DNA from: Armatimonadota bacterium
Lineage (GTDB): Bacteria > Armatimonadota > UBA5829 > JAUSEB01
Length of the DNA stretch: 48,801 nucleotides
Assembly (NCBI GenBank): GCA_030649165.1
Contig: JAUSGG010000231.1
Coordinates: 1 to 48,801 of the forward strand
Direction: 5' to 3'
Under the pieces are notes generated by a model. That model searched no databases. It saw nothing but the letters and a program-made list of their open reading frames with translations, and was not told where the DNA came from. Shown here piece after piece: positions 1 to 48,801 of the stretch. The translations under genes were made by a program, and so were the position numbers. Every line of letters starts with the position of its first letter. Within the stretch, counting starts at the first letter, position 1.

Positions 1-142
1 GCCATTGAGGTTGGCGTTTCGCGAAAACAAGCCAACCGCACACGAAAAGAACGGAACAATAATGGATTCAGGCCCAGCCGACCATACTTGCCGGCGCAAC
101 AAATGCTTGCCGCAGGTGGATAGTCGGACAGGCTCCTAGCGG

Positions 143-243
143 CAATACGGTTCACTTAAGCGGATCCCCCCTCACCCCAACCCTCTCCCGCCCAGGGGGA
201 GAGGGGGACTTGGCGGATGCGCCACGTTAAGTGAACAGTATTG
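143..243. repeat. Nested inverted-repeat element with G/C palindrome core
   Basis: Outer arms at 143-159 (CAATACGGTTCACTTAA) and 227-243 (TTAAGTGAACAGTATTG) are inverted copies with one mismatch. Between them, at 166-212, lies a copy of the dispersed CCCTCACC...GGGGGAGAGG palindrome. The element carries no open frame and looks like a small non-autonomous element. The rest of 1-246 shows no gene. Confidence 0.7.
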
Positions 244-246
244 AGG

Positions 247-1029
247 CTAGCGGATAACCTCCCAGCTCATCCTTATGGCCGTGATAGCGATGAGGATTGA
301 GAGGGCGAGGCGGAGATATGGCGTCCGGACGCGCCTGCTGAGGAGCGCCCCGATCCTCGCGCCGGGAACAGCTCCGGCAACCATTGCTGTTGCCGCGAGC
401 CACGGCATCTGGTTTGTCGCAACTTTTCCTACGAACCCCGCCGCACTGGAGAAGAAGACCACACCCAGTGAGCTTCCTATCGCCATTCTTGTCGGAACTC
501 GCAGCACGTGGAGCATTACGGGGAGGACGATGAACGCCCCGCCCTGGCCAACCATCCCTCCGAGAAAGCCCACTCCCAAGCCGAAGATCACCGCCAACCA
601 CGTGTTCAGCGTCACTTCGGCCCTAAACTCATCGTTGTCCGAACCCTGAAGTGGCTTCAACATCAGCGCCGCCGCGGCGAGGGCCATGGCGGCAAAAATC
701 CCCTGAAGCGACTGATCTGACGCCCTGCTTGACAGCACGGCGCCCAAGAGAGACGCTGTCCCCATGCTCATGCCCATACGGAGCACGAGCGCTGCGTCAA
801 AATGCCGGAACTTCCTGTGGACCGCCGTTCCTGAGACGGAGCCGGACAGCCCTTGCGCCATTGTGAGGGCGGCGACAGCTTTCATACCCAGCGGATTGAG
901 GCCGAGCGCCGGAGGAACGTATAGAAGCAGAGGGGTCATCAGTATCCCTCCTCCGATGCCGAGGAGTCCGGACGCGCACCCACCGACCAGCCCGAGGGTA
1001 ATCAAGGTGACGATCATCATTCCATCCAT
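247..1029 (-). CDS. TauE/SafE family anion exporter (sulfite exporter-like)
   Basis: This is a 260-residue polytopic inner-membrane protein. It has the internal duplication typical of the TauE/SafE (former DUF81) family: a glycine-rich GLLGIGGG segment near residues 21-28 is echoed by a GFLGGMVGQGG segment in the second half. Family members export small oxyanions or sulfur organics such as sulfite or sulfoacetate; the substrate here cannot be read from sequence. The length is normal and about eight hydrophobic segments are visible. The ATG at 1029 has AGGA about 8 nt upstream. It is a single gene flanked on both sides by repeat elements, with no sulfur-metabolism neighbour to suggest a substrate. 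Confidence 0.85.
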   Translation of the reverse strand: MDGMMIVTLITLGLVGGCASGLLGIGGGILMTPLLLYVPPALGLNPLGMKAVAALTMAQGLSGSVSGTAVHRKFRHFDAALVLRMGMSMGTASLLGAVLSSRASDQSLQGIFAAMALAAAALMLKPLQGSDNDEFRAEVTLNTWLAVIFGLGVGFLGGMVGQGGAFIVLPVMLHVLRVPTRMAIGSSLGVVFFSSAAGFVGKVATNQMPWLAATAMVAGAVPGARIGALLSRRVRTPYLRLALSILIAITAIRMSWEVIR

Positions 1030-1048
1030 GATAGAGGTCCTACGGTAA

Positions 1049-1181
1049 GTTCAGTTCTACGGGAAGTTTATGAAATCCACCACGAGAACAGATCCGCCCC
1101 CCTCACCCTCTCCCGCCCAGGGGGAGAGGGGGTAGGTGGCGCATGCTCCATTACCTGGGTAGCGTTCCCACAAAACTGAAC
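1049..1181. repeat. Nested inverted-repeat element upstream of the TauE gene
   Basis: The left arm GTTCAGTT (1049-1056) plus GGGAA (1061-1065) is inverted as TTCCC (1165-1169) plus AACTGAAC (1174-1181). The core at 1095-1136 is the dispersed CCCTCACCCTCTCCC...GGGGGAGAGG palindrome. It has the same plan as the element at 143-243. The GTTCAG arm recurs in the elements at 22843 and 35943. Confidence 0.65.
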
Positions 1182-1240
1182 TGTTTCGTCCTACAGTAGA
1201 GCTTTGATGCTTCCGGCGGGGCCTTCGGTTATCCGTCCGA

Positions 1241-1510
1241 TCACAGCGGCCTGAACGCCTGCGTCTGGCGCGGGCTATGACGATCAACCGAGAGGCGTCG
1301 TCAATATCATATACGACGCGGTGAACGCCGACGCGAATGCGATAGAGACTGCCTCCTCCTTTGAGTTTGAGAGAACCTTTTGGGCGAGGATCTCTGCGCA
1401 AAGCGTCAATGGCTCTTATCAGTCGCCGTTTAACATCGAGGGAGGGCGCGTATCTCCTTAGCCGCGGACTCGCGCACGTGAACGGAATAGTCAGGCTGGT
1501 TGGGCGGCAT
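1241..1510 (-). pseudogene. RelE/ParE-type toxin gene, frameshifted
   Basis: Translation from the ATG at 1510, which overlaps the end of the antitoxin gene, gives MPPNQPDYSVHVRESAAKEI and then stops at TAA 1430-1432. In the neighbouring frame the protein resumes with DVKRRLIRAIDALRRDP and continues through YRIRVGVHRVVYDIDD to IVIARAR. Joined, these make a typical RelE/ParE mRNA-interferase or gyrase-poison fold of about 87 residues. One extra base near 1438-1441 explains the break. The C-terminal end is also unclear: the resumed frame runs on into the repeat element, whereas a second shift near 1265 would reach a TGA at 1241. Either the gene is dead or the assembly has an indel error. Confidence 0.7.
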
Positions 1511-1682
1511 CTTGTTCGATCTCGGCCTTCAGGGTTTCCCAGGGAATTGTGGGTTCATCGCTGCGAGTCGCGGAAACAAGGACATCGTGGAAATCTTCCC
1601 AGAACTTTCCCCAGTCGCTAAGGTCTATCATTACGGCTTTTCTTTTACCGGTGTCGTCGATCAAGTAACTTATGCCACGCAC
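1491..1682 (-). CDS. Probable type II antitoxin partner of the RelE/ParE-like toxin
   Basis: This is a 63-residue acidic protein. It starts with GTG at 1682, preceded by GGGGGA about 8 nt upstream. The N-terminus (YLIDDTGKRKAVMIDLSDW) and the later DEPTIPWE stretch resemble the short antitoxins encoded directly upstream of RelE-type toxins, which bind and neutralise the toxin and repress their own promoter. The toxin start codon lies inside the last codons of this gene, the usual coupled arrangement. The frame is intact although the toxin downstream is broken. The family assignment rests on pattern and context only. Confidence 0.6.
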   Translation of the reverse strand: MRGISYLIDDTGKRKAVMIDLSDWGKFWEDFHDVLVSATRSDEPTIPWETLKAEIEQDAAQPA

Positions 1683-1717
1683 GAGTCTTCCCCCATTGGT
1701 TCGATCTTCGCACCACT

Positions 1718-1723
1718 ATTATA
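1718..1723 (-). promoter_or_regulatory. -10 box for the antitoxin-toxin pair
   Basis: A perfect TATAAT on the minus strand lies about 35 nt before the antitoxin GTG. No good -35 hexamer is visible at 16-18 nt spacing, so the site may depend on other contacts. Confidence 0.4.
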
Positions 1724-1744
1724 GCCGATTCGGTTGCTGACTGC

Positions 1745-3187
1745 CTAACGCGAGGTATACTCCAGATCGTCGAAGTACACTTCCTGGGCGTTGCCGTCGA
1801 TCCAGGTAGTCACGATGCCGAACCGGTCGAAGGTGGCGCCGGATGCTTTCACTCCAGGCGCAAGATCGATGCCGGCTGACTGGCCGTCCAGCGTGACGGT
1901 GATCCGCCCGTTGCCCTGAGCAGCCGCCGGGTCATAGACCAGCGTCCAATCGTGCACCGACCCGTCCGGCAGGATGCGTGGCCGGTCGTTCGGGTACCCG
2001 GAAGACGTGCCATCGAGTTGATTGCGGTAGACGGGGTAGAAGTAGAAGCCCTCGCGCGAAGGGCCTTCGATATAGACGCCCAGGAAATCACGCGGCGTAC
2101 CGAACTGCTGGGAATCGGTGACGGCCATGCTGTGGATGGAATTATAGAAGCCAATGGCGCTCGTGCTGTCGCTGACGCCTCGACGCATGGCGACTTTGCC
2201 TGAGGCGCGGAGCGGATGATCGAGCGTGAGCGTTTTGAGTCGATCACCGTAGCAGGCCATGCGCTCGGGGTAGCGGCAGTCGCCGCGGTAGATCACCCCC
2301 CCCAGTTCGCCCTTCGCCTTGCCCCCGGCGTAGTGGGTCGGACTGAAGCCGAAATCGAAGCGGGGCCGCACGCCCGCGGTGGTATATTCGCCCCGATTTC
2401 GTAAGCCCTTCCATTGGGGATCGCGGCTGAAGTCCTGCGCCTCGCCGTCGATCGATAGATCATCCAGCCAAAGGTCTCCGGCGCCGTCGTAGGACTTCAT
2501 GACGTTGAGCAAGCCGAAGCGGTTGAAGGTTGCCCCGTCGCGCCTCAAGTCCGGTATCAAGTTGATCAGGGCTTTCTCGCCGGCCAGGGTGAACGTGATC
2601 GATCCGCTGCCGTTGTTGCCTGCCGGATCGTATTCAAGCGACCATTCACGCATCACGCCACACGTAAGCTCCAGCGGGTGATTGCGATCGGTGACCGCAT
2701 CATAGCGGCCGATAATCCCTGCGCTGGCGCGCCACTTTTGCGACGTGTATTCCACGTGCGCTTCATAGGTCTCTCCGCGCGAGTTGATACGGATGACGAT
2801 CGTGTTGGGCGTCCGCCATTCGTTCAGCGTCTTGTCATTGAAGAACCCAAGCAGAGTGTTACTACTACCGCGGGCAACGAGCAGTTTTCCCGAGGCGGTC
2901 AGGCGATCATTCAGCGTCTTGGTCTGGATAGGTTTGGCATAATAGGCCGGCTCCCTGGCGGGCTGGATTGTGCCGCCGATCTCGCCGGGCTCGCCGCCGG
3001 CATGCGCAGTATTGGAACTGTAGCCGAAATCCTGCCGGACAGTCACAGGAGGCAGTTCGCGAGCAATGTGGTTGTTATGCCCGTCCCACTTGGGGTCCTT
3101 GTCAAAAGTTTCCTTGCACTGGCCCGGGGCGGGCTGCAACACGATGGCCACGACCGCGAGCGCCAGTATACACTTTGCTTGTTTCAT
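1745..3187 (-). CDS. Secreted protein with two tandem ~225-residue domains, function unknown
   Basis: This is a 480-residue protein with a signal peptide (residues 1-24, MKQAKCILALAVVAIVLQ core). The mature part is an internal duplication, about residues 30-255 and 257-478. Each copy opens with a DP-x-W-x-G motif, then an R-x-DFG(Y/F)S segment, an AGG...GE(I/L)GG turn, an L-x-ASGK strand, a DPA...G-x-I-T-(F/V)TL strand pair, a GATF-(N/D)-RFG motif and a closing (L/F)DDL. The beta-rich pattern suggests a concanavalin-like fold of the kind used to bind glycans, but I recognise no named family. AGGAGG lies 4 nt before the ATG. It is transcribed on the same strand as the 604-residue secreted protein upstream, but 270 bp away. 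Confidence 0.7.
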   Translation of the reverse strand: MKQAKCILALAVVAIVLQPAPGQCKETFDKDPKWDGHNNHIARELPPVTVRQDFGYSSNTAHAGGEPGEIGGTIQPAREPAYYAKPIQTKTLNDRLTASGKLLVARGSSNTLLGFFNDKTLNEWRTPNTIVIRINSRGETYEAHVEYTSQKWRASAGIIGRYDAVTDRNHPLELTCGVMREWSLEYDPAGNNGSGSITFTLAGEKALINLIPDLRRDGATFNRFGLLNVMKSYDGAGDLWLDDLSIDGEAQDFSRDPQWKGLRNRGEYTTAGVRPRFDFGFSPTHYAGGKAKGELGGVIYRGDCRYPERMACYGDRLKTLTLDHPLRASGKVAMRRGVSDSTSAIGFYNSIHSMAVTDSQQFGTPRDFLGVYIEGPSREGFYFYPVYRNQLDGTSSGYPNDRPRILPDGSVHDWTLVYDPAAAQGNGRITVTLDGQSAGIDLAPGVKASGATFDRFGIVTTWIDGNAQEVYFDDLEYTSR

Positions 3188-3239
3188 CTTGCCTCCTAAG
3201 CGGTAGAACCGGAACTGGATATATTAGATCACGTGCGCC

Positions 3240-3293
3240 GCGGGAACTGGCCTCGCCGAAGTCCGACACGTGGCGCTCCCAGGGCGTTCCCGC
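3240..3293. repeat. Dispersed inverted repeat, GCGGGAAC type (copy 1)
   Basis: GCGGGAAC (3240-3247) is inverted as GTTCCCGC (3286-3293). Further copies lie at 16450-16504 and 33287-33341. All three begin GCGGGAACTG and end CGTTCCCGC followed by a GAT-rich stretch. The 3188-3459 gap otherwise holds only a nonamer-like GGACAGGGT/GGACACGGT run near 3395-3415. Confidence 0.65.
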
Positions 3294-3459
3294 AGGATAG
3301 GAAGTCCCGCGCTGAATCTATTGTCTATTCGCCGATCCCGGCATGAATCCTTCTAAAGAGAGACGTTGGCTCAGGGGTTGGGGTTTCGGGAAATGGACAG
3401 GGTGGACACGGTGGGCGGAATGGAGGCGGTGTTGCGCCGCTTCGCGTGACCTGCCTGGT

Positions 3460-5274
3460 TCAATCGTTGCTTCCGGCCTTCGGCGGTTCGATGTACGTGG
3501 GTGTGCGGAAACGGTATTGGCCCGGGATTTCGCCGAGGTGTGTGTAGGCTTTGAGAGTGTATACGAATTGCTTTCCCTGGGTTTCTTTTACACAGGTGAT
3601 TCGCGCTCCGATGGCGCCCATATCCAAATCCTGCAGGAACGGGACTGATTGGCCGCAGATGAGTCTGAGTGTCGAGTCCTGTTGTTCGGGCGACAGGTCG
3701 GCGTAAGCCAATCCGGGGCCGGAGAGCAGCATAGAGCGCTGCGGGCGGGTTAACGAGCTACACAGTTTCAGATAGTCGCGTTTATCCCACACCGGCCTTG
3801 CCGCCCATTTGAGAACAGAGTCGCGACTGATGTTTTTGCTGAGCTGCGCGTCGGTAAGGGAAGCGATTTGGGCGAGGTCGTCGATATCCAGCGTGCCGGC
3901 TTCCTTGAACTTGCGGCGGAGCGCGTCGAGCCAGGCTTTCGACAGCCGGGCCTCTCGCTTGTCGTACCAGTTCAGGTCCCAAATCTCGATCACCTGTCCT
4001 TTTCTGTTCCAGTTGCAGCGGTATCTGGTGGAGATGGCGTCAAGAGCCTTGCCAAGCTCCGTGCCCTGATCGAAACTCTGCCTTGAAATGCCCCTGAAGT
4101 CGTCCGTGACCACGGCATAGCCGCCGGCGTCGGCAAGAGAGGCGACAAGACCGGTGATGACCTTGGACTCGACCTTCTGCTTTAGCGGTTCGGACATGGC
4201 GGGGTCTGCCGGATGCTCGAGGAGCGGCTCCTGTGTGTACGAGGTAACCCGAACCTTCGGTTCCTCCTGTTTGACGGTTGCGCGGATTTGTTCTCGCATC
4301 GCGCGCAGAACCTCGATGTATGGGATTTTCTCCTCATAGGCCTTGAGCAGCGCCTTGTCTCCCATTTGGCCGCTCCTGGAACCGGCGGCCCTGAAGGAGA
4401 AACCCGTATGGAGGTTGTGCCCGCTGATGGACAATCCGGCGATCGGAGACAGGAAGCTGCTCTTGTGGACACAGACAGTTATCTCGCGGCTATTCCCGTC
4501 CAGTTCCGTGATAACTGAGGTGATCCAATCCTGTTCACTGATATCGTTGGTCATGCGAGACTGGGCCAGAAGCTGGGCCCTTGCGGCTTTCTTCATAGCT
4601 TCCTGGGCGTTTGGGGGAAGCCAGCTCGCGGACAGCTTCAGCTCCTCTCCGGCCTGCCAGGCTTCGGTTACGGCCGGGGCGCCGTTGAGGAATTCGATCA
4701 GCGGCGTCAGGGTTCCCGATTTCGCATATAGATAGAGCCGCGGCTCATCTTCTTTGATCTTCTCAAGCTGCTGAGGGGACATTCCGCTTACTTCAATCAG
4801 CTTGTCCCAGCGCGCCTGACGCTCCCTGGCGTGGCGCCGTTCCTGTTCGGCCACGCGGCGTTTCACGCGAGCGATGGCGTCGGTGTCCTCGACCAATCGG
4901 TAGGTCCAGTTCGGAGCCGTGCCGCGCCGGACCCACCGGAACTTCATCGCGCGGGCGATGGAGTTCATCAGGGAGGAAAGCGGGATGTCCTTCGCGATTA
5001 TGGTTATGCAGTCTTCGCGCACGCGCCAGTCGGAAGAGGTCCTACCGGCGCGAAAAGCAATGCCCGTAGCCTTCGTGAGATCGTCGGTCATCTCCGCTAT
5101 CGGTCTGAGTTTGACCTGGTAAGTGATCTTCTGGCCGAGGCGGGGGTCTTTGACGGTGTCCGAGGCGTTCGGGGTTTTACCGGGAGTGTCCGCGTTCGAG
5201 GTCACGCCCTGCGCGAACGCCAGGACGACGGCAATCGATATGAGCGTTTGGACCACGGGCAATGCCTTGCGCAT
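3460..5274 (-). CDS. Secreted protein with two STN-like (secretin/TonB N-terminal) modules
   Basis: This is a 604-residue exported protein with a signal peptide (MRKALPVVQTLISIAVVLAF..., cleavage near residue 28). Residues about 48-125 match the short STN pattern of secretins and TonB receptors (ATGIAFRAG... followed by DIPLSSLMNSIARAM). A second module lies near 368-440 (LADAGGYAVVTDDF...LGKALDAISTRYR). Between them is an Arg/Glu-rich, probably helical stretch. No secretin beta-domain or receptor barrel follows, so it is a soluble or loosely membrane-bound periplasmic protein rather than a pore. Such STN-only proteins are frequent in Armatimonadota and Planctomycetota but have no settled role. 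The start is supported by GGGAGG 6 nt before the ATG. Confidence 0.65.
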   Translation of the reverse strand: MRKALPVVQTLISIAVVLAFAQGVTSNADTPGKTPNASDTVKDPRLGQKITYQVKLRPIAEMTDDLTKATGIAFRAGRTSSDWRVREDCITIIAKDIPLSSLMNSIARAMKFRWVRRGTAPNWTYRLVEDTDAIARVKRRVAEQERRHARERQARWDKLIEVSGMSPQQLEKIKEDEPRLYLYAKSGTLTPLIEFLNGAPAVTEAWQAGEELKLSASWLPPNAQEAMKKAARAQLLAQSRMTNDISEQDWITSVITELDGNSREITVCVHKSSFLSPIAGLSISGHNLHTGFSFRAAGSRSGQMGDKALLKAYEEKIPYIEVLRAMREQIRATVKQEEPKVRVTSYTQEPLLEHPADPAMSEPLKQKVESKVITGLVASLADAGGYAVVTDDFRGISRQSFDQGTELGKALDAISTRYRCNWNRKGQVIEIWDLNWYDKREARLSKAWLDALRRKFKEAGTLDIDDLAQIASLTDAQLSKNISRDSVLKWAARPVWDKRDYLKLCSSLTRPQRSMLLSGPGLAYADLSPEQQDSTLRLICGQSVPFLQDLDMGAIGARITCVKETQGKQFVYTLKAYTHLGEIPGQYRFRTPTYIEPPKAGSND

Positions 5275-5347
5275 ACGCGCCTCCCAGAAGCGCCGTAACA
5301 GCGCGCCTTAACTACTACGACTGCTCGGCTGCGGGATTTGTTCGATG

Positions 5348-5631
5348 GAATGGTTGGTGGTTGATGGTTGTTAGTTGTCAGTTGAGAGAAACCCCACCCC
5401 AGCCCTCCCCTGAAAAGGGAGGGAGTGGCCCCCAGCCAAACTGTTCACTGTTTACTGGTCACCGATAGCGACCCCACCCCAGCCCTCCCCTGAAAGGGGA
5501 GGGAGTGGCCCCCGGCCAAACCATTCACCGTTCACTGCTCACTGATAGCGACCCCACCCCAGCCCTCCCCTGAAAGGGGAGGGAGTGGCCCCCGGCCAAA
5601 CTGATCACTGTTTACTGGTCACCGATCACTG
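5348..5631. repeat. Heptamer tract plus three 80-bp tandem repeats upstream of motA
   Basis: Positions 5348-5387 are degenerate heptamers (GGTTGATGGTTGTTAGTT type). They are followed by three near-identical 80-bp units at 5391-5470, 5471-5550 and 5551-5631. Each unit contains an ACCCCAGCCCTCCCCTGAAA...GGGGAGGG hairpin plus a heptamer tail (GTTCACT, GTTTACT, GCTCACT). Units 1 and 3 share the same tail type. The array fills most of the gap between the divergent STN-protein gene and motA. Confidence 0.85.
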
Positions 5632-5735
5632 TAGATTATACTTGGACCTGGCAGCCGTCTTGTGGAACAAAGTCATGACCGGTGGCGCGTCTGCCGGCGG
5701 AACGTTATTCTGTTTGAAAGGTAGTTTGTAGGCCC

Positions 5736-6629
5736 GTGTTCCTGATCATAGGACTGGTTGTTGTCTTCGGAAGCATCATTGCGGGTTACACAATGCACGG
5801 CGGCAAGATCGTCGTGCTGATGCAGTACTCCGAGTTCATAATCATCGGCGGGGCTGCGCTGGGAAGCATCATCATCGGCTATTCCCCGAAGGCCGTTATG
5901 GCGATCATCAGGTCCGTTACGGGCACGCTGAAGGGCAACCCGTTCACGAAGTCTACCTTTCTGGAACTGCTGCAGGCGATGTTCGACCTGTTTCAACAGA
6001 GCCGGCGCGAGGGCCTGGTTTCTCTGGAGCGACACGTGGAGAACCCCGAGACCTCCAGCATCTTGATCAACTACCCTTCCTTGACGAAGAACCATCACGC
6101 GGTCGAGCTGCTTTGCGACACGCTGAAGCTGGTAATCATGGGAGGGATCAGCGTGTACGACCTTTCGGACATGATGGACATTGACCTGGAGGCCCAACAC
6201 GAGGACGCGATGCGCGTATCGGGCATAATGTCCACGGTCGGTGACGCGATGCCGGGATTCGGTATCGTGGCGGCCGTTCTCGGAGTCGTGATTACTATGC
6301 AGGCGATCGGCGGCCCCGCGGAGCAGGTTGGCGAGAAGGTCGCGGCGGCGCTGGTCGGGACGTTCCTCGGCGTGCTGCTGGCGTACGGGATTTTCGCCCC
6401 CCTCGCCAAGTCGCTGGAAAACGTGGCCAAATGCGAGGCGCAGTATCTTGCGTGTATCAAGAACGGCATTGTTGCGTTTGCGAGAGGAGACAATCCGCTG
6501 GTATGCGTGGAATTCGCGCGCCGGAGCATAGAGCCCGAGCTTCGGCCCGGATTCGCGCAGCTTGAGAACGTCTGCAGGCGGCGCGGCAAGGCCGACACGG
6601 GTGAGAACGCGTTCGAGGCGGCGGCGTGA
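5736..6629 (+). CDS. motA: Flagellar motor stator protein MotA
   Basis: The protein has 297 residues. It forms the proton-conducting stator with MotB and turns ion flow into torque on FliG. It has the family pattern: two N-terminal membrane segments, a large cytoplasmic loop carrying the Arg and Glu pair that contacts FliG (in RREGLVSLE, residues about 90-98), then two more membrane segments with the conserved prolines (MPGFGIVAAVLG and GIFAPLA). The start is GTG at 5736; the nearest purine-rich stretch (GAAAGG) is about 14 nt away, so initiation may be weak. motB follows after 172 bp of repeats. No other flagellar gene is in the window. Confidence 0.93.
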   Translation: MFLIIGLVVVFGSIIAGYTMHGGKIVVLMQYSEFIIIGGAALGSIIIGYSPKAVMAIIRSVTGTLKGNPFTKSTFLELLQAMFDLFQQSRREGLVSLERHVENPETSSILINYPSLTKNHHAVELLCDTLKLVIMGGISVYDLSDMMDIDLEAQHEDAMRVSGIMSTVGDAMPGFGIVAAVLGVVITMQAIGGPAEQVGEKVAAALVGTFLGVLLAYGIFAPLAKSLENVAKCEAQYLACIKNGIVAFARGDNPLVCVEFARRSIEPELRPGFAQLENVCRRRGKADTGENAFEAAA

Positions 6630-6639
6630 GGGAGAGCCG

Positions 6640-6791
6640 AGCGCTGAGTTGTGAGTTCTGAGTGATGAGTTCTGAGTGATGAGAGTGGAGAGACCTCCCC
6701 CTAACCCCTCCTGGGAGGAGGGGGGATTTGGTGGCGCTGAGTCCGTAACCTCCGACTCCTCCGACTCTGCCGACTCGTTCGACTCAAGGTA
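6640..6791. repeat. Composite repeat between motA and motB
   Basis: Three repeat kinds follow one another: heptamers GAGTTGT/GAGTTCT/GAGTGAT (6641-6688), the CCTCCCCCTAACCCC...GGGGGG palindrome (6693-6731), and nonamers of the type CCGACTCCT (about 6745-6785). These split two genes that are usually adjacent. Confidence 0.8.
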
Positions 6792-6801
6792 AGAGGATAT
6801 T

Positions 6802-7602
6802 ATGGCCGGTGAAAACCCGGGGATACGTATTGTAAAGCGAAAGAAGAGTCACGCCGGTCATCACGGTGGGGCGTGGAAGGTCGCGTACGCCGACTTTGTG
6901 ACCGCGATGATGGCCTTCTTTCTGGTGATGTGGATCACGGGGATGAGCGCGGAGGTGAAGGCCGCAATTGCCGGTTATTTTAAGGACCCAGTCGCTTTTA
7001 TGCAAGAGGTAAAGTCAGGCAACGCGATATTCAAAGTAACGGATATGCAGGCGGGGAGCATCTCCAGCAGCACGAAAGCGTCGTATGACGACGAACGCAA
7101 GGTCCTGAGCGGCGCCAAAGAGAAGATCGTCAAGATGGTGGCGACGAATCCGGAGTTCGCTAAAATGAAGAAGTACATCGACATCAAACTCGTGGACGAA
7201 GGAATGAGAATAGACCTGCTGGACGACAAGGAATCGCTGTTTTTCGACAGCGGCAGCGCGAACATCAAACCGAAGACAAGACATTTGCTGACGCTGATGA
7301 CGGGGGAGCTCAAAAAGCTGCCCAACAGGATAGTAATAACCGGCCACACCGACTCCCGTCCGCTGGCCCGCGGCGGCTATACGAACTGGGAATTGTCGTC
7401 CGACCGCGCGAACGCCGCCCGGCAGGTGATAGAAGGCGGGGGTCTCAATACGGACCAAATCTCGCAGGTCAGGGGCTACGCCGCTACCCAGCCGCGCGAT
7501 CCCCAACACCCCGAGCACTATTCGAACAGGCGCGTGAGCATTATCGTGGTGATGAAGGGCGCTTTGAAGGAACGGGAGTTCAGCACGTTGGGCGGGACTT
7601 GA
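6802..7602 (+). CDS. motB: Flagellar motor protein MotB (OmpA-type peptidoglycan binding)
   Basis: The protein has 266 residues. It anchors the stator to peptidoglycan and lines the proton channel. After a basic N-terminus (VKRKKSHAGHHGG) there is a single membrane helix carrying the proton-binding Asp in AYADFVTAMMAFF. A linker and plug region follows, then a C-terminal OmpA-like domain (FFDSGSANI, ITGHTDSRPL, LSSDRANAAR, NRRVSIIV). Length and order are standard. AAGAGG lies 7 nt before the ATG. It is likely co-transcribed with motA despite the repeats between them. Confidence 0.95.
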   Translation: MAGENPGIRIVKRKKSHAGHHGGAWKVAYADFVTAMMAFFLVMWITGMSAEVKAAIAGYFKDPVAFMQEVKSGNAIFKVTDMQAGSISSSTKASYDDERKVLSGAKEKIVKMVATNPEFAKMKKYIDIKLVDEGMRIDLLDDKESLFFDSGSANIKPKTRHLLTLMTGELKKLPNRIVITGHTDSRPLARGGYTNWELSSDRANAARQVIEGGGLNTDQISQVRGYAATQPRDPQHPEHYSNRRVSIIVVMKGALKEREFSTLGGT

Positions 7603-7647
7603 CCCATTCGCGAACTCAGTGATTTCTCACACAATCTCGCGCTGATG

Positions 7648-7656
7648 TGCTATAAT
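7648..7656 (+). promoter_or_regulatory. Extended -10 promoter (TGCTATAAT) of the metal-efflux operon
   Basis: TGC directly precedes a perfect TATAAT (7651-7656), giving an extended -10. No -35 match is visible. Only 7 nt separate the box from the GTG at 7664, so transcription should begin at or next to the start codon (leaderless). Confidence 0.6.
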
Positions 7657-7663
7657 CTCTACA

Positions 7664-7927
7664 GTGAACGCAAACCTGGTGATGAAGTTCATAGCGATCT
7701 TTCTGCTGCTGCTGGTCTGTAACGCGGCGTTGGCGGACTGCCACGGCGACTGCCACAGTGACTGCGATAACAAACCGTGCTGCCACGTCTGCACGCACGC
7801 CATAGTGAGCGAGCCCTACATGGTGAGGTTTGCCCCGGACCATCAGGCGCTTGCTTCCATCCACGACTCCCGCATAGCTCACTCCCCACCCGAGGACATC
7901 TTCAGGCCGCCGATAGCCACAGCGTAA
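7664..7927 (+). CDS. Cys/His-rich secreted peptide, first gene of the metal-efflux operon
   Basis: This is an 87-residue protein with a signal peptide (MKFIAIFLLLLVCNAALA). It is followed by a dense metal-ligand stretch, DCHGDCHSDCDNKPCCHVCT, then a plain Ser/Pro/His tail. Cys and His at this spacing would bind soft or borderline metal ions such as Cu, Zn or Cd, and disulfides are also possible. It precedes the outer-membrane factor gene by 92 bp, which suggests a periplasmic metal sponge or sensor for the pump; that is inference. There is no Shine-Dalgarno sequence; the GTG is 7 nt past a TATAAT box. An alternative start is the ATG at 7682, which would leave the signal peptide intact. Confidence 0.65.
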   Translation: MNANLVMKFIAIFLLLLVCNAALADCHGDCHSDCDNKPCCHVCTHAIVSEPYMVRFAPDHQALASIHDSRIAHSPPEDIFRPPIATA

Positions 7928-8019
7928 CTGCCGCCAGTCTGTCCGCGTCGCATCGCGTCCGGGCAGGCCACTTCCATTCGTCAAATCGACAGCTTAACGC
8001 GAAAGGAACGAGAACGGTT

Positions 8020-9264
8020 ATGAGACACCTTTTTTGTTGGGTGGCAATGGCGTTTCTCTGCGGGGTGTCGTTCACTGCCGCAGTTGCGGCCGAGGAATTG
8101 CCACTCGATGATGCCATCCGACTAGCCATAGACAACAATCCCACTATAGCAGCCGGTCTGTTCTCCGCTGAAGCGGCGAAACAGGCAGCTCGGGGCGCAA
8201 AGGCGCTGACGAACCCGGAAATCAGCGTAGCGCCAAGCATGATTGGAGACGCCGGATCAGGCGATGCAATGATCTTTTCTCAGCCATTAGAGATCAACGG
8301 CTCGCGAAAAGTCCGCGGGCAGATCGCGGCTCGCGAGGCTAACGCCGCGGGCTTCGATGCGATGGCGACTCGCAGAGACCTGGTAGTTCGAGTGAAAGAG
8401 GTTTACTGGGAAGTGGCTTGGTCGCAGGAGCTTGTCAAGCTCAACCAGGACAACGTCGAGTACCTTGAGACTCTGAGAAAAGCCGTTCAGAAGCAGCTTG
8501 ACGTAGGCGCTGCTCCCGGCTCACAGCTTCTCAAGACCGAGGTCGAACTCGCCATAGCCAAGCAGTATCTGATACAAGCTCAGCTTGAGCAGTCTCAGGC
8601 GAAGGCCACGCTGAACGCCCTTCTGAATCGTCCAAAGGACCAGGAGATCACGGCGACCGATCCACTCGTCTCTTCCACTATGGCGTTGGATCGAGCTGCT
8701 CTGCAGGCTGCCGCGCAGTCCCAAAGGCCGGAGATCGCTGCTGCTCAAGCTCAAGTAGCGGCCGCACAAGGTCAGATCAGGTCGGCGCGTCTTCGTCGAG
8801 TCCCAGACCTGGCTCTCCAGGCAAGAAGGGACACGTTCCTTGCGGGAAGTGTGGGAGGCGTGGCCCTCCAGGTCGTTCTCCCTGTGCTGGACTGGGGATC
8901 CGTGAAGGCCGAGCGGCGAAGCGCCGAGGCCACATTTCGGAGTCAACAAAAGCAGTTGGAAGCGACCAGAAACAATGTCGCGTTAGATGTGGAGCAGGCT
9001 GTGCAGTCCGTTGCCGCATCAGCCGAGATAGTCGGGGAGTACCAGGGTGGGATTCTTGAGAAGTCGGAAGAACTCGCCCAGATGGCCCGCACCGGTTATG
9101 AGAAGGGCGCAACAGGTTACCTGGAGGTGTTGGAGGCTCAGCGGACTCTAAGGAACGCCAAGACTGCCTACTACTCGGCGCTTGCGAACCACGCAAAGTC
9201 CATCGCCCAGCTTGAGTGGGCCAGCGGCGCGGCAAACGTCGGCAAAACGGAGGTAAAGAAATGA
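8020..9264 (+). CDS. TolC/CzcC-type outer-membrane efflux protein
   Basis: This is a 414-residue outer-membrane channel of a tripartite RND exporter. The signal peptide ends at AVAA-EELPLDDAIRLAI. It has two outer-membrane-factor repeats, with alternating Ala/Glu/Gln-rich coiled coils (TEVELAIAKQYLIQAQLEQS) and the typical ...GYLEVLEAQRTLRNAKTAYYSAL near the end. The chosen ATG at 8020 has AAAGGAACGAG upstream. The frame is open further upstream, but that part overlaps the Cys-rich peptide gene and is not protein-like. Its stop overlaps the next start (ATGA), indicating translational coupling. It belongs to the heavy-metal (CzcC/CusC) branch by context. Confidence 0.88.
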   Translation: MRHLFCWVAMAFLCGVSFTAAVAAEELPLDDAIRLAIDNNPTIAAGLFSAEAAKQAARGAKALTNPEISVAPSMIGDAGSGDAMIFSQPLEINGSRKVRGQIAAREANAAGFDAMATRRDLVVRVKEVYWEVAWSQELVKLNQDNVEYLETLRKAVQKQLDVGAAPGSQLLKTEVELAIAKQYLIQAQLEQSQAKATLNALLNRPKDQEITATDPLVSSTMALDRAALQAAAQSQRPEIAAAQAQVAAAQGQIRSARLRRVPDLALQARRDTFLAGSVGGVALQVVLPVLDWGSVKAERRSAEATFRSQQKQLEATRNNVALDVEQAVQSVAASAEIVGEYQGGILEKSEELAQMARTGYEKGATGYLEVLEAQRTLRNAKTAYYSALANHAKSIAQLEWASGAANVGKTEVKK

Positions 9265-10805
9265 AAACAAAGATAGCTATGCTTATGGCGCTAACTGTCC
9301 TGGCCTCGGCCGGGATTACATACACTCTGATGAACAAGAGGTTCGCCAGCGAGCATATCGAGGCTGGACACAGCGACGCGGACGACCACGCAAGCGAGGG
9401 CGTCAAGATATCCGGGATACAGCTTGCCAAGGCTACTCTCGGGTCCGGCTGGGACACGGTGACGTTGACGGGCAAAGTAACGGTTCCGCCGGACAGACTT
9501 GTAAGAATCAGTCCCCGGATAGAGGGCAAGATAGTTGCCGCCTATGGGACAGTTGGTGACGCAGTCGGACGAGGACAGGTCGTGGCAGTCATCTCCAGCG
9601 TGGAACTGGCAGAGGCTCGCGCGCAGTATCGTAAGGCCCTCGCGACGCTGTCGGCCGCGCGGAAGAACCTTCAGCGCGAAATGGAAATCGCCAGGTTGGG
9701 AGCTATCAGTGTCAGACCGGTGGAAGAGGCTCGTGCTGAGAGTTTGTCGGCGCAAGGAGACCTTTCGGACGCAAAGAGCGAGCTTTCACAGGCAAAGAGT
9801 GAGCTTACTCAGGCGGAGAGTGAAGTCGTGCAGTGCAAAGCGCGGCTCGAGCGGGCCAGAGAACTCTACGCCGACAAGATCGTATCCAAGCAGGATGTCG
9901 AAACCGCCGACGCTGAGTTCAAGAGAGATTCGGCAGCGGTCGACTCCGCCGAGTCGAAAGTCAGTCAGGCTGAGGCGCGAATCCAGAAAGCGAGCGCGAA
10001 AACCGACATTGCCAAGCAGTATCTCTCAAGAGAAGAGAAAGTCTACAAAGGCCGAGTTCTGGACATGCGAGCAGTGCAGTCGGCGAAGTCTGAACTAGCA
10101 AGCGCGCAAGTCGAGGTGCAGGCGGCCGCCGACAGGATCAAGGTTCTCGGCGCGAATCCGGGAGGCTCTGGCGAGACCATTGCGATAACCTCACCGATAT
10201 CCGGGCGCATCATCTCGCGAAATACCAACATCGGGCAGATGGCTTCCCCCGCGGATGCTATCTTCACAGTTGCAAATCAATCGCAGGTCTGGATAGAGGC
10301 GGATGTCTACGAGAAAGACCTCGCCAGGATTCGCAAGGGACAGAACGCCGAGATCCGCGTCGACGCTTACTCCGACAGGGTTTTTAGCGGCAGGATCGAT
10401 TCAGTGAGTGACATTCTCAGTCCGGAGTCACGGACAGCCAAGATACGGTGCGTAGTGCCAAACGCTCACGGTCTTCTTCGAGGCGAGATGTTCGCCAGGC
10501 TGTCCCTGATAACCGGCACACGAGGAGACTGCGCGCTCATTCCCAAGCAGGCTGTGCTCGACGACGCCGGCAAGAAGATCGTCTTTACCCCGTGCATGGA
10601 CTGCAAGGAAGACATCAAGGCCGGCAAGAGTATGTGCGGCAACTACGACAAGCTGGAGATCACCACTGGTCCGGTTCACGGGGGCGAGATAGAGGTCTTA
10701 AGCGGACTTGAGCCGGGGACAGAAGTGGTGACAGTCGGCGCTTACCAACTCAAGACTGCATTGGGCTCCGGTAAGCTTGAAGCCGGATGCGCGGACGAGG
10801 ATTAG
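9261..10805 (+). CDS. RND efflux membrane-fusion protein (CusB/CzcB-like) with a Cys cluster
   Basis: This is a 514-residue periplasmic adaptor with one N-terminal membrane or signal segment (residues 1-22). A His/Asp-rich stretch follows (HIEAGHSDADDHASEG), then a barrel-sandwich half-motif (VRISPRIEGKIVAAYGTVGD). A long alpha-helical hairpin spans about residues 130-280, including Q-A-K-S-E-L repeats. The second half-motif (ITSPISGRIISRNTNIGQM) and the beta-barrel follow. Near the C-terminus sits CMDC at about 444-447 plus a third Cys at about 459 in KSMCGN, an unusual extra metal-ligand set for this family. The ATG overlaps the previous stop. It links the outer-membrane channel to the pump encoded 9 bp downstream. 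Confidence 0.88.
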   Translation: MKTKIAMLMALTVLASAGITYTLMNKRFASEHIEAGHSDADDHASEGVKISGIQLAKATLGSGWDTVTLTGKVTVPPDRLVRISPRIEGKIVAAYGTVGDAVGRGQVVAVISSVELAEARAQYRKALATLSAARKNLQREMEIARLGAISVRPVEEARAESLSAQGDLSDAKSELSQAKSELTQAESEVVQCKARLERARELYADKIVSKQDVETADAEFKRDSAAVDSAESKVSQAEARIQKASAKTDIAKQYLSREEKVYKGRVLDMRAVQSAKSELASAQVEVQAAADRIKVLGANPGGSGETIAITSPISGRIISRNTNIGQMASPADAIFTVANQSQVWIEADVYEKDLARIRKGQNAEIRVDAYSDRVFSGRIDSVSDILSPESRTAKIRCVVPNAHGLLRGEMFARLSLITGTRGDCALIPKQAVLDDAGKKIVFTPCMDCKEDIKAGKSMCGNYDKLEITTGPVHGGEIEVLSGLEPGTEVVTVGAYQLKTALGSGKLEAGCADED

Positions 10806-10814
10806 GAGGACGAT

Positions 10815-13800
10815 ATGGAAACAAGTCACGGAAGTCTCATAGAGAGGATAATCCACTCGTCCTTCAAGCAGAAGGCCATAGTAATGATGATGGTCGGCCT
10901 TGCTCTTGTCTTCGGCATTACGGCATACCAGCAAATGCCGAGGAACGTCTACCCCGACATCACGATTCCTGTGTTTACGGTAGTAACTGAGAACGAAGCG
11001 ATGGCCCCGGAAGAGATCGAAATGATGATCACACGGCCAATGGAAGCCGCGATGAATGGCCTTCCCGGCGTTCGACGAATCCGATCTCAGACTACACAGG
11101 GCCTATCAACAGTCATCGTTGAGTTCGACATAGAGACCGAGTTCTGGCGAGCAAGGCAGTTTGTCACAGAGCGGATGTCTCAAGTGGCGGCGCAGCTTCC
11201 TCCGGGAACAGAGCCCGCTACCTTGAGCAGCGCAACCACTCGTCTGGCGGAAGTCTACGAGCTTGCCATCGAGGGGAATCTTCCGCCGACGGAAATGCGC
11301 GAGATTGCGGAGTGGCAGGTTCGCTACAATCTGCTGACCGTGCCGGGAGTCGCTGAAGTCCTCAACATGGGCGGACGGATGCGCCAGTATCGTGTGACAA
11401 TCGACCCGAACAAGCTGAGGTCTTATGATGTGAAGCTTGCCGATGTCGAGGAGGCGGTCAAGAGCGGCAACGAGAATGCCGCCGGTGGGTTCGTAAGCAC
11501 GGGACCAACCGAATACACTGTGAGAGGCATAGGGAGGTTTGACTCCGTCGAGGACATCGAGAACACTGTCGTGGCCGAGCGTTCGGGCGTTCCCCTGTTC
11601 CTCAGAGACGTCGCCGATGTAAGAGAGGGGACCGCCATTCGCAGGGGGATAGCCAGTAAGAACGGTAAGGAGACGGTTGTCGCTCTGGTCATCAAACAGC
11701 CGAATGCGGACACGGTCAAGGTCGTCGAAGGTATAGAAAAGGCTATCGAGGACATGCGGACGACGTTGCCCAAGGGCGTGCGCCTGACTCCCTACTACGA
11801 CCAGACGCGCCTGATACAGCATTCGCTTTCGAGCGTCACACGAGCCATACTTGTTGGAGCAGTGCTTGTTGTACTAGTGCTTCTGGTGTTCCTGGGACAT
11901 TTCCGGAGCACGCTTATTGTCGCGACGTCACTGCCACTTTCGGTGATGATAGCCGGAATCCTCATGCGTCAGATGGGAATCGGCCTCAACACCATGACGC
12001 TCGGCGGACTCGCCATTGCCGTCGGTATTATGGTCGATGCTTCAATCATCATGGTCGAGAACATCTATCACCGCTTCCACAAGAGTCGTGGAAACCTCGA
12101 TGACCCAGAGGTGAAGGAGCATGTGGCTCATAAGGCGTCTATCGAGGTAGGACGTCCGATTGCCTTCGCCACGCTTATCATCATTGCGGTGTTCCTACCG
12201 CTTTTCCTGATGGGCGGGATCGAGGGGCTTCTTTTTCGACCGCTCGCCGTCACGGTGGCAGCCGCGATGTTCGTCGCTCTTGTGTTATCACTGACGGTTA
12301 CTCCGATTCTGGCTACTCGCTTCCTGCATCCGAAGGACGGCGATGAATCGGAAGGCGAGGTGAAGTTCGTAACCTGGATAAAGCGGGGTTATGTGCCCGC
12401 TCTGGAATATGCGCTTCATCATCGCTGGGCGGTTATCGGAATTGCTTTCGGGCTGCTGATACCAACGGCATTTGCGCTGCTTGCGGTTGGAAAAGACTTC
12501 ATGCCAAAGCTGGACGAAGGCTCCTGGGTCATAGCCACGGTCACGCCGGCGGAAACTTCTCTTGAAGAGAACAACCGCATAACAAGCCAAATCGAAGCGA
12601 TACTTACCAAGAACCCGAACATTGCGGAAGCTATAAGGCGGAATGGCCGCTCTGAAAGGGCCATCGGCTGCGTCCTGCCCGTGAACTCGGGAGAGATCAT
12701 CGTGAACCTGAAGCCGAGGAGCCGGCTGACCAAGCCTACAGACGAGATACTGGCTGAAGTTCGGGACCAGGTGGAGCATATCCCAGGAGTAGCCGCGGCG
12801 TTCACCCAACCGCTTCAGATGAAGATTGATGAGAGTCTTGAAGGGACTCCCGCGCCTCTGCAGGTGAAGCTCTTTGGCCCCGACATCCAGGTTCTTGCGC
12901 AGAAGGGCAAGCAGATCGAAGAGATCATGCGAAGGACTTCAGGTGTTGCCGACGTCAAGATGGACCAGGCAGCCGGAATCCCTCAGCTTCAGATCCAGAT
13001 CAACCGGCAGGCCGCGGCGCGCTACGGAGTATCAGTGGCGCGGATATCAGAGATAGTGCGGCTTGCGGTCGGCGGGGAGGAGCTTACTCAACTGTGGAAA
13101 AATCAGCGTAGCTATGGAGTGTTCGTCAGGTTTCCTGACGCAATGCGCGGTGACCCGGAATCTATCGCAAACCTCATGGTGGACACGCCCGCGGGCTTCC
13201 AGGTTCCGCTCTCGCAGGTGGCTCGCGTGACCCTATCGGAAGGGCCGAACGTCATCTGGCGCGAAGCGATGAGCCGTCGGTTCAGCATCGACGCCAGCAT
13301 CCAAGGCCGCGACCTCGGAAGTGTGGTTTCCGACATCAAGAAGGGGCTCCAGAACGTCAAACTGCCCCAGGATTACTTCGTGGTTTTCGGCGGTCAGTTC
13401 CAGAACCAACAGCGCGCAATGAAGTCGCTGTTGCTCGCGACCGCCATCGCGCTAACCATAGTGTTCATGCTGCTCTTCGTTGCTTTGAGGTCCGCGTCAC
13501 ACGCAGGTATAATCCTGGCAACCGTACCCAGTGCTTTCATCGGGGGAGTAGCGTCGCTCTTGATTACCGGCGAGAGTCTCAACGTTTCCTCCGCAGTCGG
13601 CTTCATTGCGCTTTTCGGCATAGCCGTTCAGAACAGCCTGGTGCTCCTTACCCAGACCGGCGACTTCATAGTTGAAGGGCACACTAAGGAGCAAGCGATT
13701 CGACTGGCGAGTGTCCAGCGTCTTCGTCCGAAGCTGATGACGGCATCGTGCGCGGCGCTCGGTCTGCTGCCGATATTGCTCAGCGGCGGTGTGGGCGCGG

Positions 13801-14018
13801 AAATAGAGAAGCCGCTGGCTATCGTCATGATCGGTGGACTGGTGACATCGACGCTGTTCACACTGCTGGTACTGCCCGCCGTCTATCTGGCTCTGGAACA
13901 CACAAAGGCACATGTGAGAGATAGGATAGACCGCATGGTCGGCGGTAATGGGCGCAATGGGCCAAACGCTCTTGTTGCCGCTCTGAATGACGTCTCCGAA
14001 CCAGTACGTGGAGACTGA
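10815..14018 (+). CDS. Heavy-metal RND pump (CusA/CzcA family)
   Basis: This is a 1067-residue inner-membrane transporter with the RND plan: membrane helix 1, a large porter loop, helices 2-6, a second loop, and helices 8-12. The fourth helix, about residues 395-415, carries VDASIIMVEN, the proton-relay signature of the heavy-metal-efflux branch. The close match to the CusA type (one Asp plus Glu-Asn) hints at monovalent Cu/Ag rather than Zn/Co/Cd, but this is tentative. It starts at an ATG with AGGAGG 6 nt upstream. It is the third pump component of one transcription unit. No dedicated regulator gene is visible nearby. Confidence 0.93.
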   Translation: METSHGSLIERIIHSSFKQKAIVMMMVGLALVFGITAYQQMPRNVYPDITIPVFTVVTENEAMAPEEIEMMITRPMEAAMNGLPGVRRIRSQTTQGLSTVIVEFDIETEFWRARQFVTERMSQVAAQLPPGTEPATLSSATTRLAEVYELAIEGNLPPTEMREIAEWQVRYNLLTVPGVAEVLNMGGRMRQYRVTIDPNKLRSYDVKLADVEEAVKSGNENAAGGFVSTGPTEYTVRGIGRFDSVEDIENTVVAERSGVPLFLRDVADVREGTAIRRGIASKNGKETVVALVIKQPNADTVKVVEGIEKAIEDMRTTLPKGVRLTPYYDQTRLIQHSLSSVTRAILVGAVLVVLVLLVFLGHFRSTLIVATSLPLSVMIAGILMRQMGIGLNTMTLGGLAIAVGIMVDASIIMVENIYHRFHKSRGNLDDPEVKEHVAHKASIEVGRPIAFATLIIIAVFLPLFLMGGIEGLLFRPLAVTVAAAMFVALVLSLTVTPILATRFLHPKDGDESEGEVKFVTWIKRGYVPALEYALHHRWAVIGIAFGLLIPTAFALLAVGKDFMPKLDEGSWVIATVTPAETSLEENNRITSQIEAILTKNPNIAEAIRRNGRSERAIGCVLPVNSGEIIVNLKPRSRLTKPTDEILAEVRDQVEHIPGVAAAFTQPLQMKIDESLEGTPAPLQVKLFGPDIQVLAQKGKQIEEIMRRTSGVADVKMDQAAGIPQLQIQINRQAAARYGVSVARISEIVRLAVGGEELTQLWKNQRSYGVFVRFPDAMRGDPESIANLMVDTPAGFQVPLSQVARVTLSEGPNVIWREAMSRRFSIDASIQGRDLGSVVSDIKKGLQNVKLPQDYFVVFGGQFQNQQRAMKSLLLATAIALTIVFMLLFVALRSASHAGIILATVPSAFIGGVASLLITGESLNVSSAVGFIALFGIAVQNSLVLLTQTGDFIVEGHTKEQAIRLASVQRLRPKLMTASCAALGLLPILLSGGVGAEIEKPLAIVMIGGLVTSTLFTLLVLPAVYLALEHTKAHVRDRIDRMVGGNGRNGPNALVAALNDVSEPVRGD

Positions 14019-14042
14019 TCTTGGATTGGGTATCCGAGGCTT

Positions 14043-14654
14043 ATGGACAAAGCGCGCTTGCAAGCGAGGGCGTTGCTGCTCTCTTACATAACGGTCGCGT
14101 ACAACACGGTCGAGGGGTTGGTCTCAATCGCGGCAGGTATTCTAGCGGGAAGCGCGGCGCTGTTGGGATTCGGGGTAGATAGCTTCTTTGAGTCACTTTC
14201 CGGGGCGGTAATGGTCTGGCGTTTCAAGGGCAAGAACGCCATCTCCGAAGAAGCTGAAGAGCGGACTGAGAAGCTGGCAGTCAGGTTGGTTGGCTACACA
14301 TTCGTTGTGCTCGGCGCCTACGTGTTGTATGAGTCCGTGAGCAAACTCGCCACGCGCGAGGCGCCGGAACGTAGTCTCTTCGGGGTTGGCATAGCCATAG
14401 CCTCCATCATCGTCATGCCGGCTCTTTATCTCCTGAAGCTGAAAACAGGTGAGGCAATTGCAAGTCAGAGCCTGGTGGCCGATTCAAAGGAGACACTGGC
14501 CTGTTGCCTTATGTCAGTCACTTTGCTCGTCGGCTTAGGACTGAACTACCTGCTCGGTTGGTGGTGGGCGGACCCCTTGGCCGGCTTGGTGATAGTTGGT
14601 TACCTCTTCACGGAAGCGCATGAGGCGCTGGTGGGGAAGCGGCAAGACGAATGA
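14043..14654 (+). CDS. CDF-like cation transporter, short form without cytoplasmic domain
   Basis: This is a 203-residue membrane protein with about six hydrophobic helices. Helix 2 carries ALLGFGVDSFFES, in place of the usual CDF HxxxD-type site. The helix-5 region has VADSKETLACC. There is no C-terminal cytoplasmic dimer domain. This matches the compact cation-transporter group related to TMEM163 rather than classical CzcD. It lies 24 bp after the RND pump gene, so it is probably the last gene of the metal-efflux operon and would move the same metal from cytoplasm to periplasm. Metal choice is unknown. Confidence 0.75.
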   Translation: MDKARLQARALLLSYITVAYNTVEGLVSIAAGILAGSAALLGFGVDSFFESLSGAVMVWRFKGKNAISEEAEERTEKLAVRLVGYTFVVLGAYVLYESVSKLATREAPERSLFGVGIAIASIIVMPALYLLKLKTGEAIASQSLVADSKETLACCLMSVTLLVGLGLNYLLGWWWADPLAGLVIVGYLFTEAHEALVGKRQDE

Positions 14655-14888
14655 GAACGCAGTTCCGTGAGGCTCGATGGCGCATTCCAGAAGATACCGG
14701 TGAAGGATGTTAGCGCGCCAAAACGGGACCTGGAGGCTCAGGGCTTGCCCAAAGAAGAGGCGATCAGACGGGCGCGCGCTGACTAGCGTCGCGGCAGGAA
14801 TCGAGTATCCTCTCTGTTAATACTACTAAGGGTTCCAGGGTTCCAGGGTTCCAAGGTTCCAGGGTTCTGAGGGTTTGGGGGAGGAGAT
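14655..14888 (+). other. Gap with a 39-codon open frame and an octamer repeat
   Basis: Directly after the CDF stop (TGA 14652-14654) the same frame stays open to TAG at 14784-14786. From the GTG at 14667 it reads ...KRDLEAQGLPKEEAIRRARA. The hydrophilic, helical look resembles the tail of a real protein, but I do not recognise it. It could be a remnant, a small gene or a readthrough tail. From 14830 to 14878 there are six copies of an octamer, GGTTCCAG and variants, ending just before the rhamnulokinase ribosome-binding site. Confidence 0.4.
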
Positions 14889-16370
14889 ATGTCGAATGCC
14901 CTGAAGTTTCTTGCTTTTGATCTGGGCGCGGAGAGCGGGCGCGGGGTGGTGGGTCTTCTGGATGGACCGACGCTGCGGCTGGAGGAGGTCCACCGGTTTC
15001 CCAACGAGCCGATCCGGCTTAACGACGGCCTGCACTGGGACATTTTGCGGCTTCTGCACGAGATAAAGCGCGGGTTTCGCGCGTGCGCTCAAGCGCACGG
15101 AACTGACATCTCGGGCGTTGGCGTGGACACGTGGGGTGTCGATTTCGGCCTGCTGGACCGCGACGGCGGCTTGTTGGGGAATCCATACCATTACCGGGAC
15201 GACAGAACGAACGGAATGCTGGAGGAGGCGTTCAAACGGGTTCCGCGCAGCGAAATTTACGAGCGCACCGGCATCCAGTTCATGCGGCTGAACACGCTGT
15301 ACCAGTTGCTGGCGATGGCGCTGAGCAAGTCTCCACTGCTGGAGGTCGCGGACACGCTGCTTTTCACGCCCGACCTGTTCAACTATTGGTTCACGGGCGA
15401 GAAGCTTTCGGAGTATACCATTTCCACGACGAGCCAGTTCTACGACCCCCGGGAGGACGATTGGTCGAGGCCGCTGCTGCAGCAACTGGGAATTCCTACG
15501 TGCTTCCTCCCGAATGTCGTGCGTCCTGGCCATGTGATCGCGCCTCTGCGGCAGTCGTTCGCCGAGGAGGTGGGTCTACCTCAGATTCCCGTGATCGCCC
15601 CGGCGGCCCACGACACGGGCTGCGCGGTGGCGGCCGTCCCCGCGACCGGAAAGGACCACGCTTATCTCTCCTGCGGCACCTGGGCGCTCATCGGCGTGGA
15701 ACTGGAGAAGCCGTTGATCAGCGAGAAGGCGCTGGAGCTGAACTTCACGAACGAGGGCGGCGTGTTCGACACCATCAGATTCCTCAAGAACATGGCGGGC
15801 CTGTGGCTGGTGCAGGAGTGCCGCAGGCATTGGGCCAGGGAACGGGAGGAACTGAGCTATTCGGAGCTGACGGAGATGGCGTCGGCGTCGGAGCCGTTTG
15901 CTTATCTGGTCGATCCGGACGATCCGGTTTTCCTGTCGCCGGGTGACATGCCGGCGCGCATCATCGAGTTTTGCAGGAATATCGGCGCCGGCGAGCCTCA
16001 GACAAAGGCAGAGATAATCCGATGCGCGCTGGACAGCATCGCGCTTAAGTACCGCAACGTGCTCAGCAGCCTCGAAGCGCTTCTGGGAAAGCGGCTGGAG
16101 CCGATTCACATAGTCGGCGGCGGGACGCAAAACCGTCTGCTGTGCCAGTTGACGGCGGACGTAACCGGGCGGACCGTCGTAGCGGGGCCGGTCGAGGCGA
16201 CCGCCATAGGCAATATACTTATGCAGGCGATTGCGCGCGGCGAGATCGGATCGCTGGCGGAGGGCCGGGAGATCGTGCGCAACTCGTTCCCCATGGTCAC
16301 TTACGAGCCGAGTCCCGACAGCCGCATGGAGGACGCCTGGGCCAGATTCCGCCGGATATGTAATTGCTGA
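14889..16370 (+). CDS. rhaB: Rhamnulokinase (FGGY carbohydrate kinase)
   Basis: The protein has 493 residues. It is an ATP-dependent kinase that phosphorylates L-rhamnulose to L-rhamnulose 1-phosphate in rhamnose breakdown. The N-terminal phosphate-1 motif is AFDLGAESGRGVV. The mid-region VDTWGVDFGLLD and YHYRDDRTNGM match rhamnulokinases closely. The C-terminal lobe has the adenosine motif IVGGGTQNRLLCQLTADV. The length is usual. GGAGGAG lies 4 nt before the ATG, right after an octamer repeat tract. No rhamnose isomerase, aldolase or regulator is adjacent, so the pathway genes must lie elsewhere. Confidence 0.87.
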   Translation: MSNALKFLAFDLGAESGRGVVGLLDGPTLRLEEVHRFPNEPIRLNDGLHWDILRLLHEIKRGFRACAQAHGTDISGVGVDTWGVDFGLLDRDGGLLGNPYHYRDDRTNGMLEEAFKRVPRSEIYERTGIQFMRLNTLYQLLAMALSKSPLLEVADTLLFTPDLFNYWFTGEKLSEYTISTTSQFYDPREDDWSRPLLQQLGIPTCFLPNVVRPGHVIAPLRQSFAEEVGLPQIPVIAPAAHDTGCAVAAVPATGKDHAYLSCGTWALIGVELEKPLISEKALELNFTNEGGVFDTIRFLKNMAGLWLVQECRRHWAREREELSYSELTEMASASEPFAYLVDPDDPVFLSPGDMPARIIEFCRNIGAGEPQTKAEIIRCALDSIALKYRNVLSSLEALLGKRLEPIHIVGGGTQNRLLCQLTADVTGRTVVAGPVEATAIGNILMQAIARGEIGSLAEGREIVRNSFPMVTYEPSPDSRMEDAWARFRRICNC

Positions 16371-16449
16371 CGTGTGGCAAATGGGCTTTGCGTGGAACTT
16401 TGTTGGTGATAGGTAGAGTCGAAGGTTGTGGGAGTGGTTAGTGATTAGT

Positions 16450-16540
16450 GCGGGAACTGACTTTGCTGAGATTCGGGCGGTTGGTTCTACTATGCCGTTC
16501 CCGCATGATAAGGGTTCCAGGGTTCCAGACAACTGACAAC
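16450..16540. repeat. GCGGGAAC-type inverted repeat (copy 2) followed by octamers
   Basis: GCGGGAAC (16450-16457) is inverted as GTTCCCGC (16497-16504). It is followed at once by AGGGTTCCAGGGTTCCAG octamers and CAACTGACAACCGATAACC heptamers. The 16371-16560 gap shows no coding frame. Confidence 0.65.
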
Positions 16541-16560
16541 CGATAACCGGACCGGACGGA

Positions 16561-16590
16561 TTGACGGGAGGAGAGCTTAGGCGCTATAAT
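16561..16590 (+). promoter_or_regulatory. Strong sigma-70-type promoter for the histidine kinase gene
   Basis: TTGACG (16561-16566), an 18-nt spacer, then TATAAT (16585-16590). The predicted start is near 16597, giving a leader of about 180 nt before the kinase start codon. Confidence 0.7.
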
Positions 16591-16596
16591 TCTGGA

Positions 16597-16779
16597 TGAG
16601 TTTGAAGGTTTCGGGAGGTTCGCGTAAGGCGCCCCGATGAGTCGCGGGCGATGATACCTCCCGTCCGACACCGGATAACAGGATGAGCAGGCGCCCTGGC
16701 CTGTCTTGATCAAACCGAACTCACCGTCGCGGACCACTGCCACAGTCGCGAACGTTATCCACAGAACGAGGTAAGTGTT
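16597..16779 (+). promoter_or_regulatory. Structured 5' leader of the histidine kinase gene
   Basis: CGGGAGGT (16612-16619) can pair perfectly with ACCTCCCG (16656-16663), enclosing further pairing of the GCGCCC/GGGCG type. A small TCCG/CGGA hairpin lies just after. A 14-codon frame begins at ATG 16596, five nt after the -10 box. I could not match the leader to a known riboswitch, so its role is open. Confidence 0.35.
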
Positions 16780-18516
16780 TTGAAGCAGGACGTGGACCTC
16801 TCCAGCAAGATCGCTGCGCTGGAAACGGAGCTTGAGGAAAAGCGCAACGTCATCGGCATTCTTGAGCGAGCTAACAAGGACATGGAGCTCAAGATGGCCG
16901 AACTCGATCAGAGAATGAAGAGCGCTTCGGAGATGGTCGAGACCGCGCCTCAGCTCTCGGAGATCGAAGAAACCCTCACGTATATCGTCGGCAGAATCGC
17001 CAAGATGCTCCAGGCCGAGAAGTGCGTATTCATGCTTTTCGACAAGGAAACCGGCGAGCTGGTAGCCAACAAGCCCGCCGTCGGCATGACCGACGAGCAG
17101 CTCCGCAGTTTCCGCGTTCGGGCCACGCAGGGCGTGTCCGGCGAAGTGTTCCGCGACCAGAAACCCGTTATCCTCTACGACGCGATCAACGACCCCCGCA
17201 CAGTCAAGGAAAACGTCGCTTTTCTCAACATCCACAACGGCGTTTGCGTTCCGCTGATGATAGAGAAGCGGGACCAGGAGATGAACCGAGTTATAGACGT
17301 GCAGCGCGTCGGCGTTCTGCATGTTTTCAACAAACGCTTCGGGAACGTGTTCATCGAGGAAGATGTCCGTATTCTCGAAACCCTCGCGCGCCAGCTTGCG
17401 TCGGTCACGGCGAGCGCGCAGTTGTACCGAGAGGTCGTTGAGGAAAAGGAAGAACTCGAACACATCATCGAAAGCGTCTACGCCGGCCTGATTATGGTTG
17501 CCAGCGACGGCCGCATCACTCAGATGAACGCGTCGGCGCGCGCGATGCTCGGACTCAAGAACGGAGATGTGCTCGGCAAGCAGTACAAGGAACTCATCCC
17601 GCATGACAGGGTGAACGAAGTCTTGTCCACGTGCCTCACCGAAGTTTCGGAGCTGGCGGAAGAGATCAGCCTTCCGGCGCCGCAGAACAAGGACGAAGAG
17701 CGGATATATCAGGTGCAGAGCGCGCTAGTGCAGGGCGCGGACCAGCAATTGCTGGGAATTGTCGCCATCTTCAACGACATCACCGAAATCCGCGGCATCG
17801 AGCGGATGAAGACGGCCTTCGTCTCGACGGTCTCCCACGAGCTTCGCACGCCGCTTACTTCGATTAAGGGATTCATCTCGACGCTGCTTGCCGACACGGA
17901 CGGCTATTACGACCTCGTGACGCAGCGCGAGTTTTACACGATCATAGATACCGAGTGCGACCGCCTGACCCGGCTCATCAGCGATCTGCTGAACGTCTCG
18001 CGAATCGAGGCTGGTCGCGCCCTCGATCTCAATCCTAAACCGGTCACGCTGCCGTCGCTCATCGAGAAGGTGGTCACGGCGCAGAAATCGTATACGCACA
18101 AACATACCTTCGATATCGACATGTCGGACATCATCCCTGTTATCATCGCCGATGAGGATAAGGTGGACCAGATACTGACGAACCTCATCAACAACGCGAT
18201 CAAGTATTCCCCTAACGGCGGTCAGATAACCGTTCGCGGCAGGTTTAAGGACGACCACGTTGAAATGAGCATTATGGACCAAGGCATGGGAATTCCCAAG
18301 GACCATCTGCCGAAGATATTCGAGAGGTTTCACCGCGTCGATAACCGCGACACGCGCGAGGTAGGCGGCACTGGAATCGGCCTGTATCTGGTGAAGCATC
18401 TGGTGGAGTCGCACGGCGGCAAGATATGGGTCGAGAGCGACGTGGGTAAGGGCAGCAGCTTCATCTTCACCCTGCCGAAGTGCCCGCCGCAGTTTGAGTC
18501 GGAGCAGATGATCTAG
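16780..18516 (+). CDS. GAF-PAS sensor histidine kinase
   Basis: The protein has 578 residues and no clear membrane helix, so it is probably cytoplasmic. Domain order: an N-terminal coiled coil (residues 5-55), a GAF domain (about 65-215, with CVFMLFDKETGELVANKPA), a PAS domain (about 225-335), a HisKA dimerisation helix with the phospho-acceptor His near 353 in VSHELRTPLTS, and a HATPase domain with N-box LTNLINNAIKYSPNGG, G1 DQGMGIP and G2 GGTGIGLYLVKHL. The TTG start follows a GAGGTAAG stretch and begins the coiled coil directly. No response regulator is adjacent, so it is an orphan kinase; partner and stimulus are unknown. The stop TAG touches a GAGTTAG heptamer repeat. Confidence 0.9.
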   Translation: MKQDVDLSSKIAALETELEEKRNVIGILERANKDMELKMAELDQRMKSASEMVETAPQLSEIEETLTYIVGRIAKMLQAEKCVFMLFDKETGELVANKPAVGMTDEQLRSFRVRATQGVSGEVFRDQKPVILYDAINDPRTVKENVAFLNIHNGVCVPLMIEKRDQEMNRVIDVQRVGVLHVFNKRFGNVFIEEDVRILETLARQLASVTASAQLYREVVEEKEELEHIIESVYAGLIMVASDGRITQMNASARAMLGLKNGDVLGKQYKELIPHDRVNEVLSTCLTEVSELAEEISLPAPQNKDEERIYQVQSALVQGADQQLLGIVAIFNDITEIRGIERMKTAFVSTVSHELRTPLTSIKGFISTLLADTDGYYDLVTQREFYTIIDTECDRLTRLISDLLNVSRIEAGRALDLNPKPVTLPSLIEKVVTAQKSYTHKHTFDIDMSDIIPVIIADEDKVDQILTNLINNAIKYSPNGGQITVRGRFKDDHVEMSIMDQGMGIPKDHLPKIFERFHRVDNRDTREVGGTGIGLYLVKHLVESHGGKIWVESDVGKGSSFIFTLPKCPPQFESEQMI

Positions 18517-18653
18517 GAGTTAGGAGCTAGGAGTTAGAGCGGACCTCCCCCTAACCCCCTCCTGGGAGGAGGGGGGATTTGGTTCGTTTCAGGAAAAGCA
18601 AAGCGACATCGAGATGTCGCACTCCAAAGGCGCAGCAGCGATTCGCTGCTGCG
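18517..18653. repeat. Heptamers, G/C palindrome and two hairpins upstream of dut
   Basis: GAGTTAGGAGCTAGGAGTTA heptamers (18517-18537) are followed by the CCTCCCCCTAACCCCC...GGGGGG palindrome (18543-18582). Two hairpins come next: GCGACATC/GATGTCGC (18603-18620) and CGCAGCAGCG/CGCTGCTGCG (18631-18653, 10-bp stem, 3-nt loop). The last lies 34 nt before the dut start and could act as a terminator-like or mRNA-processing structure. Confidence 0.75.
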
Positions 18654-18687
18654 TTAAAGTTTTGTCCGCGACTGAAAGGACGCCGGC

Positions 18688-19158
18688 TTGAGCGAATCTG
18701 ATTGCCCGTCAATAGAGGTGCGGATTGAGAGACTGCCGGAGGCCCGCGACCTGGACCTTCCGACCTACGCCACGGAAGGCTCGTCGGGGCTGGATCTCTT
18801 TGCCGCCGTGGACGCCGATTTGACAATAAACCCCGGAGAGCGCAAACTGACGCCGACGGGTATTCGCATCGCTGTGCCTCCCGGTTACGAGGCGCAAATC
18901 CGTCCGCGCAGCGGCCTTGCGTTGAAGCACGGTATCAGTATGGTGAATACGCCGGGCACGATAGATTCGGATTACCGCGGGCCCGTGCAGGTTATCGTGA
19001 TAAACCAGGGCTCTCAGCCGTATACTATTAGGAGGGGCGATCGTATAGCCCAGATGGTTATCTGCCCTGTTGTGAGGGCCAGGCTGGTGGAGTGTGACGA
19101 TCTGCCGGAGACCGCGCGCGGCGACGGAGGTTTCGGTCACACGGGATTTAGAGGTTAG
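18688..19158 (+). CDS. dut: Deoxyuridine 5'-triphosphate nucleotidohydrolase (dUTPase)
   Basis: The protein has 156 residues. It hydrolyses dUTP to dUMP and pyrophosphate, keeping uracil out of DNA and supplying dTMP synthesis. All five motifs of the homotrimeric family are present: [44 protein letters not shown] and the C-terminal arm [10 protein letters not shown]. The start is TTG at 18688 with AAAGGA 7 nt upstream. The stop TAG is embedded in a run of GTTAGAAGTT-type heptamers. Confidence 0.96.
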
Positions 19159-19223
19159 AAGTTGGGAGTTAGAAGTTAGAATGGACCTCCCCCTAGCCCC
19201 CTCCTGAAAGGAGGGGGGATTTG
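19144..19223. repeat. Heptamers plus G/C palindrome between dut and the zinc-ribbon gene
   Basis: GAGGTTAGAAGTTGGGAGTT-type heptamers overlap the dut stop. The CCTCCCCCTAGCCCCC...GGAGGGGGG palindrome follows at 19185-19223. The GGAGGGGGG arm ends 10 nt before the next ATG and is the only Shine-Dalgarno-like sequence available to it. Confidence 0.75.
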
Positions 19224-19228
19224 GGCCG

Positions 19229-20263
19229 ATGACGATGAGGCGCTGTAAGTGCAAAGCATATCTTAGCGATGACGCGTTCTACTGCTCCGAGTGCGGCGCG
19301 CCGGTGAGACAGCCGGACGAAGGTCCCGCCGGCCAAGTGGACGTGGAGTCGCTGCTCGCGTCCGCCAACCTGCACCGCATTCGACGGGAATGGGAAGAGG
19401 CGATCGAGCAATGCACGACCGCGCTGCACAACGATCCCGAGAATCCCGCCGCCCACGTTATGCTCGGAGACATATACGCCGCTCAGGACCGCCTGGAAGA
19501 CGCGGTTCGCTGGTATGAGATGGCGCTGGAGATAGCCCCCGACAACCGCGCGTACGCGGAGAAGCTGGAGAGTCTGCGAAGCAATCTGGCCGAGAGCTAC
19601 GCGCATACGGACAGTTCGACCGCCCGGCTCGGGTGGTTCGACCGTTTCGTTATCGGAGAGAGCTTCGAGTCCTCCATCAGAATCATCACCGTAACGAGCG
19701 CGGCATTTGCCGCCCTGCTCATAGCCGCCGGACTGATTGCGCTGTACAGCCACAAGCAGCCGACCGTGTCCGCCACTGATGTCAGTCAGCCTGGACAGGG
19801 AAGCATGTACCAAGGCGACAAGCGCAGGCCGGTCGTCGTTGAGTCGATCAGCCCCGAACAAATGCCCGAACGCGCGGCGTACGAAATCAGTCTGCTGAGA
19901 CAGATGAACGAGAGCCAACCGGTTTTCTCGCGTAGGATTACCGTGGATGACGCGCGTGTCGATCCCAGGCACAAGATACTCATTGTTACGTTCAGGAACC
20001 GGTCGAACGGGGCGAACAGGCAGGAGACGCTGCTGAACGCGGGAGCGGTGGCCGCGGCTGGTTTTACTATGAACTCTGAAATCGCCTACGTGACGGTGCG
20101 CTGCGTGGGAGCGGTGTTCGACACCAACGGGCAGAGCCACCTCGACCTCATCTTTATCGCAGACGTGGCAAGGAGATCGGCGATTCGCCTTCAGCCTAAC
20201 GCAACATCGGAGCAGATCACCCCGGCGCTGCAGAGTCAGTGGTGGAACCCGCTGGCGAAGTGA
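19229..20263 (+). CDS. Zinc-ribbon / TPR single-pass membrane protein, function unknown
   Basis: The protein has 344 residues. The N-terminus is a zinc ribbon (CKC...CSEC, four Cys within the first 22 residues). It is followed by about two tetratricopeptide repeats (residues 40-115, EEAIEQCTTALHNDPENP and DAVRWYEMALEIAPDN). A membrane helix lies near 150-172 (IITVTSAAFAALLIAAGLIA), then an extracytoplasmic domain of about 170 residues with no family I recognise. Such proteins often act as assembly or scaffold factors, but nothing here fixes a role. There are two candidate starts, ATG 19229 and ATG 19235. The stop TGA is the first triplet of a GAGGTTTAT octamer repeat. Confidence 0.65.
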   Translation: MTMRRCKCKAYLSDDAFYCSECGAPVRQPDEGPAGQVDVESLLASANLHRIRREWEEAIEQCTTALHNDPENPAAHVMLGDIYAAQDRLEDAVRWYEMALEIAPDNRAYAEKLESLRSNLAESYAHTDSSTARLGWFDRFVIGESFESSIRIITVTSAAFAALLIAAGLIALYSHKQPTVSATDVSQPGQGSMYQGDKRRPVVVESISPEQMPERAAYEISLLRQMNESQPVFSRRITVDDARVDPRHKILIVTFRNRSNGANRQETLLNAGAVAAAGFTMNSEIAYVTVRCVGAVFDTNGQSHLDLIFIADVARRSAIRLQPNATSEQITPALQSQWWNPLAK

Positions 20264-20309
20264 GGTTTATGAGGTTTATAGGGTTTCAGGGTTCCAGGGT
20301 TCTGAGGGG
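20261..20309. repeat. Octamer tract between convergent genes
   Basis: GAGGTTTAT, AGGGTTTC, AGGGTTCC units fill the gap between the convergent zinc-ribbon gene and the copper ATPase gene. No terminator hairpin with a T-tract is visible. Confidence 0.7.
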
Positions 20310-20310
20310 C

Positions 20311-22725
20311 TTACTTGAACCGTTTGAGGCGCAGCGAGTTGGCGACGACGGTGACTGAGCTGACGGCCATTGCCGCCGCGGCGAGCATGGGGTTCAGGAA
20401 AACGCCAAAGGCGGGATAGAAGGCCCCCGCGGCCATCGGGATAAGCAGAACGTTGTAGAAGAACGCCCAAAACAGGTTCTGTTTCACTATCGCCATCGTG
20501 CGCTGACTCAGCCTGATCGCCGTCAGGATGCCGGACAGGTCTTCTCCGATCAGCGTGATATCCGAAGCTTCCATTGCGATGTCGGTCCCCGCGCCGATCG
20601 CCACGCCCAGGTCGGCCGCGGCCAGGGCAGGAGAATCGTTGATGCCGTCGCCAACCATCGCTACGACCTCACCTTGTTTCCTGAGCTTCCCGACATAGTC
20701 CGCCTTCTCCTGAGGAAGCGCCTGGGCGAAGACCTCCGTTATGCCGGCTTCGGAGGCCAGGGCTTTGGCCGCGCGTTCGTTGTCGCCGGTCATCATCACG
20801 AGCTTCAGCCCGCGCCTCGCGAGTGCGGCCATCACGTCCGCGGCATCGGGTTTCAGCCTGTCCGCGCAGGCGACGAACCCTTCCGCTTTGCCGTCAACGG
20901 CGACGAAGACCACCGTCTTGCCGGACTCTTCGAACTCGACGGCCGAGATGGAGAGTGCTTCCAGTCCGGGCGTGTCGCGGCCAATCATCCGCTCGTTGCC
21001 CACAACGACCCTGCGCTCGCCTATCACGGCCTCTACGCCATGCCCGGCGTTGGCGCTGAAATCCGTGGGATCTTCCAGCGTCAAGCCTTTGTCCTGCGAG
21101 GCCCGAACGATTGCTTCCGCGAGCGGATGCTCCGATCTGCGTTCCGCCGACGCGGTCAGGCGCAGCAGGTCGTCCTGCGTCATATCGACGGCGACGACGT
21201 CGGTGACATCGGGCCGGCCCGTGGTCAGAGTACCGGTTTTGTCCAGGACGACCGCCGTCAGCTTGTGCGCGATCTCCAGCGCTTCGCCGCCTTTGATCAG
21301 GATGCCTCGTTCAGCCCCTTTGCCTGTCCCGACTATTATGGCGGTCGGCGTTGCCAACCCCAGCGCGCAGGGGCACGCCACGATGAGCACGGCCACCAGG
21401 TTCAGCAAAGCGTAGGTCAACCGCGGCTCCGGGCCGAACAGGTACCACAGAGCGAAAGTCAGAGCGGCTATGGCCATGACCACGGGGACAAAATACGCGG
21501 AAATGCGGTCGGCCAACCGCTGAACGGGGGCCTTGGAGCCCTGAGCTTCCTCAACCATCCTGATGATCTGCGCCAAGACGGTATCCCGCCCGACTCTCGT
21601 GGCCCTGAACGTGAAGCTGCCCATCTTGTTGATCGTGGCCCCTATGACCTCGTCGCCCGGCTCCTTGGTGACCGGGATACTCTCGCCAGTGATGATCGAT
21701 TCGTCAACGACCGAGGATCCCGCCGCGACGATTCCATCGGCGGGGATTCTCTCACCCGGCCTAACTACGATCCGGTCGGCCATTTGTATTTCCTCGATCG
21801 GCAAATCGATCTCCACATCCTCGCGGAGCACACGGGCCATCCGCGCCTGCAGCCCGGAGAGCTTTCGAATCGCATCCGAAGCGCGCCCCTTCGCCGTCAG
21901 TTCGAGATGGCGTCCGAGGAGAATAAGCGTCACGATCACGGCCGAGGTGTCGAAATACAAGGCTTGCGCGGCGCCGCGCGCGGACGCGAAGAGTCCCGGA
22001 AACAACGCCAGCGCGACGCTGTACAGGTAGGCCGTGCTGCTTCCGATGGCTATCAACGTGTTCATATCGCTGGTTCGCTGTTTGGTCGCCGCCCACGCGC
22101 CTCGGTAGAACGGCCACGCGGCCCATAACTGCACGGGGGTTGCCAGGACCAGCAGCACAAGGGGGTTGGACAACGGTCCCACATCGACGCGGAACATGTG
22201 ATGGAGACTGCCCAGCAGTATGGGAATAGTCAGCGCGGCCGCCCCGATCAGGCGCACGAGGTACGGAGACTTCATCCGTTCAGACGGCTTCTCCTCAGCC
22301 TCGCCACCCGCCGGAACAGAGTAGCCGAGACCGGTTATGGCCCTTTCCATATCCGCCGGCCCCACGCGGCTCTCGATGTAATTGACCGTGACATTGCCGG
22401 CGGCGAAGTTGACCTCGGCAGTCATTACGCCGTCCAGGGACTCCAGACCGCCTTCAATCCTCCGAATACACGAGGCGCAGCGCATACCCTCGACCGGCAA
22501 GGTGACCGTCCGCACTCCGGCGCCGTAGCCGAGGTCGGTTATTGTCTTGATCAGCTCTCTGGGGCTGACGGCCGCCGGGTCGTACTTAACCGTGAGCACG
22601 TTGGTCGCGCAGTTGACGCCGGCCTCGGCGATACCTGCGACCTTGAGCACGCCGCGTTCGATTCTCGTCGCGCACGCCGCGCAGGAGATTCCGGTTATAG
22701 GGAGTTCAAGGGATTTTAAGGGCAC
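20311..22725 (-). CDS. copA: Cu(+)-exporting P-type ATPase
   Basis: This is an 804-residue P1B-1 ATPase that pumps Cu(I) out of the cytoplasm. It has two N-terminal heavy-metal-associated domains with CxxC sites (GISCAAC and GMRCASC), then eight membrane helices. The CPC site is ACPCALGLATPTA, the phosphorylation site DKTGTLT, the nucleotide-binding His-Pro SEHPLAEA and the hinge GDGINDSPALAAADLGVAIG. The last helix has the MAVSS Cu(I)-type motif. The frame is open for another 214 codons upstream, but that part is repeat-derived and not protein-like. The GTG at 22725 starts the first metal domain and lies 6 nt after a TATAAT box. It complements the RND operon at 7.7-14.7 kb in metal resistance. 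Confidence 0.93.
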   Translation of the reverse strand: MPLKSLELPITGISCAACATRIERGVLKVAGIAEAGVNCATNVLTVKYDPAAVSPRELIKTITDLGYGAGVRTVTLPVEGMRCASCIRRIEGGLESLDGVMTAEVNFAAGNVTVNYIESRVGPADMERAITGLGYSVPAGGEAEEKPSERMKSPYLVRLIGAAALTIPILLGSLHHMFRVDVGPLSNPLVLLVLATPVQLWAAWPFYRGAWAATKQRTSDMNTLIAIGSSTAYLYSVALALFPGLFASARGAAQALYFDTSAVIVTLILLGRHLELTAKGRASDAIRKLSGLQARMARVLREDVEIDLPIEEIQMADRIVVRPGERIPADGIVAAGSSVVDESIITGESIPVTKEPGDEVIGATINKMGSFTFRATRVGRDTVLAQIIRMVEEAQGSKAPVQRLADRISAYFVPVVMAIAALTFALWYLFGPEPRLTYALLNLVAVLIVACPCALGLATPTAIIVGTGKGAERGILIKGGEALEIAHKLTAVVLDKTGTLTTGRPDVTDVVAVDMTQDDLLRLTASAERRSEHPLAEAIVRASQDKGLTLEDPTDFSANAGHGVEAVIGERRVVVGNERMIGRDTPGLEALSISAVEFEESGKTVVFVAVDGKAEGFVACADRLKPDAADVMAALARRGLKLVMMTGDNERAAKALASEAGITEVFAQALPQEKADYVGKLRKQGEVVAMVGDGINDSPALAAADLGVAIGAGTDIAMEASDITLIGEDLSGILTAIRLSQRTMAIVKQNLFWAFFYNVLLIPMAAGAFYPAFGVFLNPMLAAAAMAVSSVTVVANSLRLKRFK

Positions 22726-22731
22726 GAATGT

Positions 22732-22737
22732 ATTATA
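22732..22737 (-). promoter_or_regulatory. -10 box of the copA promoter, leaderless arrangement
   Basis: Minus-strand TATAAT ends 6 nt before the copA GTG, so the transcript should start at the initiation codon. A weak TTCGAC lies 19 nt upstream; a copper-responsive activator that works on long spacers is possible but not shown. Confidence 0.6.
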
Positions 22738-22777
22738 CCCGATTGGGGGGAGGGGAGTCGAAGGAGCGGAGGGGAAT

Positions 22778-22822
22778 GGGACGGATGGGACGGATAGGAC
22801 AGATAGGACGAATCGGACGGAT
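22778..22822. repeat. Nonamer tandem repeat
   Basis: Five 9-bp units: GGGACGGAT twice, AGGACAGAT, AGGACGAAT, CGGACGGAT. It lies in the divergent region between copA and the Memo-like gene. Confidence 0.85.
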
Positions 22823-22842
22823 GACAACCGACAACCTGCCTC

Positions 22843-23006
22843 GTAACAGTTCAGAAATGGGTAGTATTGCATCGCCGCAACAGTGAGGAATGCCCAGCGT
22901 TTCACCCTCACCCTTACCCTCTCCCTCAAGGGAGAGGGGATTGCGCTCGTCGTCTCCCGATAGTGAGCAGCGAAGAGACTCGTACTCACTAAGCCTGAAC
23001 AGTTAC
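22843..23006. repeat. Nested inverted-repeat element, 164 bp
   Basis: The outer arms GTAACAGTTCAG (22843-22854) and CTGAACAGTTAC (22995-23006) are a perfect 12-bp inverted repeat. Inside, at 22903-22940, is the CCCTCACCC...CTCCCTCAAGGGAGAGG palindrome. The left arm is identical to that of the element at 35943. Confidence 0.8.
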
Positions 23007-23018
23007 CCTGCCTCAGAC

Positions 23019-23047
23019 TTGACATACGGGCGGATACTTGGTGTAGT
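23019..23047 (+). promoter_or_regulatory. Promoter of the Memo-like gene
   Basis: A consensus TTGACA (23019-23024), a 17-nt spacer and TGTAGT (23042-23047, four of six matches). Eight nt separate it from the GTG at 23056, so this may be another leaderless start. Confidence 0.5.
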
Positions 23048-23055
23048 ACCATCGG

Positions 23056-23934
23056 GTGATTATTTTGGAAATCAAGCGACGGCCCGCGGTTGCGGGAATG
23101 TTTTACTCGGAAGATCGGACACGGTTGAGGCAGGAGATCGAGCACGCGTTTCTGGGGCGTTTCGGACCGGGGCGGCTGCCGGTTGCGAGTGCGACCGGGC
23201 CGGGCAATGTGATCGGCATCGTCAGTCCCCACGCGGGCTATATGTACTCCGGCTACGCCGCCGCGGCCGCATTTAACGCTCTTGCCGAGGACGGTATTCC
23301 TGAGCTGGCGGTTATTCTGGGGCCAAATCATCGCGGACTTGGAATACCTGCCGCAATTATGGAACAAGGTACGTGGGAAACGCCGCTTGGCGAAATCCGG
23401 ATAGACGGAGAGGTATCAGCTTGCCTTCTTCGCTCCTGCCCTTATCTGCGGGCCGACGAGTTTGCGCACAGACAGGAGCACTCGATAGAAGTACAAGCCC
23501 CATTCCTTCAGTTTATCGGTGGAGACCGCACGAAGATAGCGCCGATTACCATCGCCGTGGCGCCGGGTCCCGAAGCTAAGCCGTTGGCCGAGCATTTGGG
23601 CGGGGCGATAGCGGCGGCGATCGAAGGCCGGCGCGCCGTGGTGATCGCCAGCACTGATATGACGCACTACGAATCAAAGGCGGCCGCGCAGCGGAAAGAC
23701 GCGGCGGCGATCGAGGCGATGTCGGCGCTCGACGGCGGAAGGCTGCTGGATGTGGTCGGCGACCTGAGAATCAGCATGTGCGGCGCGGTCCCGGCGGCGG
23801 TGGCTCTCGAAGCGTGCAAGCGTCTGGGCGCGAGCAAAGCCGAGTTGCTGCAGTATTATACGTCGGGCGACGTGACAGGCGACACCGAGCAAGTCGTCGG
23901 TTATGCGGCGATGAGGATAACGAGGACGGGGTAG
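23056..23934 (+). CDS. amrB: AmmeMemoRadiSam system protein B (Memo family)
   Basis: This is a 292-residue Memo-family protein, related to class III non-haem iron dioxygenases. It opens with RRPAVAGMFY and has the family landmarks SPHAGYMYSGYAAA, ILGPNHRGLG, a QEHSIEVQAPFLQ segment and STDMTHYE. His residues in these motifs occupy the metal-site positions. In many genomes it is found with an AMMECR1-domain protein and a radical SAM enzyme; neither is in this window, so the partner genes lie elsewhere or are missing. The reaction is not established. The stop TAG is part of a GGAGTTA heptamer run. Confidence 0.9.
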   Translation: MIILEIKRRPAVAGMFYSEDRTRLRQEIEHAFLGRFGPGRLPVASATGPGNVIGIVSPHAGYMYSGYAAAAAFNALAEDGIPELAVILGPNHRGLGIPAAIMEQGTWETPLGEIRIDGEVSACLLRSCPYLRADEFAHRQEHSIEVQAPFLQFIGGDRTKIAPITIAVAPGPEAKPLAEHLGGAIAAAIEGRRAVVIASTDMTHYESKAAAQRKDAAAIEAMSALDGGRLLDVVGDLRISMCGAVPAAVALEACKRLGASKAELLQYYTSGDVTGDTEQVVGYAAMRITRTG

Positions 23935-24000
23935 GAGTTAGGAGTTAGAATGGACCTCCCCCTAACCTAACCCCCTCCTGGGAGGAGGGGGGATTTGCGG
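23931..24000. repeat. Heptamers plus G/C palindrome after amrB
   Basis: TAGGAGTTAGGAGTTAGAA heptamers run from the amrB stop. They are followed by CCTCCCCCTAACCTAACCCC...GGAGGAGGGG (23953-24000), which carries a small internal duplication (CTAACCTAAC). Confidence 0.8.
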
Positions 24001-24040
24001 GGATTTGCTCGGAGGCTTTGGGCGAAGGGAGTTGGATTCG

Positions 24041-24529
24041 ATGAGCGTGAATTGGATAGATCTGGTCCTGCTGATTACGGTCGTCCTTGTAATATGGCTG
24101 GAATTCCGGAGAGGATTCGGCAAGGCCGTCTTCGACTTCACGGCGTTCATAGTGGCGCTGAAAGTCTCTCTTGCCTACGGGTCGGCGTTGGGTGGCCTGC
24201 TGCGGTTCGTCCCCGATAAGCAGGACAACGAGGCCCTGGTTTTCGCGCTGTTTTTCCTGACGGTGGGCGGCGCCCTGTGGCTTATAGGAAAACTGATCTA
24301 TGACGCAACGTTGATATGCATCGACACTTTCGATCCTCCAATAGGCGCCGTGCTCGGATTCGCCATAGCGGTCATAGTGGGGCATGCGTTTATGTATACG
24401 CTCTTTATTGCGTCCGGCGCAAAAGGAGCGGTCCCGGACGTCATAACGGACTCAGCGCTTGGATATTCGTTCCTCGAGTTCCCAGCGTATCACGCTGTCA
24501 TGGGGTTCTTGTCGAGTCTGGCGGACTAG
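24041..24529 (+). CDS. CvpA family membrane protein
   Basis: This is a 162-residue inner-membrane protein with about four helices. The N-terminal part (MSVNWIDLVLLITVVLVIW followed by EFRRGFGKAVFDF) is the CvpA signature, in which the RRG turn follows the first helix. Family members are linked to colicin V production and envelope stress tolerance in E. coli, but their biochemical role is unsettled. The ATG at 24041 was chosen because it has GAAGGGA upstream and opens directly with the family motif; the frame extends 12 codons further up. The stop is followed within a few bases by a GTTAGTT heptamer tract. Confidence 0.75.
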   Translation: MSVNWIDLVLLITVVLVIWLEFRRGFGKAVFDFTAFIVALKVSLAYGSALGGLLRFVPDKQDNEALVFALFFLTVGGALWLIGKLIYDATLICIDTFDPPIGAVLGFAIAVIVGHAFMYTLFIASGAKGAVPDVITDSALGYSFLEFPAYHAVMGFLSSLAD

Positions 24530-24530
24530 G

Positions 24531-24577
24531 GATAGTTGTTAGTTGTTGGTTGTTAGTTGACACTGTTTACTGCTCAC
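24531..24577. repeat. Heptamer tract
   Basis: GTTAGTT, GTTGGTT, GTTAGTT, GACACTG, TTTACTG units. The remainder of the gap up to 24670 is A/T-richer and holds no gene. Confidence 0.75.
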
Positions 24578-24670
24578 CTCGCGTGTGTCATTTCCCCCCA
24601 TTTGCTCGTCATTACTACTGTACGGCTTCTCGTGCGCAAAAAAAAGAGGAAATTTTTATTGCGCCGCTTG

Positions 24671-24700
24671 TTGCCAAACGTTTTAAGAGTGTTATATAAT
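24671..24700 (+). promoter_or_regulatory. Promoter of the DUF4342-sigH-lepB cluster
   Basis: TTGCCA (24671-24676), an 18-nt spacer, TATAAT (24695-24700). The start would be near 24707, about 12 nt before the TTG start codon. Confidence 0.65.
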
Positions 24701-24718
24701 CCCTACAGGTGATGAGCT

Positions 24719-25084
24719 TTGATAGATAGAACCGAGTTGGAGAAGCTTGACGCTATTCGCAGCCGGCTCAACGTGAGCTACGAAGAAGCTAAGACGGCGC
24801 TGGACGAAACCGGGGGTGACGTGGTGAAAGCGTTGGCCAGGCTGGAGGCCAGCGGCCACGATATCCTCTCCCTCAGCGCCGAACTCCTCGAAGAAGCCCA
24901 GAGACTGATCGGCGCCCGGACGCCAAAAAAGCTGCGAGTCAAGTTCGGCGGCAGACTCGTCAAGGAATTTCCTCTCGCTCTTACCGCAACAGCCGCCTTC
25001 CTGCTCGGTATGGCCGCTGTGCTCGTCACCAGGGCAAGCCTTGAGATCGAACGAGAACAGGAATCGGAAACACAAGAACAATGA
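24719..25084 (+). CDS. DUF4342 / UBA-like domain protein
   Basis: The protein has 121 residues. The N-terminal ~45 residues form a UBA-like three-helix module (LNVSYEEAKTALDETGGDVVKAL), and the C-terminal ~70 residues contain the DUF4342 core (KKLRVKFGGRLVKEFPLAL) with one membrane helix (TATAAFLLGMAAVLVTRA). Family members are small membrane-associated proteins of unknown role, common in Firmicutes and relatives. The start is TTG at 24719. The stop overlaps the sigma factor start (ATGA), so the two are translationally coupled, which may hint that it influences the sigma factor; that is inference. Confidence 0.8.
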   Translation: MIDRTELEKLDAIRSRLNVSYEEAKTALDETGGDVVKALARLEASGHDILSLSAELLEEAQRLIGARTPKKLRVKFGGRLVKEFPLALTATAAFLLGMAAVLVTRASLEIEREQESETQEQ

Positions 25085-25767
25085 AAGCGATCGATTTGAT
25101 TGGAAGCCAACTCCCGGAGCAGCGCAAAACCGCACAAACCCGCTACACTTTTATGACAGACCAGGAGATCGTCGAATGCGCGCAGTTCGGCGAGGACGCC
25201 GCGGCCGAATATCTGTTGTATAAGTACCGGAGCCTCGTGCGCACCAAAGTCAGATCATATTTCCTCATGGGCGCGGAAAAAGAAGACCTGCTGCAGATCG
25301 GCATGATAGGTCTCTGGCAGGCGACCATAGACTACCGTGCGGACAAGGAGATCTCGTTCCTCTCGTTCGCCAGGATTTGCATAGAACGCCACGTGATTAC
25401 CGCGATCAAGACGGCAACCCGCCAAAAGCAGACTCCTCTGAACACGTCGGTCTCGCTCGAATACCCGTCCGAGGACAGCGAATCGGAATGGAACCTGGCT
25501 GAGGTGCTCGTTGCCGACGACACCGTGGATCCCGAGGAGTTGGTTTTGAGGCGCGAAGACACCCGCCGGCTTCAGGAGATGCTCCGGAGACTGCTCAGCG
25601 ATTTTGAATGGAGTGTGCTTGCCGGCTACCAGGTCGGCAAGTCCTATCGAGAGATTGCGTCGGAGCTGCGCTGCAAGACGAAGTCGGTGGACAACGCCCT
25701 GGCCCGCATCAAGCGCAAGGTTTCGTGCACGCCCTACGTATGGCCCGGCGTCAGCGACAATAACTGA
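25081..25767 (+). CDS. sigH: RNA polymerase sigma factor, SigH-like (sigma-70 family)
   Basis: The protein has 228 residues. Region 2 includes AEYLLYKYRSLVRTKVRSYF and the core-binding and -10 recognition helix DLLQIGMIGLWQATIDYR. IERHVITAIKTATRQKQTPLN is almost the B. subtilis SigH sequence. Region 4 with the helix-turn-helix is VGKSYREIASELRCKTKSVDNALARIKRK. In Firmicutes SigH drives stationary-phase and early sporulation genes; in non-sporulating phyla it serves as an alternative sigma factor. It is coupled to the upstream DUF4342 gene by an ATGA overlap. A shorter start at ATG 25153 is possible. The octamer repeat begins directly after the stop. Confidence 0.88.
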   Translation: MKAIDLIGSQLPEQRKTAQTRYTFMTDQEIVECAQFGEDAAAEYLLYKYRSLVRTKVRSYFLMGAEKEDLLQIGMIGLWQATIDYRADKEISFLSFARICIERHVITAIKTATRQKQTPLNTSVSLEYPSEDSESEWNLAEVLVADDTVDPEELVLRREDTRRLQEMLRRLLSDFEWSVLAGYQVGKSYREIASELRCKTKSVDNALARIKRKVSCTPYVWPGVSDNN

Positions 25768-25830
25768 GGGTTCCAGGGTTCCAGGGTTTTGAGGGGCCTG
25801 ATCACTGTTTACTGTTCACCGTTCACTCGC
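25768..25830. repeat. Octamer and heptamer tract between sigH and lepB
   Basis: GGGTTCCA octamers are followed by GTTTACT, GTTCACC, GTTCACT heptamers. It separates two genes that otherwise look like one operon. Confidence 0.75.
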
Positions 25831-25849
25831 TGCCGCCGGAGGTTCAGTT

Positions 25850-26431
25850 ATGAGCATAATCGAACGCTGCACCGGCTGCGCCACCGAGATTCCATCATCA
25901 CGGGCTTCCATAGGACGGTTATTGCCGTCCGTCGCGCGTGAGGCCGTCAAGACCGTTGCGCTCACGGCGTTGGTATTCCTGTTCACCGTGAGCTTTATCG
26001 CGCAGGGATATGAGGTGTTCGGGAACTGCATGGACCCGAATCTCCGGACCGGGGAACGCCTGCTGGGAAGTAAGCTGGCGTACCGACTACACATGCCTTC
26101 ACGCGGCGATATCGTCGTTTTCAAATGCCCCGCGAATGAGTCGCAGATCTACGTCAAACGTGTGATCGGGCTTCCCGGGGAGTTGGTCGAGATACGGCAG
26201 GGGGCCGTTTACGTGAACGGCCGCCGGCTCAGGGAATCCTATCTGATCCACGCGCCTCATGGGAGCTACGGTCCCAGCTTGATCAAGCCGGGCCGCCTGT
26301 TTGTGATGGGTGATTACCGCGACTGCAGCAACGACAGTCGGTACTGGGGTCAGCTCGCCCTTTCCGAGGTCCAGGCAAAGGCGTGGGTGCGGTACTGGCC
26401 GATTAAGCGGGCGGGATTCTTAGGGTTATAG
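25850..26431 (+). CDS. lepB: Signal peptidase I-like protein with Cys at the nucleophile position
   Basis: This is a 193-residue S26-family membrane peptidase with one N-terminal membrane anchor (about residues 28-50). The nucleophile motif, normally G-x-SM-x-P-x-L, reads GNCMDPNL here, with Cys60 (codon TGC) in place of Ser. The general-base Lys is present (YVKRVIGLPGE, Lys103), spaced as in type I peptidases. Box D (DIVVFKCP) and box E (MGDYRDCSNDSRYWG) are intact. The enzyme would cleave signal peptides at the outer face of the inner membrane; whether the Cys form is active is not known. GGAGG lies 7 nt before the ATG. The last residues, FLGL, and the stop TAG are encoded by the start of an AGGGTTAT octamer repeat. 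Confidence 0.85.
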   Translation: MSIIERCTGCATEIPSSRASIGRLLPSVAREAVKTVALTALVFLFTVSFIAQGYEVFGNCMDPNLRTGERLLGSKLAYRLHMPSRGDIVVFKCPANESQIYVKRVIGLPGELVEIRQGAVYVNGRRLRESYLIHAPHGSYGPSLIKPGRLFVMGDYRDCSNDSRYWGQLALSEVQAKAWVRYWPIKRAGFLGL

Positions 26432-26450
26432 GGTTATAGGGGTTACGAGG
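26419..26450. repeat. Octamer tract overlapping the lepB stop
   Basis: TTAGGGTTATAGGGTTATAG and variants. The lepB stop codon lies within the first unit. Confidence 0.7.
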
Positions 26451-26479
26451 GTCACCGACTGATTACCTGTTGAAGCTAA

Positions 26480-26507
26480 GGGCTCCCGGTCTTTCGACCG
26501 GGAGCCC
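26480..26507. terminator. Hairpin between convergent lepB and DUF378 genes
   Basis: A perfect 12-bp stem GGGCTCCCGGTC/GACCGGGAGCCC with a TTTC loop. The T-run after it is poor in both directions, so it may serve as a bidirectional terminator of modest strength. Confidence 0.65.
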
Positions 26508-26539
26508 GTTGTCCCTGTGCGGCTCTGATAGAGATTGAC

Positions 26540-26791
26540 TTACCTTGTCTGGCCTACCACGCTCGTTATGTGGCCCGGCACGCAAACATCATCACGGCTT
26601 TCGATCAGTTTCCCCAATACGAATATGCCAAAGAGTCCCGCCAGGCCAACGAACGTTAGTATCACCCGGCTGACAACGGTGTTCAGGCCAAATATGGCGC
26701 CAATCAGGTTGTAGCCGAACAAGCCGACAAGACCCCAGTTCAGGGCGCCGATCACTATCAGAATGAGGGACATGATCGTTAAAGCTCTCAT
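26540..26791 (-). CDS. DUF378 family small membrane protein
   Basis: The protein has 83 residues. It matches the DUF378 pattern: MSLILIVIGALNWGLVGLFG forms the first helix, followed by NLIGAIFG, and LTFVGLAGLFGIFVL forms the second, with a short polar tail. The function of the family is unknown. The ATG at 26791 has AGGTGA about 7 nt upstream; the GTG directly before it is a less likely start. Confidence 0.85.
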   Translation of the reverse strand: MRALTIMSLILIVIGALNWGLVGLFGYNLIGAIFGLNTVVSRVILTFVGLAGLFGIFVLGKLIESRDDVCVPGHITSVVGQTR

Positions 26792-26875
26792 CACGTTTCA
26801 CCTCTGTAATACTGAGCTCGTATCTCCAATGATATTATGCCCAACCGTGCAGTCGGCGAATCGGGGGAAGGTTTA

Positions 26876-27059
26876 TGAGGTTTATGAGGTTTATGAGGGT
26901 TTCAGGGTTCTAAGGGTTCTAAACATGGAACCCTTAGAACAGTATGACCCTATGACCCTATGACCCTAAGACCCTAAGACCCTAAGACCCTAAGACCCTA
27001 AGACCCTAAGACCCTAAGACCCTAAGACCCTAAGACCCTAGAACCTTAGAACCCTGAAA
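26876..27059. repeat. Octamer array, including 12 units of ACCCTAAG type
   Basis: GGTTTATGA octamer/nonamer units (26871-26900) and AGGGTTCT units are followed by 12 tandem 8-bp units at 26947-27042: two ACCCTATG, nine ACCCTAAG and one ACCCTAGA. Degenerate AACCTTAG/AACCCTGA units come next. It is a likely length-variable locus just upstream of the dnaE promoter. Confidence 0.95.
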
Positions 27060-27067
27060 CCTTTCTC

Positions 27068-27096
27068 TTGCATTCCTCGCGGCGTTGCGTTACAAT
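27068..27096 (+). promoter_or_regulatory. Promoter of dnaE
   Basis: TTGCAT (27068-27073), a 17-nt spacer, TACAAT (27091-27096). The 80-nt leader contains a small CCCC...GGGG hairpin near 27116-27132. Confidence 0.6.
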
Positions 27097-27183
27097 ATCG
27101 CCTGGTCGGTTTCTTCCCCTATATATTGGGGCAGCCAAGCCCGTACGCGCTAAATCTAGTATTATTGAGGGGAGCGTCTTGCT

Positions 27184-30100
27184 GTGCAGTCGCCTGGGTT
27201 TGTTCATCTTCATACCCATTCTGAGTTCAGCCTTCTCGACGGCGCCTGCCGCATAAAGGACCTGGCCAAACTCGCGGCCGAACAGGAGATGCCGTCTCTT
27301 GCCCTGACCGACCACGGTTTGATGTACGGAGCGATCAGCTTCTACGAGGCGTGCCGGGACCAGGGCGTAACTCCCATCATAGGCTGCGAAGTGTATGTGG
27401 CGCCCCGAAGCCGCACTTCGCGAAATCCCAAGCTCGATTCCGACCCGCATCATCTCGTGCTCCTGGCGGAGAGCATCAAAGGCTACAAGAACCTGCTGAA
27501 ACTCGTCTCCGCGGCATCGGTCGAGGGGTTTTACTACAAACCACGGGTGGATAAGGAGCTGTTGGCGCAGCATAGCGAAGGGTTGATCGCGTTGACCGCG
27601 TGCCTGGCCGGAGAGGTCCCCAGGTTTTGTGTAAAGGGCGACCTGGATGGCGCGCGCAAGGCTACTGCCGAATACCGCGAGATATTCGGCCGGAACAATC
27701 TCTACATCGAAATCCAGGAAAACGGCCTGGAGGAACAGAAGACCGCAAACGCCGGGCTGATCGAACTGGCGCGCGAGTTGTCTCTTCCCCTCGTGGCGAC
27801 GAACGACATCCATTATCTCCGCAAAGAGGACGCCTCCGCCCACGATGTGCTGCTCTGCATCCAGACCGGCGCGACGATAGACGATCCAAACAGGCTGCGG
27901 TTCGGCTCGCAGGAGTTTTTCTTCAAGACGGCCCAACAGATGGCCGAGGAGTTCGCGGATTATCCGGAATCTCTGGCGAACACTCTGGAGATTGCTTCGC
28001 GCTGCAAGGTCGAGTTGGACTTTTCCAGGCTGAACCTGCCGGGAGTGGAGGTCCACGACGGTCTGGACGCCGACGGATATCTCGAACAGCTCTCTCGGGA
28101 GGGACTTGCCAGGCGTTATCCCACGGTCACCCCGGAGATAGAAGAGCGGCTCAGAATCGAGCTGGATACCGTCAAGAAGATGGGTTACCCGGACTATATG
28201 CTGATAGTGCGGGACTTCGCCCGATTCGCTCGCGAGCGAGGCATATACGTCGGAATGCGCGGTTCGGCGGCGGGGAGCATCGTCTGCTATGCTTTAGAGA
28301 TCACCGACGCCGACCCTCTTCTTTACGGGCTGCCGTTCGAGCGGTTCCTCAACATAGAGCGCGTTTCGATGCCGGATATCGATATGGATTTCCAGGATGA
28401 CCGCCGCGACGAGGTCATCAGATACGTTACCGACAAGTACGGCGAAGACCACGTGGCGCAGATCGTCACCTTCGGGACGCTGGCCGCTCGGGCGGCCGTG
28501 CGGGATGTCGGCCGCGTTCTAGGAGTGCCGATAAACGAGGTGGACAAGATCTGCAAGATGATCCCCACGATCCCCATCGGCATTTCCATCGACCAGGCCA
28601 AGGAGGAGAACCCCGAGCTGAAAGCGGCTTACGAAGGTTCGGACACCGTTAAGAACCTGATGGACACGGCCTGCCGCCTGGAAGGTATCTGCCGCCATGC
28701 CAGCACGCACGCGGCCGGGGTCATAATCTCCCACGCCCCTCTGACCGAACACGTGCCGGTCGCAAAAGCGAGCAAGGGTGAGATCGTCAGCCAGTACGAC
28801 GCCCACGCGCTGGAGCTGCTCGGACTGTTGAAGATGGACTTTCTTGGCCTCGCGAACCTCACGACGCTGGCCCGGGCCGTCCAGAACATAAAGAAGCAGA
28901 AGGACGTCGAAGTAAGCATCCTGTCACTTCCGCTCGATGACGGGGAAACCTACGAGATGCTGGGAGCGGGGCACACGACAGGGGTGTTCCAGCTTGAAGG
29001 CGCGGGGATGCGCCGCTACATACAGGAGCTCAAGCCGGGGTCGATGAAAGAACTCGCGGCGATGATCGCTCTCTATCGCCCAGGACCGATGAATAGCATT
29101 CCCAAGTATATCAAGTGCAAACAGGGCCAAGAGCCGATCAAATACCTGCACCCGTGCCTGGAACCGATACTGAAGGACAGTTACGGCGTCGTTGTGTACC
29201 AGGACGACGTGATGTTTATCGCGCGCGCCGTGGCAGGCTTTTCGCTGGGCCAGGCAGACATCCTGCGCCGGGCTATGGGCAAGAAGAAGAAAGAGGAAAT
29301 GGCCAAGCAGCGCAAGCGGTTCCTCGCGGGCGCGAAGGAAAACGGGATTTCCGAGAAGATCGCCGTTCAGATATTCGACCTCGTCGAGCCGTTCGCCGGG
29401 TACGGTTTCAACAAAGCCCACGCGACGTGTTACGCGAACGTGGCCTACCAGACCGCTTATCTGAAGGCGCATTACCCCGTCGAGTATATGGCGGGGCTTT
29501 TGGCTACAAACGTTGACAACAAGGACAAGATCGCCCTGTACGTCGAGGAGTGCCGGCGGCTCGGCATTACGGTCCTGCCGCCGGACGTCAACAAGAGCGA
29601 GGTGGACTTCACGGCGGAGAGAGAGGACATCAGGTTCGGTCTGGGCGCGATCAAGAACTGCGGACGCGCCATAGTCGACGCGGTTATAGCCGCTCGCGAG
29701 ATCGGCGGGCCGTTCAGGTCGCTGTATGACTTTTGCGACCGGGTGCAGGATTCGACTTCTGTGGGAAAGGCAATGGTGGAGTGCCTCATTCGAGCGGGCG
29801 CGTTCAGCTCGATAGACGAGAACCGGGGCAGGCTGCTTGCGATGCTGGACGAAGCCATGGCGCACGCCGCGAAGGCGCAGCGGGACAGACGCAGCGGGCA
29901 GACCGGCTTGTTCGGGGACATTCGCGAGAGCGAAGAGTTACCGGCTGCAAAGACATACATGTCCATTGCGGACATGCCTCGTGAAGAGATACTGGCTATG
30001 GAGAAGGACCTCCTCGGCCTCTATGTCACCGATCATCCGCTGATGCACGTGCGCGAATGCCTGGCGCGCGAGACGACGGTGAACTCCGAACAGCTTGCGG

Positions 30101-30735
30101 AGATGGACGATCAGCAGGAATGCGTGATCGGCGGCATCATCTCCACGCTTCGCTACCACACGACCAAGCGCGGCAACGAGCAGATGGCGTTCCTGACCCT
30201 GGAGGATTTGTCGGGAAAGATATCGGTCACGGTGTTTCCGTCGGCATTCAAGACGTGCTCGGAAGCGCTGGTGAAGGACAAGATAGTTATCATCAAGGGC
30301 AAGGTCAGTCATCGGGAGCGCATCGGGCAGGACGACGACAAATCCCACACCGCCGAGGTTATCTGCGAATCGGTGAGGGCTTTGAACGGGGACGGCGGTA
30401 TCGGGAAAGATGTCCCCCCAAATGACGAGCAAGAGGCGGAGGTTTCGGGACGAGGGCGTCCCGAAACAACAGAAGAGGCCCCGAACGGTAACGGCGGGCA
30501 AGACACCTCGGGGGCGGCTGTCCACATCCGTCTAATCAACGCAAGCGCGGGGGATCTGGCGCTTCTCAAGAGAGTCTTCAACGATTATCCGGGGGAGACG
30601 GAGGTCCATTTTCATGTCGAATCAGCAAGTTCCGGCACGACGAGGGTTTCCACGGATATCCGCGTGAACGTGTCAGATGACTTTCTGGCCGAGGTGCAGC
30701 AATTGGTGGGGCAGGGGATGGTGAGGGCGGAGTAG
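27184..30735 (+). CDS. dnaE: DNA polymerase III subunit alpha
   Basis: This is the 1183-residue catalytic subunit of the replicative polymerase. Order: PHP domain (FVHLHTHSEFSLLDGA, residues 5-20 onward), palm with the catalytic Asp pair in PDIDMDF (Asp398/400/402) and the third Asp near 552 in KMDFLGL, thumb and fingers, a helix-hairpin-helix region, and a C-terminal OB domain (about 975-1065, VIGGIISTLRYHTTKRGNEQ). A low-complexity linker (about residues 1080-1110) and a final small domain follow. The linker contains a perfect palindrome at DNA level. Length and order fit the standard DnaE1 type. GTG start at 27184 with GAGGGGA about 11 nt upstream. Confidence 0.97.
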   Translation: MQSPGFVHLHTHSEFSLLDGACRIKDLAKLAAEQEMPSLALTDHGLMYGAISFYEACRDQGVTPIIGCEVYVAPRSRTSRNPKLDSDPHHLVLLAESIKGYKNLLKLVSAASVEGFYYKPRVDKELLAQHSEGLIALTACLAGEVPRFCVKGDLDGARKATAEYREIFGRNNLYIEIQENGLEEQKTANAGLIELARELSLPLVATNDIHYLRKEDASAHDVLLCIQTGATIDDPNRLRFGSQEFFFKTAQQMAEEFADYPESLANTLEIASRCKVELDFSRLNLPGVEVHDGLDADGYLEQLSREGLARRYPTVTPEIEERLRIELDTVKKMGYPDYMLIVRDFARFARERGIYVGMRGSAAGSIVCYALEITDADPLLYGLPFERFLNIERVSMPDIDMDFQDDRRDEVIRYVTDKYGEDHVAQIVTFGTLAARAAVRDVGRVLGVPINEVDKICKMIPTIPIGISIDQAKEENPELKAAYEGSDTVKNLMDTACRLEGICRHASTHAAGVIISHAPLTEHVPVAKASKGEIVSQYDAHALELLGLLKMDFLGLANLTTLARAVQNIKKQKDVEVSILSLPLDDGETYEMLGAGHTTGVFQLEGAGMRRYIQELKPGSMKELAAMIALYRPGPMNSIPKYIKCKQGQEPIKYLHPCLEPILKDSYGVVVYQDDVMFIARAVAGFSLGQADILRRAMGKKKKEEMAKQRKRFLAGAKENGISEKIAVQIFDLVEPFAGYGFNKAHATCYANVAYQTAYLKAHYPVEYMAGLLATNVDNKDKIALYVEECRRLGITVLPPDVNKSEVDFTAEREDIRFGLGAIKNCGRAIVDAVIAAREIGGPFRSLYDFCDRVQDSTSVGKAMVECLIRAGAFSSIDENRGRLLAMLDEAMAHAAKAQRDRRSGQTGLFGDIRESEELPAAKTYMSIADMPREEILAMEKDLLGLYVTDHPLMHVRECLARETTVNSEQLAEMDDQQECVIGGIISTLRYHTTKRGNEQMAFLTLEDLSGKISVTVFPSAFKTCSEALVKDKIVIIKGKVSHRERIGQDDDKSHTAEVICESVRALNGDGGIGKDVPPNDEQEAEVSGRGRPETTEEAPNGNGGQDTSGAAVHIRLINASAGDLALLKRVFNDYPGETEVHFHVESASSGTTRVSTDIRVNVSDDFLAEVQQLVGQGMVRAE
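30442..30467. repeat. Palindrome inside dnaE linker
   Basis: GTTTCGGGACG (30442-30452), a 4-nt loop AGGG, then CGTCCCGAAAC (30457-30467): a perfect 11-bp stem within coding sequence. It encodes VSGRGRPET in the variable linker before the last domain. Confidence 0.85.
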
Positions 30736-30770
30736 GCGAGATGGACGCCGACCCCACGCCAAGTCAATCC

Positions 30771-31184
30771 TTACTCTCCCATCACCTTCACCACGACGCG
30801 TTTCCGTCGTTGCCCATCGAACTCGGCGTAGAAGATCGTCTGCCAGGGGCCGAGGTCGAGTTTGCCGTCAGTAATCGGGATAATGACCTGGTGGTGCGTC
30901 AGCAGGTTCTTCAGGTGCGCATCGCCATTGTCTTCGCCGGTGCGGTGGTGACGGTAGTCGGGACCGTACGGCGCGAGACGCTCCAGCATCTCCATCGCGT
31001 CCTGCAGAATGCCACCCTCGTTGTCGTTCACCCAAATCGCGGCGGTTATGTGCATGGCCGAGACCAGCATCATTCCTTCTTTGATGTCCGACTTGCGCAG
31101 TACCTCTTCGCACGTGTCGGTTATGTTGACGAACTCTCGCCGTTTGGCGGTGTTGAACCATAGATACTCGGTGTGTGCTTTCAT
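30771..31184 (-). CDS. YjbQ family (UPF0047) protein
   Basis: The protein has 137 residues. It carries the UPF0047 landmarks: [18 protein letters not shown] near the N-terminus, [35 protein letters not shown] and the end [16 protein letters not shown]. coli YjbQ has weak thiamin-phosphate synthase activity; the true role of the family is unclear. GGAGG lies 6 nt before the ATG. It converges on dnaE with a 35-bp gap. Confidence 0.9.
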
Positions 31185-31196
31185 TGTGCCTCCGGA

Positions 31197-31392
31197 TTAG
31201 AAGTTAGGAGTTAGAAGTTAGGAGTTAGTATCTGACATCGCTTTCGTTTTTTCGCACGTTCACATTTTTTGATTACGCTTCGCAGCACGCCGAAAAGGCA
31301 GGAGGCCGATTTCGTCCCGCGGCTTTCACCCTCACCCCATTCGCTGCGCTCAGGGCAAGCTCTAAACCTCTCCCTCAAGGGAGAGGGAATTC
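31197..31392. repeat. Heptamer tract and split G/C palindrome
   Basis: GTTAGAA/GTTAGGA heptamers (31197-31230) lie upstream of yjbQ. At 31325-31392 an ACCCTCACCCC...CTCCCTCAAGGGAGAGG palindrome is interrupted by a 30-bp insert (CATTCGCTGCGCTCAGGGCA). The RDD gene ends inside the last palindrome arm. Confidence 0.7.
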
Positions 31393-32163
31393 GGCTCGCC
31401 GCCGGCGGTCTTCGTCGAGACGACGCCAAAGGCTTTCGAGGAACTCGATATGGTCGAGCTCGCCATCGGGTTGGACCTCTACTTTTTCGAGGATCGGCGC
31501 GACCATCCTGCGCGCCAGGTCGGTTTGGACCTCCGGTGGGAGTTCCCTTCTGCGCTCCACGAACCGCTTGACGGCCTCACAGTCATCCCTGGAGAGCGCG
31601 CTCGTGTCGCCGTCAAAGACCTCGACGTCTTCCGATTTGGCCGTGTCATCTTTTGTGGGGGTAACGCTATCAAACCGCTCTCGCACGACCATAGTACCCG
31701 CCGCGTAATCGCCGAGCCGGCGGTAGGTGGGGCTGAACAGTATGCTCAACACTCCAACCGAATAGGCGAAGGGCAGGAAATCGACGTACCTCATCAGGTT
31801 ACGCACGGCGGCGCAGGCGAAGTCGATTGGATGGCCGCTCTCGCGCACGACCCTGAGCCGCAGTATTCGTTTTCCGGGTGTCTGGCCGTTGCGCAGAGTC
31901 TCGTAGGTGATGTAGTAGCCCCAGATTATGAGGAAGATGGCGACGATGATGCCGCCGAGTATCCATCCCGAAAGCGTGGAAACGGCGCCGCCGGACAGCA
32001 GGCCCTTGACCCCGGCGATTAGCAGAGGGATGGCGAGGAGCAGCGCGGCGCCCGCCTGGATGAGCGTGTCAAGCAGGCAGGCGACCATACGCGAACCTAC
32101 GCCGGCGAGCTCGTAGGAGATCTCCGCGTTTTCGGGTGTGACTATTGTAACTTGTCTGCTCAT
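31375..32163 (-). CDS. RDD family membrane protein
   Basis: The protein has 262 residues. Residues 20-150 hold the RDD domain: GVGSRMVACLLDTLIQAGAA with the Arg and Asp of the family, then NGQTPGKRILRLRVV and YRRLGDYAAGTMVV, across three to four membrane helices. The C-terminal ~100 residues are soluble and helical, with many charges. RDD proteins have been linked to ion exchange or act beside SpoIIM/DUF58 clusters, and that is the setting here, divergent from spoIIM. Its start region overlaps the spoIIM promoter. The stop TGA lies in a dispersed palindrome, so the C-terminal FPLP is repeat-encoded. Confidence 0.82.
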   Translation of the reverse strand: MSRQVTIVTPENAEISYELAGVGSRMVACLLDTLIQAGAALLLAIPLLIAGVKGLLSGGAVSTLSGWILGGIIVAIFLIIWGYYITYETLRNGQTPGKRILRLRVVRESGHPIDFACAAVRNLMRYVDFLPFAYSVGVLSILFSPTYRRLGDYAAGTMVVRERFDSVTPTKDDTAKSEDVEVFDGDTSALSRDDCEAVKRFVERRRELPPEVQTDLARRMVAPILEKVEVQPDGELDHIEFLESLWRRLDEDRRRRAEFPLP

Positions 32164-32181
32164 TCCGCCGCTTGTTATAAT
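32152..32181. promoter_or_regulatory. Overlapping divergent -10 region for RDD and SpoIIM genes
   Basis: On the plus strand TTGTCT (32152-32157), an 18-nt spacer and TATAAT (32176-32181) sit 7 nt before the SpoIIM GTG. On the minus strand TATAAC (32179-32174) overlaps it and sits 10 nt before the RDD ATG. Both transcripts would have almost no leader. Confidence 0.55.
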
Positions 32182-32188
32182 CTCCGAT

Positions 32189-33181
32189 GTGAACTCAAAA
32201 GAGTCGGGCAATCTGAAGCCTGAGTGGCGCGAGCTTTCGGGCATTCTCGAAAAGGCGCGCGCCTCCGGCGTCCAATCGCTGTCCGCGCACGATCTGGCGC
32301 GGCTGGGGCCGCTGTACAGATTGGCAGTCGCCGATCTGGCGCTTGCCAGGTCGCACGACGCCGGCTCCGGCCTCGTCTCGTTTCTTAACGACCTGGTCGC
32401 GCGCGGATACGGGCTGATCTACACTTCGCCTCCGTCGAGAATCCGGCAAGCGCTCCGCTTTGTCGTCTCCGGATTTCCCGCCCTGGCGCGCCGCGAACGT
32501 CGGGCAATAGGACTCGCTACTGCAGTATTCTTGGCCGGAGCGGTTTTTGCCTTCATAACCGTGTCACGCGACCCGTCTACGCAGTCGGCGTTCGTGCCGC
32601 CGATGTTCGCGAGAGAGTCGAGAGAGTCGAGAGAGTCGAGGAAGTCGCCCGGACCAGGAATTCCTGATGCGTTGAAGCCGGTCCTGTCCAGCGCGATAAT
32701 GAGCAACAATATTCAGGTGAGCATAACCGCTTTCGCTTCCGGCATAACCTTCGGAATCCTGACTATCTATATACTCCTTCAGAACGGGATGATGCTCGGC
32801 GGGCTTGCGGCGTCGTTCGGTCGGGGTGACAGCCTGGTGTTCTGGTCGCTGATTTTGCCGCACGGGATCATCGAGCTGGCCGCAATCTGCATATCGGGCG
32901 GGGCGGGATTGATAATCGCCGGCGCGCTGATCAGGCCGGGAAACAGGTCGAGGTGGGATTCGGTGAAGCTCGCGGCGCGCAGGGCGATTCCGCTGATGGG
33001 GGGAGTGGCGTTGATGCTGGTCGCGGCGGGAGCGATCGAGGGATTCCTTACTCCTTCAAAGCTGAGTCCGGGTGTGAAGCTGGCGTTTGCGGGGCTGACT
33101 GCGGCGCTGCTGGCGCTGTATTTCGCTTCGCCTTGGCGAGGAGGCGTTGGTTCAGGGAAGAACGCAAATGAACGCCGATAA
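32189..33181 (+). CDS. SpoIIM family (stage II sporulation protein M-like) membrane protein
   Basis: The protein has 330 residues. After a soluble helical N-terminus (about 1-95) comes the DUF95/SpoIIM membrane domain with about six helices, including SITAFASGITFGILTIYILL and LILPHGIIELAAICISGGAG with the conserved HG-x-x-E-L motif. SpoIIM takes part in peptidoglycan remodelling during engulfment in Firmicutes; in other phyla it usually occurs with RDD, DUF58 and MoxR genes, as partly here. The GTG at 32189 was chosen over the upstream extension because it sits 7 nt after TATAAT; the upstream codons overlap the divergent gene. A RES-RES-RES-RKS stretch comes from a coding nonamer repeat. The stop lies in a dispersed repeat. 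Confidence 0.82.
   Translation: MNSKESGNLKPEWRELSGILEKARASGVQSLSAHDLARLGPLYRLAVADLALARSHDAGSGLVSFLNDLVARGYGLIYTSPPSRIRQALRFVVSGFPALARRERRAIGLATAVFLAGAVFAFITVSRDPSTQSAFVPPMFARESRESRESRKSPGPGIPDALKPVLSSAIMSNNIQVSITAFASGITFGILTIYILLQNGMMLGGLAASFGRGDSLVFWSLILPHGIIELAAICISGGAGLIIAGALIRPGNRSRWDSVKLAARRAIPLMGGVALMLVAAGAIEGFLTPSKLSPGVKLAFAGLTAALLALYFASPWRGGVGSGKNANERR
32612..32647 (+). repeat. In-frame nonamer repeat within the SpoIIM-like gene
   Basis: Three AGAGAGTCG units and one AGGAAGTCG. It is translated as RES repeats in the loop after the first membrane helix, and the 9-bp period keeps frame. Confidence 0.9.
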
Positions 33182-33448
33182 ACACGGATGAACGCAGATG
33201 GGAAGCGCACCGCGGAGTGGGGAATGTATAAGTCATTCGTAGCGCTTCGCGCCGGCCAAGGGGATGAAAACTGTTTGCGGCCTCCTGCGGGAACTGACTT
33301 CGATAATATTCGATGACCTATTCGCACAAGGCCGTTCCCGCGGGATAGGGGTCTATTTTCGACGTAGGGATGAGCGAGCGCTGAGCGCTGAGTTCTGAGG
33401 ACGAGGCGCTGAAAGCTGACAGTTAATCCATCCGCGTTTATCTGCGTT
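33171..33448. repeat. Large nested repeat element between SpoIIM and DUF58 genes
   Basis: The arm AACGCCGATAAACACGGATG (33171-33190) is inverted at 33429-33448 with two mismatches in 20. Inside lie the third GCGGGAAC/GTTCCCGC element (33287-33294 and 33334-33341) and GAGCGCT heptamers (33370-33400). It occupies nearly the whole gap between the convergent genes; no gene is visible in it. Confidence 0.7.
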
Positions 33449-33467
33449 CCTGCCCGAACCCCCAATC

Positions 33468-34796
33468 CTAAATCCGCAGTCGCGCTTTGATGTCCGCGTA
33501 CGTGTCCACGACGGCCGCGGCCAGGGAGGAGGGGTCGGCATCGACCACTTCCACGCCGGCTCTTCGCAGCGAAGCTATCGCCTGCTTTCGGAACTGGAGA
33601 GCCTGTATCGCCGCCGCCTGCTCGTAAACCTCGTCGGGCGAACCGGGGGAGGAGAGGGCTGAGGCGTTGACGGCCGGGTCTCCAACCACCACGCACAGAC
33701 ACAGGTGCCGGCGCGACATCACGGACAGATTGGCGATCAGCTCCCCGGACGACTCAGAATCGAGCAAATCCGTGAAGAGAACGATCAGCGAACGCTTCCG
33801 CCATTTGGCGGATATGAAGCGGAACGCGGCGACATAGTCCGACTCGCCGGTGGTCAATGGGATGTTGTACAGGGCGCGGAGCATGTTCAAGAAATGACCG
33901 CGGCCTCGCCGCGGTGGGAGATATGCGCCGATTTCGCCGGCGAATGCGATGAGGCCGACCCTGTCGTCACCGGAGGACGCGACGTAGCCGAGCATCAGGG
34001 CGGCGTTGATGGCGTAGTCCAGTTTTGTCATGCCCCCCAGCGAGACGCACATGGTACGACCTGCGTCCAAAGCCAGGACGATGTTCTGCGTGCGGTCGAT
34101 CTGATATTGGCGGCTCGTCAAACGGGCTCGCCTCGCGCTTGCCTTCCAATCGATCCGGCGATACTCGTCATCCGGCTGGTAGTCTCGAAGCGACTCGAAC
34201 TCCGTCCCGAGGCCGATCATCCTGGTCCGCCGGCCGCCGATCTCCACCGCGCCGGCGCGCCTTTTCCGTATCTCGTATTTCCTCGCCTGAAGAATGTCCG
34301 GGTAGACTCGCACCGGGCGCGAGGCCTCCCGGCGGAACTGTCGGACCACCAGCCCCAAATGTCCGGTCGAGCGCAGGTACAGGTCGCCGAATCGGAAGTC
34401 GCCCCTGGCGGTCGGAGTAAGCAGATAAGTAAACTCGACTTCACTCCTCGGCGGAACACTCACCCCGGCGTCATTACCTTCGCAGGGGAAAACCGAGGGC
34501 GGCTCGTCGTGGACCTGGACCCGCGCCGGAGATTCGCCGGAGTTGTGGAGGCGCAGCAGGATCGGGTTTGCGCTGCCCATCGACAGTTCGTCCTGACAGT
34601 CGCGTTCCACCGATAGCTGCCGCGGCGTCGGCGTTCGGAGCCAATCAGCGGCGATGGCTGCAAGGACAAGAGCGTCGTAGATGAGGGCGGCTGTCAGAAA
34701 CGCCGGATTGGCGAGCGACAGCGCAAGCGGAACAGCGCCGCCGGCGATTATGATGATTGCTTTGGGGGTTAGAATCATATTCAAATGGTAGTTCAT
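33468..34796 (-). CDS. DUF58 domain-containing protein
   Basis: The protein has 442 residues with two N-terminal membrane helices. The DUF58 core is present: GTEFESLRDYQPDDEYRRIDWKASARR, the family's signature near residues 200-225, then a vWA-like fold with LALDAGRTM in the metal-site position and LIVLFTDLLD further on. These proteins normally work with a MoxR-type AAA+ ATPase, often near transglutaminase or DUF4129 genes; none is in the window. The ATG at 34796 has AAGGAG 14 nt upstream, which is rather far, so the in-frame ATG at 34778 is an alternative. Confidence 0.85.
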   Translation of the reverse strand: MNYHLNMILTPKAIIIIAGGAVPLALSLANPAFLTAALIYDALVLAAIAADWLRTPTPRQLSVERDCQDELSMGSANPILLRLHNSGESPARVQVHDEPPSVFPCEGNDAGVSVPPRSEVEFTYLLTPTARGDFRFGDLYLRSTGHLGLVVRQFRREASRPVRVYPDILQARKYEIRKRRAGAVEIGGRRTRMIGLGTEFESLRDYQPDDEYRRIDWKASARRARLTSRQYQIDRTQNIVLALDAGRTMCVSLGGMTKLDYAINAALMLGYVASSGDDRVGLIAFAGEIGAYLPPRRGRGHFLNMLRALYNIPLTTGESDYVAAFRFISAKWRKRSLIVLFTDLLDSESSGELIANLSVMSRRHLCLCVVVGDPAVNASALSSPGSPDEVYEQAAAIQALQFRKQAIASLRRAGVEVVDADPSSLAAAVVDTYADIKARLRI

Positions 34797-34841
34797 TGCG
34801 GGGGTGTGTAACTCCTTGTAATGGAGTGGGGTTCAGGGAAG

Positions 34842-35030
34842 ACCACAGATTAACACAGATAAACGCAGATTGGGTTTGATTAGGGCTAGCAGGGCGCCGG
34901 ATAAAGTCGTCACCGGGCAGTTAGGTTGGGTTGAATGTTGAGAGAGCTTCCACCCTCACCCTGACCCTCTCCCTCATAGGGAGAGGGAAATCCGGACCAT
35001 CGACTCGTCCGATTCTTCCGACTCCTCTGC
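34842..35030. repeat. Three repeat types in the DUF58-isomerase gap
   Basis: ACCACAGATTAACACAGAT-type decamers (34842-34873), then the CCCTCACCCTGACCCTCTCCC...GGGAGAGGG palindrome (34951-34990), then CGACTCGTC/CGATTCTTC/CGACTCCTC nonamers (34997-35030). The gap 34797-35109 has no gene. Confidence 0.75.
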
Positions 35031-35109
35031 CCGTGGAAGGAATTCCACCCCCCGGCCGTTAAGCGCTCATGTGAAATCTATCGCCGATTTTGGCGTTATG
35101 GAGGGGCGA

Positions 35110-35928
35110 ATGGCAAAACTGCGACTGGGCGTTATCGTCGGGATCGAGGAAGGAGCTGAAGGAATCAGGAAGGTCAGGCAGCTCGGTCTGCCGACGTGCC
35201 AGGTGGCCGGTTGGAATCCGAGGACGTTCAACGATGAGAACGCCCGCGCTCTGACGGACGCTTGCCGTTCTGAGGACGTGGAGATCACGACCATCTGGAA
35301 CGGCTATCCGGGACCCGGTTACTGGAACCTCATCGAAGGTCCGGCGACGATAGGATTTGTTCCGCCGGATTACAGGAGGATGCGCATCGACTGCCTCAAG
35401 AGAGGGGCGGAGTTCGCGAAGAAGATCGGCGTTCCTTCGATAACAACGCACGCTGGGTTCATCCCTGAAAGTCCGTTTGACCCCCTTTATCCCGGCACGG
35501 TCGCCGCGCTCACGGAGATCGCGAACCACTGTCTTGACCTCGGCTTGTTCTTTTGCTTTGAAACGGGGCAAGAAACGCCGGTCACGCTGCGGCGCGTTAT
35601 GTTCGATGTCGGGACCAACAACCTGGGCATCAACCTGGATCCGGCGAACCTTATGATGTACGGCAAGGCCAACCCTGTTGACGCGCTGGATTTGCTCGGT
35701 CCTTACGTCAAGGGCGTCCACTGTAAGGACGGCGATTACCCGACTGAGCCCCGTTCCCTCGGTCCTGAGAAGCCGCTGGGGGAAGGGAGAGTGAACTTTC
35801 CTGTTTTGATTCCGAAACTCAAGTCGTTCGGCTTCACGGGCGCGCTGACGATAGAGCGTGAGATCAGCGGCGAACAGCAGATAGTCGATATCAAGCGGGC
35901 GATGGAGATTCTGGACCCGCTGTGCTAA
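35110..35928 (+). CDS. Sugar phosphate isomerase/epimerase (TIM barrel)
   Basis: The protein has 272 residues, of the xylose-isomerase-like / AP-endonuclease-2 barrel family. It has LGVIVGIEEGAEGIRKVRQLG at the N-terminus, THAGFIPE, an FETGQET strand with the metal-binding Glu, NLGINLDPANLMMYG with the Asp, VHCKDGDYP with the His, and TIEREISG. These positions build the divalent-metal site of the family. Substrate unknown; sugar acids, inositols and keto-sugars are typical. The ATG at 35110 follows GGAGGGG by 5 nt. A longer start 13 codons up lacks this site. Confidence 0.85.
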   Translation: MAKLRLGVIVGIEEGAEGIRKVRQLGLPTCQVAGWNPRTFNDENARALTDACRSEDVEITTIWNGYPGPGYWNLIEGPATIGFVPPDYRRMRIDCLKRGAEFAKKIGVPSITTHAGFIPESPFDPLYPGTVAALTEIANHCLDLGLFFCFETGQETPVTLRRVMFDVGTNNLGINLDPANLMMYGKANPVDALDLLGPYVKGVHCKDGDYPTEPRSLGPEKPLGEGRVNFPVLIPKLKSFGFTGALTIEREISGEQQIVDIKRAMEILDPLC

Positions 35929-35942
35929 TACGGTCGTTGATG

Positions 35943-36126
35943 GTAACAGTTCAGTCTTTCGGGCATCGTCATTTCGAGCGGAGCGCCAGCGGAGTCGAGA
36001 AATCTGCTTTTGAGCGTAACGCAACCGGAAAAAGCAGATTGCTCCACTTCGGTCGGAATGACATTCCCGCGAAACTGAATTCACTCCGCTGATGGTTGAT
36101 GGTTGATAGTTGATGGTTGGTGGTTT
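35943..36126. repeat. Triple nested inverted-repeat element plus heptamers
   Basis: Outer: GTAACAGTTCAGTCTTTCGG from 35943, inverted as CCCGCGAAACTGAA (36066-36079). Middle: GTCATTTCGAGCGGAGC (from 35969) against GGTCGGAATGAC (36051-36062). Inner: AATCTGCTTTT (36001-36011) against AAAAGCAGATT (36030-36040), perfect. GATGGTT heptamers follow at 36090-36126. Confidence 0.85.
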
Positions 36127-36141
36127 GAGTACCCATATAAG

Positions 36142-37068
36142 ATGAGTGAGGCGGTTGTTTTTGAGGATTTCTCTGCCGAGTTGGCGGGGCGCGAGGTTTT
36201 GCGCCGCGTGAGCTTTGCTGTAGCTTCGGGCGAGGTCGCCGCGGTTTTCGGCAGGACCGGAAGCGGCAAGTCGTGCATCGCGCTAGCCCTCTGCGACAGG
36301 CTGACGGGCTGCGGCGGAAGCGCGCGGATTCTGGGCCGCGATGTCGCTGTTACCTTCAAAACGCCCGTCAACAGACCGATCAGCATCGGTTTCCAATCGC
36401 CCTGTTACGCGCCGGAGCTGACGGTCCAGGAGAACCTGGAGCTTCAGTCGGTCCTTTGGCGGACGCCGCGCAGAAAGCGGACTGGGCGCATCGCTTTCCT
36501 GATGCAGCTTCTGGGGCTCGAACCGCTTCAGCGCGTCCGGGCGGGGAAACTGTCGGACGGCCAGAAGCGGGCGCTGGAGATCGCCCGGGCGCTTCTTCCC
36601 GAGACGCCGGTTGTGGTCCTTGATTCGCTCCTGGATCATATAGACCCTGACATCCGGAACAAGCTTTTCCGGAATCTGTTTGATTCCGCCAACAGGGAGA
36701 AATCAGCTTTTCTGATTGCCACCAGGGATGCGGAGATCGCGGAGTTATGCGACAGGGTGGTCTTATTGGACTCCGGCAGAGCGTTGGCGGCGGACTCGCC
36801 GGAAAACCTGCGGGCGAACGCTCCCGACGAGATAGTGGTGACGCAGACGGCGGATAATCCCGTTCTGCGCCGCCGGATAGCCGAGAGGTTTCAGGTGGTC
36901 GTTCGTGAGGAGAACGGCGGGCTGGTGTTCAGCCATCCGAACGCGGATTTGGTCGCCGCGGAACTTCTTTCGGAGTTGGAGTCGCAAGTCACGTGCGTCA
37001 GGGTGAGGCGTCAGAGTCTTTATGAGATTGTCGATTCACTTTCCGCTGAAGAACGGAGGCAACCGTGA
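36142..37068 (+). CDS. ABC transporter ATP-binding protein, catalytic residues degenerate
   Basis: The protein has 308 residues. Walker A is GRTGSGKS (near residue 37), the Q-loop is IGFQSP and the signature is LSDGQKRALEIARAL. The Walker B strand ends VVVLDS, with Ser where the catalytic Glu belongs, and the H-loop reads ATRD, with Arg where His belongs. The D-loop reads DHID instead of SGLD. Nucleotide binding seems intact but hydrolysis should be poor. The C-terminal ~90 residues form an extra domain, as in ABC-2-type exporters. The stop overlaps the next start (GTGA). The ATG at 36142 opens the ABC domain. Substrate unknown. Confidence 0.8.
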   Translation: MSEAVVFEDFSAELAGREVLRRVSFAVASGEVAAVFGRTGSGKSCIALALCDRLTGCGGSARILGRDVAVTFKTPVNRPISIGFQSPCYAPELTVQENLELQSVLWRTPRRKRTGRIAFLMQLLGLEPLQRVRAGKLSDGQKRALEIARALLPETPVVVLDSLLDHIDPDIRNKLFRNLFDSANREKSAFLIATRDAEIAELCDRVVLLDSGRALAADSPENLRANAPDEIVVTQTADNPVLRRRIAERFQVVVREENGGLVFSHPNADLVAAELLSELESQVTCVRVRRQSLYEIVDSLSAEERRQP

Positions 37069-37409
37069 TATCAGTGATCGCGTTCGAGGTCAGGCGGGCA
37101 ATGCGGCGGAGATTGACGGTCCTTGTGATCCTGGTTCCGCTGGTCCTCATAGTTTACGCCGCTGTCGGGAAATGGACGGGACATCCGCCGCGGCCCCTGA
37201 CTCCCGCGCTGGTTATCCTCACGTCTTCCCTCGTGGTGTTCGGGCAGGCGCTGTTGTCGGACCGCGAGGGCGGGTTCGACGCGGCGCTGGTCACCGCGCC
37301 GCTGCCGCGGAAGTTTTTACTGATTCGCCAGGGGTTGTTGCTGGCGCTGCCGATTGTGTTGCAATGGGCGGTTTACCGAGCACTGGCAGGGTTGTTGGGG
37401 TTGGCGTGA
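37065..37409 (+). CDS. Short ABC-2-type permease-like membrane protein
   Basis: The protein has 114 residues with about three hydrophobic helices: MISVIAFEVRRAMRRRLTVL at the start, a central pair around LVILTSSLVVFGQALL, then a SDREGGFDAALVTAPLPRKF loop that matches the ABC-2 permease pattern before the last helix. Full ABC-2 permeases have about six helices and 230-270 residues, so this is half size. No frameshifted second half is evident downstream; the next stretch is repeat and promoter. It is coupled to the degenerate ATPase gene by GTGA. It may be a remnant or a dimerising half-permease. Confidence 0.65.
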   Translation: MISVIAFEVRRAMRRRLTVLVILVPLVLIVYAAVGKWTGHPPRPLTPALVILTSSLVVFGQALLSDREGGFDAALVTAPLPRKFLLIRQGLLLALPIVLQWAVYRALAGLLGLA

Positions 37410-37458
37410 GCGCAAGTGTACCCGACCACCAACCACCAACTAACAACTTTCCCAATTG

Positions 37459-37488
37459 TAGACAGCCCAAATCGCCTTATGCTAGAAT
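37459..37488 (+). promoter_or_regulatory. Promoter of the Gfo/Idh/MocA gene
   Basis: TAGACA (37459-37464), an 18-nt spacer, and TAGAAT (37483-37488) preceded by TGC, an extended -10. CAACCAC heptamers (37424-37449) lie directly upstream. Confidence 0.5.
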
Positions 37489-37542
37489 GCTTTGGCTGCC
37501 CTGATTGTCGGGGTGCGAAATGTCAGATAGGAGGATTCTCCT

Positions 37543-38577
37543 TTGGAAGGAATACAAGGCCGGCCGGTTCGAGTGGGCGTCATCGGCGTCGGAATCGGTC
37601 GCCTGCATCTGCAGAGTTTGAGCAAGATTCCCAACGACCAGGTGGAGGTGGCGGCGCTGTGTGACGCGGATCAGTCGCGGGCGGAGCGAAACGCCAATGA
37701 GTTCGGTATTGCGAACATCTTCACGGACCATAAGGAGATGCTGAAGCAGGACTATGTCGACGCGGCGCTGGTCTGCACGCCCAACTACCTCCACGCGGCC
37801 ATGACGCTCGACGCATTTGCGGCGGGCAAGCACGTTTTCTGCGAGAAGCCGATGGCGATGAACGCCGTCGAGGCAGAGAAGATGGTGGAGGCGGGCGAGA
37901 AGGCCGGCAAGATGCTTATGATGGGCTTCAATAACCGGTTCAGGGGCGACAGCCAGCTTCTGAAAAAGTTCATCGAGAACGGCGAGCTGGGCAATATCTA
38001 CTATGCCAAGACCGGCTGGATCCGGCGGAAGGGAATTCCCGGCTGCGGCGGCTGGTTTACCACCAAATCCAAGGCGGGCGGCGGGCCGCTTATCGACATC
38101 GGTGTTCACGTCCTCGATCTGACGCTCTGGCTGATGGGCAATCCGCGTCCAACGTCAGTCATGGGCAGCGCTTACACCGTTTTCGGCCCAAAGGCCGCCG
38201 CGGCGTGCGGCGGGACGTATGATGTGGAGGACCTCGCGGTCGGGCTGATCAAGTTGGACAACGGGGCCACGCTGTTCCTGGAGGCCAGTTGGGCATCGCA
38301 CATCGCACAGGACGTGATCTATACGAATCTCGTAGGCACGGAAGGCGGGGCGGACCTCGATCCTCTTCGGATCTATAAGGATATCCAGGGCGTCAGCGTT
38401 GACCTGACTCCACAGTTCGGGCAATTGTCGGGGCACGAGATGGCGATAAAGCACTTCGTCGAGTGTCTGCGAGAGGGCAAGGAGCCGATGTCCACCGGCC
38501 GGCACGGTTTGGACATTATGCGAATACTCGACTCGATCTACAAGTCGATGGACACAGGACACGGAGTAACACTGTAG
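37543..38577 (+). CDS. Gfo/Idh/MocA family oxidoreductase
   Basis: This is a 344-residue NAD(P)-dependent sugar or cyclitol dehydrogenase. The Rossmann motif is VGVIGVGIGRLHLQSL, and the family's EKP catalytic motif is in VFCEKPMAMN (Lys near residue 104). The C-terminal beta domain has GGGPLIDIGVHVLDL with the conserved Asp/His pair. Substrate unknown. The TTG start is supported by AGGAGG 8 nt upstream. It probably forms one unit with the isomerase/epimerase 73 bp downstream, a common pairing for sugar or inositol oxidation. The stop TAG lies within GTAGGGGCGA, the first arm of a dispersed repeat. Confidence 0.9.
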   Translation: MEGIQGRPVRVGVIGVGIGRLHLQSLSKIPNDQVEVAALCDADQSRAERNANEFGIANIFTDHKEMLKQDYVDAALVCTPNYLHAAMTLDAFAAGKHVFCEKPMAMNAVEAEKMVEAGEKAGKMLMMGFNNRFRGDSQLLKKFIENGELGNIYYAKTGWIRRKGIPGCGGWFTTKSKAGGGPLIDIGVHVLDLTLWLMGNPRPTSVMGSAYTVFGPKAAAACGGTYDVEDLAVGLIKLDNGATLFLEASWASHIAQDVIYTNLVGTEGGADLDPLRIYKDIQGVSVDLTPQFGQLSGHEMAIKHFVECLREGKEPMSTGRHGLDIMRILDSIYKSMDTGHGVTL

Positions 38578-38623
38578 GGGCGATCCTTGTGATCGCCCAG
38601 GCGAATACAAGATTCGCCCCTAC
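38574..38623. repeat. GTAGGGGCGA-type inverted repeat
   Basis: GTAGGGGCGA (38574-38583) is inverted as TCGCCCCTAC (38614-38623), perfect over 10 bp. Inside are GATCCTTGTGATCG and GGCGAATACAAGATTCGCC sub-palindromes. Elements of this type are scattered in many bacterial genomes. Confidence 0.85.
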
Positions 38624-38650
38624 AACGAACCTTGGACAAGGAGGAGCACA

Positions 38651-39613
38651 ATGAAGCTCGGAGTTCTTACTGTTTTGTTCAGCCAGCAGCCGCTGGAACA
38701 GGCGCTCGATTACATCGCCGAATCAGGTCTTGAGGCGGTGGAGCTCGGGTCCGGCAACTTCCCCGGCGATGCGCACTGCAATCCGCACAAGCTCTTGGAA
38801 GATGACGCCGCGTGCAAGGCTCTGCTGAAGGCTGTCGAGAGCAGAGGGCTGGAGATCAGCGCCCTTTCGTGCCACGGCAACCCTCTGCATCCGAACAAGA
38901 AGATTGCCGCGGCGCACGCGGACACGCACCGCAAGAGCATTGAACTGGCGGCGAAGCTCGGCATAAACCGCGTCGTGGGCTTCTCCGGCTGTCCGGGCGA
39001 GGGTCCGAACGCGACCAAACCCAACTGGGTCACGTGCGCGTGGCCGCCGGATTTTCAGGAGATACTGGACTGGCAGTGGGATGAGGTCGTCATTCCCTGG
39101 TGGAAGGAGAACGCCGCGTTCGCCAAGAAGCACAAGGTCAAGATTTGCATCGAAATCCACCCCGGTATGGTCGTCTATAACACCGAGACCATGCTCCGCC
39201 TCCGCGAGGCCGCCGGCGAGACCGTCGGCGTAAACTTCGATCCCAGCCACCTGTTCTGGCAGGGGATGGACCCGGTGGCGTGCATCCACAAGCTCGGCGA
39301 CGCCATCTACCACTTCCACGCCAAGGACTGCCGGGTATACACCCGCAATTCCGAGGTCAACGGCGTGAACGACACCAAGTCGTACGGTGATGAGATCAAC
39401 CGATCATGGTTATTCCGCACGGTCGGTTACGGTCACGGCTACGATGTCTGGAAAGACATGATCAGCGCTCTGCGCATGGTCGGCTACGACGACGTGCTGT
39501 CGATAGAGCATGAGGACAGCCTGATGTCGGTGAACGAGGGTTTCCAGAAGGCGGTATCGTTCCTGAAGGAAGTAGCGGTGAGCGAGAGCCCCGGCGCGAT
39601 GTGGTGGGCGTAG
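38651..39613 (+). CDS. Sugar phosphate isomerase/epimerase (TIM barrel)
   Basis: The protein has 320 residues of the same broad family as the gene at 35110, but not a close copy. Landmarks: MKLGVLTVLFSQQPLEQALD, ALSCHGNPLHPN, VVGFSGCPGE, CIEIHPGMVVYN with the metal-binding Glu, VNFDPSHLFWQGMD with Asp and His, FHAKDCRVY, and LSIEHED. These supply the usual Glu/Asp/His/Glu metal site. GGAGG lies 5 nt before the ATG. It is probably co-transcribed with the Gfo/Idh/MocA gene; together they would oxidise and isomerise a sugar or cyclitol. The 39614-39718 gap holds nothing clear. Confidence 0.9.
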   Translation: MKLGVLTVLFSQQPLEQALDYIAESGLEAVELGSGNFPGDAHCNPHKLLEDDAACKALLKAVESRGLEISALSCHGNPLHPNKKIAAAHADTHRKSIELAAKLGINRVVGFSGCPGEGPNATKPNWVTCAWPPDFQEILDWQWDEVVIPWWKENAAFAKKHKVKICIEIHPGMVVYNTETMLRLREAAGETVGVNFDPSHLFWQGMDPVACIHKLGDAIYHFHAKDCRVYTRNSEVNGVNDTKSYGDEINRSWLFRTVGYGHGYDVWKDMISALRMVGYDDVLSIEHEDSLMSVNEGFQKAVSFLKEVAVSESPGAMWWA

Positions 39614-39718
39614 GGGAAGTGGTTCGTGGTTAGTGTGCGCGCTGGCGCTCAACGCCGAGGGACTTCTGGAATAACGGCCTACTGACCCCGGTGTATTGTT
39701 GGATTCTGATTCCGGAGG

Positions 39719-41446
39719 ATGTCGTTGCACATCTCGAAGCTGCAGATCAAGAACTTCCGAAGTTTTGAGAACCTCGCCATCGATTTCCGACCCGGGCTGA
39801 ACTTGATAGTTGGTGAGAACAACATTGGGAAGACCCACGTTATCGACGCGCTTGGTTTGGTGTTCGCGCAGGGGTCTGAGCGCAGAGACATCTACCCCAG
39901 GAAAGAAGACATTCGCCACGACTCCAAGGGACAGTCGCTCACCGATGGTTTCGACATCATCGTGACGTTAGAGGGTATACCCAAGGAGCAGATCGGCTGG
40001 TACATCCCAATGCTGGTTCCTAATGATGGTGAAGGTGTTGCCCGCCTCACCTACCAGTACAGGAAAGTACCAGGGCGTGACCGCTACGCGCCTAAGCTGT
40101 GGGGCGGTGAACACGAAGGACCACAGGTAGAAAGCGCCCTCGTAGCTTCGATTCGAGAAGTCTTGTTGCCGCCACTTCGGAATACGTCCACCGAATTGCG
40201 GCCGGGGCGCAACTCGCGGACAGCCGCGCTACTGGTGCGAATATCCAATGAAGAAGGTCAGGGCAAGGTTGTCGACGTAATGCGCCGCGCCAACGATGAG
40301 ATCAACAAGCTAGAGCCGATAGCCAGGGCTGCTTATCTAATCGACGAGGGACTGAAAGAGATCTCCGGCCCCTCCCTGGCGCAGGCAAGTAGCTTGGTAC
40401 TGTCGGAACCTAAGTTTTCACGTATTGCCCAATCAGTCGAAACGCTCCTAAGGAAGAGGGATGGAAAAGAGGATGAGACCTTCGATGTGCAGGAGAATGG
40501 CCTCGGCTATAACAACCTCCTCTACGCGGCCACTGTATTGGCCGAACTGACAAACGCTACGACCGATGATGTAGATATGGGCCTGCTGCTGATTGAAGAG
40601 CCGGAAGCCCACTTGCACCCACAGCTTCAGGCACCCTTCGTTCAGTATCTTAGGGAGCAAGCTGCCAACGACAAAATACAGGTGATAGCTACCACTCACT
40701 CAGCGGTCATAGCGTCAAGCGTCGGCGTCGAGAACACTATCGTGCTCCATCGTGACTTCGCCACGCCGCAACTTGACTCTGTTCTGGCAAAGCCGCTTGA
40801 GGAGTGCAACCTTGGGGGCGAAGAAAAGCGGATGCTGTTCCGATACCTCGACGTGACACGCTCGTGCCTTCTGTTCGCGCGGGGCGTGATATTGGTCGAG
40901 GGAATCAGCGAGATGCTGCTCCTACCGAAACTTGCACAGGCAGTCGATTCTGCTTACGACCTCAAAAAGTGCGCAGTGTCGTTGCTGTGCGTAGACGGGC
41001 TGAGCTTCCGTCCGTTCTACCAATTGTTCCGGGCCAACAATCTGCGAATCCCCTGTTCCGTCGTGACAGATGGGGACCCACCGGAGGAAGAAGATGAGCC
41101 TGGCGCGCGAGTGAAGCTGATTCAGTCTGAGATGGACGGCGCTGCCGCGTGCTTCGCTGCCAAGAGGACTTTGGAGTATGACCTCGCTCTCGCTGGTAAC
41201 CTGAAACTGATGTTGGCGCGATTTCGGGCGCTGTTCCCGAAGACCAAGCCCGACCTCGAAAAAGCGATAGCTGAAGCAGTCACGGAGGAAGAGAAGTCCC
41301 AGGTATTATCGTCTGCGATTAGACCAAGACACAAGGCCCTCCTTGCGCACGACCTGCTAGAGCAATGGGAGCAGCATGGCAAATCCTTGAAGGTTCCTGA
41401 TTACATCGCCAAAGCAGTCCGACATGCCTGCGGAGCAAAGGCGTGA
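39719..41446 (+). CDS. gajA: OLD-family ATPase/nuclease, GajA-like (Gabija)
   Basis: The protein has 575 residues. The N-terminal ABC-type ATPase has ISKLQIKNFRSFENLAIDF, Walker A GENNIGKT (near 36-43), Walker B LLLIEEPEAHLHPQLQ and TTHS as H-loop. The C-terminal TOPRIM nuclease domain begins near residue 390 (VILVEGISEMLLLPKLA, with the metal Glu) and has DGDPPEE for the DxD. The size and the partner helicase gene, which overlaps its stop, match Gabija, where GajA is a DNA nuclease held off by nucleotides until phage attack. GGAGG touches the ATG at 39719; TTG at 39725 has better spacing and may be the true start. Confidence 0.85.
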   Translation: MSLHISKLQIKNFRSFENLAIDFRPGLNLIVGENNIGKTHVIDALGLVFAQGSERRDIYPRKEDIRHDSKGQSLTDGFDIIVTLEGIPKEQIGWYIPMLVPNDGEGVARLTYQYRKVPGRDRYAPKLWGGEHEGPQVESALVASIREVLLPPLRNTSTELRPGRNSRTAALLVRISNEEGQGKVVDVMRRANDEINKLEPIARAAYLIDEGLKEISGPSLAQASSLVLSEPKFSRIAQSVETLLRKRDGKEDETFDVQENGLGYNNLLYAATVLAELTNATTDDVDMGLLLIEEPEAHLHPQLQAPFVQYLREQAANDKIQVIATTHSAVIASSVGVENTIVLHRDFATPQLDSVLAKPLEECNLGGEEKRMLFRYLDVTRSCLLFARGVILVEGISEMLLLPKLAQAVDSAYDLKKCAVSLLCVDGLSFRPFYQLFRANNLRIPCSVVTDGDPPEEEDEPGARVKLIQSEMDGAAACFAAKRTLEYDLALAGNLKLMLARFRALFPKTKPDLEKAIAEAVTEEEKSQVLSSAIRPRHKALLAHDLLEQWEQHGKSLKVPDYIAKAVRHACGAKA

Positions 41447-43326
41447 CCGCGCTGCAAGAGCAGGTGCACGAGCGCATCTTTGGCGCGGACCCCTATCTGA
41501 CTGAAGATAAGTTCGATATTGTCACCTACGACGGCAACGCCGTGGTGGTGGCCTGCCCGGGAAGCGGAAAAACGAGAGCTGTGGCCTCGCGCTTGGCTCA
41601 CAGGATCAGCAACTGGACATCCACACGGACTGGCATCGCCGCCCTATCCTTCACGAACGTCGCAGCAGACGAGATACGGCATTACCTCCGGCGGGACTTC
41701 GATATGGAACTACCTGATTCGTCGCCGCACTTCATTGGCACCATAGACTCCTTTGTTTACCAGCACCTCAGCGGGCCACATGCCTCTGCCTACCAATCAG
41801 ACCTTCCAGCTAGACTAGAGATCATTCTGCATCGCTCGCATACCGAAGGCTTTCTGGGCAGCCTGCCTCGCTTCAAGATAACGTTCAACAAAGACACGTC
41901 CGGGCGAATGCTTCCGTATCCTCACGACGTGCCGATAACCAATTTCCACTTGAAGCCTGACGGGAAATGGACATGGAAACGCCGAAGGAATCAAGAGAAG
42001 CTTCCCGAACCTGACCAGAAAGATATTATCGAGAAGAAGAAGGCGCTCTGGCGTGCCAAGTATATGAGTCACTCCGACTCCATGTACATAGCCTATAGGA
42101 TTCTGCTGAAATACCCCTGGTTGGCGAAAGCAATCGCCTCCCGGTACCCGGAGATCATCGTGGATGAATGCCAGGATACGTCTGACGTTCAACACGAGAT
42201 CATGAACCAATTGCTCAAGACTGCGCTCACGGAAATTCTAATGGTCGGCGATCCTCTGCAATCGATATATGAATTCAACGAAGCCAAGCCTGAACTGATG
42301 CTCAGCAGGATCAAAGTCGACAACTGGCACCCGGTCCGCCTCACCGGGAACCATCGGTCCTCCACATATATCTGTGACGCGGTCTCGCGGTTTTTCGCGA
42401 TCGAGAATGAGATGATCTCGATGAGCAAGCAAGCTGAATGTCGCCTGCCGCCAATCCTTCTGAGATATCCGAACAAGGAAATCGCAAAGCTCCCCGATGC
42501 GTTCGAGCAGATTGTAGCGAGTGTCGAAGAGCAAGGGCTATGCATCTGCGGTAACCGCAGGGTGGTAGCCCGTTGGCACCGATATGTTAACGCGTTGACC
42601 GGCAAGAAGGCCGAGAATGTGGCTGGCCTTACGCACGATGTCCGCAGGCTCGTCCGGTCTGCGGTCTGTCGCAACGACGCGGATTATATGGCCGCATATA
42701 CGGCAATGGAAGGTGTTCTTTGCAGCCGGCTATTCGGTTGCGCCACTATCGGTCTCAACCGCGAGGCTCTTGACGCCTTTCCCCATTCGTACAGAGAATG
42801 GCGAAACTTCGTCTGGCGTGCCGTGCAGGTCCTACCGGACTTGGAGCAAGATCTCGCTGAATGGATAACCACAACCGCTACGGCTCTTAAGACCCTTCTT
42901 CAAGAGTACAGCCTTGACCCAGTCAAGAATGTGGGCGACGTTATCCGCAAACCGCGCGGCATGCCCCCGGTACTGGCCGCAGCTATCGCAGACGTACCGT
43001 CGGCAAAGCAGTCGACGAGATGCGACACAGTTCATCAGGTGAAGGGAGAGACTCTGGACGCGATCATGTTGGTTGCTCGCGATGCCGGTGACGTGAAGAC
43101 TTGGCTGGGCGGTATGGCAGATGGTGTCGGCACTGAGGAGCAAAGGGTAGCTTATGTGGCCATGACACGGCCTAGGCGTCTGCTCGTAGTCGCGCTACCG
43201 GACACCGCATGCAAGAAGTATGCAGACCGATTCCCGGGGTTTCAGCACACTTCTCTCAATAAGCTGGATGTACTCTCCGGACTATGCCGAGGCTGCACGG
43301 CTAAGTCCCTAACCATCCCGGGGTAG
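41443..43326 (+). CDS. gajB: UvrD/PcrA-like helicase, GajB-like (Gabija)
   Basis: This is a 627-residue superfamily 1 helicase. Motif I is ACPGSGKTRAVASRLAH (residues 36-52), Ia is LSFTNVAADEIR, II is IIVDECQDTSDVQ (near 237), III is MVGDPLQSIYEF, IV is TGNHRSS, V is VHQVKGETLDAIMLV and VI is YVAMTRPRRLLVVAL. All ATPase residues are in place. It is longer than the ~490-residue reference GajB, mainly in the region after motif Ia. It starts with GTG overlapping the gajA stop. In Gabija, GajB senses DNA ends or single strands and stimulates GajA. The stop lies 9 bp from convergent gyrB. Confidence 0.83.
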   Translation: MTALQEQVHERIFGADPYLTEDKFDIVTYDGNAVVVACPGSGKTRAVASRLAHRISNWTSTRTGIAALSFTNVAADEIRHYLRRDFDMELPDSSPHFIGTIDSFVYQHLSGPHASAYQSDLPARLEIILHRSHTEGFLGSLPRFKITFNKDTSGRMLPYPHDVPITNFHLKPDGKWTWKRRRNQEKLPEPDQKDIIEKKKALWRAKYMSHSDSMYIAYRILLKYPWLAKAIASRYPEIIVDECQDTSDVQHEIMNQLLKTALTEILMVGDPLQSIYEFNEAKPELMLSRIKVDNWHPVRLTGNHRSSTYICDAVSRFFAIENEMISMSKQAECRLPPILLRYPNKEIAKLPDAFEQIVASVEEQGLCICGNRRVVARWHRYVNALTGKKAENVAGLTHDVRRLVRSAVCRNDADYMAAYTAMEGVLCSRLFGCATIGLNREALDAFPHSYREWRNFVWRAVQVLPDLEQDLAEWITTTATALKTLLQEYSLDPVKNVGDVIRKPRGMPPVLAAAIADVPSAKQSTRCDTVHQVKGETLDAIMLVARDAGDVKTWLGGMADGVGTEEQRVAYVAMTRPRRLLVVALPDTACKKYADRFPGFQHTSLNKLDVLSGLCRGCTAKSLTIPG

Positions 43327-43335
43327 CCACTCTTC

Positions 43336-45390
<2,055 letters not shown>

Positions 45391-45609
45391 TCACCATCCC
45401 TCACGCTGTGCCTCGAAAACCAACTATACGTACAAACTGAAAGCCGCAGTCAGCGCCCCCTGTTTCGCGGAGAATACCGCGGTTTTCAGACTGCTCCTCC
45501 GCCGAACGAGGGTGACGCGCTACGACTCAGCTAAGTGAAGTTCATCTTTGGAAGAATCTGCCCCCGAAGCAGGGTTTTTTCGAGTTCTACAACCCTCCCA
45601 ACATATTAC

Positions 45610-45638
45610 ATTATAGCGTGTCGGCGTGCTTGGGTCAA
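45610..45638 (-). promoter_or_regulatory. Promoter of gyrB
   Basis: On the minus strand TTGACC (45638-45633), a 17-nt spacer, TATAAT (45615-45610). It gives a leader of about 215 nt in which I see no coding frame. The gap 45388-45724 otherwise holds only a short CTCATACC repeat near 45695-45722. Confidence 0.7.
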
Positions 45639-45724
45639 GCGTAAAACAGTTGCCGGAGTCGGGCTGGCGCTTCGAATGGGAGCATCAGTCGGTCACTCAT
45701 ACCTCATACCTCGTCCCTCATGCC

Positions 45725-46903
45725 TTACAACGGGTTCACCGGCTTGCCGTTGACGCGCTTTTCGAAATGGCAGTGGGGGCCGGTGCTCCATCCGGTGCTG
45801 CCGACGCGGCCTATGACCTGCCCTTTCTTGACCTGCTGGCCGACGCTGACGAGTATAGACGAGCAGTGGCCGTAGAGGGTGGAAACGCCGCCGTCGTGGT
45901 CGATCTCGATGCACTTTCCGTAGGCCCTTCTCCAGCCGGCGGTGGCGACTTCGCCATCGGCGGCCGCGTGTATGGGCGTTCCGGTTGGCGCCGCGATGTC
46001 AACTCCGGTGTGCAGGCGCGTCTGATGCAGTATTGGATGGAACCTGTAGCCGAAGCCTGAGGTAAATCTGCCGCTCACCGGCGACAAAAGGCCGCCTCTG
46101 AAGGCGCGGGCCATCCGGCGGCGGCCGCTTGCGGTTCGCTGGCGAGCCCGGATTTGCTGCTCTATGCGCGCTGATTGGTTCTCAAGTTCGTCAAGGGCTT
46201 CCTCAAGGGCCTGTCGGTTGTTCTGTATCTCGTCTACTCGCTCCTGTTTCTCCTGCACGAGGTCAGCCACCGTATCCCGCTGGGCCTCGAATTTGGCTTG
46301 CAGGGCTTTCGCGGCGGCGACCTGTTGCTGCTGGACCGCGCGGTCTTTCTCGATCTGCTCCTGGTCCTTCTTGATGCCCTGGATCAGGTCCACATCGCTG
46401 CCGACGATCTTCTTGATATCGTAAGCGCGGGTGAGGAAGGTCCACATATCGGTCGAGCCCAGGAGCACGTTCGCGTACGACAGGGACTCACCTTCGTAGA
46501 TGTCGACTATACGGCTGGAGAGGAGTTTCTTGCGGCGGGCGAGTTGGCGTTCGGTCCTGCGCAGCCGCTCGGTAGTAATACGCAATTGCTCCTGGGTATG
46601 CAGAAGCTTGAGCTTGACCGCGGAGACTCTGTCCTGCGCGGTTTCGAGCCGTCCCTCAGTGATCTCCAGTTGGCCTATTGCGGTGCGTTCCTTACGCTTG
46701 ACCTCACCGAGTTCGGATCTCTTGGAAGTGATGCGGCTGCGGATGCCCAGAAGCTTTCTCATCTGCCGGGCGAGGAGTTCCATTCTGTTGGGAGTGCGTT
46801 GGCCGGCAATGGTCGCCACAGTGAGCGGCGGGGCTGTCGTTATCAGCAGAATGACGGCGAGGATGAGCGAGTATCTGCGCAAGTTATTCGACATCCGGTG
46901 CAT
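45725..46903 (-). CDS. EnvC-like M23 murein hydrolase with coiled coil
   Basis: The protein has 392 residues. The signal/anchor segment is RRYSLILAVILLITTAP. A long two-part coiled coil follows (about residues 35-255, RTERQLARRKKLLSSRI and QKERVDEIQNNRQALEEAL). The C-terminal LytM domain (about 275-392) keeps the zinc ligands: HTGVDIA (His and Asp), LYGHCS and PHCHFEKR (HxH). EnvC of E. coli has lost these ligands and only activates amidases; here the enzyme may cut peptidoglycan itself. It lies just downstream of ftsE-ftsX, the usual place for the hydrolase that FtsEX controls. ATG 46903 with AGGAAG upstream is preferred over GTG 46918. Confidence 0.85.
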   Translation of the reverse strand: MHRMSNNLRRYSLILAVILLITTAPPLTVATIAGQRTPNRMELLARQMRKLLGIRSRITSKRSELGEVKRKERTAIGQLEITEGRLETAQDRVSAVKLKLLHTQEQLRITTERLRRTERQLARRKKLLSSRIVDIYEGESLSYANVLLGSTDMWTFLTRAYDIKKIVGSDVDLIQGIKKDQEQIEKDRAVQQQQVAAAKALQAKFEAQRDTVADLVQEKQERVDEIQNNRQALEEALDELENQSARIEQQIRARQRTASGRRRMARAFRGGLLSPVSGRFTSGFGYRFHPILHQTRLHTGVDIAAPTGTPIHAAADGEVATAGWRRAYGKCIEIDHDGGVSTLYGHCSSILVSVGQQVKKGQVIGRVGSTGWSTGPHCHFEKRVNGKPVNPL

Positions 46904-46922
46904 GTTGCTTCCTGTCACCTCA

Positions 46923-47004
46923 CTGTTGAGGGTTGAGTGTTGAGGGTTGAGACCGGAAAGAAACCTACAACCCTATAACCCTTAGAACCCTATAACCCTA
47001 CAAT
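46923..47004. repeat. Heptamer and octamer tracts between ftsX and the M23 gene
   Basis: GTTGAGG/GTTGAGT heptamers (46923-46951) and ACCCTATA/ACCCTTAG octamers (46966-47004) lie within an otherwise compact operon. Confidence 0.75.
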
Positions 47005-47028
47005 CCTGGCCCGGACTTCTCCTTCCCG

Positions 47029-47904
47029 TCAGTTCTTCAAGAACCGGCGGATGGAGACGAAACTGCCGGCGGCGCCGATGACGACTCCTCCGGTCATAAG
47101 CGCGGCAAGTATCTCGTTTCTGCCGACGCCCGTCGATACGGTCTGCATCATCGGCATAACTCGGGCCACCACGGAGCTCAGGTAGGTGATCCCGATTCCG
47201 ACAAGTCCGAAAGCGATGAGGGCGCCGCTCGCGCCAAAGATCACGCCTTCGATGACCAACGGTATTCGTATAAACCAGTTCGTAGCGCCGACCATCTGCA
47301 TTATCCTGATCTCGCGGCGGCGCACGAAGACGGTCAGCCTGATTGCGTTACTTATTATGAAGATCGTCGCGGTAAGAAGGGCAAACGACGCGATGATGCC
47401 GAACCATTTGACGAAGTCCGTGATCGCCAGCACATACTGCCGCTGGGTGCGACCGTCCTGGACAGCATCGACTTCCTCAAACTGCCGAATGCGGTCCGCC
47501 ACCTTGGTGGTACGGCGCTGGTCGCGAACCGCCACGCGCAATTTGTCGGGGAGGGGATTGTTCAATCCGGCCGTGTCGATATGCGGCAGCGATTTCTTGA
47601 ACTCGGGCCAAGCCTGCTCCTTGGGGTAGACGATCACCGACCGCACGTCGGGTATCCCGCGCACTTGCTCGGCCAGAGAGGCGACGGCGGTTTTGTCGGT
47701 GTTTGTCTTGATGTAAACGGCTATTTCGAACTTGTTCAGCTCGTTCTGCGCAAATCTGTGCGCGCCGAAGATGAACAGGCAGAAGCTGGCAAGGATTGCG
47801 AGCGACAGGGCTATGGTGCTGATCGAGGCAACGGCCATCAGACCGTTGCGTCTCACGCCGACGAACGCTTCCTGGATCAGAAACTCGATGCTCCTAGGAT
47901 TCAT
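47029..47904 (-). CDS. ftsX: Cell division protein FtsX
   Basis: This is the 291-residue permease-like partner of FtsE. Helix 1 (SISTIALSLAILASFCLFIFG) is followed by the periplasmic loop that holds the hydrolase (EIAVYIKTNTDKTAVASLAE to about residue 150). Helices 2-4 then follow, with the cytoplasmic RRREIRIMQMVGATNWFIR turn that docks on FtsE. Rather than moving a solute, FtsEX passes ATP-driven shape changes to a murein hydrolase. The ATG at 47904 overlaps the ftsE stop by 11 bp, so the genes are coupled. Confidence 0.93.
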   Translation of the reverse strand: MNPRSIEFLIQEAFVGVRRNGLMAVASISTIALSLAILASFCLFIFGAHRFAQNELNKFEIAVYIKTNTDKTAVASLAEQVRGIPDVRSVIVYPKEQAWPEFKKSLPHIDTAGLNNPLPDKLRVAVRDQRRTTKVADRIRQFEEVDAVQDGRTQRQYVLAITDFVKWFGIIASFALLTATIFIISNAIRLTVFVRRREIRIMQMVGATNWFIRIPLVIEGVIFGASGALIAFGLVGIGITYLSSVVARVMPMMQTVSTGVGRNEILAALMTGGVVIGAAGSFVSIRRFLKN

Positions 47905-48580
47905 CGTCGTAGGAGCTCCTTTGCTGATCGCGGATGATGTGGCCTCGGTCCAGCACAACCACTCGGCGGCGCATTTTGTCCACTATCTCGCGGTCGTGTG
48001 TGGCGCAGAGGACAGTTGCGCCGCGGATGTTGATGCGGGAAATGAGCTGGATGATGTCCCACGAGGTATCGGGGTCCAGGTTGCCCGTAGGCTCGTCTGC
48101 CACGAGGAGGGGCGGGTTGTTGACCAGCGCGCGCGCTATGGATGCTCGCTGCTGCTCTCCGCCGGAAAGCTGATGCGGAAACGCGTCACACCTATGGGTC
48201 AAAGACACCAAATCGAGGATTTCCGGTATGCGCCGGACGATTTCTCTACTTGGCGCGCCGATAACCCGAAGCGCGAACGCCAGGTTCTCCCACACTGTTT
48301 TCTGCGGCAGCAGGCGGAAATCCTGGAAAACTATGCCGATCTTCCGCCGCAGGTACGGCACGGCCCCAGGATGGAGATCAGTTAGATCATCGCCCATCAC
48401 CCGGACCTGCCCTTGGGTCGGAAGCTCTTCTCTGTATATCAACTTCAGGAGCGTTGACTTGCCGCTCCCCGTTGCGCCTACTATAAAAGCGAACTCGCCC
48501 TTCTGGACGGTCACGTTCACGCCGTCAAGAGCACGCACGCCGTTCGGGTAGAGCACGGAGACGTCCTGGAAATCTATCAT
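47894..48580 (-). CDS. ftsE: Cell division ATP-binding protein FtsE
   Basis: This is a 228-residue ABC ATPase. Walker A is [13 protein letters not shown], the Q-loop [19 protein letters not shown] is typical of FtsE, the signature is [15 protein letters not shown], and Walker B with catalytic Glu is [13 protein letters not shown]. The H-loop is ATHDREIVD. All catalytic residues are intact. The ATG at 48580 opens the ABC fold ([18 protein letters not shown]); the frame runs 16 codons further up without a start signal. It is the first gene of an ftsE-ftsX-M23 unit. Confidence 0.95.
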
Positions 48581-48613
48581 CGAGCGTGGGTCTCCAATCC
48601 CCGGTTCCCGGCA

Positions 48614-48642
48614 ATTATACCTGATCATTTATACGAACGCAA
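48614..48642 (-). promoter_or_regulatory. Promoter of ftsE-ftsX
   Basis: On the minus strand TTGCGT (48642-48637), a 17-nt spacer, TATAAT (48619-48614), about 33 nt before the ftsE ATG. Confidence 0.6.
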
Positions 48643-48664
48643 TCAGGTAATGGTTTCGGTCAGG

Positions 48665-48801
48665 AGCATCGTTTGTGGAAGGCTCACCCTGTTTGAACCC
48701 CACCCCAACCCTCCCCTGAAAGGAGAGGGGGCAAATCCCCCCTCCCCGTGGGAGGGGGTTAGGGGGAGGTCCATCTGTGGCTAATGACTACAAACGATGC
48801 T
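48665..48801. repeat. Nested inverted-repeat element at the right edge
   Basis: The outer arms AGCATCGTTTGT (48665-48676) and ACAAACGATGCT (48790-48801) are perfect inverted copies and may extend past the window. Inside are two G/C palindromes back to back: ACCCCAACCCTCCCCTGAAA...GGAGAGGGG and CCCCCCTCCCCGTGGGAGGGGGTTAGGGGGAGG (given as separate arms at 48738-48772). Confidence 0.8.

Follow-up and report, generated by a model that had tools for sequence, protein, structure and literature searches.

The Cys-type signal peptidase gene and its surroundings

The window, that is, the whole stretch of 48,801 nucleotides of an Armatimonadota genome that was analysed, contains an open reading frame starting with ATG which encodes a homologue of type I signal peptidases, called Cys-SPase in the following (Table 1). 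Its product scores above the curated thresholds of both PF10502 (Peptidase_S26; 141.4 bits, cut-off 22.9) and the NCBIfam model sigpep_I_bact TIGR02227 (135.4 bits, cut-off 47), and below that of the TraF conjugative signal peptidases, TIGR02771 (32.9 bits, cut-off 100.25). At the sequence level, the nearest relatives of solved structure come from Bacillus anthracis, Staphylococcus aureus and Enterococcus, all of them compact signal peptidases. An AlphaFold2 model (pLDDT = 90.6), for which the window protein was aligned with 37 named relatives, predicts a helix at residues 21-50, presumed to be the membrane anchor, followed by a beta domain. Compared to the PDB with Foldseek, this model retrieved SpsB with its substrate peptide, the E. 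coli signal peptidase and SipA, all with a probability of 1.00; the best matches (4wvi, 3iiq and 4n31) point to a predicted signal peptidase I fold, with its beta structure and N-terminal membrane helix.

The original prediction, according to which a Cys (Cys60) occupies the nucleophile position together with an intact general-base Lys103 and an intact GDYRDCSNDSR box, agrees with the sequence. Among the marks of the S26A serine peptidases, the Ser nucleophile in its SM motif is thus missing in all the orthologues described below, the general-base Lys of box D (KR) is present as K103 and R104 (23/23 full-length members) and box E, GDxRxxSxDSR, is invariant (23/23). The replacement of Lys by His that characterizes the Ser-His enzymes of the endoplasmic reticulum (ER) and archaea is not found, since all members have Lys, and neither is the SipA-type loss of both the nucleophile and the Lys. 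By sequence and fold, Cys-SPase is inside the type I signal peptidases, but outside their serine catalytic type.

Table 1 Features of the Cys-SPase locus, in coordinates of the window
Feature	Position	Strand	Support
ubaTM, 121 aa, UBA-like N-terminal part and hydrophobic C-terminal segment	24719..25084	+	weak TIGR00264 match
SigH-type sigma factor, 228 aa, next gene upstream	25081..25767	+	NCBIfam SigH PRK08295.1-5
Cys-type signal peptidase I homologue, 193 aa	25850..26431	+	ORF, PF10502, TIGR02227, predicted fold
N-terminal helix, residues 21-50, holding the presumed single membrane anchor	25910..25999	+	AlphaFold model; hydrophobic stretch
Cys60 codon TGC, nucleophile position, context GNCMDPNL	26027..26029	+	sequence; Cys in 24/24 orthologues
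Lys103 codon AAA, general base position	26156..26158	+	Lys in 23/23 of the Cys clade and 101/101 others
His137 codon	26258..26260	+	20/23 Cys forms; scattered in Ser forms
GDYRDCSNDSR box, omega region of type I signal peptidases	26309..26341	+	box residues invariant in Cys clade
dnaE, DNA polymerase III alpha, downstream neighbour	27184..30735	+	Pfam; synteny, family f1 only

The gene immediately upstream had been described as encoding a SigH-type sigma factor, and its match to NCBIfam SigH PRK08295.1-5 (238 bits, cut-off 208) confirms this. The product of the preceding gene, ubaTM, weakly matches the C-terminal (UBA) part of TIGR00264 and has no Pfam match. Between Cys-SPase and dnaE lies an array of about 12 telomere-like GACCCTAA octamers (26946-27055), and short arrays related to these octamers, AGGGTTCC and AGGTTTATG, occur in further intergenic regions. 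Another repeat, at 5391-5626, consists of an 80-base unit that occurs three times in tandem and has a palindromic core (GGGGAGGG/CCCTCCCC).

Distribution of the Cys form in the phylum

Cys-SPase orthologues were found in 24 of the 291 genomes of the phylum, corresponding to 15 genera and 9 families. A profile search of these genomes yielded 23 full-length loci (at least 212 bits) and a truncated one, and all the paralogues scored 179 bits or less. The nucleophile is Cys in every orthologue, the truncated one included, which goes far beyond what chance would give. Similarly, when 60 related genomes were searched at the protein level, the 14 next best matches from other genomes (L007-L020) all have Cys, as xCMEPxL. 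At the DNA level, a strict pattern (G-x-C-M-[DE]-P-x-L-x-x-G-E-R) had matches in 21 of the 291 genomes and its reversed control in none; the pattern picked up the truncated orthologue and overlooked two orthologues that read GECMQPHL, in which the Cys is nevertheless present. Close relatives might all have been expected to carry Ser if the Cys were peculiar to this genome, but the opposite is observed, and the natural Cys form that had been postulated does exist, in 15 genera. The Cys codon of the full-length orthologues is TGC in 16 cases and TGT in 7, and the use of both indicates conservation of the amino acid rather than of the nucleotides. A sequencing or assembly error in a Ser codon, a worry raised by the single-base change that would yield Ser, can be dismissed, as the same residue was recovered, with different codons, in 24 separately assembled genomes.

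Phylogeny and conservation

Cys and Lys are found in all 23 full-length members of the Cys clade when these are aligned to a profile together with other S26 homologues, and the 101 homologues outside the clade comprise 100 sequences with Ser and one with Ala, all of them with Lys. A tree of 124 sequences, reconstructed by a quick method with SH-aLRT branch supports instead of bootstraps, separates the 23 Cys forms from the rest by a single branch (SH-aLRT = 99), nested amid Ser forms from Chloroflexota, Acidobacteriota, Bacillota and others; the long-branch caution given by the tree program concerns one other row. The usual PSxSM paralogues of the phylum, such as L003 from the same genome, are placed away from this clade. 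The simplest reading of this topology is that the Cys at the nucleophile position arose once.

Besides Cys60, residues M61, P63, K103, R104, G154, D155, R157, S160, D162, S163 and R164 are invariant in the clade (23/23). Two residues before the Cys, G58 is found in 23/23 Cys forms, compared to Gly in 45/101 of the other sequences, and G53 (20/23), E69 and D158 are other marks of the clade. His137 is also largely conserved, at a position where the Ser forms display a mixture of residues. No second invariant Cys was found among the 15 sequences compared for this purpose, so Cys60 has no conserved disulphide partner. Pairwise dN/dS ranges from 0.007 to 0.25 in nine close pairs, a tenth pair being saturated: Cys-SPase is under purifying selection.

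A signal peptidase paralogue from the same phylum (L028, G034:C92:10484-10954) has Ala at the nucleophile position (STAMRPVL) and retains the Lys; it is probably either catalytically dead or a form that binds substrates.

Search beyond the phylum

No Cys form was seen among the matches listed for 80 named loci from other phyla. A looser Cys pattern (G-x-C-M-x-P-x-L-x-x-G-[DE]), which covers one motif style and which other Cys forms could escape, had 4 matches in 400 Chloroflexota, 284 Bacillota and 282 Acidobacteriota genomes. Three of these (L187, L188 and L219) were rejected as Cys forms because they are not signal peptidases. An Acidobacteriota open reading frame (L220, 1194-2027, minus strand; VSGECMRPGLVAGDAVRL...RLHRLV) remotely resembles S24/S26 proteins, has a Cys and has no Pfam match. 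It is flanked by a PqqD-looking frame on one side and a nucleotidyltransferase-looking frame on the other, and it may represent a Cys form of independent origin within a peptide-modification locus.

Gene neighbourhood and SigH

The gene order that emerges from the 21 loci compared is cvpA - ubaTM - sigH - (glyQ) - Cys-SPase - (glyS, dgt or dnaE). The sigH gene is upstream of Cys-SPase in 17 of these loci, directly in 8 of them and with glyQ in between in 9, and ubaTM is kept upstream of sigH in 11. The association with SigH that the original prediction put forward is therefore real and old, but it is not an obligate partnership: relatives devoid of Cys-SPase keep a sigH (67-80% identical), often accompanied by ubaTM, and in some of them dgt or glyQ-glyS comes directly after it. 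Two peptidase-free genomes have their flanking genes directly joined, as ubaTM-sigH-dgt (G024) and as ubaTM-sigH-glyQ-glyS (G046). Since sigH persists in relatives without the peptidase, SigH is independent of Cys-SPase. The comparison of these loci suggests that the Cys-SPase gene has a fixed and old place, from which it has probably been lost several times. An ancestral Ser form residing at this very place was also considered and rejected, since none of the short loci compared from peptidase-free relatives has a Cys-family S26 gene beside sigH.

A sporulation role through SigH was discarded as well. No Spo0A domain was detected in the genome, with a positive control in Bacillus subtilis, and this SigH is thus not the Bacillus sporulation switch. 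More generally, SigH-type sigma factors are widely retained in the phylum, several relatives having two or three copies, and ubaTM lies directly upstream of sigH in many of its genomes.

Coexistence with Ser-type signal peptidases

The search for a second lepB in the same genome (G000), suggested in the original prediction, revealed two further copies, both of the Ser type: one, with PSGSM, lies on contig C174 and the other, with PSESM, on contig C175. Each of the 24 genomes with a Cys form likewise encodes one or more Ser-type LepB proteins, and the Cys enzyme is thus an additional signal peptidase. It is also dispensable, given that 267 of the 291 genomes lack it, either through loss or because they never acquired it. 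Because a Ser-type LepB is always found alongside, a narrow substrate range, as originally proposed, is plausible for Cys-SPase. By contrast, a special redox niche finds no support, since COX1-family (PF00115) oxidases are encoded in 18/24 genomes with Cys-SPase versus 179/267 of the others; across the 291 genomes Cys-SPase is no commoner where COX1 is lacking, and an anaerobic or redox specialisation was rejected on this ground.

Proposed mechanism and alternative explanations

Cys-SPase is likely to be an extra type I signal peptidase with catalytic activity, based on a Cys-Lys dyad. The single N-terminal helix would hold the enzyme in the membrane and leave its catalytic beta-barrel domain on the outer side. 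Lys103 would deprotonate Cys60, and the resulting thiolate would attack a Sec or Tat signal peptide at its cleavage site, of the Ala-X-Ala type, to form a thioester acyl-enzyme, which would then be hydrolysed by water as in the Ser forms. The Ser-Lys LepB copies would handle the bulk of the work and the Cys enzyme would probably serve a subset of preproteins or run slowly. An active enzyme is favored because Lys103, the Met and Pro of the CMxP motif and the whole box are retained in 23/23 members, and a dead enzyme needs none of them. What counts against Cys-Lys activity is that an extracytoplasmic thiol is oxidisable and that most genomes with the Cys form encode a COX1-family oxidase.

Alternatively, the fold could bind export substrates or partners as a chaperone, the Cys not being a nucleophile. 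SipA, involved in pilus assembly in Streptococcus pyogenes, would be the precedent: it has a signal peptidase fold similar to the one predicted here (TM-score 0.77-0.81, by target length) and an altered nucleophile position. In this protein Asp replaces the Ser and Gly the Lys; it lacks peptidase activity and persists as a non-peptidase, and the Asp conserved at its Ser position is unnecessary according to mutagenesis (PMC4049620). The presence in all cases of a Ser-type LepB to carry out the real cleavage would be congruent with such a role. Nevertheless, it seems unlikely for Cys-SPase, in which the Lys and all the catalytic-box residues are invariant whereas SipA has lost the Lys, and in which all members have Cys at the nucleophile position instead of random residues.

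Another possibility is that an amine, and not water, resolves the thioester, so that the enzyme would cleave proteins and then join them as sortases do. The replacement of Ser by Cys is known to shift other serine proteases towards aminolysis; thiol-subtilisin cleaves and then joins proteins in the test tube. In addition, one study names an acyl-transferring Cys-Lys dyad for LipB (PMC9307952). Yet, neither an acceptor substrate nor a sorting signal nor a neighbour gene of this kind is conserved at the locus, and the predicted fold and groove resemble those of ordinary signal peptidases, which makes a transpeptidase or ligase improbable. Its boldest version, a signal-peptide-dependent transpeptidase that would attach or join exported proteins with His137 aiding catalysis, is a speculation to which we give slightly less credit still.

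Finally, the conserved Cys might have another job, in a metal site, a disulphide with a partner or a lipid attachment, any of which a free extracytoplasmic thiol could perform; but the lack of a second invariant Cys and of a lipobox context, together with the exact nucleophile position and the retention of the neighbouring Met and Pro, leaves this explanation very little room.

Comparison with known systems and significance

In existing descriptions, type I signal peptidases rely on Ser and Lys (or Ser and His). SpsB from Staphylococcus aureus and SipS from Bacillus (S26A), which represent the compact type of Gram-positive bacteria, belong to the same family as Cys-SPase and share with it the single membrane helix, the general-base Lys, the MxP and GDxRxxSxDSR motifs and the predicted fold. 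Contrary to them, the Cys-SPase clade has Cys for the nucleophilic Ser, an invariant G58 and a conserved His137. The signal peptidases of the ER and archaeal type (Sec11, SipW), from the same superfamily, present the reverse situation: they keep the Ser and replace the Lys by His, whereas Cys-SPase keeps the Lys and replaces the Ser. The same substitution at the same position exists in a laboratory mutant, the engineered Ser90Cys E. coli leader peptidase, which reportedly retains activity; unlike this mutant, Cys-SPase occurs in nature, is old within its clade and evolves under selection.

A 2026 survey of the superfamily presents its members as serine proteases with a Ser-Lys dyad (PMC12984324). 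No natural Cys-type signal peptidase I was found in the open-access literature searched. The change from Ser to Cys is moreover invisible in databases, because annotation pipelines label the protein as a plain signal peptidase I.

If its activity is confirmed, the maintenance of the Cys over at least 9 families would mean that a Ser-Lys dyad can naturally become a working Cys-Lys dyad. The 24 natural sequences are a resource for asking why Ser is otherwise almost universal in the family, and they also make it possible to ask about the rate, the substrate choice and the acyl transfer of thiol forms. They further raise the question of whether Ser-directed inhibitors would miss such forms.
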